Positions 1 through 64,000 of a stretch of 64,000 bases of DNA are shown piece by piece. A program made the position numbers and the translations under genes. Location of the stretch: positions 124,001 through 188,000 of the forward strand of contig NZ_JAKFYQ010000002.1 in the NCBI RefSeq assembly GCF_021533835.1, given 5' to 3'. Source of the stretch: Synechococcus sp. Nb3U1 (GTDB taxonomy: Bacteria; Cyanobacteriota; Cyanobacteriia; Thermostichales; Thermostichaceae). Position 1 is the first letter of the stretch, and every line of letters starts with the position of its first letter. The notes below the pieces were generated by a model, which worked only from the letters and a program-made list of their open reading frames with translations, did no database searches and had not been told where the DNA came from.

Positions 1-44
1 TAAGTTGCAGAACCCACCAGTGCCAAGAGGATCCAATCTGCCAT
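1..44 (-). CDS. Possible start of a membrane protein running off the window
   Basis: An ATG at 44 on the minus strand opens a frame reading MADWILLALVGSAT up to the window edge. The residues are hydrophobic, as at the start of a membrane protein. Only 14 codons are visible and there is no clear ribosome binding site. It lies downstream of the PCP_red gene on the same strand. It could be chance. Confidence 0.3.
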   Translation of the reverse strand, partial: MADWILLALVGSAT

Positions 45-137
45 GAGTTGCAAAAAGAAGGGAATAAGGGAGAATACCTCTACCAAGCTAGCGACAAATC
101 CAATCACCCTGCTACGGCTCTCTCAAAGCAGCGCCTC

Positions 138-308
138 TCAAGACCCAAATTTCTGCTTGGCCTGTTCGTACACCTCCACGGTGATTTGTTGGATCCCGGA
201 TTCTTGGGCAAATTTTTCAATTTTTTTACGGGCGGCGGGGCGCACAAAAAAAGGGATCTCTTTAAGGCGAGCTTCCGCTTCCGGAGTCCATTGCACCGCT
301 TCGCTCAT
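138..308 (-). CDS. Small PCP_red-domain protein (56 aa)
   Basis: The frame encodes 56 residues. The core, with WTPEAEARLKEIPFF, VRPAARKKIEKFA and a final helix containing ITVEVYEQAK, matches the small PCP_red domain. This domain also ends the ChlB/BchB subunit of dark-operative protochlorophyllide reductase and occurs alone in many cyanobacteria. The role of the stand-alone form is unknown. The ATG overlaps the stop of the upstream DUF751 gene as ATGA (308 to 305), so the two are probably translationally coupled. Confidence 0.75.
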   Translation of the reverse strand: MSEAVQWTPEAEARLKEIPFFVRPAARKKIEKFAQESGIQQITVEVYEQAKQKFGS

Positions 309-589
309 GAGAGACCCCCTGAGGGGTTACCCCAACGCAATATCCATCCCGGCAAAAAAGTATCGCCCGTCATGCCCCGCAAGGTGAAATAGACAAACAA
401 CAGCAGCAAAAGGCTTCCTAGGGTCACCATTGTCCCTGCCATCGGACTTTTGCGATACAGATTCACAAACGGCTGTAGACCAGCCCAGATCCCTCCCAGC
501 AAGACCGTGACAAAGTAGATGGGATAGCGGGAGACATTCTCCACAAATTGATCTTCTAGTTTGCGGGGGGGCTGCGGTTGCGGCGGCAT
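305..589 (-). CDS. DUF751 family small membrane protein
   Basis: This 94-residue protein has a Pro-rich start, then a segment containing VSRYPIYFVTVLLGGIW, and a second hydrophobic helix (TLGSLLLLLFVYFTLR). The N..RYP..F start and two-helix layout fit DUF751, a small membrane protein family of cyanobacteria and plastids with no established function. It is the first gene of a two-gene unit and its stop overlaps the start of the PCP_red gene. The pairing suggests a thylakoid or pigment-related setting, but that is inference. Confidence 0.75.
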   Translation of the reverse strand: MPPQPQPPRKLEDQFVENVSRYPIYFVTVLLGGIWAGLQPFVNLYRKSPMAGTMVTLGSLLLLLFVYFTLRGMTGDTFLPGWILRWGNPSGGLS

Positions 590-715
590 AGAGGAAAGAA
601 ACCCGACTTCTCCTCAGTTTGCCACAAGTGCGGGATCCCTGGGGAAATACCCTGTGTAAAGGCTGCTATGACTACGGGGTTTGGGACTAGCCATCCTCAG
701 GGAATTGCCAACGAA

Positions 716-799
716 TCAAGCAGCGAATTCATCGAGCAACACATTAAAGCGAGCATCAGTTTCCACCTGACGTTGGCGCAATTCCGAAATTTCAGTTGA
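716..799 (-). pseudogene. Remnant of a coiled-coil protein C-terminus
   Basis: Read on the minus strand, this stretch gives ELRQRQVETDARFNVLLDEF followed by a stop. It closely matches ELRQRQVESDQRFKILLKEI in the frameshifted coiled-coil gene at 49049-49455. No matching upstream part or start codon is visible here. It is best read as a decayed paralogue, although coiled-coil composition bias weakens the case. The remaining DNA between 590 and 1039 shows no convincing gene. Confidence 0.4.
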
Positions 800-984
800 A
801 TGATCAATTTTCCCAGCTAGTGGATGCACAGCCCCGGTTTCAAGCGCAACTTGGGGATTTGGCCTGTCTGTTCCGTGAAAAGTCAAAGTTACAGGAACAG
901 CGGGTTGCAGAACTAGAGGCCAGAGCTAACAGACTGGATGAGCAGGTGGAGCAGCTGGAAATGTTGTTTGAGAATTGGATCTAG
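796..984 (+). CDS. Hypothetical short coiled-coil protein
   Basis: A 62-residue frame starts at TTG and is rich in Glu, Leu, Arg and Gln, with heptad-like spacing in LEARANRLDEQVEQLE. There is no strong ribosome binding site and no family match. Coiled-coil-like frames can arise by chance opposite decayed coding DNA, and a remnant lies on the other strand just upstream. It may itself be a relic. Confidence 0.25.
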   Translation: MNDQFSQLVDAQPRFQAQLGDLACLFREKSKLQEQRVAELEARANRLDEQVEQLEMLFENWI

Positions 985-1039
985 AGACAATATTTATAGG
1001 CTCCACAAACAGAGTGAACGAGAGTGAATGCTGATCTAT

Positions 1040-4003
1040 TTACTTGATTGCAATCACATTGAGGCTAATCAACTCTCCAAAGACAACGATCTCACTACAA
1101 TCATCGAATAAATTGAATCGATCGACCTTGCGGATGATTCTAAATCCTACCTGACTGAGAAGCATAAATAAATGCTCCCAAGATAAACCCACTTTATGAA
1201 AATCATACTCATCTACTTGCCCGCCAAACATCATTCGCATAATGACAAAGCGTTGAGCAGGCGTGATTCCCTCTTTTAAGTAAAGGCGGCAGAGGGTAGG
1301 TAAGTCTGGAACACTAATCATTAGTTGTCCACCAAACTTAAGGGTGCGGTGCCATTCTTTGAGGACTTTAGGTAACTCTTGCGTGTAATCAAAGTGCTCT
1401 AGGGTGTGGGAAGTATAGATGGCCTCGAGGGTATTATCTGGAAATTGACTGAGATCAATGGCATTGCCAACATAATCTACATTTTCGCCCGATTGGATAT
1501 TAAATATCTTCCAGTCTGGGTGCGGTTCTTTTCCACCAATGTGTAGACGTATGGTTTCAGATACGATCTTCGCAGGATCTAGATCCTCCTTTATTGAATC
1601 TAGATTAGGTACTTGCTCAATCAATTCACGCTTGTATGCCAAATCAAAACATGTCTTCTCCATTGCCTTTGCTAGTCGCTTCGGATCCCAGATCACCGAC
1701 TTGTCATAGGAATCTCGAATGGTTTGTTTGGCTTTCGCCAAGCGCTCCGGATTGTTACCCAATTGGATACCGCGTTGGATAAATTCTTCGATAGACCAGG
1801 TGATGCAGTCGTCAAGGCCCACGTTTTTGAGCAAGCTATAACTCATGCGGCCATAGTAGTGGCGACCCACTAACGTAAGCACAGGCACACCCATGTAGAG
1901 AGCTTCGATGGTGTGAGTAGCTCCTGTGTAGGGGAACGTATCTAGCACAAGGTCAACCAACCCCAATTGACCCCGGTGTTCTTCCACGCTTTTTGTGTTT
2001 TCTAGAAAACGCACCCGATCCGAAACATTAAAGTCTTTGGCTCTGGCTTGATAACGACTAATCACTGTGGTGATTTCACCTGCTCCTTTGACAATCAAAA
2101 TACCATTGGAAACCTGCTGGAGTATTTTCAGATGAGCATCCAAACATTCTGGAGTGCGCTTGTAGGCATTGGCAGCAGTCAGAAACACAATATGATAGGG
2201 CTCTATTCTAAGTTTTGATTTAAACTCAACCTCATCAGCAGCAATAACATCCAACTGTTCTATCGCACAATAACTGGGCAATCGGATAATTTCTTCATGA
2301 TAGTCAGCCTGAGCATCTTCCGGCAAAATATACGGATCTGCGAAGAAATAATCGAACTCTGGCAAGCCGACAGCATCACCCCCTAGCCAGCCAATTTGAA
2401 TGGGGGCAGCTCGAAGAGCCGCTACAATATTGGCATCATGACTGGTAAGAGAATCCATGAAGATCATGATATCAATGTGATCCTCACGAGCCTGAGCAGC
2501 TACTTGTGGAGCCGATGTATTTTCAGGAAAAAATCGAAAATAAAGATTATCTTGGACGCAGAATCTTTGATAAATGACATCGCGTGAGGCTATTTCCTCT
2601 GTCTTCCAACCTTGATAGTAGTAATAGGAAATATCCAAATGTTCACGAGATATATTCTTCAAAGTAGCTTCGCTCAAAAAACCAACAGAATGTCTTTGAA
2701 AGCAGTTACCCAAGAACCCTACTCTCAATTTTTTCTTGGCTGATGCACTCATCTGGTATTCTTGCTTGTTTTTTTGCCAATACTCCGACCAGAGAAAACT
2801 TCTTTGAGATGCCATTAAGCTCATGCAATCATTAAAGATTTTTCCTCCCAGCTGTTGATAGGAACGAATCAAAGAACGATCATCACTGAGATAGCTCCAG
2901 CAAAAGCAAACTCTGAACAAAATGGCTTTGGCGATTGTCAGGCTATCAACCATATTCTCGTCGCTGACTTCAAGAGATCTCAAGGGCAGCGAAGAAAGTA
3001 TATCAATAATCTTTCGAATCACGAAGTCAATTCGTTCTGGTTGGGCAGCATGAATAAGTTTTTCTAGGGATTCTGACAAAAGTGATAGATGAAGTGTAAA
3101 ATTCTCTTTAGCTTGGTCAACAGCAGTCAACAAGGCTTCGCCGAGAATGGAGTAGGCATCACTCGTAGATTTTTGGAAAAGGGCTCGAGCGGACTTATTA
3201 AAGAAATCACTAACAAGATCTTCTATAGCCCATAATCCTTCATAGCTTCCAAGTCGTGGCGGATCCATAACAGCAGCTAGCTGGGCCAGCAGTGCCGCGA
3301 AGCCAGATTTTTGAGCTTCTAGTAAAAGCGGTTGTAGAGCAGTGCCAATTTCAAAAAATAGATCTTGGTACCCTGCATCTAAAAGTTGAGTCAGCAGTTG
3401 AATAAGCAGGGGTTCTTGATAAAAATCGATGGGATCTAATTTACTTAAATTGGCCAAACTGTCGAGCAGGGCCTGACCGTAAAGCATGACAGCCATTTCG
3501 TCTTCTGTTCGCAAGGCGAGGATTATTAAGACTTGTATGTTGTCTCGTTGAATTGGATCCAGTTCAAAAGCCATTTCCCGCAGTTGCAAACAAACTTGAA
3601 AGCGTTGCTCAGGATGACGAGTTGGACTATTTTCTAGACGATTGACAAGAGAGAGCAGAAGCTCTAGAACCTTTTCTCTGGGGAGGATCCCTGCTTCAAT
3701 CAGAGGCGTGTAGAGTAGATAAGCGGGGCGCAACTGATTGGAGATCAGGATTTGTTGTAGTGCCGATAAAGTTAATGCGATTTGATCGGATTGACGATCT
3801 GGATCACAGGGCTGATAGAAAGATGGAAGCTCTTCTGCTGGAGGGAGATCATAAAGGCTATGAAGAAATTTCCCCCAAGTCTCTGGCTCGTGCTTCTGGT
3901 AGGCAGCAATTATCCAACTTCCGAAAGCATCGGGCCGCTGGTTGAGGAGGTTTTTGCCTTCGGTGATCAAAGCAAGGGGAGGGATATAAGCTGTTGTGTC
4001 CAT
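1040..4003 (-). CDS. SPINDLY-type O-GlcNAc transferase-like protein with C-terminal methyltransferase
   Basis: This protein of about 987 residues has three parts. The first ~420 residues are helical and repeat-like. From about 425 to 800 it follows the SPINDLY/O-GlcNAc transferase fold: KLRVGFLGNCFQRHS, a QIGWLGGDAVGLPEFDYFFAD region and DLVLDTFPYTGATHTIEAL. From about 825 a class I SAM-dependent methyltransferase domain follows (SHTLEHFDY, LKFGGQLMISVPD). I prefer the ATG at 4003 over the TTG at 4096 because the extra residues look non-family. It is divergent from the type IV pilin gene 200 bp away, so pilin or another surface protein is a plausible target. That target is inferred. Confidence 0.8.
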   Translation of the reverse strand: MDTTAYIPPLALITEGKNLLNQRPDAFGSWIIAAYQKHEPETWGKFLHSLYDLPPAEELPSFYQPCDPDRQSDQIALTLSALQQILISNQLRPAYLLYTPLIEAGILPREKVLELLLSLVNRLENSPTRHPEQRFQVCLQLREMAFELDPIQRDNIQVLIILALRTEDEMAVMLYGQALLDSLANLSKLDPIDFYQEPLLIQLLTQLLDAGYQDLFFEIGTALQPLLLEAQKSGFAALLAQLAAVMDPPRLGSYEGLWAIEDLVSDFFNKSARALFQKSTSDAYSILGEALLTAVDQAKENFTLHLSLLSESLEKLIHAAQPERIDFVIRKIIDILSSLPLRSLEVSDENMVDSLTIAKAILFRVCFCWSYLSDDRSLIRSYQQLGGKIFNDCMSLMASQRSFLWSEYWQKNKQEYQMSASAKKKLRVGFLGNCFQRHSVGFLSEATLKNISREHLDISYYYYQGWKTEEIASRDVIYQRFCVQDNLYFRFFPENTSAPQVAAQAREDHIDIMIFMDSLTSHDANIVAALRAAPIQIGWLGGDAVGLPEFDYFFADPYILPEDAQADYHEEIIRLPSYCAIEQLDVIAADEVEFKSKLRIEPYHIVFLTAANAYKRTPECLDAHLKILQQVSNGILIVKGAGEITTVISRYQARAKDFNVSDRVRFLENTKSVEEHRGQLGLVDLVLDTFPYTGATHTIEALYMGVPVLTLVGRHYYGRMSYSLLKNVGLDDCITWSIEEFIQRGIQLGNNPERLAKAKQTIRDSYDKSVIWDPKRLAKAMEKTCFDLAYKRELIEQVPNLDSIKEDLDPAKIVSETIRLHIGGKEPHPDWKIFNIQSGENVDYVGNAIDLSQFPDNTLEAIYTSHTLEHFDYTQELPKVLKEWHRTLKFGGQLMISVPDLPTLCRLYLKEGITPAQRFVIMRMMFGGQVDEYDFHKVGLSWEHLFMLLSQVGFRIIRKVDRFNLFDDCSEIVVFGELISLNVIAIK

Positions 4004-4200
4004 GCAGGAGAAGGGGGGAGAGGAAACCGTGAGCTTAATCTGACACGTTTGACCTGAATCAGCCAAGCCACTGGCGACTTCCTCGAAGATCCGCAACTAT
4101 GCGTAGGCTATCGCTGATATGAAGCCCCCCTGGTGTGGGTAAGTTAGGTCTGGCAGGTAAGCTGCAAAGTTCATTCACAAGTTACTGAAGGATTTACACA

Positions 4201-4752
4201 ATGAGCGCGAAGACTCGTCAATCTCTGCTGCGGGCCAAGTTGGCTCGGCAGATCCTCTCCGGAGCCAAAGGTTTCACCCTGATTGAGTTGCTGGTGGTGA
4301 TCGTGATCGTGGGCGTGCTGTCTGCGGTGGCGATTCCTCAGTTCTTGAACCAAGTGCGCCGTTCTCGTACTGCTGAGGCCCAAGCCGCTCTGACTGCCGT
4401 AGGACGGGGCTCTGAAGCCTATCGATTGGATACCACTCAGTATCCAGATAATTACACTAGAATCGAGTACGGTTGTCCCTCTTCCACTGACGTAGACTCC
4501 TGCGGTGCTAATGGGGATAAGTTCATGAATGATCCTTGGAGCGCCCCTAATTATGATGATCCTGTAGCCAGTGATATCAATAGTGTGGCTCCCCAAGGTA
4601 TGCGCTGGGATACTACTGCTAACGCAGCCAAAACCCAGTTTATTAACTCTTCTGGTAACCCTATTCAGTGCACCATTGGATTGGGCTCCCGTGAGTCTGT
4701 TGTGGTTACTGAGGCGACCTTCGTGGGCAAGAGCTGCAACGTGTTCGACTAA
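4201..4752 (+). CDS. pilA: Type IV major pilin-like protein (PilA)
   Basis: This 183-residue prepilin has a basic 24-residue leader ending in GAKG, followed by FTLIELLVVIVIVGVLSAVA. Cleavage by PilD after Gly24 and N-methylation of Phe25 are expected, and Glu29 is the conserved Glu5 of the mature pilin. The mature part has a polar globular domain with cysteine pairs near CPSSTDVDSC and in the last 30 residues, likely disulfide bonded. AAGGA lies about 9 bp before the ATG. A terminator follows, so it is probably transcribed alone. It may act in motility, adhesion or DNA uptake. Paralogous minor pilins cannot be excluded. Confidence 0.88.
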   Translation: MSAKTRQSLLRAKLARQILSGAKGFTLIELLVVIVIVGVLSAVAIPQFLNQVRRSRTAEAQAALTAVGRGSEAYRLDTTQYPDNYTRIEYGCPSSTDVDSCGANGDKFMNDPWSAPNYDDPVASDINSVAPQGMRWDTTANAAKTQFINSSGNPIQCTIGLGSRESVVVTEATFVGKSCNVFD

Positions 4753-4782
4753 TCCCTAAAGCAGCATCAAGTTTATTTTTAT

Positions 4783-4804
4783 GCTCCCTATGGGGAGCTT
4801 TTTT
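4783..4804 (+). terminator. Rho-independent terminator of the pilin gene
   Basis: The stem GCTCCC (4783-4788) pairs with GGGAGC (4793-4798) across a four-base loop, followed at once by a run of six T. It sits 31 bp after the pilin stop codon. Confidence 0.8.
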
Positions 4805-4809
4805 GTTTG

Positions 4810-6120
4810 TCACTTTATGCCGAGCCAGGTATTGATGGTAAAGCGGCTATCCGCAAAAGATTGTGTGGGACTAAAGACTGGCAAGATTTCATGTAGGCAA
4901 CTGCTGGGGAAAAAGACCATGCTATTGTTGATGGGCTCAACTTCCTCAAAAGCACCCTGGATTAGGGGGGGATTGGGCTTTATTCTTTGGGTATCGTAAA
5001 TGCGTAACTCCCCGCCTCTATAAGGCTTGGGATCCTTGTGGAAATAGTAGACACAACTGACCTGACGAAAAGCGGTTTGTGGGTAGGCGTTATCGGTGTG
5101 GGCGGTAAAGTAGCAGCCATCATAGCTGGCAATCATCTCGATCTCGAAGATCTGGATATCAAACGTTTCGATGCCTAGCTCGGCAAAGATTTGCGGGGCA
5201 ACAGCGGCAATTTTCTCTCTCACCAGGGATCCATACTCCTGAAAATGGGCAAAATCGAGTCGCAGGGAACGGCGGAACTTGAGCGATTCAGCTTCGGTGT
5301 TGTTTTTTGTGTAGCTTTTGGAGGAGATAAACTGCTCTTGACAGGTAAGGGCATTTTCCAAAATCGCTTGGTTCACCTCGGTGGGCAGAAAGTCATCCAG
5401 CCTAATGTATTTACAAGGGTAAAACCGAGCCGGTTCAGGAGGATGCGGCTGAGCAAACGTGAGGGATCCGGGGCTAGCAGCCAACAGGGATCCGGGGGCT
5501 ACGGCTTGGATCTGGGTAAGATCTTGCTCGGTTAAACCCTTGTGTCGAGAGTTCCAAGTGAGTAGGTGAATGCCCTGACCCAAATGGGGCAAAACGTTCT
5601 GTAAATGAAAACAGGGATCCACCCCCATTAAATCCAGGTTGGCTTGGACAAGGGATCCCCATTGGCAGTGGTTGACGATGTAAAGGGCCATCTCAGAAAA
5701 AAACTGCCGCAGGAGCAAAGATTGCAGCAAATGGGTGCGGTAATCGGTAAGGATAGCGCTGTAACAAATGCCGATTTGGGTATCCGGAAACAGTTGGTTT
5801 AGCTCTGCCAAAAGCATGGGGATGGAACCTTCCAACAGAAGAACCCGATCTTCTAGGCCCCGTTTGGCGATTTGGGTTTGGATATCTGCAATACTTGCCG
5901 GGTTGTGGGATGGATTCTGAAGGGGATCCTGCAAAATCACCGCTAGCTTGTCGGGATGATCCGGCATGACCGCCAGCAGCTTTGAGGGATCCACCCATCC
6001 AATCTGGCAAAAGATCTCGTCAGGGTGTAGGTGGGCTAGGGCCCGATCGAGGAGATCCGCAAGGTCTTGAGGTTGCGCCAGCGCCTGGGTGAGATCCTGA
6101 ATAAACTCTTTGCACTGCAT
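4810..6120 (-). CDS. 2OG-Fe(II) oxygenase with N-terminal methyltransferase-like domain
   Basis: The 436-residue protein ends in a prolyl-4-hydroxylase-like 2-oxoglutarate/Fe(II) dioxygenase domain. It shows HTD (in YFTAHTDNAYP) for two iron ligands, then a distal FFPSSCLHEILPV carrying the third His, and GGELRIYD between them. The first ~230 residues have GSIPMLLAELNQLFPDTQIG and similar stretches, suggesting a divergent methyltransferase-type region, but no clear SAM motif is seen. It converges on the pilin gene, with only the terminator between them. The substrate is unknown; a surface protein or glycan is possible. Confidence 0.75.
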   Translation of the reverse strand: MQCKEFIQDLTQALAQPQDLADLLDRALAHLHPDEIFCQIGWVDPSKLLAVMPDHPDKLAVILQDPLQNPSHNPASIADIQTQIAKRGLEDRVLLLEGSIPMLLAELNQLFPDTQIGICYSAILTDYRTHLLQSLLLRQFFSEMALYIVNHCQWGSLVQANLDLMGVDPCFHLQNVLPHLGQGIHLLTWNSRHKGLTEQDLTQIQAVAPGSLLAASPGSLTFAQPHPPEPARFYPCKYIRLDDFLPTEVNQAILENALTCQEQFISSKSYTKNNTEAESLKFRRSLRLDFAHFQEYGSLVREKIAAVAPQIFAELGIETFDIQIFEIEMIASYDGCYFTAHTDNAYPQTAFRQVSCVYYFHKDPKPYRGGELRIYDTQRIKPNPPLIQGAFEEVEPINNSMVFFPSSCLHEILPVFSPTQSFADSRFTINTWLGIK

Positions 6121-6144
6121 AGGAAGGGATCCCTAGTCTTTTCC

Positions 6145-6942
6145 CTAGCTTAGGGTACCCAGATCCACCCCCAGTTCCCGAAGCTTTTGAGCCAGGCGTT
6201 CGGCGCGTTGCTCGGCGGTTTCCGCCCGTTGCCGTTCTTGTTCCGCCCGTTGTCGTTCTTGTTCCGCCCGTTGCCGTTCCTGTTCCGCCGATTGCCGCTC
6301 CTCTTCTGCTTCTGTGGGTAGCAACTCTCCCGATTCAGTGGCCCACCGGATCCAGGTGGTCTCGATGCCTCGAAAGCTCCCTTGCCACTTCACCAAATAC
6401 AGCCCCAGTGTCTCACTCTTCAACCTCCCCTGCCCATCCGGCTCAATTGGCTCATACCGACTCCCCAGCAGGCGAAACCCTGCCCAATCTTCTGGCGCAA
6501 AAGGATCAAACCAAAAGTACTCCGGCACCCGAATGGTTTGTTCGTAGAGCTTCTTTTTATGGGTCTTATCGGATTGGGCGGTGCTCTGAGAAAGCAGCTC
6601 AATCACCACATCCGGCCCTTTGCCTTGTTCCCAGATCACCCAACTTTTGCGTTCCCCTTTGGGTACCCCCAGCACCACAAAATAGTCGGGGCCTTTAAAA
6701 TCTCGAACACGGGATTGTTCCAGGCTGTAGTAAAGGAACATGTTGCCACTGACAAAGCCATCTGATCGTTTTTGCAGCCAAGCTTCGGTGATGGTGATTA
6801 GCAGATCCATTTGACATTTGTGCCGCCAGGTTTCCATGGGCACTCCGTCGTCGTAGGGTAGCTCATCTTGGGTGGGGGGTAGCTCTGGCAGATAGGCTTC
6901 CTCCAGCAAGGGATTCGGCGAATTAACAACAGGGGTGCTCAT
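6145..6942 (-). CDS. Uma2-family (DUF820) protein with repetitive coiled-coil tail
   Basis: This 265-residue protein belongs to the Uma2 family of putative PD-(D/E)XK nucleases that is greatly expanded in cyanobacteria. Features include PDYFVVLGVPKGERKSWVIW, GPDVVIELLSQSTAQSDKTHKK and VPEYFWFDP. The last ~60 residues are a highly charged coil built from repeated EQERQRA units. The ATG at 6942 is chosen because AAGGAG lies 9 bp upstream. No target or partner is known for the family. Confidence 0.85.
   Translation of the reverse strand: MSTPVVNSPNPLLEEAYLPELPPTQDELPYDDGVPMETWRHKCQMDLLITITEAWLQKRSDGFVSGNMFLYYSLEQSRVRDFKGPDYFVVLGVPKGERKSWVIWEQGKGPDVVIELLSQSTAQSDKTHKKKLYEQTIRVPEYFWFDPFAPEDWAGFRLLGSRYEPIEPDGQGRLKSETLGLYLVKWQGSFRGIETTWIRWATESGELLPTEAEEERQSAEQERQRAEQERQRAEQERQRAETAEQRAERLAQKLRELGVDLGTLS
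6221..6304. repeat. Four 21-bp tandem repeats inside the Uma2 gene
   Basis: Four near-identical 21-bp units (6221-6241, 6242-6262, 6263-6283, 6284-6304) each encode seven residues close to EQERQRA on the minus strand. The first three differ by one or two bases and the fourth is more diverged. Copy number is likely to vary between strains by slippage without breaking the frame. Confidence 0.85.
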
Positions 6943-7009
6943 GGTGGGTGCTCCTTGAGATCCATTTGGGAGATCCATTTGGGGTTCTTCTAGCCTAGCG
7001 ATGGCGGAT

Positions 7010-7927
7010 TTACGGGATCAGAATTTGCCGTAGGGCCTCTTTTAGGTGCGGGTATTGAAAGGTAAAGCCCGCCTCTAGGGCTGCTTGAGGAAGGACTCTT
7101 TGCCCGGTGAGTACCACCTGAGCGGCTTCTCCCAAGAGTAGTTCTAGGGCGAGTTCGGGGACGGGCAACCAGGAGGGACGAGCTAAGACCTGGCCCAAGG
7201 TTTGGCAAAACTCTTCCATTCGCACCGGATTGGGGGCTGTGCCATTGAAGATGCCGGATCCCTGCTTGAGCAGGAAACAAACCAGGCTCACAAAGTCCTC
7301 GCGGTGGATCCAGGAGAGCCATTGCTTGCCAGAGCCAATCGTTCCGCCGATGAAGAGCTGAAAAGGGGCTAACATCTGCCCTAGCGCTCCCCCATCCGGC
7401 CCCAACACAATACCCGTGCGTACAATGGCCAGACGGATCCCGAGATCCTGAACGGGCCGGGCGGCAGCCTCCCAGGCTTGACAGACTGTGGCTAGAAAAT
7501 CCTGGGCAGGAGGGGCGGTTTCCGGCAAGGGATCCGCTTCGGGATGGGATCCGTAGTAGCCCACGGCTGAACTGCTCACCATCACCTGCGGCTTTTGGGT
7601 AAGGGAGGCAATGGCCTGTACCAACGCCTGGGTCGTTTCCACACGGCTGCGGCGGATTTCTTTTTTCTTGGCTTCTGTCCAACGGGAGGCGGCTAGGGGT
7701 TCGCCCGCCAAATTGACGATGCCCTCATAGCCTTCGAGAGCGGTAGCCCAAGTTTCGGGTTGATAGGGATCGTATTGGAGCAGCTTGAGGTTGGCGGGAT
7801 CCCCTAATGTCCGGCGGGCTGGCACAAGATTGCGGGTTAAGACCAAAACCTGATCCCCTCGCTCTAGTAGGCGAGCGACCAAGCGGCGCCCGACAAAACC
7901 ACTTCCGCCCGTAATGGCAATGCGCAT
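7010..7927 (-). CDS. TIGR01777-family SDR epimerase
   Basis: The 305-residue protein starts with the NAD(P)-binding motif GGSGFVGRRLVARLLERGD and has the short-chain dehydrogenase signature VSSSAVGYYGSH (Ser and Tyr of the active site). It ends with a DUF1731-type tail (LTGQRVLPQAALEAGFTF). This is the TIGR01777/YfcH family of nucleoside-sugar-epimerase-like proteins; the true substrate is not known. Length matches the family. Confidence 0.9.
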   Translation of the reverse strand: MRIAITGGSGFVGRRLVARLLERGDQVLVLTRNLVPARRTLGDPANLKLLQYDPYQPETWATALEGYEGIVNLAGEPLAASRWTEAKKKEIRRSRVETTQALVQAIASLTQKPQVMVSSSAVGYYGSHPEADPLPETAPPAQDFLATVCQAWEAAARPVQDLGIRLAIVRTGIVLGPDGGALGQMLAPFQLFIGGTIGSGKQWLSWIHREDFVSLVCFLLKQGSGIFNGTAPNPVRMEEFCQTLGQVLARPSWLPVPELALELLLGEAAQVVLTGQRVLPQAALEAGFTFQYPHLKEALRQILIP

Positions 7928-8242
7928 GATGTGGATCCCTTTGTTTGTCCCTTATTTGACCTTACTTGAGAGTTGAGAATAGACTCACCCACCCTCTAGG
8001 CTAGCGTTTTTGCAGCTTTTGCAAGGGTTGTGAGTTCAGCTCTTCTGTGAAGCCCTGGAAAGATCGCAAGCATCCTGCATCAAAATCTTCTAATTTTTTC
8101 TAATCTTTTCTGAATATCTTGAATATCTTGCTCCGCATACTTTATACAGTTTCTTGAGCGTCCTGTTCTTCCCTCTGCAAAACATCTGCGAACGATCTGT
8201 CAACCATTTACCCATGAACCCTTATGATCAAAAGCTGAGCTA
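7928..8242. other. Intergenic region between divergent genes
   Basis: This spacer holds no gene that I can support. It is AT- and pyrimidine-rich between about 8080 and 8190, as expected for a promoter region serving the divergent epimerase and methyltransferase-glycosyltransferase genes. Confidence 0.5.
8119..8147 (+). promoter_or_regulatory. Candidate sigma-70-type promoter
   Basis: TTGAAT (8119-8124) and TTATAC (8142-8147) are separated by 17 bp and lie about 95 bp upstream of the methyltransferase-glycosyltransferase gene. The match is reasonable, but such pairs are common in AT-rich spacers. Confidence 0.3.
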
Positions 8243-9682
8243 GTGCAACAGAACAGGGATCCCTTGCCAGAGTTTAGCCACCCCCTACATTATTGGCGGC
8301 ACAAAAACCGCTACTACCACGAGGATCTAGAGCGGCTGCATCGATTCTTCGTTCCTCCCGGCCTGCGCATTCTGGAGATTGGTTCTGGCACGGGATCCCT
8401 ACTCAATGCCCTTCAGCCCAGCGTGGGAGTGGGGATCGACCGGGATGCCGAGATCGTCGCTCAAGCTCAGGTGGAGTTTCCCCACCTGCATTTTCGGGTA
8501 CAAGATGCCCATAGCCTAGACCATCTGGAGCATGATCCCGTTTTGGCGGATCCCTTTGATGTTATTTTGCTTACTAATACTCTGGGCAGCTTGACGGACA
8601 TTCAGCAGGTTTTACAGCAGCTGCGCCGCTTTTGTAGCCCCCGTACCCGTTTGATCCTCTCCCACCACAATCCTCTTTGGGAACCGATCCTGGCCCTAGC
8701 CACCACCCTCAAACAACGCATGCCTTTGCCCACGACCAACTGGCTCTCGGCGGCGGATGTGGCCAATCTCCTGCACCTGGCGGGTTATGAGGTCATTCAG
8801 CAGGGTAAGCGGCTGTTGTTGCCCCGTCGGATCCCAGTCCTTTCGGCGGTGGTTAACCAAGGGATCGCTCCACTGCCAGGGATCAATGCCCTCTGTTTGA
8901 CGGAATATACGATTGCTCGATTGCAACCTGCTGCCGACTGGGATCCCCCTGCTAACCAGCAACCCTCCTGTACGGTGGTGATCCCGGCTCGGAACGAAGC
9001 CGGCAATATTCGCCCTTGTGTGGAGCGGTTACCCCCAATGGGATCCCACACCGAGATCATCTTTGTGGAGGGTCATTCCAGCGACGAGACGTGGGCGGAG
9101 ATCCAACGGGTTCAGGCTGAATATCAAGGGATCCGCGATATCCGGGGCTTGCAGCAGGAGGGCAAAGGAAAAGGGGATGCGGTGCGCAAGGGGTTTGCCG
9201 CCGCCACAGGTGATGTGTTGATCATTCTCGATGCCGATTTGACTGTGCAGGCGGAGGATATGACCAAGTTTTTCTGGGCGGTGGCCTCCGGTCGTTGTGA
9301 TTTTGCCAATGGCTGTCGGCTGATCTACCCCCTCAAGCCGGAGTCAATGCCTCGGCTGAACCAGTGGGCCAATCGCTTTTTCGCCGCCCTGCTCTCCTAC
9401 ATTCTTGGCATCCGCATCAAAGACTCCCTCTGCGGAACCAAGGCCCTGCGGCGGAAGGATTATCTAGAGATTGCCAAGCTGCGCCAAGAATGGGGTGACT
9501 TTGATCCGTTTGGGGATTTTGATCTGCTACTGGGATCCGCCCAGCGCAGTCTGAAGATTCTGGATATTCCGGTGCGCTATTTCCCGAGAACCTATGGCCG
9601 CTCCAATATCCAACACGTGCGGGATGGTTTGCGGCTGTTGCAAATCTGTGGCTTTGCCCTGAAGCACTTTAAGGGGTATTGA
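8243..9682 (+). CDS. Methyltransferase-glycosyltransferase family 2 fusion
   Basis: The 479-residue protein has two domains. Residues ~1-190 form a class I SAM methyltransferase with motif I ILEIGSGTGSLLNALQP and a later DVILLTNTLGSL. Residues ~225-479 form a DPM1-like GT2 glycosyltransferase: VVIPARNEAGNIRPCVE, KGDAVRKGFAAATGDVLIIL and the DXD region LDADLTVQ. The start is GTG. It probably makes or modifies a polyprenyl-linked or cell-surface sugar; the substrate is not evident. Confidence 0.85.
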   Translation: MQQNRDPLPEFSHPLHYWRHKNRYYHEDLERLHRFFVPPGLRILEIGSGTGSLLNALQPSVGVGIDRDAEIVAQAQVEFPHLHFRVQDAHSLDHLEHDPVLADPFDVILLTNTLGSLTDIQQVLQQLRRFCSPRTRLILSHHNPLWEPILALATTLKQRMPLPTTNWLSAADVANLLHLAGYEVIQQGKRLLLPRRIPVLSAVVNQGIAPLPGINALCLTEYTIARLQPAADWDPPANQQPSCTVVIPARNEAGNIRPCVERLPPMGSHTEIIFVEGHSSDETWAEIQRVQAEYQGIRDIRGLQQEGKGKGDAVRKGFAAATGDVLIILDADLTVQAEDMTKFFWAVASGRCDFANGCRLIYPLKPESMPRLNQWANRFFAALLSYILGIRIKDSLCGTKALRRKDYLEIAKLRQEWGDFDPFGDFDLLLGSAQRSLKILDIPVRYFPRTYGRSNIQHVRDGLRLLQICGFALKHFKGY

Positions 9683-9685
9683 ACA

Positions 9686-10078
9686 CTACTCCGACACGAT
9701 GGCGCTAACTTCAATTTCCACCCAAAACTCCGGGCTAGCCAAGGCGCTCACCTGCACCATCGTCGAGGCAGGGCGAATTTCCCCGAACACCTCTCCATGG
9801 GCGCGTCCCACCCCCTCAAAATAGGCCATGTTCGTTACGTAAATGCGGGTACGCACCACATCCGCCAGCTCGGCCCCCACCTGCTTGAGGGCTCGCTCAA
9901 TCTTGCTCAAAATAAAGCGGGTTTGCCCATAGGGATCCCCGGATCCCACCACTTGTCCGTGCTCATCTGCGGCCACGGTGCCCGCCACTTCCACCACAGC
10001 TCCCACCCGGATTGCCCGCGAATAACCGACAAACTTCTCCCAGGGGGTGCCAGTCGAGATGAGGGTGCGGTCGGTCAT
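9686..10078 (-). CDS. RidA family protein
   Basis: The 130-residue protein matches the RidA/YER057c/UK114 family in length and motifs: VEVAGTVAADEHG, TRIYVTNMAYFEGVGRAHGE and the C-terminal RPASTMVQVSAL. Typical RidA hydrolyses reactive enamine/imine intermediates released by PLP enzymes; the Arg of RPAST is the one that binds the carboxylate in that group. It converges on the preceding gene with a 3-bp gap. Confidence 0.88.
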   Translation of the reverse strand: MTDRTLISTGTPWEKFVGYSRAIRVGAVVEVAGTVAADEHGQVVGSGDPYGQTRFILSKIERALKQVGAELADVVRTRIYVTNMAYFEGVGRAHGEVFGEIRPASTMVQVSALASPEFWVEIEVSAIVSE

Positions 10079-10127
10079 GGGATCCCATCCAGAAGGAAAA
10101 ACGAAAATTCGGCCCTATCAGAACCCT

Positions 10128-10480
10128 TCAGGTAGCCCTGACAGGGGTTTGGCCCAAGGGATTCAGATCAAAGTCTTCTAGAAACCATTCTCGCGCCGAT
10201 TCGGTCTTGGGGTGATGCGGATCTGGGAACCCCTCTAGAATTTCTGCTTACAGCTTTTGCCAGCGTCACCTGATACAGCAGATTCAGGTCAATCCCTTGC
10301 TCTATAAGTTTTTTTGCCTAGCTCAAGAACCTGCGTGAAGTCAAGAAAGGCTGTATCTCCCAACTCTCCGACACTCTGCTTCCGTTTGAGGAATCGGGAA
10401 AGATAGCCCAGAATAGGGGAGGTTATCCCAGTTGTTGAATTTTTATTGCGCACCCCACCATGAGCGAAAGTACCCCTCAA
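10128..10480 (-). pseudogene. Decayed unknown gene with frameshifts
   Basis: Reading the minus strand and switching frame twice gives a protein-like text: DFTQVLELGKK, then LIEQGIDLNLLYQVTLAKAV, then LEGFPDPHHPKTESAREWF and a stop at 10128. A one-base slip in the A-run and another near 10245 break the frame. The middle is also found at 55465-55585. I do not recognise the family. Start and full extent are uncertain; the upstream edge touches chlG. Confidence 0.45.
10251..10355 (-). repeat. Dispersed ~105-bp repeat, copy A
   Basis: This segment shares long identical blocks with 55465-55585, including TTGCCAGCG, ATCCCTTGCTC, GCCTAGCTCAAG and CCTGCGTGAAGTC in the same order and spacing. It falls inside the decayed gene, so the copies are more likely fragments of a duplicated gene than a transposable unit. 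No terminal inverted repeats are evident. Confidence 0.75.
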
Positions 10481-11560
10481 GATCCATCCTTGCCGGAAAT
10501 GGCGGCCGAAATAGCCTTTGCCACAGGTTCTGCTGAAGATCCCAGTTTAGAAGGTTCAGCTTCAGCTCCTCCTCTAGAAGAAACTACCCCAGAGTCTCAG
10601 GCCAGCAAGGGATCCAAACGGGCCCGACAACTGTTGGGTATGAAAGGGGCGGAAGTAGAATCACGCTCCATTTGGCAACTGCACCTGCAATTGATGAAGC
10701 CGGTGACTTGGATCCCGTTGGTGTGGGGGTTAATCCCAGGCGCAGCATCCTCCGGCCACTTCACCTGGACTTGGGAAAATGTCGGTTTGATCTTAGTGGG
10801 TATGATCCTGGCTGGCCCGCTGATGACGGGCTACACCCAGACGGTGAACGAATACTACGACCGCGAGATCGATGCCATCAACGAACCCTACCGACCCATC
10901 CCATCTGGGGCAATCTCCTTGGGGCGGGTGATCGCGCAGATCTGGGTATTACTGATTTTAGGGGTGGGGCTAGCCTATGGATTGGATTGGTACACAGGCC
11001 ATGACTTCCCGGTGATCACCTGCATTGCCCTAGGGGGATCCCTGGTGGCCTACATCTACTCGGCCCCGCCCCTGAAGCTGAAACGAAATGGCTGGCTGGG
11101 CAACTATGCCCTCGGGGCCAGCTACATCGCCCTGCCCTGGTGGACGGGACATGCCCTGTTTGGGGAGTTGAACTGGACAGTCTGTGCCCTCACCCTGATC
11201 TACAGCTTGGCCGGTCTGGGCATTGCCGTGGTCAATGATTTCAAAAGTATCGAGGGCGACAAGCAATTTGGTTTGGCCTCACTGCCCGTTATGTTTGGGG
11301 CGATGGGGGCCGCTTGGATCTCGGTGCTAATGATTGACTTATTCCAGTTCAGCATGGCTTCTTTTTTGGTGGGGGCGGGCATGCAACTGTACGCGGCGAT
11401 TTTGGTGCTGTTGATCATCCCGCAAATCACCTTTCAAGATATGTATTTCCTAAGGGATCCCCTCAAGAACGACGTGAAATATCAGGCCAGTGCGCAGCCC
11501 TTTTTGGTGTTGGGAATGCTGGTGGTCGGATTGGCGCTGGGGCGCTCGGGTCTCTGGTAG
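10460..11560 (+). CDS. chlG: Chlorophyll a synthase
   Basis: ChlG esterifies chlorophyllide a with geranylgeranyl or phytyl diphosphate in the thylakoid membrane. The 366-residue protein has a low-complexity N-terminal extension of about 65 residues followed by the UbiA-type prenyltransferase fold with eight to nine membrane helices. The two Asp-rich motifs are present: NEYYDREIDAINEPYRPIPS and NDFKSIEGDKQFGL. Both are diagnostic for ChlG rather than other UbiA enzymes. The acidic, Ser-rich extension is longer than usual. Confidence 0.95.
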   Translation: MSESTPQDPSLPEMAAEIAFATGSAEDPSLEGSASAPPLEETTPESQASKGSKRARQLLGMKGAEVESRSIWQLHLQLMKPVTWIPLVWGLIPGAASSGHFTWTWENVGLILVGMILAGPLMTGYTQTVNEYYDREIDAINEPYRPIPSGAISLGRVIAQIWVLLILGVGLAYGLDWYTGHDFPVITCIALGGSLVAYIYSAPPLKLKRNGWLGNYALGASYIALPWWTGHALFGELNWTVCALTLIYSLAGLGIAVVNDFKSIEGDKQFGLASLPVMFGAMGAAWISVLMIDLFQFSMASFLVGAGMQLYAAILVLLIIPQITFQDMYFLRDPLKNDVKYQASAQPFLVLGMLVVGLALGRSGLW

Positions 11561-11703
11561 AGGGCCAAGGAGAAAGTGCCCATCTTCGCAGCAGCAGTGA
11601 CGGCTTCCGCCCTGGTTTACCTCTGGTGTACAGGCCAAGATCAAATCATCAGACGCTTCATGATGAAAGAACAGTTACTGCTCCTGGCAGAAGGAGACCC
11701 CTG

Positions 11704-12171
11704 ATGAAGACCTTGACCAACACCCTCTCCCCTACTATTAAGGCCGGCTGTGCCACCCTGGCTTTGCTCTTGGGCTTGGTGGCCACCCCGACTGCGGAGG
11801 CGCAGCGGATCATCATCGATGGGCGCGGCATTCAGGTGGAACCGAGCACCGGCGGGTCTGTTATCCTCAATCCCGGCAATCCCGGGTTTCCTGCGGGGGC
11901 ACGCTTTCGCATTGATGAGGCAGGCAATGTGGTCTCTGCCCCAGGTTACCGCTGTAGTGCTGCCACAGCGGCTGCCGATGCCCCGATCATCTGCCGTTCC
12001 CGGTTCAACCGCAACGATGTGGTGGTCTATCGTCGCGATCGCCAATCCAACACCTTTTTTGTGAATACTGACAATACGGTGGCTCAACCCTCTGGCAGTG
12101 GCATTCGCATTCTGCCCAACTCCGGAACGGTGCCCCCCTCCGGTAGCGGCATTCGCATCATCCGGGATTGA
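11704..12171 (+). CDS. Secreted protein of unknown function
   Basis: The 155-residue protein has a signal peptide (about residues 1-33, hydrophobic core LALLLGLVATPTAEAQ) and a beta-rich mature part with two cysteines. SGSGIRI occurs twice near the end (SGSGIRILPNSG and SGSGIRIIRD). AAGGAGA precedes the ATG at 11704, which decides this start over upstream options. I do not recognise a family. Confidence 0.7.
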   Translation: MKTLTNTLSPTIKAGCATLALLLGLVATPTAEAQRIIIDGRGIQVEPSTGGSVILNPGNPGFPAGARFRIDEAGNVVSAPGYRCSAATAAADAPIICRSRFNRNDVVVYRRDRQSNTFFVNTDNTVAQPSGSGIRILPNSGTVPPSGSGIRIIRD

Positions 12172-12189
12172 AAGTCGGGATCCCGTTAG

Positions 12190-14667
12190 CTACCCCAGTT
12201 GTGTGCGCAGCAGGTCTTCAGCATCCGCTGGTTGGAGAGGCTTGGCGAAGAAATAGCCCTGCCCATACTCGCAGTTCAGTAACTGAATCAAATGCAGTTG
12301 CTGTACGGTTTCGATCCCCTCGGCAACCACATCCATGCCCAAGCTATGAGCCAGGGTGATAATCATGCGAATGGTCTCGGCATTTTCGCCGTTCGGCCCC
12401 ATGCGGGCAATGAAGGAGCGATCGATTTTCAGGGTATCAATAGGATAATCATGCAAGCGGCTGAGGGAGGAGTAGCCGGTGCCAAAATCATCAATACTGA
12501 TTAGCACCCCCAATTTGCGCAGTTGAGCCAGTTGCTCCACAACCTCCCCATTCGATTCAGTGATCAGGCTTTCGGTAATTTCCAGCTTCAGGCAACTGGG
12601 ATCCAAATCAGCATTGGACAGGAGCCGGGCGATAAACTCCACCAGCCCGGGCTGAGAAAACTGCTTGCCCGAGAGGTTCACACTCAGGGTCACCGCCGCC
12701 CTTTTGCCCATTTGAGCTAGCCAGCGCACATTTTGCCAATAGGCTTCCTGAAGAATCCAGCGATCCAATTGCACAATTAGCCCCGTCTCTTCAGCAATGG
12801 GGATGAACTCAGCAGGAGAGATCAGCCCCCGTTCCGGGTGTTCCCAGCGCAGAAGGGCCTCAAACCCGACGATTCGACCGGTACTCAGTTGCACAATCGG
12901 CTGGTAATACACCCGAAATTGCTCCTGCCGGAGGGCTTGGCGAATCTGGGTTTCCATTTGCAGCCGTTGCAGAGCCCGTTGCCGCATCACCTCATCATAA
13001 ACAGCGTACTGAGCCTTACCGCGGGACTTTGCCCAAGACAAAGCTGTATCAGCATTGCGGATCAACTCCTCTGGCGTGATGATGTATCCACTCCCCTGAT
13101 GCAACTCATGCAAGTCTCGGCTGATGGCGATGCCGATGCTGGCGCTCAGATGCACTGGCACCGTTTGTCCCTTGATCTCGAAGGGGTTGGCGAAGGCGGC
13201 GAGCACCCGTTGGGCCACATGCAGAGCATCTTCGATCCCTTGCACGTACTCCAGCAAAATGGTGAATTCATCACCGCCAAAGCGGGCTAGGGTCTCGCTG
13301 CTGTCCAAACAACTGGATAGGCGCTGGCTGATCTCCACCAACAGGTAATCGCCAACACGGTGTCCAAGGCTATCGTTAATCACCTTGAAGCCATCCAAAT
13401 CCAAAAACAGCACGGCCAAGAGAGCCTGTTGCTCCTTCATCCGCTGCATCGCTTGCTTCAGCTTGGCCACAAAAGAGGGTTGGTTGGGCAGTTGCGTGAG
13501 GGGATCCAGAGAAGCAGCCCTACGCAATTGGGCTTCCAGTCGTTTGCGCTCACTGATCTCCTGCACGATTAAGCACAGCAAAGAGCGCTGGCCCAACACC
13601 AAATTGCTGGCGCTCACGGAGACATCCACCGTGGTACCATCCTGCCGCCAATACTGTTGCTCGCTGTTGCCCTCCAGGATGTGCAGGAGGTTGCCTTGAA
13701 TTTCGGTGTGACGGGCATCGTCTAAAGAGTCCAGATGGGGTACCACTAGATCTTTCAAAGTGAGGCTGGCAGCCTCTGCCCAGGAGTAGCCCAGTAGGGT
13801 TTCAAAAGCCGGGTTCACCTCCAAAATGCGCTGAGTTTCCGGATCCACTAACATGACCGTGGGCAAAGCTTTGGCCAAAATGCCCCGATAGCGCTCCTCT
13901 TGTTTCCGGATCCGCTGCAGATCCGCCTGACTCAGCCACCCAGCCGCCACCAACAGCATCCCCACCCCAGCCCAAACCCAGGGCAGATGAGGAAAAGGCC
14001 GTGAAGAGTTGAGTTGCACCACCCATTCGTTGATTTGAGCGGGATCCGCCTCATCCTCTGCGACAGGAACTCTCTGCAATAGAGCGAAGCTAGCCAGGGT
14101 TTGAGCATCCAGCCGTTCGACGAGAATCGGGATCCCGGCAACACTCTCGATGCCCTGCGCAAGATTCCGTTGGCTTAGGCGGGCCGTCCTATCCTGATGT
14201 TGGGGCTCCAGACTCCTGAGGGGGTAGATCTGCACCGCAGTAGCAACATCTGTGGGTTCTATCTCGCTTGATAAGGGATCCCGCGAAGCCAGGAGAGAGT
14301 CGATGATCTTTGTGGGCAAATCCTGGCTCGATGGGGAGGACTGTGCTTCCTGGGGAAAGACTCGGGGTATGGGCAGGGGATCCCGAACTTCTCCAGGACG
14401 GGTGGAGGTCGAAACGCTATCCGGGGGTTCAGGTAAGGACTCTACCGCTGCCTGCCAAAGGAACTGTTGCAAAGCTTGCCGAGCTTGGACTGTCTCCAGC
14501 CTATAGAGATATAGCTGGCTCAAGACGGCGAGGATCCCGTAGCCCAGCAGCCCCAAACCCCAACCAAGTGACGGCAGTGACACCCTGAAGAGGGAGGGAG
14601 ATTCTACACGAATGGTTTGGGCAAACTTGACAGAAGCCCCGAGGGCACAGAGCACACTCAACCTCAC
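12190..14667 (-). CDS. PAS-GGDEF-EAL cyclic-di-GMP signalling protein
   Basis: The 825-residue membrane protein has one helix near residues 35-56, a periplasmic sensor-like region, a second helix near 228-246, a PAS domain (~260-375), a GGDEF domain (~390-545) and an EAL domain (~560-810). RFGGDEFTILLE is intact, as are the EAL motif GFEALLRW, LKLEITESLI, IDDFGTGYSSL, LKIDRSFI and VAEGIET. Both diguanylate cyclase and phosphodiesterase activities are therefore possible. In cyanobacteria such proteins control phototaxis, pili and aggregation. The start is GTG at 14667. Confidence 0.92.
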   Translation of the reverse strand: MRLSVLCALGASVKFAQTIRVESPSLFRVSLPSLGWGLGLLGYGILAVLSQLYLYRLETVQARQALQQFLWQAAVESLPEPPDSVSTSTRPGEVRDPLPIPRVFPQEAQSSPSSQDLPTKIIDSLLASRDPLSSEIEPTDVATAVQIYPLRSLEPQHQDRTARLSQRNLAQGIESVAGIPILVERLDAQTLASFALLQRVPVAEDEADPAQINEWVVQLNSSRPFPHLPWVWAGVGMLLVAAGWLSQADLQRIRKQEERYRGILAKALPTVMLVDPETQRILEVNPAFETLLGYSWAEAASLTLKDLVVPHLDSLDDARHTEIQGNLLHILEGNSEQQYWRQDGTTVDVSVSASNLVLGQRSLLCLIVQEISERKRLEAQLRRAASLDPLTQLPNQPSFVAKLKQAMQRMKEQQALLAVLFLDLDGFKVINDSLGHRVGDYLLVEISQRLSSCLDSSETLARFGGDEFTILLEYVQGIEDALHVAQRVLAAFANPFEIKGQTVPVHLSASIGIAISRDLHELHQGSGYIITPEELIRNADTALSWAKSRGKAQYAVYDEVMRQRALQRLQMETQIRQALRQEQFRVYYQPIVQLSTGRIVGFEALLRWEHPERGLISPAEFIPIAEETGLIVQLDRWILQEAYWQNVRWLAQMGKRAAVTLSVNLSGKQFSQPGLVEFIARLLSNADLDPSCLKLEITESLITESNGEVVEQLAQLRKLGVLISIDDFGTGYSSLSRLHDYPIDTLKIDRSFIARMGPNGENAETIRMIITLAHSLGMDVVAEGIETVQQLHLIQLLNCEYGQGYFFAKPLQPADAEDLLRTQLG

Positions 14668-14788
14668 TGCTACCTGAAATGGCGGTAGATGAACTAGCCC
14701 ATGTTAAACAGACTACACAGGATCTGTACTGTCATCTTAGTGGAGCCTTCTGTAGAAACCGTAGCCTCTTTTGCTGAAAATCGGTAGT

Positions 14789-16177
14789 TTATGAGGATTT
14801 TTCTGGATTAAGTCGGGATTTTTGCCGGTTTTCTTCCAATTCCGCCAAGATCTGCTGATGCTGCTGCCGAGTAATGGGATAGAACCACACCAACAGGATC
14901 CCCCCTACCAAAGATACGGCTGGCAAAGGTCCAATGGCAAAGCGAATAGCCAGTAGGGCTGACTCCGGTTGAATGGGGGGAGCCTCTCCCGCCACATAGG
15001 AGATAAATCCGGCTAGATCCAACGCCTGCCCAACAAAAAACAGCCCCAAGGCTAGACCCACCTTTTGCAACAGCACCATAAAGGCATAAAAGATCCCCTC
15101 CCGGCGCTCTCCGGTTTCCAACTCATCCAGATCGATCACATCCGGGATCATCGACCAAGGCCCCAAGTAAGCAGTAGCCGATACCCCTACCCCGGCAATG
15201 AGGGCTAGCACAATCATGATCCCCGATTGTCCGGGTTGCAAAAAAAATAAGCCCGCTTGTGAAATCAACCAAAACCCCGCCCCAATCAAATACATGGTGC
15301 GTTTGCCCAGATGAGCACTCAGTTGCGTCCACATAAACAGGGTCAGTACCGCGATCCCCTGTACCGCCAACACTGTCAAGGAAATCCACACCTCCGGCAA
15401 GCCCATCCAAAAGACGATGAAGTAAGGAATGATCGTGGCAGTGAACTGAAAGGTTAGCCAAGAACAGAGATAAATCCCAATCACAAATAGATAAGGGCGA
15501 TTGCGAAAGGCCACCCGCATTTGTTGCGCCAAGGGCAAGGGATCCCGTTCCGACTGATACCGTTCCCGCACCCCCCAGAAGCAGAGCAGTAATGGCAGAG
15601 AGGAGATCAGCGCAAAGCAAGTTCCTGCCAGCATATAGCCTGCGCTGCGATCCGGTAGCAAATTATAGAGCAAAGGAAATAACACCACTGCCACAATGCT
15701 GCCGCCAATGGAGAAAGCAAAACGGAATTGATTGAGCTGCATGCGCTCGTCATAGTCTTGGGTCAGCTCCGGGGTGAGAGAGGCATAGGGAATATTGGCG
15801 GCAGAGTAAAAGGTGTTAAACAGCAACGACACCAGCAGGTAGTAGGCAAACAGCGCACCGATCCGGCCTGGAAACGGGATCCACCACTGGGCCAAAAAGG
15901 TGAGACCAAAAGGGATGGCCGCGAATAGTAACCAGGGGCGGCGGCGTCCCCAACGGGTGCGGGTACGGTCGCTGAGAATGCCGATCACCGGATCATTGAT
16001 GGCATCCCAGAAGCGGGTGATGGCGTAGATGCTTCCCGCTAAGCCCGCCGCCATGCCGACGGTATTGGTGAGAAAAGGCAACAGGAAAAAGACCAAAATG
16101 TTGGCCGTCATACCCGTGCCCAGATCTCCAACTCCATAGGCAAGCTTGGTCCACAGGCTGAGTCGTTGTTCGGTCAT
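14789..16177 (-). CDS. MFS sugar:cation symporter, GPH family
   Basis: The 462-residue protein with about 12 membrane helices matches the glycoside-pentoside-hexuronide:cation symporter family: KLAYGVGDLGTGMTANI at the N-terminus, then RFWDAINDPVIGILSDRT and RTRWGRRRPWLL, the typical family loop. The ATG at 16177 is preferred to an ATG at 16240 because family members begin about there. The substrate is unknown, probably a sugar or glycoside. Confidence 0.85.
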   Translation of the reverse strand: MTEQRLSLWTKLAYGVGDLGTGMTANILVFFLLPFLTNTVGMAAGLAGSIYAITRFWDAINDPVIGILSDRTRTRWGRRRPWLLFAAIPFGLTFLAQWWIPFPGRIGALFAYYLLVSLLFNTFYSAANIPYASLTPELTQDYDERMQLNQFRFAFSIGGSIVAVVLFPLLYNLLPDRSAGYMLAGTCFALISSLPLLLCFWGVRERYQSERDPLPLAQQMRVAFRNRPYLFVIGIYLCSWLTFQFTATIIPYFIVFWMGLPEVWISLTVLAVQGIAVLTLFMWTQLSAHLGKRTMYLIGAGFWLISQAGLFFLQPGQSGIMIVLALIAGVGVSATAYLGPWSMIPDVIDLDELETGERREGIFYAFMVLLQKVGLALGLFFVGQALDLAGFISYVAGEAPPIQPESALLAIRFAIGPLPAVSLVGGILLVWFYPITRQQHQQILAELEENRQKSRLNPEKSS

Positions 16178-16232
16178 AGTGCCCTGTTGCTGGAAGACCT
16201 GGCTCCCAGTGTAAGGGTAGACGGAAAAAATC

Positions 16233-16893
16233 ATGACCACTCTCTACCTCACAGAACCCGGAACGGTTGTTCAGTGCCGCAACCAGGCTCTGCTCATCTA
16301 CCTGGTATCAACTATGACCTGGATGAGAAGGGATCCTCACTGGAGCGAATGGCTCAACTTTTGGAAAACTTGATTGACAACGCCAAGGGATATATCACGT
16401 TTGCTGCCACCGGCGGACTCAAAGCCCAGACTATGATCATGGCCCTAGTGGGCAATCAACTGGGGATCCCAGTCTGCTACATCCATGAGCAATACAAATT
16501 TCTGCTCTATCTACCCTATCTTCAAGAAAGCACTCAACAGAGAATCATTCGAGCAAACCTACCTGATTCCGGCAGAGATCGATCAGATGTTATTCAAGTC
16601 CAAACCAGAAAAGCACATCATCGTCCCCTCACTTGGCCCAAAGTGGAAAAGTTGCTGGAGGACACCCCCTGGGTCGATCTCATCCGGTATGATTCCCGAG
16701 CCTAGGCTGCCTCCAAAAATGCCCTTAAGTCCTCCCCGCGAAAACACCTGACGGACGGCATATTTTGTGGATCCATCTCCACGAGAGCGAAGACACCCAT
16801 ATGGCGGTTATGGTGGAGACCACTGGGTATACTCCTGATCACCTGGAACAAGCTGCTGCTGAGTTGCGAGAACGTCTGGGTCGGCTGCTCTAA
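16233..16893 (+). pseudogene. Decayed CRISPR-related relic: cas1-like start joined to CARF-type gene
   Basis: The ATG at 16233 opens MTTLYLTEPGTVVQCRNQAL, which resembles the start of Cas1, for about 24 codons. The frame then changes near 16300 and reads YITFAATGGLKAQTMIMALV and GIPVCYIHEQYKFLLYLPYL, the pattern of a CARF (Rossmann) domain of APE2256/TIGR02619 CRISPR-associated proteins. A TAG at 16703-16705 interrupts it, and a second frame change near 16750 leads into HILWIHLHESED and VETTGYTPDHLEQAA before the final stop. No intact Cas protein or repeat array is visible nearby. The family names come from recognition of motifs, not a search. Confidence 0.62.
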
Positions 16894-16918
16894 AGAATCC
16901 TAGTCTTTGAGGTGCGCT

Positions 16919-17272
16919 ATGATTGCTGCCCACCGCTTTACCTCCTCAGATCTGGCTCTGATGCCGGACGATGGCAAACGCTACGAAGTCATTGATGGAG
17001 AGTTGTATGTGACCCATCAACCCAGTTGGCAACATCAGTATGCTGCCAGTCGTATCTATCGATTTTTGGATGAATGGAGCGATAACACTGGCCTAGGAAT
17101 GGCCAATATGGTACCGGAACTGATCTTTGCTGAAGATGATGATGTCGCTCCGGATGTGGTCTGGATTAGCCATAGCCGCTTCATTCAGGATGCCCTGACT
17201 GAATTGGTGGGTTCGTCTCAGGTTCCAGAAGCGCCTCAACTCCCTACCCAGCCGGATGAATGGTTTTTGTAA
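16919..17272 (+). CDS. Shortened Uma2-family protein
   Basis: The 117-residue protein starts like a normal Uma2 protein (FTSSDLALMPDDGKRYEVID, then PELIFAEDDDVAPDVVWIS). It then jumps to a short C-terminal-like tail, losing the middle of the family's usual ~190 residues. That missing stretch normally carries the second half of the predicted PD-(D/E)XK site. It lies just after the CRISPR-related relic, in a stretch of decaying genes, and is probably non-functional. An in-frame TTG at 16907 is an alternative start. Confidence 0.6.
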   Translation: MIAAHRFTSSDLALMPDDGKRYEVIDGELYVTHQPSWQHQYAASRIYRFLDEWSDNTGLGMANMVPELIFAEDDDVAPDVVWISHSRFIQDALTELVGSSQVPEAPQLPTQPDEWFL

Positions 17273-17520
17273 GCTTCAGGGATCAAGAGGAGAACAATTG
17301 CTGAATTCTCGGCTCCTTCGGAGGGGCATCCTCGGTTGTGTGGACTTCATCCCTTGCAAATTCAGGTGAGATCAATCCCACAGAAGTAACTGATACAACA
17401 CTTTCAGATGCTAAGACTCCTTATCGTACAACTGTTAGGGATCCGTTTGAGCTAGGCCCTCCCTCCTGCTGGGGGTAGGTAGCTCTGAGCGCCTCATTAA
17501 CTATTGGGAGTCAAGCCACC

Positions 17521-18903
17521 ATGACCGTTGCTCTCCATCGGCCTTCAACTTGGGCAGCCTTCCAAGCCGAATTGGAGGGGATCTCGATCATCACAGATCC
17601 GACCCAAGTGGCCAAACTCTCTCAAGACTGGAGCCTCTTCAGCCCGATCCTGACGGCTAAGCTCTCAGAGAAGCGGGCGGATTTGGTGGTTTGCCCCACC
17701 GATTTACAGCAAGTTTTACGAGTTGCCAAAGCTTGTGTCCAACATCGGATCCCGCTCACCCTGCGTGGCACTGGCACTGGTAATTATGGGCAGGCAGTTC
17801 CTCTCTATGGTGGCATTGTCTTGGATCTATCACGGATGCAGCGCCTGTGTTGGATCAAGGCCGGTTCTGCTCGTGTTGAGGCTGGAGTAAAACCCCTAAC
17901 CTTGGATAAAAAAGCAAAAGAAATGGGATGGGAAATGCGCATGATCCCTTCCACCTTCCGAACTGCAACCATGGGGGGGTTTGTGGCCGGGGGAAGCGGT
18001 GGTATTGGCGGCATTCAGTTCAGTGGTTTGTCAGCTCGGGGCAATGTCTTGGCAGTTCAAGTCGTCACTCTGGAAGATGAACCCCAGGTGGTGGAGCTAC
18101 GTGGCGATGCCTTGCGGGGTGTGAATCATGGCTGGGGCCTAAACGGCATTGTTACGGAAGTGGAGGTGCCTCTGGCTCCTGCTTATCCTTGGGCAGAGTG
18201 GATCGTTAGCTTCACGGATTTTGAGTCGTTGCTGCGCTTTTCCCAAGCGCTAGCGGATAGTGATGGCATCATCAAGAAATTGATCAGTGGTCATGCCTGG
18301 CCAATCCCAGGTTACTTCACTGCCCTGAAAAGCTCGATCCCCGAGGGATCCCATTGTGTGTTGATCCTGGTGGCAGAACCCTCCATCGAGCCGTTGCAAG
18401 AACTGGCGCAGGAATGGGGTGGCCGGGTGTGCTATTCCAAAACCCCTCAAGAAGCCAGCAAAGGGCTGACCCTAGCAGAATTTGCCATTAACCACACCAC
18501 GCTACATGCACGAGCCGCCAACCCTAATCTGACCTACATTGCTGCCCGCTTCCCTCGGGGTGAGGCCGGGATCCAGGCTGCCGTGCAGGTGCATGAGCAT
18601 TTTCAGCGACCCCAAGGATCGGAAGTCATGTTGCACCTCGAGTTTTTCCGGGGCAATGGCGCCGCTGGATTCTCGTCGTTGGAGTTGGTGGAGTTTTCCA
18701 CAGCGGAGCGACTAGAGGAGATCAAAGCCTATCAACGTACCCTTGGGATCACCTTCTCCAATAACCACAGCCACTACATTGAGGATGGGATGCGAGCTTC
18801 GGTGCAAGATGTGCTGGAGTTAAAGCATTGGATGGATCCCTATGGACTCATGAATCCGGGGAAAACCCGCTTGGTGGGATCTTGCTTGACCGATGGCGGA
18901 TGA
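17521..18903 (+). CDS. FAD-binding oxidoreductase (GlcD/FAD_binding_4 type)
   Basis: The 460-residue protein has a PCMH-type FAD-binding domain: ADLVVCPTDLQQVLRVAKAC, IPLTLRGTGTGNYGQAVPLY and GGFVAGGSGGIGGIQFSGL. The C-terminal half is a FAD-oxidase-type substrate domain ending in HWMDPYGLMNPGKTR. GGGAG lies upstream of the ATG. It resembles the glycolate/D-lactate oxidase superfamily, but the substrate is unknown. Confidence 0.85.
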   Translation: MTVALHRPSTWAAFQAELEGISIITDPTQVAKLSQDWSLFSPILTAKLSEKRADLVVCPTDLQQVLRVAKACVQHRIPLTLRGTGTGNYGQAVPLYGGIVLDLSRMQRLCWIKAGSARVEAGVKPLTLDKKAKEMGWEMRMIPSTFRTATMGGFVAGGSGGIGGIQFSGLSARGNVLAVQVVTLEDEPQVVELRGDALRGVNHGWGLNGIVTEVEVPLAPAYPWAEWIVSFTDFESLLRFSQALADSDGIIKKLISGHAWPIPGYFTALKSSIPEGSHCVLILVAEPSIEPLQELAQEWGGRVCYSKTPQEASKGLTLAEFAINHTTLHARAANPNLTYIAARFPRGEAGIQAAVQVHEHFQRPQGSEVMLHLEFFRGNGAAGFSSLELVEFSTAERLEEIKAYQRTLGITFSNNHSHYIEDGMRASVQDVLELKHWMDPYGLMNPGKTRLVGSCLTDGG

Positions 18904-18991
18904 ACCTGAACGTACGATTCTCGACCCAGGAACTTCGCTTCGACATTCTGCGCTATGGGGTATGACCACGGGTTGAGTCCTTGTCCTGAGC

Positions 18992-19597
18992 TTAGGCTCC
19001 CGGCAGGGGGAAGAAATGGTCAGTTGCTTTCACCCGTTGACACCAGGCCTGTAGGTTAGGGAAGGGCTTGAGGTCGAACCCGCCCTGCTCCGCCACATGG
19101 GTGTAGGTGAAAAGAGCCACATCGGCAATGGTGTACCGCTCGCCCACAAAAAAGGTTTTCCCTTCCAGATAGGCATCCATAATCTGTAGGGCATCGGTGC
19201 CGGACTTGAGATTTTGTTCGATCAAGCTGGCATTCGCTTCAGCTTTACCGGCACGCACCCAAAACCGGGTGATAGCAATGTAGCGAGCGATGCGGGTTTG
19301 CTCAAAGAACAGCCATTTCAAAATCTCAGCCCGTTCCAGCTGGGTTTGGCCATACATCGGGGTGCCTTCCGCCAAGTAAACCAGGATCGCGGCAGATTCT
19401 GCCAAAACAGTTCCGGTTTCCAGCTCCAAGGCCGGGATCTGTCCAAAGGGATTCTTGGCCAAGTACTCTGGTAGACGGTTCTCGCCTTCTCTGGAATTGA
19501 CGAGCACCACTTCATAAGGGATCCCCAATTGTTGGAGGAGCAGCTCCACTTTATAGTAATTCCCAGAAGTCGGGATCCCGTACAGTCGCAAAGTCAT
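18992..19597 (-). CDS. Glutathione S-transferase family protein
   Basis: The 201-residue protein has the thioredoxin-like N-terminal domain (LRLYGIPTSGNYYKVELLLQ, NPFGQIPALELETG, LAESAAILVYLAE) and the helical C-terminal GST domain (YTIADVALFTYTHVAEQGGF). The Ser in PTSGN is the likely glutathione-activating residue. Length matches the family; the substrate is unknown. Confidence 0.9.
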   Translation of the reverse strand: MTLRLYGIPTSGNYYKVELLLQQLGIPYEVVLVNSREGENRLPEYLAKNPFGQIPALELETGTVLAESAAILVYLAEGTPMYGQTQLERAEILKWLFFEQTRIARYIAITRFWVRAGKAEANASLIEQNLKSGTDALQIMDAYLEGKTFFVGERYTIADVALFTYTHVAEQGGFDLKPFPNLQAWCQRVKATDHFFPLPGA

Positions 19598-19882
19598 GAG
19601 TGCCTAAGCTGTGGCGATGGTCTGAGTTGGGCCCGGATCCCGCTTGGATCCCTTGTATTTGCAGTTTAGCCCTTCCTAGTCCTGTCTTGGCCTGAAGACT
19701 CATGCCTTTGAATCTCAATGGGCTCGGGGTGCTCCTGTGGGTTCAGCGGCTTTTCCCCATTGGAGCTGCCATCTGCAGTATGGGAAACTGCTGGAGCGGG
19801 CGATGTGACATTGCGCGAAGCCTGAGCCTCCTAACCCATGCCACTTCCTAAGATGAACGTAGCAATTGATCCGGTGTGGACC

Positions 19883-20515
19883 ATGAACGCCAAACTTCTG
19901 TTTCTGCCGCTGGCCCTGGGGTTGTCTATGGCTCCGGCCACAGCCGTTTTTCCACAAACTTTGGGCATCTATCCGTCTCTGCAGAGGCTACAAGTGGCCG
20001 ATACCCGTCAGTTGGATATCGGCACCCGCTCCATTATCGTCAACCCGGTGCCTTCCGACCTGAGTGTGAATCTGGAGCTGGATCGGCGCGGCTCCAACCC
20101 GATTTATCGTGCTGGCGAGCCGATTCGCATCAGCCTCAGCACTAACCGCGATGCCTACGTTTACTTGTTTAGCGTACAGGCGGATGGCCGCATTAACTTG
20201 ATCTTGCCCAACCGCCTATCGGGGGGGAATGAGTTTTTGCGGGCTGGAGAAGTGCGTAGCTTTCCGCCGCCCGGAGCCCGTTACCAGTTGACCATCGCTC
20301 CGCCTTTCGGCCAAGCACAAGTGTTGGCAGTAGCAGCCCCTCGCCCTCTCAATATCCAGGAAATTGCCTCCTTTGAGCGGGGTGGACAGTTTGCCGATGT
20401 GCGCGTCCAGGGATCCCAGTTTGCCGATGCGATTGCCCGTGCCATTGTCGTAGAAGAGATCCCCTCCAACCAGTGGGTGACCAGCACCAGGTTCTATCGG
20501 GTTGCTCCTCGCTAG
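19883..20515 (+). CDS. Secreted DUF4384 domain protein
   Basis: The 210-residue protein has a signal peptide (LLFLPLALGLSMAPATA) and a DUF4384 domain with YRAGEPIRISLSTNRDAYVY followed by LFSVQADGRINLILPN. DUF4384 is a beta-sandwich domain often attached to caspase-like or kinase proteins; one is also seen at the end of the caspase-like protein at 33756-35927. ATGs at 19838 and 19853 are in frame, but the start at 19883 gives the best signal peptide. Confidence 0.75.
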   Translation: MNAKLLFLPLALGLSMAPATAVFPQTLGIYPSLQRLQVADTRQLDIGTRSIIVNPVPSDLSVNLELDRRGSNPIYRAGEPIRISLSTNRDAYVYLFSVQADGRINLILPNRLSGGNEFLRAGEVRSFPPPGARYQLTIAPPFGQAQVLAVAAPRPLNIQEIASFERGGQFADVRVQGSQFADAIARAIVVEEIPSNQWVTSTRFYRVAPR

Positions 20516-20646
20516 AAGTTGAATCCGAGTCTGGATGCGGATACAGAGGGTAAACACCCCGCTGAGGGAGTTTAATCTGCCACAATGAAAACAGTGGAAA
20601 GTAGCCTCGATTACGCTTCTCTGTCCTGTCTCTTGTCAGCAGCTCC

Positions 20647-21042
20647 ATGCCCACTTCCCTCCCACCTTTGAGCGATCAGATTCGCAGCATTGATGAGCAT
20701 CTCTCCCGCCGACCCCTTAATCTGGATCCGGCGGGCTACTTTATCATCTATCTGGATCGGGAGCGACACCTGATTTGTGCCAAGCACTTCAGCACCGTGA
20801 TCAACGAACAGGGGCTGGCCACCGATCCACAAACGGGAGCTGTGATCCCTGCCCGAGGCTCTGTGAATCGCGCTCCAGAGCGTGTCTTTGTTGGGCGCAC
20901 TGCCAAGGAACTGTGTGTGCAACTTTTTGAAAAAGAAACGGAAGTTGTGGTTTCACAACTGAGCCATGCCGCCTACTTGGGGCGGGAATTTCAACGGGCG
21001 GAAGCGGCTCTCATTGACGGCAGCGAATACATCCAAGACTAA
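20647..21042 (+). CDS. DUF4346 domain protein
   Basis: The 131-residue protein shows LDPAGYFIIYLDRERHLICA, TDPQTGAVIPARGS and LSHAAYLGREFQRAEAAL, the pattern of DUF4346. The family is widespread in cyanobacteria, and its function is not established. It ends 95 bp before the kinase ATG and may share its transcript. Confidence 0.75.
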   Translation: MPTSLPPLSDQIRSIDEHLSRRPLNLDPAGYFIIYLDRERHLICAKHFSTVINEQGLATDPQTGAVIPARGSVNRAPERVFVGRTAKELCVQLFEKETEVVVSQLSHAAYLGREFQRAEAALIDGSEYIQD

Positions 21043-21137
21043 ATCGGGATCCATACACCAATCTGCCCGAAGGCCCATTGGCAGCCCGTCAGACTGTGGC
21101 AGAATCGAGCCAGCTTGCATCAGCGTTGGCTGCAGCT

Positions 21138-24100
21138 ATGGACGATAGGATCAAGGCGGGAACAATTTTGAAGGGACGCTACCGCATTCTCAATCCCTTG
21201 GGAGAGGGAGGATTCGGTGTTACTTACAAAGCAGTGGATCAAGACACCTTTAATACCCCCTGTGTCGTCAAGCGCCTGCGCCCTCTCTCGACGGATCCCT
21301 ATACCTTAGCCACAGCTCGCAAATTATTTGAGCGAGAAGCCAAGGTTCTCAATCAGCTCAACCACTTTGATCGGGTGCCGCGCCTGCTGGCTCACTTCGA
21401 GCAGAATCAAGATTTTTATTTGGTACAGGAGTTTGTAGCGGGGCACGATCTCAGCCATGAGATGGTTGCGGGCAAGCCGTTTAGCGAGGCAGAAGTGCTG
21501 GAGCTGCTGCAAGATGTTTTGGAAATTTTGCGCCATGTCCATGCCCACCACATCGTGCACCGCGACATTAAACCGGCCAACCTGATGCGCCGCGATGCCG
21601 ACGGCAAGTTGGTGTTGATCGACTTTGGGGCGGTGAAGGAAGTGGGGATGTTGGTGAGCCATGCCCCCGGCCAAACCCAGTTGGCAACGGTGATCGGCTC
21701 AGTTGGGTACATGTCGGCAGAACAGTTGAACGGCAAACCTCAACCCTGTAGCGATATTTACTCCGTTGGGGTGCTGGCCATTCAAGCGCTGACGGGGCGA
21801 ACCCCCAACAAAATTCGCGATGACCCTCGCACCGGTCAGTTGCTCTGGCGGGATCTGGTGCAGGTGAGCAATGAGCTGGCGGATATTTTGGATCGTATGA
21901 TTCGCCCCCGCTGGCAGGATCGCTTTCAGTCTGCTGGTGAGGTATTGGAGGCGTTGCGCCCTCTATTGCCCACCCACAACGAAACCACCATTCCCGATGT
22001 CGGGGTGGATCAGGTTCTGGTGACCCGCCTTTTGGCCCGTGGTCAGGATAAGGCCCGCCAAGGGGATCCGATGGGGGCGATTGCCGACTTTACTCTGGCG
22101 ATTCAATTGGATCCCAAAGATAGCCGCGCCTACAGCCAACGGGGGAGCGCCCGCTACAAAGCTGGAGATCTGGCGGGAGCCATTGAAGACTATACCCAGG
22201 TAATCCAACTGGTGGGGGATGCCCGCGCCTACTTCAACCGGGGCATCGCCCGCTACCGCTTAGAGGACTATGAGGGATCCGTCGCCGACTATAGCCAAGC
22301 TCTCCGTCTTAACCCCCAATGGGCGGTGGCCTACTACAACCGTGGCAATGCCCACCGGCAACTGAATCAGCAACAGGAAGCCATTGACGATTATTCGCGG
22401 GCCATCGAGCTCAACCCGGAGGATACCCGTGCCTATTTCAACCGGGGGGTGGTGCGAGGCAACCTGGGAGATTCGCGAGGGGCCGCGGAAGATTTTTCAG
22501 AGGTTCTCAAACGGGATCCCCAGGATGTGGAAGCCTACTTCAACCGCGGGGTGGCGCGGGTCAACCTGTTGGATCTAGCAGGTGGCATCGAAGACTATAC
22601 CCAAATGCTGCGGTTGGATCCCCAGCAGAGCAAAGCCTATTACCACCGTGGCTTGGCTCGTCAGGGTTTGGGGGATTGGGCAAGGGCGGTGGAGGATTTT
22701 TCGCAAGCGATTGAGCTGAGTGGCCAGAATCCCGACGCTCAAGCGCATCTATATCTGAATCGTGCCATCGCCCACATGGGCAGAAATGCCCTCGACTTGG
22801 TGCTCGCCGACTGCGGACGAGCCATCGACTTAAACCCGGAGTTATCGCGGGCCTATCTGTACCGAGGCTTGGCTCAGCAAGGGCTCGGGGATCCGGTTGC
22901 TGCTTTGCAAGACTTCAACCGGACTTTGGAGCTGGATCCGCAGGAGGCAAAAGCCTTTTTGAATCGGGGTATCGCTCACCTGGATCTGGGTCATATCGAG
23001 GCGGCTCTGGCGGATTTGGGTCAAGCGATTGCCCTGGATCCCGAAGATGCCAGCGCCTACAGCAGCCGTGGACGGGTACATTTGCTTCTGGGGGATCCGG
23101 TTGCTGCATTGCAAGACTACACTGCCGCCCTAGAACGGGATCCGGACAATCCGCAGCTTTTTCTGAACCGGGGCAATGCCCATTTTGACCACGAAAATTG
23201 GGGAGAGGCCTGTGCAGATTTTGAGCGGGCGCTGCAGTTGGCTGCCCAGCCGGGGATCCCGCATGGGCCAGAGCTGTGGGTGAATGCCTATTTGCGCCGG
23301 GGGATGGCGCGACAACGACAAGGGGACTGGCAGGGGGCAGTGGCGGATTTGGATCAAGCCTTGCAACGGGATCCGTATTTGGGACTGGCTTATGTGCATC
23401 GGGGCCAGGTACGAACCGCCCTGGGGGATGTACAGGGGGCAACGCAAGACTACAGCCGCGCTTTAGAGCTGGGGGTAGAGCTGACTCAGGCACAGATTTA
23501 TCGGGATCTGGCACGAGCACGGATTCAGGCAGGGGATCTAGAGGCGGCTTTGCAGGATTTGAACCAAGCGTTGCGCTTGGAACCGAATCTGTGGGAACTT
23601 TACTCAGAACGGGCAGAGCTGCATCAGCAGTTGGGCCATTGGCAAGAGGCGATTGCCGATTACGACACGGTTTTGCAGCAAGACCCGCAGCACTGGGTTG
23701 CTTGGTTGGGCCGGGGCATCGCCCACTTGCAGGTGGGGAACTCAGCTTCGGGGATTCAGGATTTGAGCCAGGTTTTGCAGCGGGATCCCGACCATACCGA
23801 AGCCCTGTGGCAGCGGGGGCAAGCCTTGCAACAGTTGGGTCAGAAGGAAGCGGCCCTAGAGGATCTCAATCGTGCCCTAGAGCGGGATCCCCAGCACGCA
23901 ACAGCAAGGATGGCCCGTGGCTCCTTATTTTTACAAATGGGACAATATCCCGAAGCAGAATCGGATTTTGACTCAGTGATTCAGGGGCAGCCGGAGCATC
24001 TGGAAGCGTACTTGAAACGGGGCCAGACCCGCCATCTTCGCCAAAACCCAGCCGGAGCGATTGCCGATCTGGATCGGGTGCTGGAGCTGGCCATTCAGGG

Positions 24101-24779
24101 GGGCGGTGGGGAACAGGATCCCTGGGTGACTGAGGCATTGCTGTATCGGGGGTTAGCTCGCCAACAGGTAGGAGATCTGTCTGGGGCTCTGACGGATTTC
24201 ACGGCGGTGATCCAACGGCAGCCGGAGTCCTCTCAGGGGTTTGCTCTGCGGGCGACTGTGCAACAAGCTCTGGGAGAGGGGGCGGCAGCCTTCGAGGATT
24301 TGAACCAAGCCCTAAACTGCAATCGAGCTTGGGGTATGGCCAACGCCGCCCTCGCCTACCGCCAACGGGGGGATCTGCACCGTCAGGCCAACCAGTTCGA
24401 TCTGGCCATTGCCGACTACACCCAGGCCCTAGCCCTAAATCCGCAAGATCCCCAAGCCTTGCTCAGCCGTGCCCTACTCTGGGATCGCCGTGGAGACAGT
24501 CGCCAAGCGATTGAGGACTACACCCAAGTGTTACCCCTGAATCTCAACGCCGAAGAGATGATCTGGGTGCTCAATAATCGGGGCTACGCCTATGCCCAAG
24601 TGGGCAATCTGCCTTCGGCAATCCGCGACTATACCCAGGTGCTCGAACGGGATCCCAACCAGGTCAAGGCCTACTTCAACCGCGCTCTGGCCCGGTCTGC
24701 CAGCGGGGATCTGGCGGGGGCCTGTCAGGATTTCCAAATGGGCCTGAAGTTGCAGGGATATCAGGGACGGATGGTGTAG
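21138..24779 (+). CDS. Ser/Thr protein kinase with long TPR array
   Basis: The 1213-residue protein has an N-terminal Hanks-type kinase domain (residues ~1-275) with all main motifs: GEGGFG, VVKRL (ATP-binding Lys), HRDIKPANLM (catalytic loop) and DFGAVKE. From about residue 300 to the end there are more than 20 tetratricopeptide repeats built on patterns such as AYFNRGVARxxLxDxxGAIEDYTQ...LDP. These normally bind partner proteins. No membrane segment is seen, so it is probably cytoplasmic. The ATG at 21138 is preferred; an upstream TTG at 21078 is possible. Confidence 0.92.
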   Translation: MDDRIKAGTILKGRYRILNPLGEGGFGVTYKAVDQDTFNTPCVVKRLRPLSTDPYTLATARKLFEREAKVLNQLNHFDRVPRLLAHFEQNQDFYLVQEFVAGHDLSHEMVAGKPFSEAEVLELLQDVLEILRHVHAHHIVHRDIKPANLMRRDADGKLVLIDFGAVKEVGMLVSHAPGQTQLATVIGSVGYMSAEQLNGKPQPCSDIYSVGVLAIQALTGRTPNKIRDDPRTGQLLWRDLVQVSNELADILDRMIRPRWQDRFQSAGEVLEALRPLLPTHNETTIPDVGVDQVLVTRLLARGQDKARQGDPMGAIADFTLAIQLDPKDSRAYSQRGSARYKAGDLAGAIEDYTQVIQLVGDARAYFNRGIARYRLEDYEGSVADYSQALRLNPQWAVAYYNRGNAHRQLNQQQEAIDDYSRAIELNPEDTRAYFNRGVVRGNLGDSRGAAEDFSEVLKRDPQDVEAYFNRGVARVNLLDLAGGIEDYTQMLRLDPQQSKAYYHRGLARQGLGDWARAVEDFSQAIELSGQNPDAQAHLYLNRAIAHMGRNALDLVLADCGRAIDLNPELSRAYLYRGLAQQGLGDPVAALQDFNRTLELDPQEAKAFLNRGIAHLDLGHIEAALADLGQAIALDPEDASAYSSRGRVHLLLGDPVAALQDYTAALERDPDNPQLFLNRGNAHFDHENWGEACADFERALQLAAQPGIPHGPELWVNAYLRRGMARQRQGDWQGAVADLDQALQRDPYLGLAYVHRGQVRTALGDVQGATQDYSRALELGVELTQAQIYRDLARARIQAGDLEAALQDLNQALRLEPNLWELYSERAELHQQLGHWQEAIADYDTVLQQDPQHWVAWLGRGIAHLQVGNSASGIQDLSQVLQRDPDHTEALWQRGQALQQLGQKEAALEDLNRALERDPQHATARMARGSLFLQMGQYPEAESDFDSVIQGQPEHLEAYLKRGQTRHLRQNPAGAIADLDRVLELAIQGGGGEQDPWVTEALLYRGLARQQVGDLSGALTDFTAVIQRQPESSQGFALRATVQQALGEGAAAFEDLNQALNCNRAWGMANAALAYRQRGDLHRQANQFDLAIADYTQALALNPQDPQALLSRALLWDRRGDSRQAIEDYTQVLPLNLNAEEMIWVLNNRGYAYAQVGNLPSAIRDYTQVLERDPNQVKAYFNRALARSASGDLAGACQDFQMGLKLQGYQGRMV

Positions 24780-24914
24780 GTTGCAGGTATGGTCTTTTCT
24801 GAGCCTTCTCTCTAGGCCAGTCCCCCAGCGGAGAGACTTCTGGGCGCTCCTGGGCTGGATCCCTTTTGGAGGTCGCCGCAACCGGATCCGGATTTTGGTC
24901 TACCATGGGGAGCT

Positions 24915-26309
24915 ATGACGAAACTCACCCCCAGCTCCAGCTACAGCATTGCCCTCCGCATTCGCTTGCCCAACCAACCGGGAGCCCTAGCCCGGGTGAC
25001 TCAGGCAATCGCCGATGTGGGAGGTAACCTCAGCCAGATCGATCTCATCCAGCAATCCCCTTCCGAGACGGTGCGGGAAATTTCCGTGGATGCGGCTAGC
25101 AGCGACCATGCCCAGCAAATTCGAGCTGCTGTCGGATCCCTGCCGAACGTGAAGGTAGAGCGGGTACTGGATCGCACCTTTGAGCTGCACCGTGGCGGCA
25201 AGTTGCGGGTGATGGGCAAAAGCCCGCTGGAAAGTGCTGCCGATTTGGCCATGGCCTACACACCGGGGGTGGGTCGGGTTTCCATGCAAATTGCCACGGA
25301 TCCCGCCTCTGTGTACGAGTACACCATCAAGGGCAATACCGTCGGCATTGTTACCGATGGCAGCGCCGTGTTGGGGTTGGGGGATATTGGCCCGGAGGCC
25401 GCCCTGCCGGTGATGGAAGGAAAGGCGGCTCTGTTTAAGCGCTTTGCGGATATCGATGCCTTTCCACTGTGTTTGGCCACCCAGGATGTGGAGCAGATCG
25501 TCGAAACGGTGGTGCATCTGGCCCCTGGCTTTGGTGGCTTTAACTTGGAAGACATCAGTGCCCCCCGTTGCTTCGCGATTGAATCGAAGTTGAAGTCCCG
25601 CCTCACCCTACCGGTGTTTCATGATGACCAGCACGGGACTGCGATTGTGGTGTTGGCGGCGTTGCTTAATGCCTTGAAGGTGGCGAAAAAGCCTCTGGAT
25701 CAGGTGCGCATCGTCTTGAACGGGGCGGGTGCAGCCGGTATTGCGGTAAGCCAACTGTTGCGCCGAGCCGGGGCCACTCAGATTGTCGTCTGTGATCGCC
25801 AAGGGATCATCAGCCGTTCCCGTGCCGATCTCACTCCAGAAAAAGCCAGTGTTGCCGTCGAGCAAAGCGGCTCCCTATTCGAAGCCCTAGTGGGGGCGGA
25901 TGTGTTCATCGGGGTGAGCGTGGCCAATGCCCTGACAGTGGAGATGGTGGAAACCATGGCCTCCGCTCCAATCCTATTTGCTCTGGCTAACCCGGTGCCG
26001 GAGATCCAGCCGGAGTTGGTGAGCGATCAGGTGGCGGTGATGGCAACAGGGCGCAGCGATTACCCGAACCAAATCAACAATGTGCTCGCTTTCCCAGGGG
26101 TATTTCGTGGGGCTCTCGATTGCCGAGCCAAGCAGATCAACACCGAGATGTGCGTAGCCGCCTCCGAGGCGATTGCCGCTCTGATCCCTGTCGAAGACCT
26201 GGATCGCAACTGGATCATCCCCTCCGTATTCGATGGGCGGGTGGTGTCTGGGGTGGCAGCTGCCGTGGTGCGGGCGGCCCGACGGACGGGTGTCGCCGGG
26301 ATCCTCTAG
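24915..26309 (+). CDS. NAD(P)-dependent malic enzyme with N-terminal ACT domain
   Basis: The 464-residue protein begins with an ACT domain (RLPNQPGALARVTQAIADVG), normally an amino-acid or small-ligand sensor. The malic enzyme core follows: AYTPGVGRVSMQIA, LGLGDIGPEAALPVMEGKAA, FNLEDISAPRCFAIE, VFHDDQHGTAIV and the NAD-binding GAGAAGIAVSQLL. It decarboxylates malate to pyruvate. The ACT fusion suggests allosteric control. The gene appears monocistronic. Confidence 0.92.
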   Translation: MTKLTPSSSYSIALRIRLPNQPGALARVTQAIADVGGNLSQIDLIQQSPSETVREISVDAASSDHAQQIRAAVGSLPNVKVERVLDRTFELHRGGKLRVMGKSPLESAADLAMAYTPGVGRVSMQIATDPASVYEYTIKGNTVGIVTDGSAVLGLGDIGPEAALPVMEGKAALFKRFADIDAFPLCLATQDVEQIVETVVHLAPGFGGFNLEDISAPRCFAIESKLKSRLTLPVFHDDQHGTAIVVLAALLNALKVAKKPLDQVRIVLNGAGAAGIAVSQLLRRAGATQIVVCDRQGIISRSRADLTPEKASVAVEQSGSLFEALVGADVFIGVSVANALTVEMVETMASAPILFALANPVPEIQPELVSDQVAVMATGRSDYPNQINNVLAFPGVFRGALDCRAKQINTEMCVAASEAIAALIPVEDLDRNWIIPSVFDGRVVSGVAAAVVRAARRTGVAGIL

Positions 26310-26374
26310 ATTTGCTAGAGATCTGCTAGCTGGATCTGTTGCCTCCTGAACCTCTCCCTGCACTCCTTTCTCAC

Positions 26375-27430
26375 TCATTTCACCAGATGACAGGCGACAA
26401 AATGCCCCCCACCCACATCCCGAAAGACTGGGGGCGGATCCTGTCGGCAGACCTCGGTCACCAAGGGGCAGCGGGTATGGAAGTTGCACCCCTTGGGCGG
26501 GTTGACGGGGCTGGGCACATCCCCTTTGAGAATGATCCGTTGCCGTTTGGCCTCCACCTCCGGGTCGGGAATGGGGACGGCCGAAAGCAGCGCCTGGGTA
26601 TAGGGGTGCAGCGGGTTTTGATAGATCTCGTCTCGATCCGCCAGCTCTACCACTTTGCCCAAATACATCACCGCCACCCGGTCGGAAATATGACGCACCA
26701 CGCTTAGATCATGGGCGATGAACAGATAAGTGAGGCCAAATTGCTCCTGTAGCGCCTCCAGCAAATTCACCACCTGTGCCTGAATCGATACATCCAAGGC
26801 GGAGATCGGCTCATCACAGACGATAAAATCCGGGTTCAAAGCTAAGGCGCGGGCGATCACAATCCGTTGTCGTTGCCCACCGGAAAACTCGTGGGGGTAG
26901 CGATTGATAAAACTGGGGTTGAGGCCGACCACGTCCAGCAGCTCTTTAACCCGCTCCTGCTGGGCTTTGCCTTTGGCCACGTTGAACACCGTCAGTGGCT
27001 CTCCCACAATTGCCCCCACCGTCTGACGTGGATTCAAAGAAGCATAGGGATCCTGAAATACCATCTGCATCCGGCGGCGCATCCGGCGCAGATCTTCGCC
27101 CTCCAATTGGGTAAGATCCGCATTCTCAAAATAGACATGCCCAGCGGTGGGTCGATACAGCTGCAAAATGGCTCGCCCGGTGGTGCTTTTGCCACAGCCC
27201 GATTCCCCCACCAAACCCAGGGTTTCCCCCCGCCGCACCTCAAAACTCACCCCATCCACTGCTTTTACGGATCCCACCTGTCGCTGCAGGATCAGCCCGC
27301 GCAGAATGGGAAAGTGCATTTTCAGGTTTTCGATGCGCAGCAGAGTGGTTTGACTGGGGTGAGGCGATGTAGGGCTGCTGGCATTGACCGAGGGTCCGCC
27401 CCCGCTGGGGAAAGAGATGGAGTTAGCCAT
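26375..27430 (-). CDS. Peptide ABC transporter ATPase, OppF/DppF type
   Basis: The 351-residue cytoplasmic ATPase has Walker [10 protein letters not shown], signature [15 protein letters not shown], Walker [13 protein letters not shown] and the C-terminal peptide-transporter extension with [14 protein letters not shown]. The ATG at 27430 has GGGGAG upstream and overlaps the end of the OppD gene by 8 bp, so the two are coupled. It pairs with OppD as the energy module for the permeases on the other strand at 31034-32967. Confidence 0.9.
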
Positions 27431-28466
27431 TGGCTGCTCCCCCCAAAGATTGGCGCTCACCGTTGGCTAGGGTGGCCGTCAAGAGATGGTCTTTCCCCTC
27501 CGGTTTCACCCAGCAGGCTACCGCATGATCGGAGCCAACCGGCTCTAGTTCTGGATCTTCGCTCCAGCAGCGGTCGATGACAAAGCGACAACGAGCCGCA
27601 AAAGGGCACCCCTTCGGGTAATTCACCAAGTCGGGGGGCATCCCCTCGATCGGCTGCAGCTTCTCGTGGCGGCGCTCATCCAGGCGGGGAATACTCTGCA
27701 ATAGGCCGATGGTGTAAGGGTGACGGGGGTTTTTGTAAAGCTGGTGCAGAGGGGCCTCTTCCATGATCTGACCGCCATACATGACCAAGATCCGATCGGC
27801 AATGCCCGCCAAAAAGGCCAGATCGTGGGTAATCCAAATGATCGCCATGCCGATCTCATCCCGCAGGGCTTTGATCAGCTCCACGATTTGCGCTTGGATC
27901 GTCACATCCAAAGCGGTGGTCGGCTCATCGGCAATCAGTAGCTTGGGGCGACAGGACAAGCCCATGGCGATCATCACCCGTTGCCGCATGCCTCCAGAAA
28001 ACTGGTGGGGGTAGTTGTCCACCCGCTCTGCTGCCGCTGGGATCCCCACCATTTGCAACAGTTCGATAGCCCGCTGCCGTGCTTGATCGGCGCTCATGCC
28101 CAGGTGGAGTTGCAGGGATTCAGTAATCTGTCGGCTCACCCGCAGGACAGGGTTCAAGGAGGTCATCGGGTCTTGAAAGATCATGGCGATCTGGTTGCCC
28201 CGGATACGCCGCATTTCCGATTCTTTCAATTTGAGCAGGTCTTGGCCCGCAAACAGCACCTCACCGCCTGTAATTTTGCCCGGAGGCGTAGGGATCAAAC
28301 CCATAACAGAGAGCATGCTGATACTTTTGCCGGAGCCCGATTCCCCGACAATGCCGAGGGTTTCCCCTTCATCAACATGAAAGCTGGGGCCATTGACGGC
28401 GTGTACCACCCCATCTTGGGTATAAAACCGTGTCTCTAACCGCCGTACTTCTAGTAATCGAGTCAT
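27423..28466 (-). CDS. Peptide ABC transporter ATPase, OppD/DppD type
   Basis: The 347-residue ATPase has Walker A GESGSGKS, signature [15 protein letters not shown], Walker [13 protein letters not shown] and the C-terminal oligopeptide domain with [15 protein letters not shown]. An in-frame upstream start at 28523 is possible, but [15 protein letters not shown] at 28466 matches family starts. It is the first gene of the ATPase pair. Confidence 0.9.
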
Positions 28467-29079
28467 GCCATCGGGATCCCTGCCACATAAAATTCTTTGT
28501 AAGCCGAGCAGACGAGAAAACACTAGCTAAGTCTGAATCATTTAGACCTAAACCAATTAAAGACCTCAGAAAAACTTCAGGAAGACCTCAATGGCAGCCG
28601 TGAGGCTGTTACCCCTCTGTCCGGACTGAGCTTCTACCGTTGCCCCTACCCTGAGGCAATCAACGGGGAAGACCGTACCACAGGCAAGGGATCTCAGCCG
28701 TATAGGCAGGCACACAATGTTGCTGTTGGCCGGATCCCGCCAGCCCAGATGGGCGTGGAAAATGTGCCCTTTTCAGTCGTTTGTAAATGTGAAAAACCTT
28801 AAGAGAACAGGGAGGCTTCACCGGGATCCCGCCTGAGAATTGTCATACTGTGTAACAAATCACAGAAAAAACGAGCCTAACTGCTACCGTATTTCGATGG
28901 GAATTTGAAGGGGTTGCTGGCTCAGGTGGGCATCCAACAAAGCTGACTTCAATATGGGCCTTAAGGTGGGAACTTTCCCTGGCCCTTTACCAGTCAAAGG
29001 CTGAGACCCTCTGGGGTGGTTCCGATGCCGTGGCGCAAATCCCCTGATTGAGTTGTCGCTTAACAAGAGGTAAGCATAG
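28467..29079. other. Divergent promoter region of the peptide transporter
   Basis: This 613-bp spacer separates the ATPase operon from the binding-protein operon and should hold both promoters. An open frame without a start runs on plus from about 28528 to 28802 and reads LSGLSFYRCPYPEAINGEDR in its middle; I do not recognise it and it may be a relic or chance. AAGAGG near 29065 is the ribosome binding site of the binding-protein gene. No terminator or RNA was identified. Confidence 0.5.
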
Positions 29080-30807
29080 ATGTCTTTTAAACGTCTGAAA
29101 ATGCAGCTAGTCAAGCTGCGGCTTTTGTTGATCCCACTGTTTGTGGTGGGTGGTTTGCTCCTTCATCATTGGGTGCCAGCCCAAGCCCAAGCGGATGACA
29201 CCTTGCGGTTGTTGTACTGGCAAGCCCCAACCCTATTGAATCCTCATCTCTCCACTGGCACCAAGGATTTTGAAGCTAGCCGCTTGGTTTACGAACCTCT
29301 GGCCAGCTTCGATGCTCGTGGCGAAATGGTGCCCTTTTTGGCTGCCGAAATTCCCAGCATCGAAAACGGCGATGTGGCAGAAGATTTGAGCTCGGTTACC
29401 TGGAAGCTCAAGAGCGGGGTGACTTGGGCAGATGGGGAACCCTTCACCGCCGATGATGTGGTCTTCACCTACGAGTACATTTCCAACCCAGAAGTCGGGG
29501 CAATTACGTCTGAGTACTATACCGACATCGCTTCGGTGGAGGCTTTGGATCCGACCACGGTGAAAATTACCTTCAAAGAGCCGACGGTGGCTTGGTTCGT
29601 GCCCTTTGTCGGCACCAACGGCATGATCATCCCCAAGCATATTTTTGAAACCTACAATGGCCCCAACTCCCGTGAAGCGCCAGCCAACCTGGCCCCGATC
29701 GGCACTGGGCCTTACATCACCGAGGATGTCAAACCGGGGGATGTGATCGTCTATGTGGCCAATGAAAATTTCCGTGAAGAAGGCAAACCGTTCTTTAAGC
29801 GGGTGGAACTGAAAGGTGGCGGCGATGCCACATCGGCAGCGCGGGCGGTGCTGCAAACGGGTGATGCCGACTATGCCTGGAACACCCAAGTGGAAGCAGC
29901 AGTGCTGACCCAGTTGGAAGCCACCGGCATTGGTCGGATTGTTCCCAAGCCCGGCCCCAACATGGAGCGGATCGTTGTCAATTTCTCTGATCCGAATGTG
30001 GAAAAAGACGGGCAGCGCTCCCACAAAGATGTACCGCATCCATTCCTGACAGACTTGAATGTGCGCAAAGCCCTGAGCTTGGCCATGGATCGGCAAACCA
30101 TTGCCGATCAACTCTACGGTGTGGCCGGCACCCCCACCAACGACTATGTACTTTCTCCGGAGAACATTCGCGCCAATGCCCCCTGGGAATTCAATCTAGA
30201 AGAGGCAGCCAAGCTGTTGGATGAAGCCGGCTGGGTAGATAGCAACAACAACGGCATCCGCGACAAAGATGGCGTGGAAATGCGCATGGTCTTCCAAACC
30301 TCTGTCAACCCAGTGCGCCAAAAAACCCAGGAGATCATCAAGCAGGATCTGGGCAAAATCGGCATTGACCTAGAGCTGAAGAGTATTGATGCCAGCATCT
30401 TCTTCGACAGTGAGCCCAACAACCCCGATAACCTCGGCCACTTCTACGCTGACCTGCAGATGTACACCACCGGCAATGAAAACCCCGACCCAACAGGTTA
30501 CATGCGCCGTTACCTCTGCGAGGAGATCGCCCAAAAGGAAAACAACTGGGCCAGCGCCAACGATTCTCGCTACTGCAACCCCGCCTACGAAGCGATGTTC
30601 GCTGAATTGGTGAGCATGACCGATCCGGATGAGCGGGATGAGCAGGTCAAGAAGATGAACAATTTCCTGACGGTGGAGGATGTGGCGGTGATCCCATTGA
30701 TCGACCGATCCAGCCCTGCCACTGCGGCTAACAGCATCGAAGGGATTGATCTCACCCCTTGGGATCTCGAACCCTGGAATATCAAAGACTGGACTCGCAA
30801 GTCTTAA
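29080..30807 (+). CDS. Peptide ABC transporter substrate-binding protein (SBP family 5)
   Basis: The 575-residue protein has a signal peptide (LRLLLIPLFVVGGLLLHH, then AQA) and the SBP_bac_5 domain: LLYWQAPTLLNPHLS, WKLKSGVTWADGEPFTADD, GTGPYITEDV and a C-terminal half with LNVRKALSLAMDRQTI. It delivers peptides, or in some relatives sugars or nickel, to the permeases. There is no lipobox, so the protein is probably periplasmic and free. It is the first gene of the plus-strand transporter unit. Confidence 0.92.
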   Translation: MSFKRLKMQLVKLRLLLIPLFVVGGLLLHHWVPAQAQADDTLRLLYWQAPTLLNPHLSTGTKDFEASRLVYEPLASFDARGEMVPFLAAEIPSIENGDVAEDLSSVTWKLKSGVTWADGEPFTADDVVFTYEYISNPEVGAITSEYYTDIASVEALDPTTVKITFKEPTVAWFVPFVGTNGMIIPKHIFETYNGPNSREAPANLAPIGTGPYITEDVKPGDVIVYVANENFREEGKPFFKRVELKGGGDATSAARAVLQTGDADYAWNTQVEAAVLTQLEATGIGRIVPKPGPNMERIVVNFSDPNVEKDGQRSHKDVPHPFLTDLNVRKALSLAMDRQTIADQLYGVAGTPTNDYVLSPENIRANAPWEFNLEEAAKLLDEAGWVDSNNNGIRDKDGVEMRMVFQTSVNPVRQKTQEIIKQDLGKIGIDLELKSIDASIFFDSEPNNPDNLGHFYADLQMYTTGNENPDPTGYMRRYLCEEIAQKENNWASANDSRYCNPAYEAMFAELVSMTDPDERDEQVKKMNNFLTVEDVAVIPLIDRSSPATAANSIEGIDLTPWDLEPWNIKDWTRKS

Positions 30808-30838
30808 AAGTCTTGCTCTCAGGAGTTTGGCAAGCTGT

Positions 30839-30865
30839 GAGGGGATCCCGCCAAGGGATCCCCTC
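30839..30865 (+). promoter_or_regulatory. Strong stem-loop between binding protein and permease genes
   Basis: GAGGGGATCCC (30839-30849) pairs perfectly with GGGATCCCCTC (30855-30865) over a 5-base loop. T-runs follow 30 bp later (30894-30900). Two GGGATCCC motifs supply much of the stem. Its place, 31 bp after the binding-protein stop, suggests partial termination or RNA stabilisation so that binding protein outnumbers permeases. Confidence 0.65.
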
Positions 30866-31033
30866 CATAGCCCCAAGGGATCCCTGGCCTCTGTTTTTTA
30901 GGTTTTGTTTTTTGCGAACCGGACGGATCCCATGGGAAACCCCAGATGTTTTTCTCTAACGGTTTGGCCCCATTGCCTGGACTATGATGACGGTGCTTTC
31001 GGCCCCAGCTGACCTGCCGGTTCTATAGAATCC

Positions 31034-31996
31034 ATGACTCGCTACCTGATTAACCGCCTGTTCATCTCTATTCCCACCTTGTTGGCCATCAGCGTGGTAG
31101 TGTTTGCCATTCTCGCTTTGGCCCCCGGGGATCCGATGGCGGAATTTGCCACCAACCCAGCCATTACTGCCGAAGTGCGGGAGAACATTCGCCGTTCTTT
31201 GGGGTTGGATCAACCCATCTATATTCGCTATGTGAAATGGCTGTGGGCCTTTATGCGTGGGGATATGGGCTTTTCTTTTAATAGCCGCAGCCCGGTGGTG
31301 AACTTGATTTTGCAGCGGTTGCCCACCACCCTTTGGGTTGTCGGTACGGCTTACCTCTTGGCGGCCTTGCTGGCAGTGCCTTTGGGGGTGATCTCTGCCC
31401 TGAAGCGCTATACCTTTTTCGATCAGATGGTGACGACCCTGGCCTTCGTGGGGTTTTCTTTGCCCACCTTTTTTACCGGCATTTTGTTCATCATTATTTT
31501 CAGTGTGCAACTGCGCTGGTTCCCGTTTATCTACAACAGCACCCTGCGGGTGACGAACTGGGCCACGTTTATGGCTCAGGTGCGGCAGTCGATTATGCCG
31601 GTGATGGTTTTGGTGTTGTTTCAGGCGGCAGTGCTGATGCGCTTTGTGCGAGCCTCAATGCTAGAGCAAATGAACCGCGATTATGTGCGAACCGCTAGGG
31701 CTAAAGGCTTGCGGAACTTTGTGGTGGTGAACCGGCATATTTTGCGCAATGCCCTGATCCCAGTGGTGACGCTGGTGGCCTTGGATATTCCCACTGTGTT
31801 TACTGGGGCGTTGGTAACGGAACAAATTTTCCGGGTGCCGGGGATCGGTGCTTTGCTGGTGGACTCCATCTTTCGAGGCGATACACCCGTAGTGATGGCC
31901 ATTACTTTCATCTACGCCATTTTGATTGTGATTTTCAATTTGGTGGCGGATATCCTCTACGGCATTTTGGATCCGCGGGTGCAGTATGCGCGCTAG
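31034..31996 (+). CDS. Peptide ABC transporter permease, DppB/OppB type
   Basis: The 320-residue membrane protein has the DppB start (MTRYLINRLFISIPTLLAIS, LAPGDP) and six helices. The ATPase-coupling EAA loop reads YVRTARAKGLRNFVVVNRHI. It forms a heterodimer with the DppC-type protein that follows. Confidence 0.92.
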   Translation: MTRYLINRLFISIPTLLAISVVVFAILALAPGDPMAEFATNPAITAEVRENIRRSLGLDQPIYIRYVKWLWAFMRGDMGFSFNSRSPVVNLILQRLPTTLWVVGTAYLLAALLAVPLGVISALKRYTFFDQMVTTLAFVGFSLPTFFTGILFIIIFSVQLRWFPFIYNSTLRVTNWATFMAQVRQSIMPVMVLVLFQAAVLMRFVRASMLEQMNRDYVRTARAKGLRNFVVVNRHILRNALIPVVTLVALDIPTVFTGALVTEQIFRVPGIGALLVDSIFRGDTPVVMAITFIYAILIVIFNLVADILYGILDPRVQYAR

Positions 31997-32037
31997 GGAT
32001 CCCACTGGTTTCCCCCTCAGCTTTCTAGAGTTTGCCT

Positions 32038-32967
32038 ATGTCTGCTTCGATCCCTGCTTCTGCTCAAGCTGCTACACCAAAACGTCCACCGCGGACATTG
32101 TGGGGAGATGCCTGGCGACGCTTTCGGCGGGATAAGCTGGCCCTGTTCGGGGCCGCAACCCTGATTGTGATCGTTCTGGCCTGTGTATTCGGCCCGCTGG
32201 TCTATACTGCCTCCCACAGCCAGATTGACTTCTCCCGCTCACAGATGTCCCCCAGTTGGGTGCATCCTTTTGGCACCAATGATCTCGGGCAAGATGTCTT
32301 GGCGCGGGTGCTGCGGGGGGGGCGAGTGTCGCTGTCGGTGGGCATTACCTCGATGCTGGTGGCGATCTTTGTTGGAAGCTTGATCGGGGCGATCTCGGGG
32401 TTCTATGGGGGCTGGTTGGATGTAGCCCTGATGCGCTTCACGGATTTGTTCCTCTCCTTGCCGCAGTTGCCGGTGTTGTTGATGGTGATCTTTCTGTTTC
32501 GGGAGACCTTGCGGCGGTTGGCGGGGCCGGAAACGGGGATTTTCATGCTGATGGTACTGGTGATCGGCAGCTTGAATTGGATGTCGGTGGCGCGGCTGGT
32601 GCGAGCCAGTTTCTTGAGTGTGCGGGAGATGGATTTCGTCTTGGCCGGGCGGGCAATCGGGGCTCCCGCCCATCGGCTGATTTGGGTCCATATTTTCCCG
32701 AATGTGCTCAGCCCGGTGATCGTGGCAGCGACCTTGTCGGTGGGAACGGCGATCATCACCGAGTCCACCTTGAGCTTTTTGGGGTTGGGCTTTCCGCCGG
32801 ATGTGCCCACTTGGGGGAGGCTCCTTTACGATGCCCGCGATTACCTGGAACAGTCTCCCCACATGGCTTTCTTCCCCGGTTTGATGATTTTCCTGACGGT
32901 GCTAAGTATCAACTTTGTCGGGGATGGACTGCGGGATGCGCTGGATCCGCAAATGCGGCCACGGTGA
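32038..32967 (+). CDS. Peptide ABC transporter permease, DppC/OppC type
   Basis: The 309-residue permease has the N-terminal DppC region (DAWRRFRRDKLALFGAATL), HPFGTNDLGQDVLARVLRGG, and the coupling loop FVLAGRAIGAPAHRLIWVHI. It starts 41 bp after the DppB stop. The ATG at 32038 is preferred to a TTG two codons upstream. Confidence 0.92.
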   Translation: MSASIPASAQAATPKRPPRTLWGDAWRRFRRDKLALFGAATLIVIVLACVFGPLVYTASHSQIDFSRSQMSPSWVHPFGTNDLGQDVLARVLRGGRVSLSVGITSMLVAIFVGSLIGAISGFYGGWLDVALMRFTDLFLSLPQLPVLLMVIFLFRETLRRLAGPETGIFMLMVLVIGSLNWMSVARLVRASFLSVREMDFVLAGRAIGAPAHRLIWVHIFPNVLSPVIVAATLSVGTAIITESTLSFLGLGFPPDVPTWGRLLYDARDYLEQSPHMAFFPGLMIFLTVLSINFVGDGLRDALDPQMRPR

Positions 32968-33081
32968 CGAAGGGATCCTGACCTGATAGGTTGGAGGGGC
33001 TGAAAGGGCAAGGGGGTTCCGGAGTGGATCCCGGGTTTGTCATGGAACGACCAAAAGCCCGCCGCAGAAGGGATCCTGACC

Positions 33082-33753
33082 ATGTTCTACCTACCCGTCT
33101 CGCTGCTATTATTCGTGGTGCTGTTGCTGCTGCTGCCCCTGATCTGGCTAGGATTGGCGGTGGATGTGGTGGCGCTGGCGGTGGCCAAGCTGGGGTTTTC
33201 GCGGGATGTAGCCTTGCTGTTGCTGCTGGCGGTGCTGGTGGGCAGCCCAATCAATATCCCTCTTTACCGGGTGGAGTGTGAGGTGACGGTGGTGGAGGAT
33301 TTGGCCAGCCTGTGGATGCGGCAGTTCTGGGGGATCCCGTTGGTGAAAATGCCGCAGGAGACGGTAATTGCTTTGAATGTTGGGGGTGGGTTGATCCCGG
33401 TGGCTTTGGCGCTGTACCAGTTGGGCCGGGCCAATGTGGGGCTGATCCTGTCGGTAACAGCGCTAGTGACCTTGGTGAGCTACTTTGCTTCCCATGTGGT
33501 GCCAGGGATCGGCATTCAAATGAATCCCCTGATCGCCCCGGCTACAGCAGCCTTGGCGGCTTTTCTAATCGCAGGCGAACAGGCCCCAGCCGTTGCCTTT
33601 GCCGGTGGGGTTTTAGGCACGGTGCTCGGGGCGGATTTGCTGCACTTACCAGAGGTGCTGCGGCGCAATTGTTCCGGCATTCTCAGTATCGGTGGGGCAG
33701 GGGTCTTCGATGGTATCGCCCTTTGTGGTCTATTTGCCCTGCTATTGAGCTAG
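33082..33753 (+). CDS. DUF1614 family membrane protein
   Basis: The 223-residue protein has a hydrophobic N-terminus and about seven membrane segments. Segments such as LGFSRDVALLLLLAVLVGSP, NVGGGLIPVALALYQLG and LSIGGAGVFDGIALCGL match DUF1614, a membrane family of unknown function found in archaea and bacteria. The ATG at 33082 is chosen over an upstream in-frame TTG at 33037. It converges on the caspase-like gene with a 2-bp gap. Confidence 0.75.
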   Translation: MFYLPVSLLLFVVLLLLLPLIWLGLAVDVVALAVAKLGFSRDVALLLLLAVLVGSPINIPLYRVECEVTVVEDLASLWMRQFWGIPLVKMPQETVIALNVGGGLIPVALALYQLGRANVGLILSVTALVTLVSYFASHVVPGIGIQMNPLIAPATAALAAFLIAGEQAPAVAFAGGVLGTVLGADLLHLPEVLRRNCSGILSIGGAGVFDGIALCGLFALLLS

Positions 33754-33755
33754 TG

Positions 33756-35927
33756 TTAAATCAACGTATAGGTGAGCGAGAGAGTAAGGGATTGGGCGGG
33801 ATCCAGCAGGCGCAAGTCGGCATCACTGGAGCCAAAAGACTCAGAAGCACGGCTGGTCAGCTCCTCCATCAGCATTTGCGTCCATTCCAGCGGCCCATTG
33901 AGCAACATCGGCGAACGGGTTACTCCCAGTTTGCGGGCCATGCTTTTGAGAGCTTCCAGGCTGGTCTGCAGGGGGCGAGTGCTGGCTACAAACAACAATT
34001 CTGTTAGCCCCTGAGCGTTACAGGTCAACAAATCCGAACTACCTGGGGTGGTGCGCAACTCGTTGTCGGTTTCAGGCAAACGGGGCAAAACCAAGGTGCT
34101 TTGGGCTTCCAGGCGCAGCGGCAGGGTGAAGTTATCCTGCGGCATCGGGGCCAAGAGGTGCAGTTGCCCGGTCGGGTCTGTCATCAACACATAGCCGAAC
34201 AGATCTTGCTCACCGTTGTTGCGCAGAGTGAGGCGCAAGGGATCCCCGCGCATGAAGCGTTGCATCCCCAGTTCAACGGGGGTGGAGGTCACCGCCTGGG
34301 TAAAGCGTGCCGCCAAAGAGGGAGATTTGTCCTTGGATCCCAACTCCGCCACAACCGCCAAGGGAGAACTGGCTGCATTGAGAGTGGTTCGTAACCGTTT
34401 TGCAGCCAGCAGATGAGCCAGACGCGGGGCCAACCGCTGCACGGCCACAGCAGCAGCTTCCCCCACCGGCCCACAGGAGTCTAAGACCAATTCTCGCCCA
34501 GGCCAGAAGAGGCTGTAGCTGTTTACCTCCAAGGGTTTGGGCAGAGTATCCGACTGAAAAGCCCTCGCCATTTCCGGGGTGATGCGGCCTAGGAGGCAAT
34601 CGACCTGTCGTTCCCGCGGGTTGGCGGTTTCCATCCAGCTAAAGCTGGCGATGGCATTGGTGATATCTACTTTTTCGATGCGGCCGAGATTGTCTTCTAG
34701 ACCAACCAGGAGCTTCAAAGTTTGGGAGAGGCCCCGCAACTGTTCCCGCAAAGGTGTGCCCACGGGGGGAAGCTGCCCCTCGGAACTAGAGAGCTGTGCC
34801 TGAGCTAACAAACCGTTCCGAGACCGAAGCACCAGCGGGGTCGGTGGATTAGCGACCTCCTGAGGAGCGTCTGTAGGGATAGGGGTTAACAGTGTGCCCG
34901 GTTGCAGACCGCACAACGCCGCAGGTGGGATCCCGCCCAACCACACCTGCGCCCGACTTCCCTTCACATCCTGAATCACCCCGCTCACCCCCGACTGGGC
35001 CAGATTGAGAAAATAGGGGGGGATGCGCCGAGCCGTTTCTTTGCCTTCTAGTGTGGGCCGTTGACAGGCGAACATCCCCAGTTCCCGCCGACTGGACACT
35101 TGATTGAAGGCCACTGCCAAACGAGTGGCGGGTGTGGTTTCCCAAAGGTACTGGGTGAGCAGATAGGTCAGCACCCCGGCATAGAATCCCGGCCAACTGG
35201 CCTCAGCGGCCAAATCCTGGGGTGTGGTGGCGGTGATTAGCAAGCCCTTGGGTGGGGTGGGCCAAACTCGCTGGGGCGCTGGAACGCTGCCGATAGATTG
35301 ATCTACAGATTGATCTGAAGCGGGGGATCCGGATCCCTTCACAGCCGCTGCCGGACGAGCCCGCAGTTGCCAGTTACCGCGCACCGAGGGCGCTGTGTGG
35401 GTGAAGCCACAGTCGAGTAGAGTGGTGAGCTGAGCCGTGCCCAAACCCTCTAGTAGATGAAAGAAGCTCTCGAGAGGGATCGCTGGGATCCCAGTCGATC
35501 CTTCTGAACCGGACAGCAACAGCGCCGGTTGCCAGGGATTTTGGGATCCCGATAGCCACTGCCCATGACCGCTAAAATGCACCACGACGGTTTCGGCAGT
35601 ACGGCTTTGGCCCCCTAGATGCTCGGCAAAAGCAGACTGGATACCGCTCCAAGTAGCGACTCCATCCGTCAGGGTCAGGATTTCTGGCGGGGCAAAGCCG
35701 AAGCGATGCAGAAGCAACTCCCGTTGCAATTCCACATCCGTCAGGCACCCCTGCAACAGGGATCCCTCGCCGGGGTAGCGGTTAATGCCGATCAATAGCG
35801 CCAGTTTGCGGGAGCTAGCCGCCAACGCTTGTCCATAGCGCCCAGACTGCCATGCCATCCAGCCTGGGGGCAGACCAAGACTGGCAGCAACCAGGATCAA
35901 CTTTTGAAGAAAAGACCGCCTTTGCAT
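33756..35927 (-). CDS. Tat-exported caspase-like (C14) protein with DUF4384
   Basis: The 723-residue protein begins with a twin-arginine-type signal (QRRSFLQKLILVAASLG). The metacaspase-like domain (~40-280) has KLALLIGINRYPG, the catalytic His in VVVHFSGHGQW and the likely catalytic Cys in TTLLDCGFTH. The usual DCCHSG is altered to DCGFTH, but the Cys is kept. The C-terminal third carries a DUF4384-like domain (RGDPLRLTLRNNGEQDLFGY). Such proteins are common in filamentous and unicellular cyanobacteria; substrates are unknown. Confidence 0.82.
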   Translation of the reverse strand: MQRRSFLQKLILVAASLGLPPGWMAWQSGRYGQALAASSRKLALLIGINRYPGEGSLLQGCLTDVELQRELLLHRFGFAPPEILTLTDGVATWSGIQSAFAEHLGGQSRTAETVVVHFSGHGQWLSGSQNPWQPALLLSGSEGSTGIPAIPLESFFHLLEGLGTAQLTTLLDCGFTHTAPSVRGNWQLRARPAAAVKGSGSPASDQSVDQSIGSVPAPQRVWPTPPKGLLITATTPQDLAAEASWPGFYAGVLTYLLTQYLWETTPATRLAVAFNQVSSRRELGMFACQRPTLEGKETARRIPPYFLNLAQSGVSGVIQDVKGSRAQVWLGGIPPAALCGLQPGTLLTPIPTDAPQEVANPPTPLVLRSRNGLLAQAQLSSSEGQLPPVGTPLREQLRGLSQTLKLLVGLEDNLGRIEKVDITNAIASFSWMETANPRERQVDCLLGRITPEMARAFQSDTLPKPLEVNSYSLFWPGRELVLDSCGPVGEAAAVAVQRLAPRLAHLLAAKRLRTTLNAASSPLAVVAELGSKDKSPSLAARFTQAVTSTPVELGMQRFMRGDPLRLTLRNNGEQDLFGYVLMTDPTGQLHLLAPMPQDNFTLPLRLEAQSTLVLPRLPETDNELRTTPGSSDLLTCNAQGLTELLFVASTRPLQTSLEALKSMARKLGVTRSPMLLNGPLEWTQMLMEELTSRASESFGSSDADLRLLDPAQSLTLSLTYTLI

Positions 35928-36183
35928 GCTAACCTTCCGGCCCAGCGGCCACCCGACTGGAAGCTACGGCTGAGCTTTGTGTGGAATATCCGTTGCTGCC
36001 TAGTTTCAGGATATCCCCATCCACAAAGCTTTTTCGAGGGATCTCGTGACAGTTTTTAGCGTTTTCTTTGCATTCCTTACCAAAGCAGATTAGGATAGGG
36101 CTCGCAAAATCCCACTTGCTTTCCGATAAGGGATCCCACAGCGATTCTCGCCCCTCTGGCCACAGAGAAAACAGTAGAAATAC

Positions 36184-37074
36184 TCATCGACTATTGAGAA
36201 AATAGGGCAGCCGAGCTCCGCGGTCCGGCCAATGAAAGCGGATAAAGGGCACCAAAACGAACCCAGCCAAAATTAGACAGAACAGGCTGTAGTACAGGTA
36301 AAAAATGCCAATTGGGTCACTTTGCTCAGCCCCCTCTCCCCCCAGGGATCCCAGCGTTAAAGCCAAGATATTATTCAAGACATGGGCCAGGATGGGCAAG
36401 CTCAAGGAGCGGGTTTGCAGATAAAACAAGCCCATCACCAAGCCAAACACCGTCAGCCCGATCGGGTTAGGATGCAGCAGCCCGAACAAAATAGAAGAAG
36501 CCAGTAAGCCCTTGGGGATCCCCCACTTGAGGCCCCAGCGGTGCAGTAAAATGCCGCGAAACAGCCATTCTTCTGTTACCGGCGCCACCACCACGATCGA
36601 CAGCCAGCGCAACCCTTGATACACCAGTGGCCAAGCCGTTCCACTGGCATCTTCCCCCAGCGAATACAACATCGATTCCGCCAGCTCCGGTGAAGGCAGC
36701 GATACCAAATAGAGCATCAACAGGGTTGTGCCCATAGAGAGCATCACCAAAGCCAGCACCACCCGCAGCAGGGATCTCCAGGGAATCGGAGACCGCCAGT
36801 TCCCCCACAGTTGCCCCATCTGTAGATCAGCCTGTTGCCCCCGTTGCCAGCTCCAGACACAGATGAGGATGAACGTAGAGCAATAGACGAAGTAGGCCAG
36901 CAGTGGATCATCTGCTTCCAAATCCAATAGCCTGGCCATCAGCACCACCACCAAACCCGCCATCAGGTTGATCAGCAGAAAAGCCAACAATAGGTGGCGA
37001 GCTTTGAGGGCTTCAAACCGAGTTGAATCCTGAGCAGGCGGAAGAATGGGGGATCCAGACACAAAGACAGACAT
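36184..37074 (-). CDS. CPBP family intramembrane metalloprotease
   Basis: The 296-residue membrane protein has the CPBP (Abi/CAAX protease) motifs: VTEEWLFRGILLHRW (EExxxR), FGLLHPN and LPILAHVLNNILAL, which supply the glutamates and histidines of the metal site. About seven helices are visible. Family members cleave within membranes or serve in peptide modification; the target here is unknown. Confidence 0.9.
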   Translation of the reverse strand: MSVFVSGSPILPPAQDSTRFEALKARHLLLAFLLINLMAGLVVVLMARLLDLEADDPLLAYFVYCSTFILICVWSWQRGQQADLQMGQLWGNWRSPIPWRSLLRVVLALVMLSMGTTLLMLYLVSLPSPELAESMLYSLGEDASGTAWPLVYQGLRWLSIVVVAPVTEEWLFRGILLHRWGLKWGIPKGLLASSILFGLLHPNPIGLTVFGLVMGLFYLQTRSLSLPILAHVLNNILALTLGSLGGEGAEQSDPIGIFYLYYSLFCLILAGFVLVPFIRFHWPDRGARLPYFLNSR

Positions 37075-37347
37075 TGCAGCCTTCCCATTTTAGGAGGATC
37101 CCGAAAGGTGGCCATAGGTGGAATCCCGACCGTCTGCAGACCCATGGGGCACTTCTCCCACAACAGTCGGGCCCTGGAAGCCTGGGATGGGCTCCCCGTA
37201 TAGGCAGCTACAACTTCCTGAAACCAGACCGACTAAGGTACAACCAGCCTTTTCTCACCCTATGGCTGCCCATTTTGCATCAGCGGGTGGCTCCATTTCC
37301 AGAATCCATATCCAAAACAATCCAAAACAGGTCAAAGGAGCGGGTAG

Positions 37348-38388
37348 ATGTTGGAGAAAGTCACCCTTGCAGGTTGGCCCAGTAGCCGTCGGGCCTTCCT
37401 CCAACAGGCAGTTGGGTTTACGGTTGCCGGAGCCATGGGTTGGCAGTCCTGGCCAACAGCAGAAGCCCAAACCCTGCAAGCCGCCAATTTGCAACTGGCC
37501 TGGATTAAGAATGTGGAATTTGCTGGGCAGTGGGCAGCGCTGGAAAAGGGCTTTTTCAAAGAAGAAGGACTGGATATCAACATCCTGCCCGGTGGCGGCC
37601 AGATCGATCCGGCTACTGTCACCGCTAGTGGCACCGCAGATATTGGTATTACTGCTTCCGCAACCCAATTGGTGGCCGCCCGTTCTCGCGGCGTACCCCT
37701 GATCGCCTTTGGCTCCACCTACCAGAAGTCGCCGGGGTGCATGGTCTGTCGGGCCGATAGCGGCATCATGAGCCCAAAAGATTTCGCCGGCAAAAAAATT
37801 GGCCACCAACAAACGGCTCGTAGTGTGGTCAAAACTGTCCTGAAAATTAACGGGATCCCGGAAGATCAGGTGGAAATGATCGTGGTGTCCTTTGACCCTA
37901 GCCCGGTGATGCAGGGAGTGGTGGATCTCTACACCGCCTTCGCCACCAACCAGCCCCTGACCATGAAAGAGCAGGGCATCGAACCGCGGGTGTTCCTCTA
38001 CTACGACATGGGCCTGCGCTTCGAGGCGGACACGTTCATCGCCACCGAAGCCACGCTAGAACGCAAACCCGAGGTGCTAGAAGCCTTTTTGCGCGCCTCC
38101 CTTAAGGGATGGGAATACACCCTGCAAAATCCGGATGAAGTGGCCCAATTTGTGGTGGAAAAATATGGCGAAGGGTTGAGTCTGACACAGCAGATCGCCC
38201 AAAACCGCGCCGGTTTGGAGCTAATGGTGTCGGAGCTAACCGAAGAAAAGGGCCTATTCTGGATGGATCCCGAGCGGTGGGAGCAAACCAATCAGGTGGC
38301 GGTGGAAACCGAAGTGATCGAAAGGCCCATCGATGTCAGCCAGCTGTTGGTCTTCGAGCTGCTGGAGAAGGTGCATGGCAACACTTGA
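37348..38388 (+). CDS. ABC transporter substrate-binding protein, NMT1/THI5-like
   Basis: The 346-residue protein has a twin-arginine-like signal (SRRAFLQQAVGFTVAGAMG) and an NMT1/THI5-type binding domain: WIKNVEFAGQWAALEKGFFK, GEADIGI-like TASGTADIGITASATQ and SPGCMVCRADSGI. This family brings in nitrate, sulfonates, taurine or thiamine pyrimidine precursors; the sequence alone does not decide which. It is first of three overlapping genes. Confidence 0.85.
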   Translation: MLEKVTLAGWPSSRRAFLQQAVGFTVAGAMGWQSWPTAEAQTLQAANLQLAWIKNVEFAGQWAALEKGFFKEEGLDINILPGGGQIDPATVTASGTADIGITASATQLVAARSRGVPLIAFGSTYQKSPGCMVCRADSGIMSPKDFAGKKIGHQQTARSVVKTVLKINGIPEDQVEMIVVSFDPSPVMQGVVDLYTAFATNQPLTMKEQGIEPRVFLYYDMGLRFEADTFIATEATLERKPEVLEAFLRASLKGWEYTLQNPDEVAQFVVEKYGEGLSLTQQIAQNRAGLELMVSELTEEKGLFWMDPERWEQTNQVAVETEVIERPIDVSQLLVFELLEKVHGNT

Positions 38389-39184
38389 CCCCCTGACGCC
38401 ACCCCGAACCACAGGGGATCCCCCTGCCGTTGAGCTGCAAAACGTTAGCATGACCTACCTTTCCGGTGGGCGGGCGGTCACCGCTTTACAGGATGTCAAC
38501 TTGAGCGTGCGAGCCGGAGAATTTGTCTCCCTGATCGGGCCGAGTGGCTGTGGTAAGTCCACGATTTTGCGTTTGGTGGCCGATATCCTTAAACCCAGCA
38601 GCGGTCAGATTGGGGTGCATGGGCAAACCCCTACCGAAGCCCGTAAGCAGCACAGCTTCAGCTTCATGTTTCAGGATCCGGTGATGCTGCCCTGGCGGAA
38701 TGTGCTGCACAATGTGCAACTGCCGCTGGAGGTGATGGGGGCAGCGGCGGCCCAATTGGTGGAAAAACCGCGCGCGCTGTTGAAGCTGGCGCATCTGACC
38801 GGGTTTGAAGACAAACAGCCCAAACATCTATCGGGGGGCATGCGGCAACGGGCAGCCTTGGCGCGGGCCTTATCTCTCAACCCACCTTTGTTGCTCATGG
38901 ATGAACCCTTTGGAGCCCTGGATGAGATCACCCGCGACCGCATGAATTTGGAGCTGTTGCGCATTTGGCAGGAAACCACAGCGGCAGTTTTGTTTGTTAC
39001 CCATTCGATTGAAGAGGCGGTGTTCCTCTCCGATCGGGTGGTGGTGCTCTCGCCGCGACCGGGACGCATCAAAACCATCATCAATATCGACTTGCCCCGA
39101 CCCCGTGCCACCGATATGGCCACCCGAGCCCGCCACATTTACGACTACAGCTTGCAAGTGCGGGAGGCACTCTACTATGCCTGA
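38375..39184 (+). CDS. ABC transporter ATPase, NitD/SsuB/TauB type
   Basis: The 269-residue ATPase has Walker A GPSGCGKST, Q-loop FMFQDPVMLPW, signature LSGGMRQRAALARAL and Walker B LLMDEPFGALDE. Its ATG at 38375 lies 14 bp inside the end of the binding-protein gene, and its end overlaps the permease start by 8 bp, so all three are translationally coupled. Confidence 0.9.
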   Translation: MATLDPLTPPRTTGDPPAVELQNVSMTYLSGGRAVTALQDVNLSVRAGEFVSLIGPSGCGKSTILRLVADILKPSSGQIGVHGQTPTEARKQHSFSFMFQDPVMLPWRNVLHNVQLPLEVMGAAAAQLVEKPRALLKLAHLTGFEDKQPKHLSGGMRQRAALARALSLNPPLLLMDEPFGALDEITRDRMNLELLRIWQETTAAVLFVTHSIEEAVFLSDRVVVLSPRPGRIKTIINIDLPRPRATDMATRARHIYDYSLQVREALYYA

Positions 39185-40049
39185 GGAGCAATTGAATCGG
39201 GGTGCCGTTGGTGTAGCCGAGATGCCGGCCTCTGGGCCGCCCCCCGAGGAGGGATCCTCTACCCCTGCTGTGCGGCCTAACCTGTGGCGCAAGCTCTACA
39301 GCTACCGCAATGCCCTGCTGATCATCCTGGGTATTCTGTTGGCCTGGGAAGTGGGATCCCGTTGGCTACAGGTGCCCACCTACATCATGCCTAAGCCGAG
39401 CGAGATCGGGGTTGCCCTGATGCAGCATCGCGCCTTGCTCTGGCGCAACCTATGGGTGACGGCTTTAGAGGCCATTTTGGGCTTTCTGGCGGGTAATGGG
39501 GTGGCCATTTTGCTGGCGATTTTGTTTGTTCACTCCCGCACCCTTGAGCAGTCCTTGTTCCCCTTGGCTCTGACGATCCGCTCCATTCCCGTCGTTGCTT
39601 TGGCGCCGTTGTTTTTGCTCTGGTTTGGCAATGGCCTGTTGCCCAAAGTGATCATCGCCGCCTTGATCTGTTTTTTCCCGACACTGGTGAACATGACCCG
39701 TGGCCTCAACTCTGTAGATCGCTCCAGTCTGGAGTTGATGTATACGCTGGCGGCCTCTCCCTGGCAGGTGTTTACTAAGTTACGCTGGCCGGCAGCCTTG
39801 CCCTATTTGCTCTCGGCCCTGAAAATTTCCAGTGCCGCAGCGGTGATCGGCGCTTTGGTAGCAGAGTGGATTGGCTCCGATCGCGGCTTGGGTTATTTGG
39901 TGGTGATGAGCACTTTTGAGTTTCGCATTGAGCTGCTATGGGCCACGATTGCGGTTACCTCCGCCTTCGCCATGTTGCTGTTTCAGATGGTGAACCTGCT
40001 GGAGCGGGTGATGATCCCCTGGCATGATTCCTTCAACCCGATGGAGTGA
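39177..40049 (+). CDS. ABC transporter permease, SsuC/TauC type
   Basis: The 290-residue membrane protein has a Pro-rich start, then six helices and the coupling loop LMYTLAASPWQVFTKLRWPA. Motifs such as TYIMPKPSEIGVAL and SIPVVALAPLFLLWFGNG match permeases of the nitrate/sulfonate/taurine and thiamine-precursor group. Its start overlaps the ATPase gene by 8 bp. Confidence 0.9.
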   Translation: MPEEQLNRGAVGVAEMPASGPPPEEGSSTPAVRPNLWRKLYSYRNALLIILGILLAWEVGSRWLQVPTYIMPKPSEIGVALMQHRALLWRNLWVTALEAILGFLAGNGVAILLAILFVHSRTLEQSLFPLALTIRSIPVVALAPLFLLWFGNGLLPKVIIAALICFFPTLVNMTRGLNSVDRSSLELMYTLAASPWQVFTKLRWPAALPYLLSALKISSAAAVIGALVAEWIGSDRGLGYLVVMSTFEFRIELLWATIAVTSAFAMLLFQMVNLLERVMIPWHDSFNPME

Positions 40050-40124
40050 GCGAATCCTGACCTTGCAGAGGCGCTTGCCTGAGTCAGCAAGTTAAGATGT
40101 GTTACGGGATCCGTTGGGGCTTTT

Positions 40125-42080
40125 ATGGGCGCAACACCGTCAACACCGATCGCGACACAGCACAGCCTTGTCTCTGCAGCGGCAGGTTCTTTGGTTCCAT
40201 CCACCTCTCCGGGATCCCGCAGCCAGCCTGTACCCTCGGAGCCGGCCCTGCGTTACGACCCAGAGCAGCTGGCCAAACAGTATCGCGGCCGTTGGGACTT
40301 GGTGTTGCGGCGCCTGTTTCAGTTAGTCAGCCCCTTTGTAGGCTTGCTGGCCTGGATTTTTTGGGATCGTTGGCGGGGAGTAGAGCTGAAGAACCGTCCC
40401 AAACATGCGGCCCGACTGCGGAAAATTCTCACGGAGCTGGGGCCAACGGCGATCAAAATTGGCCAAGCTCTCTCTACTCGCCCCGATTTGGTTTCGCCCC
40501 TGTTTTTAGAAGAACTGGCCAAACTGCAGGATGAGCTGCCCCCTTTCGACAACCAGATTGCCTTCGACCTGATCGAGTCGGAGATCGGCTTACCTGTGGA
40601 CAAAATCTACCGCCAGATCACCCCCAACCCCATTGCCGCCGCCAGCCTCGGGCAAGTTTACCAAGCTTATCTGCACACGGGTGAAAAAGTTGCCGTCAAG
40701 GTACAACGTCCAGACTTGGTCGGGCGCATCTCTCTCGATATGTACATCATCCGCGGGCTGGCCGTCTGGGCCAAGCAAACCTTCCGCCGCATCCGTAGCG
40801 ATTTGGTCGGGATCGTGGAGGAGTTTGCCGCACGGCTCTACGAAGAGATGGACTACACCCAGGAAGGTCACAATGCCGAGCGCTTCCTGCAGTTGTATCG
40901 TCATCCTTCCATCTACGCCCCGAAAATCTACTGGGACTACACCCGCACCAAGGTGCTGACGATGGAGTGGATCGACGGCACCAAGCTGACCCAATTGGAC
41001 AAAATCACTGCCGCTGGGTTAGATGGGCGACACCTGATTGAGATTGGCGTGAATTGCTCCCTCAAGCAGCTTTTGGAAAATGGTTTTTTCCACGCGGATC
41101 CGCATCCTGGCAATCTCTTGGCCATGGCCGATGGACGGCTAGCCTACATCGATTTTGGCATGATGAGCACCATTCAGCCCCATCAACGCTATGGGCTGAT
41201 CAAAGCAATTGTGCATTTGGTTAACCGCGATTTTGTCGGGCTGGCTCAAGACTATGTGGATCTGGAATTTCTAAGCCCTGATACTGACCTTACCCCGATC
41301 ATTCCTGCTCTAGAAGCTGTCTTTGCTGAGGCCATGGGCAGCTCTGTGGCTCAAATGAACTTTAAGAGCATGACGGATAAGCTCTCCGGGGTGATGTATG
41401 ACTTTCCCTTTCGCGTGCCCGCCTACTATGCCCTGATCATCCGCTCTTTGCTGACTCTGGAGGGGATCGCCATCAGTTTGGATCCCAACTTTAAGGTGCT
41501 GAGTGTCGCCTACCCCTATGTGGCTCAACGGTTGCTCAGCGATCCGGCCCCAGAACTGCGGGTTTCCCTACGGGAGTTGCTGTTTAACCAAGGACAATTT
41601 CGCTGGAATCGCCTGGAAAATCTGCTGCGCAATGCCACCAACAGTGAAGATTTCGACCTGCAGGGATCCCTGGAAAAAGCCCTGGATTTCATCTTTTCCG
41701 AACGAGGTGCTTTTCTACGAGAGCGATTGGTGGATGCGATTTTCTCCAGCCCAGGCTCCCAGACGGGATCCCCGGCTCAGCCCACCTCAGATACGATGGA
41801 ACATTTGCAACGGCTGTGGGAGCTGTTGAGTGGTAACCCCACCTTCCAACCGATGCAGCTTTTCCCGGTCGTGGCCAAGGTAGCCACCAAACCGGAAGCC
41901 CAGCAACTGGGGCGTCAATTGGCCTCCCGCTGGTTGCAACGCTCCGCAGCTCGTTTGATCCGGGATCTGCTCCTGCCGGATGCTGAAGAGCCCAGTTCAA
42001 CCCATTCCCGCAATGGGATCCCTGGGCCGACTTCGGGCGGGCAACGGGCTACTACCCCCAGGTTGCCCCTCAGCGCTTAG
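40125..42080 (+). CDS. ABC1/UbiB (AarF) family atypical kinase
   Basis: The 651-residue protein contains the ABC1 kinase core: KxGQ motif TAIKIGQALSTRPD, Ala-rich loop AAASLGQVY, VAVKVQRPDL, ExD motif EEMDYTQEGHN, catalytic HADPHPGNLL and metal-binding YIDFGMM. The KxGQ extension is specific to the family. In cyanobacteria and plastids these proteins regulate prenylquinone and tocopherol metabolism. The long Ser/Pro-rich N-terminus and the last ~150 residues are poorly conserved. Membrane association near the C-terminus is possible. Confidence 0.93.
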   Translation: MGATPSTPIATQHSLVSAAAGSLVPSTSPGSRSQPVPSEPALRYDPEQLAKQYRGRWDLVLRRLFQLVSPFVGLLAWIFWDRWRGVELKNRPKHAARLRKILTELGPTAIKIGQALSTRPDLVSPLFLEELAKLQDELPPFDNQIAFDLIESEIGLPVDKIYRQITPNPIAAASLGQVYQAYLHTGEKVAVKVQRPDLVGRISLDMYIIRGLAVWAKQTFRRIRSDLVGIVEEFAARLYEEMDYTQEGHNAERFLQLYRHPSIYAPKIYWDYTRTKVLTMEWIDGTKLTQLDKITAAGLDGRHLIEIGVNCSLKQLLENGFFHADPHPGNLLAMADGRLAYIDFGMMSTIQPHQRYGLIKAIVHLVNRDFVGLAQDYVDLEFLSPDTDLTPIIPALEAVFAEAMGSSVAQMNFKSMTDKLSGVMYDFPFRVPAYYALIIRSLLTLEGIAISLDPNFKVLSVAYPYVAQRLLSDPAPELRVSLRELLFNQGQFRWNRLENLLRNATNSEDFDLQGSLEKALDFIFSERGAFLRERLVDAIFSSPGSQTGSPAQPTSDTMEHLQRLWELLSGNPTFQPMQLFPVVAKVATKPEAQQLGRQLASRWLQRSAARLIRDLLLPDAEEPSSTHSRNGIPGPTSGGQRATTPRLPLSA

Positions 42081-42118
42081 CTTAAGGCAACATAGGGCAA
42101 ACCCGCTTATCTCTCTAT

Positions 42119-42502
42119 CTAGTGAATGGCATCGCTTTTGGGGCTCACCGGAGTGAGAGCCAATTTGATCCACTCGGAAAATTCATCGCGGCGGAAAACC
42201 TGGGGGCGAGAACGGGGGCCAAACCGCATCAGGCTGGGCATGCCATGCTCCTTGAGGCGGGACTGGAGCCAGGTGCCAATGCCTGTTTTGCCATCGTTGG
42301 GCATTTCGGTTTGGAAGTCGCTGTACATCAGCAGCAACTGGCTGCGAGATTGCAGCACCGCATTCTCTTGGATCAACTTGGGCAGAGAGAGGCTAGTGGT
42401 GAGAGCTGCTGCTTTGCTGCTTCTGGCAGATTCACGACGACGGTCACGCGGGCGCGAGCTGGTACTTTCACGGCTCTTACGGGTTCTCGATTCAATGGGC
42501 AT
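42119..42502 (-). CDS. Conserved-looking hypothetical protein, basic N-terminus
   Basis: The 127-residue protein has a highly basic, Arg/Ser-rich first 40 residues, then a globular part with KLIQENAVLQSRSQLLLMY, GTWLQSRLKEHGMPSLMRFG and RRDEFSEWIKLALTPV. AGGAG lies 7 bp before the ATG at 42502. No family is recognised. It ends the minus-strand group that begins with the Cdv3-like gene. Confidence 0.65.
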   Translation of the reverse strand: MPIESRTRKSRESTSSRPRDRRRESARSSKAAALTTSLSLPKLIQENAVLQSRSQLLLMYSDFQTEMPNDGKTGIGTWLQSRLKEHGMPSLMRFGPRSRPQVFRRDEFSEWIKLALTPVSPKSDAIH

Positions 42503-42510
42503 AGAATCTC

Positions 42511-42864
42511 CTAAACGACAGGGTGGCTCCCCGAATGGGGTGGAAGCCGGAACTCGCAGATTAAAACATGAGCCCGCTGGCACAGATGGCTGGGAAATAC
42601 AGTTCTGTAGCAATCGCTGAAGAAGAGTGACACGCGCTCTCGGGTGAAGCGAAGGAAGAACTGCGTCACACTGGCGCGAAAGGTCGGGATCCCTTCGGCA
42701 ACAGCAATCGGCAGCGGATCGAGTTCCTGACAAGGCATCCAGAGCTTATCTTCGTCTTCCCCGCAAGAGGCCAGTTTGACTACCACGAATCCGCAGGGTA
42801 AGCAAGCTCGGATGTTACCCCTATATTGACTTAAAAATGGACAACTGGACAGTCCCTGAGTCAA
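42511..42864 (-). CDS. Possible hypothetical protein in the Cdv3-like group
   Basis: A 117-codon frame starting at TTG fills the space between two genes on the same strand, beginning 4 bp after the stop of one and ending 8 bp before the start of the next. The middle has protein-like text (DKLWMPCQELDPLPIAVAEG) but the ends look random. There is no family match. It may be a decayed gene or just spacer. Confidence 0.3.
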   Translation of the reverse strand: MTQGLSSCPFLSQYRGNIRACLPCGFVVVKLASCGEDEDKLWMPCQELDPLPIAVAEGIPTFRASVTQFFLRFTRERVSLFFSDCYRTVFPSHLCQRAHVLICEFRLPPHSGSHPVV

Positions 42865-42868
42865 TAAC

Positions 42869-43465
42869 TTAGGCCTGAAGATTTTGCCGCCCGTTGCGTA
42901 TCACCCGCAAAGACTCCAGCAACCGCAGCTCTAGGTCTTGTAAAACCTGATCCACGTAGTGATGGGCTTCCTGCTGCAGGCGATCCGACTCCTGAAGGGT
43001 TTGCCGGCGCAGTTCCTCGCTCTGTTGATAGGCTTGCCGCAACAACTGTTCCGCTTGGGCCTGGGCCTGCCGCAGGATGGTTGACTCGTTGAGCAGCTGT
43101 TCGGCTTTCCGTTGCGCCATCGCAACAATTTCTTGGGCGTAGCGATCCGCCTGAGCCAAAATGCGATCCCGCTGGCGCAGCAATTCTTCGGCTTCCTCCA
43201 GAGCTGTCGGGATATTCAGTCGGATAAAGTCCAGTTGCTCCAAAATGCTGTCTTCTTCGATCAGGGTACGGGACCAGAACAGCCGGGGACTATCCAGAAT
43301 CGCTGCCTCCAATTGATCCAAAGCATCCTGCACACGCATCAGAGCCAGGGTTTGATCCCCAAGCGGTATACCAGCAGAATTGGAAGCATCAGGGGGCAAT
43401 TCTCGCATCAGAGGGGGTGGCTGCACTGAGCAAAAAGGCAAGGCAGTCAAGATAACGCCTACCAT
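42869..43465 (-). CDS. Cdv3/DivIVA-like coiled-coil protein
   Basis: The 198-residue protein is largely a coiled coil from about residue 80: LEEAEELLRQRDRILAQADR, YAQEIVAMAQRKAEQLLNE and repeated Gln/Glu/Arg heptads. It ends in LRVIRNGRQNLQA. This resembles the cyanobacterial DivIVA-like protein Cdv3, which is needed for normal cell division. Residues before DALDQLEAAI may not be translated; in-frame ATGs at 43408 and 43339 are alternative starts. Confidence 0.7.
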   Translation of the reverse strand: MVGVILTALPFCSVQPPPLMRELPPDASNSAGIPLGDQTLALMRVQDALDQLEAAILDSPRLFWSRTLIEEDSILEQLDFIRLNIPTALEEAEELLRQRDRILAQADRYAQEIVAMAQRKAEQLLNESTILRQAQAQAEQLLRQAYQQSEELRRQTLQESDRLQQEAHHYVDQVLQDLELRLLESLRVIRNGRQNLQA

Positions 43466-43667
43466 ATCAGGTTCTCGGCTCCCTGAATCTGCGCAGTTTC
43501 GACGGGAATATCGCCCATGTGCGTTAGGGGGATGTTCGTTTGCAGATGCCCGACACCAGAATTGTTGCTATGGTGAGGACGGCCTGTTCCCCAATGTTTC
43601 GGCAACGGAACCTGAAACCGAGGCAGCGGGTTCACTGGTGTGGAGATCTGTGTGGAGATCTGTATTG

Positions 43668-44162
43668 ATGTCGGATACTGCTCAACTCAGTCTCGGCTCA
43701 AACGCGGTACAGGAACTGGAATATGTGGTGATAGGGGTGGCAACTTGCTTCCAACGGGATGAAGAGGGTCGCCTGATGGAAGTTCAGGTGGCAGAGCCAA
43801 TTCCTGCTGCCGATCTCGATTGCTTGGTTCAAGAACGCCGCAGCACCTCCTACCACCTGCTGTACGCCACCACCTACGCGGAAATTGTCAAGGGCGGGAT
43901 CCCTGTGTTGCCAGCAGATATCATCCCGGCAGGAGTCTTTGCCGGAGAAGACTTTGTGGAACGAGCTCAAGCGGCTACTCGCACCTATCGCAGCAAGCCG
44001 GAGTTTCGCCACATTCCTCTCCATCAAACTTGTACGCCGGAGCAAGGGGTTTTTAAGCTGAACCACAGTGTCGAGCCCCGACGAATCATTAATGCGGTGG
44101 TGGAGGTGAGCGATGCCGACAATATCAAACAGCACCCCCATACCCATCAACATCTTCTATAG
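43668..44162 (+). CDS. Hypothetical protein (164 aa)
   Basis: The protein has a compact globular pattern with LEYVVIGVATCFQRDEEGRL, EVQVAEPIPAADLDCLVQ and TSYHLLYATTYAEIV. The ATG at 43668 gives a sensible start. The look is of a conserved cyanobacterial protein, but no named family is recognised. Its end overlaps the next gene by 50 bp, suggesting co-translation. Confidence 0.7.
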   Translation: MSDTAQLSLGSNAVQELEYVVIGVATCFQRDEEGRLMEVQVAEPIPAADLDCLVQERRSTSYHLLYATTYAEIVKGGIPVLPADIIPAGVFAGEDFVERAQAATRTYRSKPEFRHIPLHQTCTPEQGVFKLNHSVEPRRIINAVVEVSDADNIKQHPHTHQHLL

Positions 44163-44859
44163 TGCTCCACCCCTTGTAGAAGGGATCCCAGGCGGATCTC
44201 CACCCTGGGCCGGCTCCTGGGATCCCTTGACTTTGCTGGAGCATGTGCGCAGCGGCCAGGTTTGGCTGGTGAAAGGGATCGGATCCCATGGCTTGTTGCT
44301 GGAGAAGACCCATACCGTCGAGCTAGTAGAGTTTGGTGGGGCTGTCGGCATGGCCATCGACCGGGATTGCCGGGCGGTTCTGCCAATTGGGCAGGTTTAC
44401 TTGCAGGCTCCCGCCACCTTCCTAGAGCGGCAGTGGAGCTATCGTCGTCGTGCCCACAGTGCCGAAACCATGCAAAAGCTGACGGAATCTCACCCCAGCT
44501 TGCGGCGGGCGGCTCTCCTTTGGCAACATCTCTGCCAATGTTTTGGCCCCAGCTTGCTCACTTCTCTACCCGACGAGTGGCTGGGCCGGTTGGTAGGGGT
44601 ATCGGGGGATCTGATCCAACGTTGTCGGCATCAAGGGGGATCCCGTCTGGAGGCGCTACTGACCGAGCTCGAGGGGTTCTCCCAGCATGACCAAGGAACC
44701 GTTGAGCCGTTCCAGAACTTCGGTGGTGACATCGCTAAAGGACAAGCCCCCACTGCGATTGCGCCGACGAAACGACGGCAACACCACCAGGTCAAAAACT
44801 TCCGCTTCTTTCAAGAGAGTTTTGACGATATCGTCACTGGCCAGGACTTTTACTTCTAA
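44113..44859 (+). CDS. Hypothetical protein overlapping the antiporter gene
   Basis: The 248-residue frame contains LTLLEHVRSGQVWLVKGIGS, FLERQWSYRRRAHS, and a helix-turn-helix-like LPDEWLGRLVGVSGDLIQRC. This faintly recalls Crp/Fnr-type regulators, but the match is too weak to name. The last ~68 codons lie antisense to the end of the antiporter gene and look unstructured, so a downstream mutation may have lost the original stop. Confidence 0.6.
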   Translation: MPTISNSTPIPINIFYSAPPLVEGIPGGSPPWAGSWDPLTLLEHVRSGQVWLVKGIGSHGLLLEKTHTVELVEFGGAVGMAIDRDCRAVLPIGQVYLQAPATFLERQWSYRRRAHSAETMQKLTESHPSLRRAALLWQHLCQCFGPSLLTSLPDEWLGRLVGVSGDLIQRCRHQGGSRLEALLTELEGFSQHDQGTVEPFQNFGGDIAKGQAPTAIAPTKRRQHHQVKNFRFFQESFDDIVTGQDFYF

Positions 44860-46731
44860 TCGGGAACCGCAGGCGGGGCTAGGCTGTTCTGCCAACACGG
44901 TCAGTTGGGCTTCTAACCAGTGGCGATCGGGTTCGGGAGTGCCGCTGGGGCAGACGTGCAGCAACGTGATCTCCGCTTGATTGGCGGCGGCCAAAATTTG
45001 GGCAAAGCGCACCGAACGGGCCGACTGGGACCGAAAATTTTCTAGGGCCACCAGAATGCGCTGCAACTTGTGGGGAGGATGCTGTAACCGGGCAACGGCA
45101 ACCGGGCAATGGGTGGCCCAGAGAACGCTATTGATCACGTTGCCAAATAGGCGGGCTCGCAATCCAGTGGTGTCGCTCCAGCCCATGACGATCAGGCTGG
45201 CTTTCTGCTCGCGGCTGGCATGGCTAATCCCCTGGGCGATATGGCTATCGATACGGCTAAGGGGGGTGGCCTGTACCCCAAACTGCTGACAAAACTCCAC
45301 CGCTCGTTTGAGCAAATACTCGCCATGTTCTAGAGAGGCTTGCAGCGACGGCGCATCCATGTGTACGTGACCCGTAGCCACCGAAAGAGGCACAATCCGC
45401 CCTTGTTCGTGTTTGGCCAGTAGGGCGGCCATCTCCAGTAGATTTTGCTCTGTATCCGGATTGGCCACCGGCACCACCACCACGTAGGGCTCTCGAACGG
45501 GATACGGCACCTCCTGAGCGGGATCCACCGGCGGCTTGAGCTGAGCCTGTTCCTCCTGCATAGCCATTTGCGCCCCAGCTCGACTGGTCAAAATCGGGCC
45601 CAGGGTGGCGGTGACCAACATCAACACGATGACACTATTCAGAACAGAGGCATCCAGCAAACCCACCTGAAAGCCCACCACCGTTGCCGCCAAGGTTGCT
45701 GCCACCTGCGGCAGAGAGAGCGACCACATCATCAATTTCTGGGCAGGGGTATAGCGGTACAGCCACTGACAGATCTGGGCAGCAGAGTACTTGCTGAAGC
45801 TTAACCCCACCAAGATGGCCAACATCAGCCATACGGAGCTGAGGGTCTGCACAAAAGCCGGCAAATCGATCAGCAGCCCCATATCCACAAAGAAGACAGG
45901 GATGAACAGAACACTGCCCACGAAAACAATTTTTTCTTTGACGGGGCCCTCCCGCAGCACGTCGTTGACGGCTAAACCCGCCAAAAAGGCGCCGATGATC
46001 TTCTCTACCCCAATCCACTGCGCCCCCAAAGCGGCCCCAAACAAAGCCAGCAACACAAACAAAAATTGGTTGCCCTCTTCACTGCCGGTACGGCGGAAAA
46101 AGCGATGCCCCAACCAATCCAAACCAAACAGAACTGCTGCTGCATAGATCAACAGGGACCCCAGCAAGCCCAGCAGGCTCCAAAGGGAAAACTCCCCCCC
46201 ATGAATACCGACACAAACCGCCAACACCAGCAGCGACGCAATATCTGTGAAGATGGTGCCGCCGATAGTGACCAGTACCGCCTCATTTTTCACCAGACCG
46301 TAACGGCTGACGATCGGGTAGCCCAGCGGGGTATGGGAGGCAAACAGGGATCCCAGCAAGACCGCCGAGTTCCAACCGAAACCAAAAAACCGCCCGATTA
46401 AGGTGCCCACGAGGAGGGGGATAGCGAAGGTGAAAAATCCGAAGGTAGCGGAACGGTTGCGGGTTTGGCGAAACTGCTCTAGGTCGATCTCCAGCCCGGC
46501 CACAAACAGTAGATAAACCACACCGATATCCGAGAGCAACTGAACCGTGGGCAGTTCTGCCGTCAACAGATTCAGCCCCTGCGGTCCCAAAGCGATCCCT
46601 GCCGCCAAAAGACCCACTAGCCCCGGCAAGCGCAGCCACTCGAACAGCAGCGGCACCACCAAGATCACCCCCAGCAACAAGGCGAAGGAGAGAATTGGCT
46701 CTTCTTGCAAAACTAGCAATAGTGTCTCCAT
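44656..46731 (-). CDS. Cation:proton antiporter (CPA2) with C-terminal UspA domain
   Basis: The 691-residue protein begins with a CPA2-type Na+/H+ or K+/H+ exchanger domain of about 12 helices (LLFEWLRLPGLVGLLAAGIA, GVVYLLFVAGLEIDLEQFR, HTPLGYPIVSRYGLV, and DVLREGPVKEKIVFVGSVLF). From about residue 410 come two universal-stress-type regions with ATP-binding-like stretches (SLIVMGWSDTTGLRARLFGN, VINSVLWATHCPVAVARLQH). The UspA part may regulate transport. The ATG at 46731 is preferred over a GTG three codons upstream. Confidence 0.88.
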   Translation of the reverse strand: METLLLVLQEEPILSFALLLGVILVVPLLFEWLRLPGLVGLLAAGIALGPQGLNLLTAELPTVQLLSDIGVVYLLFVAGLEIDLEQFRQTRNRSATFGFFTFAIPLLVGTLIGRFFGFGWNSAVLLGSLFASHTPLGYPIVSRYGLVKNEAVLVTIGGTIFTDIASLLVLAVCVGIHGGEFSLWSLLGLLGSLLIYAAAVLFGLDWLGHRFFRRTGSEEGNQFLFVLLALFGAALGAQWIGVEKIIGAFLAGLAVNDVLREGPVKEKIVFVGSVLFIPVFFVDMGLLIDLPAFVQTLSSVWLMLAILVGLSFSKYSAAQICQWLYRYTPAQKLMMWSLSLPQVAATLAATVVGFQVGLLDASVLNSVIVLMLVTATLGPILTSRAGAQMAMQEEQAQLKPPVDPAQEVPYPVREPYVVVVPVANPDTEQNLLEMAALLAKHEQGRIVPLSVATGHVHMDAPSLQASLEHGEYLLKRAVEFCQQFGVQATPLSRIDSHIAQGISHASREQKASLIVMGWSDTTGLRARLFGNVINSVLWATHCPVAVARLQHPPHKLQRILVALENFRSQSARSVRFAQILAAANQAEITLLHVCPSGTPEPDRHWLEAQLTVLAEQPSPACGSRLEVKVLASDDIVKTLLKEAEVFDLVVLPSFRRRNRSGGLSFSDVTTEVLERLNGSLVMLGEPLELGQ

Positions 46732-46868
46732 CGGGTGCACTCACAGATGGGATCCCTTCCTGATTATGGAAGCAATCCCCCAAAAGAAAGGTGAATCCCA
46801 ACACGGAAGGGACTTGAGCAGGAGGGATCCCTACCTTGTTCTGAGTCTCAGTTCACCGAAACAGGCAG

Positions 46869-47915
46869 TCAAAAATGCTGGAAAGCCTGCTGGCGGCTGA
46901 GTATCTCTCCTCCCTGCAACCGGACGGTTCCCTCCGGATCCCAGCCTGTGACCTGTCCAATACAAACCGAGCCTGGCATCCGATCCAGCAACTGTTGGGC
47001 CACCCTTGGCTCCAGACTGAGCAACAACTCAAAATCCTCTCCCCCGTAGAGTGCCCACTCTAGCGCTTGCGCTGGGAATACCTGCCTCAAGGCAGCAGAA
47101 ATCGGGATCCGTTGCACATCGATCCTCGCCTCTACCCCACTGGCCCGACACAGTTGCACCAAAGCATCCGCCAAGCCATCGCTGGTATCCATGCCACCAA
47201 TGCGCAGCGGATCCGGGATCCCTTGCAAAACCGGCAAACAATCCAGTCGCGGGCGCGGATATTGATGGGCCTTGATCAGCCACTCTCGCTCTGGTGCGGC
47301 CACTGCGGATCCTTGTTCTGGATGAAGCAGAAGTTCTAACCCTGCTTGCGCATCCCCATGGGGCCCCGTTACCACCAGCCAATCTCCCGGTTGAGCCAGC
47401 TGGCGTTGAATGACCCGTCCTGGCTGCACTTCTCCCAAAGCTGTAATCGCGACAAACCGGTGGGGAGACCGACACAGATCCCCCCCTACCAACAGGGATC
47501 CCCAGCTGGAGCTACAGGCTTGCATCCCCTGGTAGAGCCCCTCCACCCAAGCCATCGGCGTAGAGCCAGGCAAGCCCAAGCCAATCACCAGCGCCTGAGG
47601 ACGGGATCCCATCGCCGCCAGATCGGATAAATTCGCTGCCACCGAGCGCCAACCCACCGCATGAGCCGGGGTCGTTAAATCGCTAAAGTGTACCCCCTCC
47701 ACCAGCACATCGGTGGTCACCACCAACTGTCCCTTGGGAGCCTCTAACACCGCTGCATCATCCCCCACCACCTGCGCAGGGCAATAGCGCTGCACAATTT
47801 GCAGTAAGCCTGCCTCGCCAATCTCTGAGATCAGCAGGGGAGAAGAATCGCTGTTTTGCAGGGGAGAACCGGCGGGAAGATTGGAGAACAAAGGGGCCTT
47901 TTTGGGGATGAACAA
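46869..47915 (-). CDS. thiL: Thiamine-monophosphate kinase
   Basis: ThiL phosphorylates thiamine monophosphate to thiamine diphosphate, the last step of cofactor synthesis. The 348-residue protein has VGDDAAVLEAPKGQLVVTTD, VEGVHFSDLTTP, SLLVGGDLCRSP, GMDTSDGLADALVQL and ALYGGEDFELLLSL, all standard ThiL motifs. Length is typical. The first ~30 residues are a poorly conserved extension. Confidence 0.95.
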   Translation of the reverse strand: MFIPKKAPLFSNLPAGSPLQNSDSSPLLISEIGEAGLLQIVQRYCPAQVVGDDAAVLEAPKGQLVVTTDVLVEGVHFSDLTTPAHAVGWRSVAANLSDLAAMGSRPQALVIGLGLPGSTPMAWVEGLYQGMQACSSSWGSLLVGGDLCRSPHRFVAITALGEVQPGRVIQRQLAQPGDWLVVTGPHGDAQAGLELLLHPEQGSAVAAPEREWLIKAHQYPRPRLDCLPVLQGIPDPLRIGGMDTSDGLADALVQLCRASGVEARIDVQRIPISAALRQVFPAQALEWALYGGEDFELLLSLEPRVAQQLLDRMPGSVCIGQVTGWDPEGTVRLQGGEILSRQQAFQHF

Positions 47916-47978
47916 AGCGGCAAGGTTCAGTTAGGGTGTCGGGATCCAGAGATTGCTCTAGAGTGCCACGGAAAAGCC

Positions 47979-48650
47979 TTACTCAGCCGAGCGCCGCCCA
48001 ATTACCCCATAGAAGGGATCCCCGCCGCCCCCTCCTAGAAAACTGACCCAACTCAAGGGGGCAACCCGCTGGATCACCTCAACCACCTCAAATCTCGGCA
48101 CTGAGGCAAAATAGCGCTTCACCAACTCCACACGCTCTGCCTCAGAGCCATCCCGCCACGCCTGGATCGCTTTCTGGAAGAACATGCGATTGGAAAAACT
48201 GACGATGAAAAGCCCTTGTGGCTTCAGGACTCGGTACACTTCGGCAAACACCTGCTCCGGCTGCTGCAGATATTGCACCGAAACAGTGTTTAACACCGCC
48301 TCAAAGGATTGATCCGGCAGAGGTAAGATCGAGTTTTGGTTCAGATTTTGCACAAAGAAATGGTTAAGGCGTGGGTTGGCTGCCAGTTCTTCACGGTTCA
48401 TGCCATGTCCTTCCACATGGGCAAAGGTCATTTCTGGCGGCAGATGAGAAACCCAACTGCTCATCAGATCCAAAATCCGGGTCTGGGGCTGCAAATGCTC
48501 ACGGTACAGATCAGTAAGCTGCCCGATGAACCCAGAATCCACATGGGTGACGAAGCGGGGATAGTCGTAAAAGAGGGTGTCATCGCTGGGATCCAACTTG
48601 GAGCGCTGCCAATCGTTCAGGAGCATCATCGTCCGCAAAATCTGTTTCAA
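47979..48650 (-). CDS. Class I SAM-dependent methyltransferase
   Basis: The 223-residue protein has the UbiE-like methyltransferase fold: YREHLQPQTRILDLMSSWVS (motif I altered from the usual GxGxG), SILPLPDQSFEAVLNTVSVQ and VYRVLKPQGLFIVSFSNR. Motif I lacks the glycines, as in a known subgroup of UbiE/COQ5-like plant and cyanobacterial proteins. The substrate is unknown. In-frame ATGs at 48629 and 48626 are alternative starts. Confidence 0.82.
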   Translation of the reverse strand: MKQILRTMMLLNDWQRSKLDPSDDTLFYDYPRFVTHVDSGFIGQLTDLYREHLQPQTRILDLMSSWVSHLPPEMTFAHVEGHGMNREELAANPRLNHFFVQNLNQNSILPLPDQSFEAVLNTVSVQYLQQPEQVFAEVYRVLKPQGLFIVSFSNRMFFQKAIQAWRDGSEAERVELVKRYFASVPRFEVVEVIQRVAPLSWVSFLGGGGGDPFYGVIGRRSAE

Positions 48651-48750
48651 AGCTTAATCAAACCTAACATTCTGGAACCCTACGTGAGGGGGGAGGCGTG
48701 ATAGCTTAACAGAGCGATTGTGGCAATCTTGCGAGGAACTCTTTATCGTG

Positions 48751-48960
48751 ATGTCTGCTTCCTACTCTCCTTCAGCGGCTCTCACCTCATCCACCTCCGG
48801 CCTGCGCGAGTACGTGACGGAACTACAACTCCACATGGCTCTACAAGCCCGTAGCCTTACTCCTTCCTTGAACTTGTCTCCCGGACACGATAGCCGTCTG
48901 GTCATGTTGCAGCAGGCTCAAGCGGATATGGAAAAGTCCGCCTCCCGTCAATGGCTGTAA
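48751..48960 (+). CDS. Small hypothetical protein (69 aa)
   Basis: The protein is Ser/Ala/Leu-rich with a helical middle (LREYVTELQLHMALQARSL) and a C-terminal MLQQAQADMEKSASRQWL. The ATG at 48751 is preferred over an upstream ATG at 48718, with GAGGA 14 bp before it. No family is recognised. The amphipathic helices suggest a small protein-binding role, but this is speculative. Confidence 0.55.
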   Translation: MSASYSPSAALTSSTSGLREYVTELQLHMALQARSLTPSLNLSPGHDSRLVMLQQAQADMEKSASRQWL

Positions 48961-49048
48961 ACAGCCCGATCTCAGTCGTGATCTCAATCTCAATCAAGTC
49001 TGTTCAGAACCCGTTTGGAATCAACAGGCCATCTTGAGTTTTTCCTAC

Positions 49049-49455
49049 TCAAGGGGATTTCTGTTGCCGAATCAAGAACCGAATTTCCTTTAGCAGGATT
49101 TTGAAGCGCTGGTCAGACTCCACTTGGCGCTGCCGTAGTTCTTCCATCCTCTGCCGGAATTCTGCCTGGTCTCGTTGATTTTGGAGCCTTTGTTGTTCCA
49201 GATCCGCAAGAGGTGCATCTTGGCGCCCCTGGAGGATACTCAGCATTTGCATGAGAACCTCCTGCATCTCCTCAATGGATTGGGTGACGGTTTCTGTCCA
49301 CTCAGCAAAATGAGCTAAATCAGAACGGGTCTCACTGGTGAGTTGCATCAAGTTCTGGATCGCTTGCTCATGGCTTGGTCTCGTCTAACCGATTGTTCCG
49401 CCATCTGGAGCAAAAGGGTTTCCACTCGGTCGAGCCGATCTTCGCTGGTTGTCAT
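49049..49455 (-). pseudogene. Frameshifted coiled-coil gene
   Basis: The ATG at 49455 opens SEDRLDRVETLLLQMAEQSV and RRDQAM, then reaches an early stop. A one-base shift near 49365 restores a frame reading QAIQNLMQLTSETRSDLAHF and continuing to the stop at 49049. The intact part ends with a long coiled coil and ELRQRQVESDQRFKILLKEI. The start and the rest together look like one gene of about 134 codons broken by a single frameshift. An alternative view is that translation begins at an internal ATG at 49351 to give 100 residues. Confidence 0.6.
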
Positions 49456-49485
49456 CTGCTTCTCTGCCTTTGACCATAGGCTTTG

Positions 49486-50625
49486 TCAATGGGAAGGTCG
49501 CTCCAGAATCCCGCCGCCCAGCAAAACCTCGCCGTGATACCAGACAGCGGCCTGTCCAGGGGTGACGCCAAACTGAGGCTCTGCAAACTGCAAACGAGCT
49601 CCTCCTGAGGATTCTGGGATCAAGGTCGCCGCTACCGGGGTGGTTCGGTAGCGCACCTGAACTTCCACCGCCAACGGCTCTTCAGGATTGGCAATCGAGA
49701 CCCAGTTCACCTGGCGTACCGTCGCTTCTGCTTGGGTGGCTTCTTCCCGTTCCCCGACGATGACCCGGTTCATGGCCGCATCGATGCGCACCACGTAGAG
49801 TGGATTGGGGGCGGCAATGCCCAAGCCCTTGCGCTGGCCGACGGTGTAGTGGTGAATGCCCTCATGGGATCCCAGCACCCGCCCCTGGGTATCGACGATT
49901 TCCCCCGGCTTTTGCCCGAGGTACAGATCTAAAAAGCTCTGCATGGAGCCGTGGGTTTCGATCAAGCAGAGATCCTGGCTTTCTGGCTTGGCGGCGGTGA
50001 CCAGACCATACTGAGCGGCGATCTCACGGGTTTGGGCTTTGGTGTATTCCCCAAGGGGAAACAATGTCCCAGCCAAGTGCTCTTGGCTGAGATCGTAGAG
50101 GAAATAGGATTGATCTTTTTGGCGATCCACTGCCCGCAGCAGTTGGTACCGTCCCGAATCGGCATCGAAACGCACCCGCGCATAGTGGCCGGTGGCGATT
50201 CGCGGGATCCCGAGAGTTTCTCGGGCATAGGTGAGCAAGGGGCCAAATTTCACTGTTTTGTTGCACTGGGAGCAGGGCAGAGGCGTGATGCCTTCCGCAT
50301 AGCCTGCCACCAAATAATCGACGATATTGGCTTGAAACACCTCGCGGCTATCCACCACATGGTGAGGGATCCCCAACTGCTCACAAATGGTGGCCGCATC
50401 CACCAAGCCATCGGTACAGCACTGACCCTTCCCTTTCATCAACCAAAGGGTAACCCCTTCTACGGCATAGCCCTGTCCGTGCAAAATCGCCGCCACAGTC
50501 GAGCTATCCACCCCACCAGAGAGGGCCGCCACGATGCGAGGCCGTTGGGTCAGGGCAGTCGAGGGGGTTGTCGAGATCCGAAGAGAATCGCTGCTCGCGT
50601 CAGCGGGAGGGAGTCCTATCACCAT
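49486..50625 (-). CDS. mnmA: tRNA-specific 2-thiouridylase MnmA
   Basis: MnmA thiolates U34 of tRNA-Lys, -Glu and -Gln. The 379-residue protein has the PP-loop [17 protein letters not shown], the first catalytic Cys in [40 protein letters not shown] and the second Cys in ESQDLCLIE. The C-terminal domain is typical. Length matches the family. The ATG is at 50625. Confidence 0.95.
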
Positions 50626-50655
50626 GAATTGGCTAACTGATTCGGGATTTCTACT

Positions 50656-50850
50656 CTAGCTTTCTTCTGCCTGGGCGAGCGGGGATCCCTGTTCTGGACA
50701 TTCGTACAGCTCCAAGGGTAGATGATCCGGATCTCGGAAGAAGGTGAAATAGCGACCCGTCAACACATCTTGGCGAATCGGTTCGACTGGGATCCCTTGT
50801 GCGATTCACTCTTTTACAGATGTCAACAAGTCCGGCACCCCAAAAGGTGA
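50656..50850 (-). pseudogene. Truncated VOC/glyoxalase-family gene
   Basis: On minus, the last ~50 codons of a VOC (glyoxalase/bleomycin-resistance) protein remain: IAQGIPVEPIRQDVLTGRYF, TFFRDPDHLPLELYECPEQG and a stop at 50656-50658. The sequence upstream reads VPDLLTSVKE and then a TGA at 50806-50808 where Arg or Trp would be expected. It ends abruptly at the IS right end near 50850. The missing N-terminal half is not found on the other side of the IS, so an adjacent deletion or rearrangement happened. Confidence 0.75.
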
Positions 50851-50875
50851 ACTACTCCCGACGCTCATGCTGTGC

Positions 50876-52168
50876 CTAGGGCAGGCTTGTGCCAACGCAT
50901 AGAGCGCGGGCTTCTTTCCGAGCCGTAGCCCTTTGAGCTTTTTTGAGTGAGGCGAGTCCCAACCCCACTTTTTTGATCAGCACCCCAGAATTTGTATCGC
51001 GTGGCATTTCTGCTTTGCATTCTGGGCAGGAGTGCCACCTGTCCGACAACTCTTTCGGGACACGGTTCAGGCAAACACAGCAATGCTGGCTTGTGCCAGT
51101 CGGATTAACCTTAATCCTTCTCTTTCCAGCTTTTTCAGCTTTGAAAGGTAGGATTTGGTTCACGAACTGACTGATTCCAGCATCAGCGAAAGACTTGTTC
51201 AGTCCTGCTTTTGCCGCTTGTCCATTGGGTAGAAACGTTCCATTTTCGTCCTGCTTTGGTTTGCACCGCTTCGTCATATTGCTGAGGTTAAAGTCTTCAA
51301 CAAAGACCACATCAGCTTTGATAAGCAACTGATTCGCCGTCTCGCAGTGAAACTGATATCGCTGTCTTGCAATTTTCTGATGCAGTCGTGCAATCCTTTG
51401 ACTCAGCTTCTTTCGGGCGACGCTGCCTTTGGGGCGAGCATCACACTTTTGCTGCAACTTGGCAAGCTTGGATTTTGCCTGCCTCAGGAAACGAGGATAG
51501 TCAATCAATTCACCCTCTGAATCTGCCACAAAATGCTCTAGCCCCATATCCAAGCCAATGGAGTTATCCCAATTTGGGACAACGTCAATCGTTTGTTCAG
51601 GAACCGAATCATCCTGCAATGACAGCGTGATATACCAGCCGTCAGCTTTCCGACTCAGAATTGCGCTTTTGACCTCAAACCCTGGAGGTAATGGACGATT
51701 CCAAACGACTTTCACTGCTCCAATTTTGGGCAGTTCGATTTTGTTGCCATCAATCCAGTCAATCGAAGCTTGAGGGTAGGTGAACGAACGATACCGATTT
51801 ACACCCTTAAACCGAAGCTTGCCCGATCTTTTGCCGTTGCAGTCCCCTTTCAGGTAACGGGCAAAAGCGAGTTTGACCCGCTTCACCATATCTTGTAGCA
51901 CTTGAGAATGAATCTCTTTGTACCAGGGTCTATCCCGCTTCAGCCTTACCAGAGAGCGTTTCTGTCCGTAGTATTCAGGCTTTTCTCTGGGTTCAGCGAT
52001 GTTGCAAACCAGGGGGCAAGCATTGACAAGACAGCGATTCATTTCCCACCAATCAAACCAATCTGCCAGCATCCAGTTGTACTGCTGCCGAAGCATATCA
52101 AGCCAACGATTCATCGTGACAAGTTGCAAAGTGGATGGCAGTAGCTTGTATTGATAGGCAATTCTCAT
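50876..52168 (-). CDS. tnpB: TnpB RNA-guided nuclease (IS200/IS605 OrfB)
   Basis: The 430-residue protein is a complete TnpB: N-terminal helix-turn-helix (YKLLPSTLQLVTMNRWLDML), RuvC-I Asp in SIGLDMGLEHFV, RuvC-II Glu in VVFVEDFNL, zinc-finger cysteines CCVC and CPEC, and RuvC-III Asp in RDTNSGVLI. TnpB cuts DNA next to the transposon-specific motif using a guide RNA from the IS right end. The ATG at 52168 matches usual starts; an in-frame ATG at 52207 is also present. Confidence 0.9.
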   Translation of the reverse strand: MRIAYQYKLLPSTLQLVTMNRWLDMLRQQYNWMLADWFDWWEMNRCLVNACPLVCNIAEPREKPEYYGQKRSLVRLKRDRPWYKEIHSQVLQDMVKRVKLAFARYLKGDCNGKRSGKLRFKGVNRYRSFTYPQASIDWIDGNKIELPKIGAVKVVWNRPLPPGFEVKSAILSRKADGWYITLSLQDDSVPEQTIDVVPNWDNSIGLDMGLEHFVADSEGELIDYPRFLRQAKSKLAKLQQKCDARPKGSVARKKLSQRIARLHQKIARQRYQFHCETANQLLIKADVVFVEDFNLSNMTKRCKPKQDENGTFLPNGQAAKAGLNKSFADAGISQFVNQILPFKAEKAGKRRIKVNPTGTSQHCCVCLNRVPKELSDRWHSCPECKAEMPRDTNSGVLIKKVGLGLASLKKAQRATARKEARALCVGTSLP

Positions 52169-52234
52169 AGATTGAGTGTAGCATAAACAAAAAACAGTGA
52201 TATACACAACGATTTTGTTTCAAGTGGTAGAGCC

Positions 52235-52597
52235 ATGTCCGACCTGAAAGCTCATTTGGTGTTAACAACCAAGTACAGACGTAAGGTACTGACGGGGGAA
52301 ATGCTGACTCGCATGGGAGAACTCATGAATGACCTGTGCCAAAAGTGGCAGTGCAAGTTGATTGAGTTCAATGGGAAAGAAAATCATATCCATTTGTTGC
52401 TTCAGTACCTCCCACAAACAGAACTTCCAAAGTTCATCGGTAATTTGAAGTCTCTAACCAGTCGTAAGATTTGCAGTGAGTTCCCGGAAGAAGTTGATAA
52501 AGTGTATTGGAAGAATGTTCTTTAGAATGAATCGTACTTCATCGCATCCTGTGGGGGCGTGACAGTTTCAGTCTTGAAAAAGTACATCGAAAACTAA
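52235..52597 (+). pseudogene. tnpA: tnpA (Y1 transposase) broken by an amber codon
   Basis: Residues 1-96 are a normal IS200 TnpA with ALV-type LVLTTKYRRKVLTGEML start and the HUH metal motif NHIHLLLQ. At 52523-52525 a TAG stands where Trp is usual (KVYWKNVL then stop). In the same frame the text continues NESYFIASCGGVTVSVLKKY, whose Tyr is the catalytic nucleophile, and ends at 52597. The transposase is therefore inactive unless the stop is suppressed. Confidence 0.88.
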
Positions 52598-52849
52598 GAT
52601 GCCCCAGACTGATTCGTTGGGTAGGGCTTGTTGAGTGCGGCATCGTTGGCATAGCCTGCTGTAAGCATTGCCACACTCAACAAGCACGGCTTTCATCCCG
52701 ACACTGACCTGAAGGTACAGTGCGGGGCTAGGAACGACCTGCGGTCTACCCGCCAATCAAGCTAAATGGCGTAGCCCACAAGCCTCTGGATACTGTAGGG
52801 GATTGGGAAAGGAATACAGACCTTTCTTTACGCCAAGGGCACACGAACA
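52598..52849. other. Non-coding region at the tnpA end of the IS
   Basis: No gene is supported here. It includes the inverted repeat at 52626-52685 and a GC-rich stretch (52712-52760) with GTGCGGGGCTAGG-type sequence reminiscent of IS-associated structured RNA. The left boundary of the IS should lie within it. Confidence 0.5.
52626..52685. repeat. 12-bp inverted repeat near the IS left end
   Basis: GCTTGTTGAGTG (52626-52637) is the reverse complement of CACTCAACAAGC (52674-52685). The 36-bp interval has an inner TGGCA/TGCCA pair, so a long hairpin can form. Subterminal hairpins of this type are bound by TnpA in IS200/IS605 elements, but that role is inferred. Confidence 0.65.
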
Positions 52850-54037
52850 CTAATTCTCGGCAGCTACAATCCGAGCATTGAACCCCGCCTCAGACAAAGA
52901 CCGTTGGGCCTGTTCCGCATTGGAGCGTTGCTGGTAGGTGCCCACCTGGATCACGGAGCCGCGCACAAAGGCATCTGGGGCATACTGTTGTAGCCGAGGT
53001 AGTACCTCTTCTCCCGCCTGTACCAACACCCAAAAGCTCTGGGCCTCGGAGGCTGGGGGAGCTGAAGGGGAGGCTGGAGCGGAATGAGCAGCTGGGGTGG
53101 GGACGGGATCGGGATCCCGTTGTAGTAGCGGTTGAGAACGACGTAGATCCGCCGGAAAAACCCCCGCTTCGTAGCCTTGGCTCGCCAGATAGCGCACCTG
53201 TTCTTCGGCTGCTTGGGCATGGGCAAACCCGCCGGTACGCACCACCCGCAGATCGTCGTAGATCAGGGGTAGGGATCTCGTTAGCAAGCTCTCTAGGGTC
53301 GGCAGTTTTTCGCCGGTTGGATCTGCCACCAGCACCCAGTAGTTCTCTCCTTGCTCCAGGTTCGCCAATACAGGATCCCCAGATGGAAAGGGCTGCGTCT
53401 CTGTATCTGCTACTGCTACAGCCACCGCCGGTAGTCCTCGAGCCGTTAACCAACGAGCTTGGTCTTGAGCCAGGGATAGGCGAGAAAACTCCCCGGTTTG
53501 CAGGGCTGCTTGCCCCTGGTATTCCACAACCGTCGCTCCCGGGAAGAAGCGGCGCACCTGCTCCTCAAGGCGGGGATCCTGGGTGGGGTTGGGCACTTGC
53601 GTGGCAAAAGGCCGTTGTGCAGAAGGTTGTGAACTGGGTACGGTTGCAGCAGGAACGGTTTCCGGTGGGCCAGAAGAGGCTGCCGGTGAGGACGAGCCTT
53701 GGTTGGGGGGATTGGCCACAGCAGGGGGCAAAGGGGGATCCGTCTCTTCGCGGCTGACCACCCGCACCTGAAGTCCCAAGCGCTCCAGTTCTATCTGGCG
53801 TCGTTGCGCATGGGCGCGGTTGATAAAGGTTCCCGCCAAGATGAAAACCTGCTCATCCCCCTGAACCCAATAGGCATCCGGTACCTGGGTTTGCACCTGG
53901 GCCAAGTCTGCCGCCCTCTCAGAAAGGACACGCACCTGGTAGCGCGTTAGGGCAAAGGCCCCCGGTGAGGTAAGGGCAACCGTTAAACAGAATCCCCCCA
54001 GGGATCCGCTCAGGGTGGCAAAAGGGCTGTTGCGCAT
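52850..54037 (-). CDS. Exported protein with repeated SPOR-like modules
   Basis: The 395-residue protein has a signal peptide (GGFCLTVALTSPGAFA) and three copies of a short SPOR-like unit: VPDAYWVQGDEQVFILAGTF, a middle copy around FFPGATVVEYQGQAALQTG, and YAPDAFVRGSVIQVGTYQQR. Pro/Ser/Ala-rich linkers separate them. SPOR domains bind denuded peptidoglycan, so a cell-wall role is likely. It lies downstream of the VanY-type gene on the same strand. Confidence 0.7.
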   Translation of the reverse strand: MRNSPFATLSGSLGGFCLTVALTSPGAFALTRYQVRVLSERAADLAQVQTQVPDAYWVQGDEQVFILAGTFINRAHAQRRQIELERLGLQVRVVSREETDPPLPPAVANPPNQGSSSPAASSGPPETVPAATVPSSQPSAQRPFATQVPNPTQDPRLEEQVRRFFPGATVVEYQGQAALQTGEFSRLSLAQDQARWLTARGLPAVAVAVADTETQPFPSGDPVLANLEQGENYWVLVADPTGEKLPTLESLLTRSLPLIYDDLRVVRTGGFAHAQAAEEQVRYLASQGYEAGVFPADLRRSQPLLQRDPDPVPTPAAHSAPASPSAPPASEAQSFWVLVQAGEEVLPRLQQYAPDAFVRGSVIQVGTYQQRSNAEQAQRSLSEAGFNARIVAAEN

Positions 54038-54094
54038 GGATCCATCTCCTGTGTCGGAATTGGTGGCAACTCAAGGGTTCGCTCGCGGGCAACC

Positions 54095-54970
54095 TTACAA
54101 CCGAGAGGCCAGACGAGCCTGGGCAAACAGGGAGGCCGCCTGTGGGGATCCCACATAGCGCCAGTGCCAGGGTTCGTAATTGACCCCCTGCGCATTGCCC
54201 TGCGGAAAGGACAGCTCAAAACCAAACTGCGGTGCGTACTGAGCCAGCCAAGCGTAGGCAGGGGTTTGGGCAAAGCTGTACTGCACATGGGTTTGTGGAT
54301 GCCGCCCATCGCCAATATCGAGGGCATAGCCGGTATGGTGTTCGCTGTAGCCAGGCGGTGCAGAGAGGCGCATGGCCGCTTGTTCGGATCCCTGGCGTTG
54401 GATCTGGCGGCGAAACAGGGCGGTTTGTACCGAGAGATCCCGAAACCCGGAAATTGGCACCAGCGAGATGCTACTGGCTTGGGCCTGCTGTTGCATTTGC
54501 CGAAAAGCCTGGGCGGCCTCCCGATGCAGCCGTTCCACCCGACCCCCCGGCCCACTGACCGGTTCCAGAGAAACCTCCGGGGCAACCGGATAGGGCCAGT
54601 GAAAGGGGATCCCCCCCCTTGGTACCCCTCCTCCGGATCCAACCCCCGGAGCTTCTGGCGACCACACCTGACCCTGCAAGCCCAGTAAAGCTAGGGATCC
54701 CAACATCAGATCGATGCTGTCTTGCTGGCGGAAGGCCCCCACTTGGATCACCGAGGTGGATCCGATCTGACGGCGAAAAGCATCCGGAGCAAGGCTATGC
54801 ACCCGTTCCAAAACCCCGGGGCCATCGGGAACCACCACCAGCCGTGGCGCCGCCAGAGAGGGGATCCCCCAAGCCAGCAGGGTGACACAGAGCATGGCCA
54901 GCGTGGCAGCCAACAGACGACAGCCTCGTTTCGGCCAACAGTGACGATGATATAGCCAGTTGTTTTCCAC
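54095..54970 (-). CDS. VanY-type D-alanyl-D-alanine carboxypeptidase with SPOR-like N-terminus
   Basis: The 291-residue protein has an N-terminal signal-like helix, one SPOR-like unit (LAPDAFRRQIGSTSVIQVGA) and a C-terminal M15 VanY domain: ISGFRDLSVQTALF, SEHHTGYALDIGDGR (His and Asp zinc ligands) and EPWHWRYVG (zinc His). It trims peptidoglycan stem peptides in the periplasm. The shared module and the neighbouring gene suggest a common wall-binding task. Confidence 0.85.
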   Translation of the reverse strand: MENNWLYHRHCWPKRGCRLLAATLAMLCVTLLAWGIPSLAAPRLVVVPDGPGVLERVHSLAPDAFRRQIGSTSVIQVGAFRQQDSIDLMLGSLALLGLQGQVWSPEAPGVGSGGGVPRGGIPFHWPYPVAPEVSLEPVSGPGGRVERLHREAAQAFRQMQQQAQASSISLVPISGFRDLSVQTALFRRQIQRQGSEQAAMRLSAPPGYSEHHTGYALDIGDGRHPQTHVQYSFAQTPAYAWLAQYAPQFGFELSFPQGNAQGVNYEPWHWRYVGSPQAASLFAQARLASRL

Positions 54971-55033
54971 AGGCGGGGCACAGATTTAGTGCACCTCCAG
55001 TATAGTTATGCTGGCAAGACTCTATCCCTATAT

Positions 55034-55426
55034 TTAACGACGGCGACGGCGGATTCTCCGGGCTCCTCCTACCGCAAAGCGGATCACCTCTGTCTTGTAG
55101 TGCTCAGTCCCTTCGGCGTGGCGGTACACCTGAATGGCGGATCCCTGGCCGGAGGGAAGGGCAGGTAAGGGTTTTTCCGGAGTTTCCGCTTCTAGGGCGA
55201 TGAAAAACCTTAGGCGCAGCAGAGCTTCTAACTTAGAAAGATGCTCGGTTTCTTCCGGTACCAACCGGCCCAACGAGATCTGTAGGCGTGGCTCGCGGCG
55301 CCGGGCTCCAGAGCGACCCCAAAATTGCTGGGCCAACCCCCACAAGGAAGCTCGTTCAGGAGATTTCACCAATACCTTCAAGCCCGTCAGGGGATTCAGA
55401 CCATAGGTGAGCAGCAGAGAATACAT
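55034..55426 (-). CDS. Hypothetical protein with basic tail (130 aa)
   Basis: The protein has LTYGLNPLTGLKVLVKSPER, a middle region with EETEHLSKLEALLRLRFFIA and a C-terminal RRIRRRRR tail that could bind nucleic acid. No family is recognised. It is divergent from recJ. The ATG at 55426 opens the frame. Confidence 0.55.
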   Translation of the reverse strand: MYSLLLTYGLNPLTGLKVLVKSPERASLWGLAQQFWGRSGARRREPRLQISLGRLVPEETEHLSKLEALLRLRFFIALEAETPEKPLPALPSGQGSAIQVYRHAEGTEHYKTEVIRFAVGGARRIRRRRR

Positions 55427-55464
55427 GGGCGGAAGAGAAAAACGTTCGGGTTAAGGTCAAGCTG

Positions 55465-55585
55465 CAGCCTTTGCCAGCGTTATCTGATACAGCTACAGCA
55501 GATTCAGAGTAGATTCAGGTTAATCCCTTGCTCCATAAGATTTTTGCCTAGCTCAAGGGCCTGCGTGAAGTCGGAAAAAGCTGTA
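55465..55585 (-). repeat. Dispersed ~105-bp repeat, copy B
   Basis: This copy matches 10251-10355 in the same order of blocks, with an added ~15-bp duplication (ATTCAGAGTAGATTCAGG). On minus it reads DFTQALELGKNLMEQGINLN before a stop. It ends 5 bp before the recJ start, so it occupies the recJ upstream region. Confidence 0.75.
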
Positions 55586-55590
55586 GAGTG

Positions 55591-58098
55591 ATGGCGCATA
55601 GGCCAACTGTAACATTGCCGCTCGATTCACCGACACGTATGGCCGGGATCCCTTCACAACGCTGGCTGTTTCATCCGGTCGATCGGCAGGCCGCACAGAA
55701 GTTGGCCGAGGCGGTGGGAATATCCCCATTGCTGGGGCAAATTTTGCTCAACCGTGGCCTCTCTAGCCCGGAAGCGGCCCAGCAATACTGGGATCCCAAC
55801 CCAGCTCAGTTGCCAGCGCCAGCCAGCGATTTTGCCGATCTGCCTTTGGCGGTGAACCTTCTGGATCAGGCCCTAGAGGCTCAGCAACCAATCGCCATTT
55901 GCGGAGACTACGATGCCGACGGCATGACCAGCACGGCGCTACTCCTGCGGGCTTTGCGAAAATTGGGGGGCAAGGTGCTTTACCGCATCCCCAGCCGCAT
56001 GACAGAGGGCTATGGCCTGAATAGCCGCATGGTTCAGGAGCTGCACCAAGAGGGCTTTCATCTGATTTTGACCGTAGACAACGGCATCTCCGCCCAGGAG
56101 CCGATCCAACTGGCCAAGGAACTCGGTCTAACAGTGATCGTGACGGATCATCATGATTTGCCGCCGCAGTTGCCACCCGCGGATGTCATCCTCAATCCGA
56201 AGCGGATCCCGGAAACTTCTCCCTATCGCGGTATGGCCGGTGTCGGGGTGGCTTACTTGCTCGCCCAAGCCTTGGCGGAAAAACGCGGGGATCCCGTTCT
56301 GGGTCGCATGGCGCTGGAGCTGTTTACCCTGGGCACCATTGCTGATCTGGCCTCCCTGACAGGGGTCAATCGCCTTTGGGTTCGTCAGGGGTTGCAACTG
56401 CTGCCCACCTCACGGGTGGAAGGGATCCGCGCCCTTTTAAGGGTGATGGGGTTGCTCTCTCCGGCAGATGCCAGTCCGGAAGGGTTACGACCGGAATCGA
56501 TCGGGTTTGGGCTGGGGCCCCGCATCAACGCCGTCGGACGGATTGGCCAAGCGGGCATGGTGATTAAGTTGCTGACCACGGATGATCCGACCCAAGCAGA
56601 CCAACTGGCGCAACGCTGTGAACGGCTGAATCAGGTACGCCAACAGATGTGTGCCCGCATCGAAAGTGAAGCTCTAGAGCAAATTGTCCAGCGCAGGCGG
56701 GATCTGCGACAGGATCGGGTCTTGACGGTGCTGGGATCCCCAGAACGCAAGTGGCACAAAGGGGTGATTGGCATTGTCGCCTCACGGTTGGCGGAGCGCT
56801 ACGGGTGTCCGGTGTTTATCGGCAGCCAATCGCGGCAGGGACAGATCAGCGGCTCGGCACGGCAAGGGATCCCGGAATTTAATGTGTTTGTGGCGCTGGA
56901 GTATTGCAAAGACCTGTTTCACAAACAGGGCGGGCATCCGGCAGCAGGGGGCTTTAGCCTGGCGGCTCCAGATTGGCCTGCCTTAGAGGAACGACTACGA
57001 CAGTTTGCCGCACTTCACCTAGAACCGGAACAGATTCAACCCCTGGTGCACATCGATATAGAAGCCTCTCTGGCAGAGCTCAACCTGGAGCTTTACCAGC
57101 AAATGCAGCATTTGCAGCCCTGTGGCATCGGCAATCCCGAACCCATCTTTTGCAGCCGTAACTTGCACCTTCTGCAACAACAATGTTTCGGACGGAGCTC
57201 CCCTGAAGGCAATGGCTCCGACAAAAGCCACCTGAAACTGCTGGTACAAGAGGATCCCCCTCCCCAATCAGCCTCTGGAACCCGCAACCGTCCCCTCTGG
57301 GCCATCCGGTGGCGGGGGGCCGAGCTTTACCCCTTGCCGGAGCGGGTCGATCTGGCCTATACCCTGAAAGCGAAAACCTGGCGTGGGGAAGCCCAACTGG
57401 AATTGGAAATCGCTGGCATCCGACCCGCTCAGTCCCCTCAGGTTCTTGACTCCCCCCCTCCTCCAATCCCCCTTTCCCCACCAATGCCCAAGATCCATTC
57501 TCAGCCCGCTACTTCCGCCTCAAAATCTCCGTCTGAACTGACGCTGATCTATCGCCCCGCCCCCCGCCCCACCCAACCCCTGCATTGGCAACCGGTGGAG
57601 CGATTTTCAACGCTGTTGCCCCAAGCTCAGGGCACCATCCTCTTCTACGGATTCCGCCGCCCCACTCTTTCGTTCCATCCATCAAGGGATCCCAGCCGGG
57701 TGGTGCATTACGATCGCCCGCAAGCGGGTCATCGCTACGATCATCTCTGGCTGTGGAGTTGGCCCCCTTCTTTGGAGCACTTAAAGTGGCTACTGCACTA
57801 CAGCCCTAGCGATAGCCTCAGGATCTCTGTTCACAGCCAAAGGATACCCCTCGTTTCCAGTGAGGGGTTACGTCAACAACTGCGCCAGTCTCTCCACAGC
57901 GAAGACAAAGTGGATCTGCTGCGGTTGGCTCAGCAGTGGTGGCTTGCCCCACAGGTGTTGGTGGCGGGTTTGCGTTCGCTGGGTTACCCCTGTCCCGACT
58001 TTGGCCCGACGGGATCCTTAGCAGAAGAACTGCAAGCCCAGCAAGATTGGTACGGTAGCTCCTGCCAAGATGTGGCTGCTTTGCTCAAGCCCGAGTGA
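55591..58098 (+). CDS. recJ: Single-stranded-DNA exonuclease RecJ
   Basis: The 835-residue protein has the DHH motifs: CGDYDADGMTSTALLLRAL, TVDNGISAQEP, VTDHHDLPPQLPPADVILNP and the DHHA1 region GGHPAAGGFSL. RecJ degrades single-stranded DNA 5' to 3' in recombination and repair. The C-terminal ~250 residues are a cyanobacterial extension with Pro-rich linker. The ATG at 55591 follows a GTG at 55588; either could start. Confidence 0.92.
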   Translation: MAHRPTVTLPLDSPTRMAGIPSQRWLFHPVDRQAAQKLAEAVGISPLLGQILLNRGLSSPEAAQQYWDPNPAQLPAPASDFADLPLAVNLLDQALEAQQPIAICGDYDADGMTSTALLLRALRKLGGKVLYRIPSRMTEGYGLNSRMVQELHQEGFHLILTVDNGISAQEPIQLAKELGLTVIVTDHHDLPPQLPPADVILNPKRIPETSPYRGMAGVGVAYLLAQALAEKRGDPVLGRMALELFTLGTIADLASLTGVNRLWVRQGLQLLPTSRVEGIRALLRVMGLLSPADASPEGLRPESIGFGLGPRINAVGRIGQAGMVIKLLTTDDPTQADQLAQRCERLNQVRQQMCARIESEALEQIVQRRRDLRQDRVLTVLGSPERKWHKGVIGIVASRLAERYGCPVFIGSQSRQGQISGSARQGIPEFNVFVALEYCKDLFHKQGGHPAAGGFSLAAPDWPALEERLRQFAALHLEPEQIQPLVHIDIEASLAELNLELYQQMQHLQPCGIGNPEPIFCSRNLHLLQQQCFGRSSPEGNGSDKSHLKLLVQEDPPPQSASGTRNRPLWAIRWRGAELYPLPERVDLAYTLKAKTWRGEAQLELEIAGIRPAQSPQVLDSPPPPIPLSPPMPKIHSQPATSASKSPSELTLIYRPAPRPTQPLHWQPVERFSTLLPQAQGTILFYGFRRPTLSFHPSRDPSRVVHYDRPQAGHRYDHLWLWSWPPSLEHLKWLLHYSPSDSLRISVHSQRIPLVSSEGLRQQLRQSLHSEDKVDLLRLAQQWWLAPQVLVAGLRSLGYPCPDFGPTGSLAEELQAQQDWYGSSCQDVAALLKPE

Positions 58099-58271
58099 TA
58101 GCCTTTTCCAGCGTCAAAATCCAACCGCTGGCCCAGGGGTTCCCCGTCAAAGCCCAGTTCCAGATGATAGATGGATCCCGCTTGCCACTCGATCAAGTTG
58201 AGATCCAACACCGATTGCAACTCTGGGGAGGAATCCTCAGCAGCGGGACTGATTAGACGAACCCGACTCAC
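57984..58271 (-). CDS. Possible small protein antisense to recJ end
   Basis: A GTG-started frame reads VRLISPAAEDSSPELQSVLD, WQAGSIYHLELGFDGEPLG and QRLDFDAGKGYHSG in the ~170 bp between recJ and the transglutaminase gene, then runs antisense to the end of recJ. The first 60 residues look protein-like. The antisense part does not. I cannot name a family. It may be a gene that lost its stop, or chance. Confidence 0.35.
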   Translation of the reverse strand: MSRVRLISPAAEDSSPELQSVLDLNLIEWQAGSIYHLELGFDGEPLGQRLDFDAGKGYHSGLSKAATSWQELPYQSCWACSSSAKDPVGPKSGQG

Positions 58272-58340
58272 TTCTTTTAGTCCTAAAGGTGCTGTAGGAG
58301 CTGAGCCCGCTCGGGTGGGTAGTAGATGGTGGGCTCCCCT

Positions 58341-60221
58341 TCAGAGTTCTTCCAGAATGCGAAATTGGACATGGTTAATGGCCAGTTCCCCAATCGAAGC
58401 TTGGTCGGTGTTGATCGTCTCAAACGGGATCCCTTTGGCGATCTCCGCATGGGTCCAGGGTAGGCCCATAAAGTAGCGTTGCGGGTAAGGGCGTTCCCCC
58501 AGATCGTCGGGGTTCGACTCCATCGGCACCCACCCCCAACCGGGCAGATAAAATTCAATCCAGACATGGTTGTATTCCGGAAACAGCGGGATCCGCTTCA
58601 GCTCGGGATGCGGAGGACATTTGTAGCGCCCCACCGTTCGGCAGGGGATCCCGTTCAGACGGGCCAACGCCAAAATCAGGCCCACGTATTCTCCGCAGGA
58701 ACCAGAGCCACGCCGCAAAACCTCATCCGGCGGATCGATACGCGGTGTGACCCGATAGGAGAGCTTGTCGTAAACGTAGGCGCGGATATTCAGCATTTTG
58801 CGCAACAGGTTGGTCTCGCTACCGATCGCCTGCCGCGCCGCCTCCTGCACAATTGGGGTGTGCATAGCCAGATCATCGTCATCCACCAGATAGCGATCCC
58901 GCAGCTCCATGGGAAAAACGGCATCCTCCACATCCTTGGGGTCGATGCAGTACTTAATGTTGTAGAGATCCAGCACCGCCCGCCAGCCAAACAAGCGCAC
59001 CTCATGGGCAGCCAACGTTCCCAGAGAAAACACTGCCACCTGCTGCCCCGATTGCTCCTCCAATTCAAAGGGAAGTCCTACCCAGTCAAAGCTGTGTACC
59101 CGTTGGCGGGGGCTGTTACAGGGCAGGGCGATGCGCCACACCAAATCTGGGAGTAGACGCGGCTCTTCTTGGGCAATTTCTTCAACATAGGTCAGCTCCA
59201 CCCGGTAACCATGGGAAAGGGTGTAGGTGGCCCGTTCCCCCAGTTGCTGCGGTTGAAACACCACCGGGCAAGCAAAAGTACTCTGCTCCGCTAATGTGAA
59301 CGCCTCGTCCGAAGGCTTAGGATCCGTTGGCAGGGGTTCTGGGGGCGGGGGATCCAGGGGTCGCAACCGTAGGGGGGTGACCCAGGTTTTATCTCGTAAA
59401 GCGACCGACAAGGGATCCGGATCGTTGGGATTGTCGTGGATGAAGGCTTCTTCATGGGCATAAGCCACCCACAGGCGTCCCTGCCAATGAGCTAAGCCCG
59501 TCGGCCCCGGAAAAGGGGTGAGGATGCGGGCCAGTTCCCGCCCACTCTGCCGCTCCAACAGGTAGATCGTCTCTTCTACCCGGTCGCTCACCCAAAGGTA
59601 GTCTCCCTGTAAGGCAATCTGTTCTCGGCCAATACCAGGAGCGGGCATCTCCCGCAGAACCGTGCCCGTGGCGGGATCCAATTGCAGAATCTTTTCCCGT
59701 TGGTAACAGGTGGCATAGAGAATCGAGGATCCGGCTTGAACATCTTTCCAAAGGGCGATCCCTTCGATCGGGTAGGGGCAGGTACCCACTTGAAATGCCT
59801 CCAGGGAACCCGGTTGTTCTAAAGCCGCCATGGGAATGCGCAGGATTTGCCCTTCCTGTTCCCGACTGAGCCAGATCCAGGCTTGCTCCCCCTCTGACTC
59901 CACCCACAAACCGTAGGCATCCTGAAAGGTGTGCACATGATGGGGATTCAGGAGCAAGGTGTTGTTCTTTTGCAGTTGCACCAAGTAGCCCCGTAGCCGA
60001 TCCAAGCCCAACAGGCGATCTCCCCAGGTGGCCAAACCTTCCAAAGCGACCAATCCCAGGGGTTGCAAAGGGGCTGAATCTCCATATGGTGGCAGTGGCA
60101 ACGGAGCCATCGGCCACCAAGCGGGTTGAGAGCCGGATATTACCGTTTCTGCCCGAGACCTCAGATCCTCTAGCTCATCTAGATCGTTTGTTAGATCATT
60201 TGCCGGATGGATCGCAACCAT
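58341..60221 (-). CDS. Transglutaminase-like domain protein with propeller-like N-terminus
   Basis: The 626-residue protein has an N-terminal half with WD/NHL-type repeated blades (LWVSDRVEETIYLLERQSG, GLAHWQGRLWVAYAHEEAF). The C-terminal transglutaminase core has the catalytic Cys in GSGSCGEYVGLILALARLNG, the His in YNHVWIEFYLPG and the Asp in WVPMESNPDD. These enzymes are cysteine proteases or peptide-modifying enzymes; the substrate is unknown. AAGGAAG precedes the ATG at 60221. Confidence 0.85.
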   Translation of the reverse strand: MVAIHPANDLTNDLDELEDLRSRAETVISGSQPAWWPMAPLPLPPYGDSAPLQPLGLVALEGLATWGDRLLGLDRLRGYLVQLQKNNTLLLNPHHVHTFQDAYGLWVESEGEQAWIWLSREQEGQILRIPMAALEQPGSLEAFQVGTCPYPIEGIALWKDVQAGSSILYATCYQREKILQLDPATGTVLREMPAPGIGREQIALQGDYLWVSDRVEETIYLLERQSGRELARILTPFPGPTGLAHWQGRLWVAYAHEEAFIHDNPNDPDPLSVALRDKTWVTPLRLRPLDPPPPEPLPTDPKPSDEAFTLAEQSTFACPVVFQPQQLGERATYTLSHGYRVELTYVEEIAQEEPRLLPDLVWRIALPCNSPRQRVHSFDWVGLPFELEEQSGQQVAVFSLGTLAAHEVRLFGWRAVLDLYNIKYCIDPKDVEDAVFPMELRDRYLVDDDDLAMHTPIVQEAARQAIGSETNLLRKMLNIRAYVYDKLSYRVTPRIDPPDEVLRRGSGSCGEYVGLILALARLNGIPCRTVGRYKCPPHPELKRIPLFPEYNHVWIEFYLPGWGWVPMESNPDDLGERPYPQRYFMGLPWTHAEIAKGIPFETINTDQASIGELAINHVQFRILEEL

Positions 60222-60430
60222 GGAGGCTTCCTTTTGTGTAGGGGTTTGGGATCAGCCATTTAGAGGCAAGCTCGAGTCAAGATCACTGCCCAACGCTTTT
60301 ATGATGCGCCCCTTTGCAGCCGGTTACCACCCCAAGGGGGTCTGGGCTGTCTGTATCCCTCGCTAGTCCTGTCGGGGATGAAGAATGGGATGATGGCGGA
60401 TGTTTTGCTGATGAGCAGGGTTAAAAAACA

Positions 60431-61342
60431 ATGGTGGAAAATGGTCTGGCCTTGGGCATTGGCGGTCTGGTCGCTGGGATCCTGGCCGGGTTTTTGGGCA
60501 TTGGCGGCGGCACGATTTTGGTGCCCCTACAGGTGAGTCTGGGGATCCCGCCGATACAAGCGGTGGCCACGAGCAATCTTTCCATTGTCATGACCTCGAT
60601 TGCGGGCAGTGTTCAAAACTGGCGCATGGGCTTGCTAGATCTGAAACGGGTGATTTTGCTGGGGATCCCAGCTCTGATCACGGCTCAGGTAGGGGCGATT
60701 ATCGCCAGCCGCATTCCCAGCTACCTGCTGTTAGCCGCCTTTGGGGCGTTGCTGTTGGCCAATACCTATCTGGTGGAGCTGCGCAAAACAGTGGCCAGTC
60801 AGGCCCAGGTGTTGGAGAATCAGGTTGCTCCTGAAGATGCGGAATCTCCGGTTGAGGTGCTGGGGGTGGGGGATGAACCGCAAGGGATCCCGTTGCCAAG
60901 CTCTAGTAAAACCATGCCTGCTTGGTTGGCCCGCACCCTCACGGGGGGCACCGCTGGATTGCTGGCTGGGCTATTCGGCATTGGCGGTGGGGTAATTATG
61001 GTGCCGATGCAGATTCTGCTGTTGCAGGAGACGATCAAAGTTGCCATTCAAACCAGCCTCGGGGCGATTGTAATCACAGCGATTGCCGCCACCACCAGCC
61101 ACGCCGGACTGAGTGACCTGATTTGGAATGGTCTGGGATGGGGGGATGGAACCATTCACCAAAATGTGCTGTGGATCCCGGGGTTGATCTTAGGGACAGG
61201 CGGGTTGATCGGCGTTCAGATCAGTACCCGCACCCTGCCCAAATTACCCGATGAAACCGTCAGCCTCCTGTTCCGCAGCTTTCTAGCCATCCTCGCCCTT
61301 TATATCTTTTGGCAGGCCTGGCAAAATTACCAAGCCCTATGA
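60431..61342 (+). CDS. TauE/SafE family permease
   Basis: The 303-residue membrane protein has the two family repeats GFLGIGGGTILVPLQVSLG and GLFGIGGGVIMVPMQILLL, in two halves of about four helices each. A long cytoplasmic loop separates them. TauE/SafE (DUF81) proteins export sulfite, sulfoacetate or related anions; the substrate here is unknown. Confidence 0.9.
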   Translation: MVENGLALGIGGLVAGILAGFLGIGGGTILVPLQVSLGIPPIQAVATSNLSIVMTSIAGSVQNWRMGLLDLKRVILLGIPALITAQVGAIIASRIPSYLLLAAFGALLLANTYLVELRKTVASQAQVLENQVAPEDAESPVEVLGVGDEPQGIPLPSSSKTMPAWLARTLTGGTAGLLAGLFGIGGGVIMVPMQILLLQETIKVAIQTSLGAIVITAIAATTSHAGLSDLIWNGLGWGDGTIHQNVLWIPGLILGTGGLIGVQISTRTLPKLPDETVSLLFRSFLAILALYIFWQAWQNYQAL

Positions 61343-61350
61343 CTCAGCCT

Positions 61351-61791
61351 CTACTGGAACACCGTGATGAACAAAGTCTGGGATCCCGAGCGGTTCTGCT
61401 GGTCAAAGGCGGTGACCCGGAATTGCCAAACGCCAGTAGGCTGACCGAATTGTACAAAGAAGTCGGTGTTGAAGCTGCAGAAGGTGGATCCCGAATTACA
61501 ATTCACCTGCTGCGGGTTGAAGAACTGATTCTGTATCCGTGCGCCGCTTGGGTTGAAGGTTTCTAGCTCAATAAACTGGCTGGAACGGGCACCGCCAGGC
61601 ACGCTGACCTGAACGGTAAAAGGAGGTGTAGCCTGCCCTACTCGCACGGAGGTTGGCGCATTAATGAAAGAGACAGCTGGATTTTGGGTTGGGGGTACGA
61701 TCGACCCGCCTGTCCCTCTGCTGTCCCCACAGGCAGTCAGTCCAGCGGCCAAGAGGCTGGTGGCCAAAACGGTTAAAGCGGTACGTTGCAT
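61351..61791 (-). CDS. Putative lipoprotein
   Basis: The 146-residue protein has a type II signal peptide with lipobox LTAC (lipidated Cys near residue 21) followed by a Gly/Ser-rich spacer and a beta-sandwich-like domain with two further cysteines (NCNSGSTFC). No family is recognised. It should be anchored to the membrane facing the periplasm. It converges on the TauE/SafE gene with an 8-bp gap. Confidence 0.75.
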   Translation of the reverse strand: MQRTALTVLATSLLAAGLTACGDSRGTGGSIVPPTQNPAVSFINAPTSVRVGQATPPFTVQVSVPGGARSSQFIELETFNPSGARIQNQFFNPQQVNCNSGSTFCSFNTDFFVQFGQPTGVWQFRVTAFDQQNRSGSQTLFITVFQ

Positions 61792-61961
61792 CGTCGTTCA
61801 ACTCCTCACAAAAACTCACAAAAAGCAAAAGACCCAGACTTCATCAGGGGTTGCCGTCTGGCGTGGCTCGATTCTAAGATACCCGCCGCCGCCTCAGTCC
61901 CAGAAAAAATCCACAACGACGCAAAAATTCATAGGCCTTGCCGCATATTTTTTCCTCTGCC

Positions 61962-62612
61962 CTAGAACATCAGCAGGCGTCGCAGCAGCAAAGCCATCAC
62001 CGAGACAAAACTGGCCACGATCATCTGTCCTGGCAGGGTATAGCCTGAGTAAAGCTGGATTAAACCCAGCAACTCCCCATCCCAGCTTTGCGTCGCCAAG
62101 AGGTAGACGATCCCGGTCAGGTGAACCAAAGCCAAAGCTGCCAAGCTGCCGGATCCCAAGTCTTGAAGGCCTACCGGTGGGATCCGTTGGGGCAAACTCG
62201 CTGTCCCAGCAGGCAAGCTGAGCCGCCCTTGAGGCCCCCGGCGGGAGGGGGATGGCCTGGGATCCTGTTTGCGAAAGGCAATCGTTCCACATATCCAGGC
62301 CCCTGGCAAAAAACCCAGGAGATAGCCAAATGTGGGCTGGTACAGGTACTGCCACCCTCCCCCCTGGGCAAACACCTGCAACCCCGCCAGCCCCAACCCC
62401 AGGTAGACGATCTGGGCATACACCGCCGCCACCGGCCCCGCCAAACAAGCCGTCAGCAACATACCGCCAATTTGCAATGAAAAGCTGTAGCCTCCCAACC
62501 AGGGTATCTCTGCAGGAAAACTGAGGTGAGTCAGGGTGCCCAAAATGGTCAGGATCACCCCAATCGCCGTCCATAGCCATTCCAAAGGAGTTAAGAGCAG
62601 GCCAGAGCGCAT
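61962..62612 (-). CDS. bioY: Biotin transporter BioY
   Basis: BioY is the substrate-binding (S) component of the biotin ECF transporter, or a stand-alone biotin carrier. The 216-residue protein has about six helices with family motifs FSLQIGGMLLTACLAGP, VYLGLGLAGLQVFAQGG, PTFGYLLGFLPGAWICG and TIAF. A ~40-residue Pro/Arg-rich cytoplasmic loop (RKQDPRPSPSRRGPQG) is an unusual insertion. It is divergent from the HisN-like gene. Confidence 0.87.
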   Translation of the reverse strand: MRSGLLLTPLEWLWTAIGVILTILGTLTHLSFPAEIPWLGGYSFSLQIGGMLLTACLAGPVAAVYAQIVYLGLGLAGLQVFAQGGGWQYLYQPTFGYLLGFLPGAWICGTIAFRKQDPRPSPSRRGPQGRLSLPAGTASLPQRIPPVGLQDLGSGSLAALALVHLTGIVYLLATQSWDGELLGLIQLYSGYTLPGQMIVASFVSVMALLLRRLLMF

Positions 62613-62634
62613 AAGCAAGGGGAGATCTTTCCCT

Positions 62635-63513
62635 ATGCTAAGAGAGGAGACACGCAGATACGGTGGGCAAAAGGTGGTCAAGGCAGATTGGATCGAATTG
62701 GCACAGGCCCTGGCCGATGCTGCCGGCGCGGTGATTCGGCCCTTGTTTCGGGGAGACTTGCAAGCAGAATACAAGCAGGCCCGTTCCCCGATTGTGACGG
62801 TGGCGGATCGGGAGGCAGAACGAGCGATGCGGGCTTTGCTGATGGCCCAAGTGCCAGACCACAACATCCTCGGCGAAGAGTTTGGCCTGCACCAGACGGG
62901 ATCCCCCTACACCTGGGTATTGGATCCGGTGGATGGCACCATCGCTTTTTCCACCGGTAAGCCCACCTTCGGCACCCTGATTGCCCTTTTGGAAGAGGAT
63001 CGTCCGATTTTAGGTATCATTGACCAGCCCGTTTTGGGCGAACGCTGGCTAGGGGTGCGCGGCCAACCAACCCAATTCAACCGCCAACCCGCCCAAACCA
63101 AAGCCAACACCAATCTGAGCCATGCCTATCTCAGTTGCACTACCCCTGATTTATTCACCCAACCCGACCAACAACGGCGTTTTCAGCATCTCAGCCAGTC
63201 CGTTCACGTTACCTCCTACGGCGGTGATTGCTATCAGTACGGCCTGCTGGCCAGTGGGCATATTGATCTGGTGCTGGAGTGTGGCCTTGCCCTCTACGAT
63301 TTTGCTGCTTTGATCCCGGTGATTGAGGGATCCGGCGGGGTGATGACCGATTGGCAAGGGGATCCCTTAAGCCGCGCCTCTACGGGCGAAGTGCTAGCCG
63401 CCGCCAACCCCAGTTTGCATCAACAAGCCCTAGCACAAATCCAAGCAGTGGATTCCACTGTCCATTCATGCCCTAGCCCGTCGTCGTTGTCGGTAAAGGA
63501 TCCCGGATCCTAG
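62635..63513 (+). CDS. Inositol-monophosphatase family, HisN-like histidinol phosphatase
   Basis: The 292-residue protein has the IMPase metal motifs ILGEEFG, WVLDPVDGTIAFSTGKPTFG and the final GGDCYQYGLLASGHIDLVLE and YDFAALIPVIEGSGG. The last two match HisN histidinol-phosphatases more than inositol phosphatases. The ATG at 62635 has AAGGGGAG upstream, which decides the start. It converges on the PEP-CTERM gene and overlaps its 3' end by 48 bp. Confidence 0.87.
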   Translation: MLREETRRYGGQKVVKADWIELAQALADAAGAVIRPLFRGDLQAEYKQARSPIVTVADREAERAMRALLMAQVPDHNILGEEFGLHQTGSPYTWVLDPVDGTIAFSTGKPTFGTLIALLEEDRPILGIIDQPVLGERWLGVRGQPTQFNRQPAQTKANTNLSHAYLSCTTPDLFTQPDQQRRFQHLSQSVHVTSYGGDCYQYGLLASGHIDLVLECGLALYDFAALIPVIEGSGGVMTDWQGDPLSRASTGEVLAAANPSLHQQALAQIQAVDSTVHSCPSPSSLSVKDPGS

Positions 63514-64000
63514 CGCCAAGGCAATGCCGATTAGCAGCCACTCTTCCGGCTCCGGTACCCCCGTAACCGTGAAGGGTGAGAACGGTTGGGTGAGAACCTC
63601 GGTGCCGGTTTCCACCTCCCGCTCAAAGCGATCTTCAGCAGCTTCGGCTTCTGCAAGGGCTTGCCGTTGCTCGTCATTCACCAACACCAACATTGAAGAA
63701 AAGGGGGTAACGATATCTTGCTCTTTGGCGAGGGTGTGGATGCGATCCAAATCGGCTAGGGTGCGGTCGGGGTTTTGCCGGCTCAGATGCCGGATCCAAT
63801 AGCGGGCCGCTAATGGGGCAAAGAAGGGATCCCCTCCGGCTTCTTCTACTTCTGCTTGCACCTGCCAACGGTAGCCATCCAAGACGGTGGATCCTGCGCT
63901 GAGTTGGGTTTCCAGTCGGGTCATCAGGGTTTGAAGGTTGGTATCTACGCCCCCATCGGTCTCGGTGATCGCCTCCAGCACCGGATCATCATAGGCAGCA
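63466..64000 (-). CDS. PEP-CTERM protein, TIGR02921-like (C-terminal part)
   Basis: The frame stays open to the window edge on minus, so 178 residues of a longer protein are visible. The last ~30 residues are the PEP-CTERM signal: VPEPEEWLLIGIALALGSGI, then RQRRRAR. Before it is the segment FSSMLVLVNDEQRQALAEAE and DRFEREVETG. This combination matches TIGR02921 exosortase-associated membrane proteins in cyanobacteria, by memory rather than search. Cleavage by exosortase (archaeosortase type) at the PEP motif is expected. Confidence 0.75.
   Translation of the reverse strand, partial: AAYDDPVLEAITETDGGVDTNLQTLMTRLETQLSAGSTVLDGYRWQVQAEVEEAGGDPFFAPLAARYWIRHLSRQNPDRTLADLDRIHTLAKEQDIVTPFSSMLVLVNDEQRQALAEAEAAEDRFEREVETGTEVLTQPFSPFTVTGVPEPEEWLLIGIALALGSGILYRQRRRARA

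Follow-up and report, generated by a model that had tools for sequence, protein, structure and literature searches.

A probable deletion scar of a type III-D CRISPR-Cas locus in Synechococcus sp. Nb3U1

Introduction

Which system once stood at a cyanobacterial locus where the beginning of one CRISPR-associated gene runs directly into the middle of another, and how did it come to look this way? The question is raised by positions 16233 to 16893 of the window, the whole 64-kb stretch of Synechococcus sp. Nb3U1 DNA analysed here, in which the initial annotation had seen the collapsed remains of a CRISPR-related module. Comparison with relatives makes it very probable that deletions reduced a type III-D CRISPR-Cas locus to this scar and that what remains is inactive.

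A cas1 start joined to a CARF7 pseudogene

The short open reading frame at 16233 opens with MTTLYLTEPGTVVQCRNQALLI and contains about 22 codons of the 5' end of a cas1 gene (16233-16297, + strand), identified by blastn and residue identity and truncated at the first of two deletion junctions. Its residues are identical in 22 of 22 positions to the intact cas1 product of a genome of the same genus (G005) and in 19 of 22 to those of G001 and of G003, while at the DNA level blastn aligns the piece with the G005 gene (L061:9649-9583) at 89.6% identity over 67 nt (E 3e-18). The intact G005 and G003 genes are themselves called Cas1 by PADLOC at about 1e-80, with 1.3e-81 for the one of G005. Profile searches with the short piece matched no families because it is too short for profiles; its identity is settled by the match to intact cas1 genes, and the Cas1-like start proposed earlier therefore stands from its first codons onwards, as protein and as DNA. 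The Cas1 N-terminal sequence is present in the remnant, whereas the catalytic domain is absent, as homology stops at codon ~22.

In four relatives the homology limits coincide: cas1 homology stops and CARF7 homology begins at 16297/16298, so that cas1 codon ~22 meets CARF7 codon ~100. The junction is flush, with zero inserted bases, and the two genes are in different frames, which places on the map the frame change through which the Cas1-like start had been described as joined to a CARF gene. Under the G005 layout this deletion would have removed ~17.5 kb, a size estimated from that relative. At the other edge, the upstream homology on the MFS side extends in three relatives as far as about 16216-16220, whereas that to cas1 sets in at 16232-16233. 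The DNA directly upstream of the cas1 start has no homology to its G005 counterpart, so that a third breakpoint lies in between, at about 16220-16232.

Beyond the junction lies a CARF7 (APE2256/TIGR02619) pseudogene (16298-16893, + strand), recognised by PADLOC, TIGR02619 and DNA identity, of which the 3' two thirds, codons ~100-298, are kept. The second frame of the region, with FAATGGLKAQTM and GIPVCYIHEQYKF, closes at a TAG at 16703-16705, and a third frame finishes the gene at 16893. The assignment to a CARF-type gene is confirmed by profile searches with the middle frame, which matches TIGR02619 (8.6e-19, 67.9 bits against a curated cut-off of 37.45), PF09651 Cas_APE2256 (1.3e-9, 38.4 bits against a curated cut-off of 24.8) and the PADLOC CARF7 model PDLC01927 (5.5e-66, profile positions 101-234 of 297). 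The third-frame tail matches the same PADLOC model at positions 256-297 (7.7e-18), and since the two pieces are collinear on one profile a chance match can be set aside. The nearest solved structures, 8phb and 8phj, match in the CARF part only, and in a distant plasmid search the sole result, a CARF match from Nostoc, was weak.

The TAG and second frame change noted in the initial annotation can both be traced to single lesions on the + strand by alignment with intact copies. The stop replaces a TAC (Tyr) found in the intact copies L017 and L021, and a 1-nt deletion at 16740/16741 shifts the CARF7 frame. Together with the missing first ~100 codons, these leave the gene without a complete open reading frame. 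A lone single-nucleotide deletion could be a sequencing or assembly error, but the reading of all frame changes as errors in an intact gene is barely credible, as it would leave unexplained two multi-gene deletion junctions, the loss of the first ~100 CARF7 codons and an independent nonsense change, in an assembly of 4 contigs with 99.9% completeness.

A second junction between Uma2 and csx1

A shortened Uma2 gene had been described next to the CARF gene. The Uma2 gene is indeed incomplete, but it is not simply truncated: at 16919-17272 (+ strand) its 5' part continues without a frame change into csx1, of which the final ~33 codons are present, as judged from PF05685 and from csx1 DNA identity. 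The Uma2 part matches PF05685 (3.5e-11) over profile positions 6-98 of 172 and is followed by csx1 sequence, so that a full PD-(D/E)XK Uma2 domain is absent. Uma2 homology ends at 17179 and csx1 homology starts at 17176, and these limits place the second deletion junction at 17175/17176, where Uma2 codon ~88 meets the csx1 tail. Over the 147 nt from 17176 to 17322 the DNA shows 89% identity to the 3' end of csx1 and the sequence that follows it in G007, a relative from another genus (L065:834-980). The fused reading frame ends in TQPDEWFL, as does the G007 csx1, and 17273-17322 (+ strand) corresponds to non-coding DNA just past csx1 in G007, formerly 3' of that gene. Under the G007 layout about 1.5 kb would have been lost here, again an estimate from a relative.

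As the Uma2-csx1 frame is open, it could be asked whether part of the remnant still functions, for instance through a fusion protein that is made and has a role. This is very unlikely: the Uma2 domain has lost about half of its length, the csx1 share lies past the HEPN match in G007, and an in-frame join is expected in one case out of three by chance. That the fusion or another piece was retained for a new role after CRISPR loss is likewise extremely improbable.

The intact type III-D locus in relatives

On contig C10 of G005 the genes are arranged as csx3 (opposite strand), a gene for a 480-aa protein, cas1 and cas2, then an array of about 60 copies of a 37-nt repeat (GTTTCCGTCCCCTTGCGGGGAAAAGGTAGGGATCAAC), followed by cas6 (opposite strand), cas10, csx10, csm3-type genes, csx21, CARF7, Uma2 and csx1 (CARF-HEPN). 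The presence of csx10 assigns this locus to subtype III-D; cas10 and the csx10/csm3-type effector genes thus adjoin the intact homologues of the remnant, and the match of the intact CARF7 protein to the PADLOC CARF_RelE model is almost full-length (1.2e-57). The trio of CARF7, Uma2 and csx1 is also found in G007, where it is spread over contigs C199 and C298, which share an overlap of 162 nt (98.8% identity), and where cas1 comes after csx1. The genome comparison proposed with the initial annotation finds cas1 and CARF7 on one strand of a type III-D locus in G005, G003 and G001. The type III module suggested earlier, collapsed by deletion, can therefore be given a subtype and at least two deletions, of which the first had been recognised.

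The 480-aa protein (L061:9849-11291 in G005) has no Pfam match and adjoins cas1 in G005, G003 and G001. A homologue occurs in G004, and none was found in the genome of the window. G004 also carries a second CARF7 copy, divided over two frames (L020:8601-9562), about 32 kb from its intact copy.

The remnant would be explained by an ancestral III-D locus that ran from cas1 through csx1 on one strand, with cas6 reversed, as in G005. A large deletion would have brought codon ~22 of cas1 up against codon ~100 of CARF7, a second and smaller one would have fused Uma2 at codon ~88 with the end of csx1, and the nonsense change and the 1-nt deletion would have further broken the leftover CARF7 gene. Deletion within one locus as the cause of the scar, and the order and number of these events, are what we infer here.

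What is left in the genome

Type III-D effector genes (cas10, csx10/csm3-type) were not detected in the window's genome. Searches of this genome gave no match to the G005 Cas10, no RAMP protein and no second APE2256/CARF7 (PF09651) gene; two weak Cas10-palm matches belong to GGDEF proteins and were rejected. A search for the Csx1 HEPN domain found no match here and likewise none in any control genome, and so carries no weight. The III-D 37-nt repeat is absent from the whole genome at up to 3 mismatches, and in the 64-kb window array repeats of the relatives' type are limited to one chance-level partial match, which extends the earlier remark that no array lies nearby. An Rfam scan of 14000-20000 gave zero matches. 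With the effectors, the RAMP protein, the second CARF7 gene and the repeat all missing, the type III system appears to have been lost from this genome. As the remnant contains no intact immune gene and no type III effectors were detected in the genome, the remnant is most likely non-functional. The only cas1 gene found in the genome is a separate one of type I-E on another contig (G000:C1:1496211-1496834, L001), with cas-like genes beside it.

Timing and place of the decay

Differences between the remnant CARF7 and the intact G007 gene fall 36, 20 and 84 times on codon positions 1, 2 and 3. By this pattern the gene was under selection during most of its divergence, and the decay is fairly recent.

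Where the locus decayed is a separate question. An intact locus at this exact site was found in none of the genomes examined, and homologues of the flanking MFS and FAD-oxidase genes stand beside a III-D locus in none of them either; this and the breakpoint just upstream of cas1 count against the main reading. Conceivably, though doubtfully, the fragment had been broken before horizontal transfer or a rearrangement of the genome brought it here, in which case it would still be a dead III-D remnant. This would fit the separation of the flanking genes from the III-D locus in relatives, homology that begins exactly at the cas1 start codon, and CARF7-Uma2 DNA that is closer to G007 from another genus (80.6%) than to G005 from the same genus (78.0%), with the cas1 piece 89.6% identical to G005. 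On the other hand, genomes of this group are highly rearranged (PMC2612747), so that a loss of synteny is to be expected, and the two deletions fall within a single collinear locus. The FAD-linked oxidase gene of the window (17521-18903) has four more paralogues in this genome, and each relative searched has one or two matches.

Comparison with known systems

Decay of the CRISPR-IA locus in the Yellowstone strains Synechococcus OS-A and OS-B' was published in 2009, in a study that also lists the III-D repeat; in OS-A cas1 is a pseudogene split by a transposon, and in OS-B' cas2 is lost (PMC2612747). These loci share the cas1 family, the CARF7 gene and the strand order with the remnant, and the 19 of 22 identical cas1 residues were found in G001, whose coordinates fit OS-A and which is probably that strain. 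However, OS-A and OS-B' keep effector genes and arrays, whereas the remnant consists of fragments of four genes in a genome from which the repeat is gone. In G001 (L062:8891-10886) cas1 is split by an apparent transposase gene, consistent with the published OS-A pseudogene.

For the CARF7 gene the closest parallels are ring nucleases. SyCsm6 (Sll7062) of Synechocystis PCC 6803 is a CARF7-RelE fusion that acts as a ring nuclease in a III-D system (PMC9676260). It belongs, like the remnant, to the CARF7 family, and it is encoded with a III-D effector and a Csx1 (PMC9676260), but the remnant has lost the first ~100 codons, and with them the start of the CARF fold, and its reading frame is interrupted. 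The Crn1 ring nucleases are CARF7 members as well, and a limit of 250 aa has been applied for ring nucleases (PMC12409355); the intact relatives of the remnant share the CARF family but, at ~300 aa, exceed this limit (PMC12409355). By analogy with the family, the intact gene most likely bound cyclic tetra-adenylate (cA4) and perhaps degraded it.

Significance

This is an ordinary case of a decayed immune locus, and knowledge of CRISPR function is unchanged by it; what is new here is the subtype, together with the base-level position of each junction. Profile-called genes such as "Uma2" or "putative CRISPR-associated protein" should be read with caution at this site, where they are deletion scars. 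The locus provides a base-level record of a cyanobacterium losing its type III-D system but keeping a type I-E cas1.
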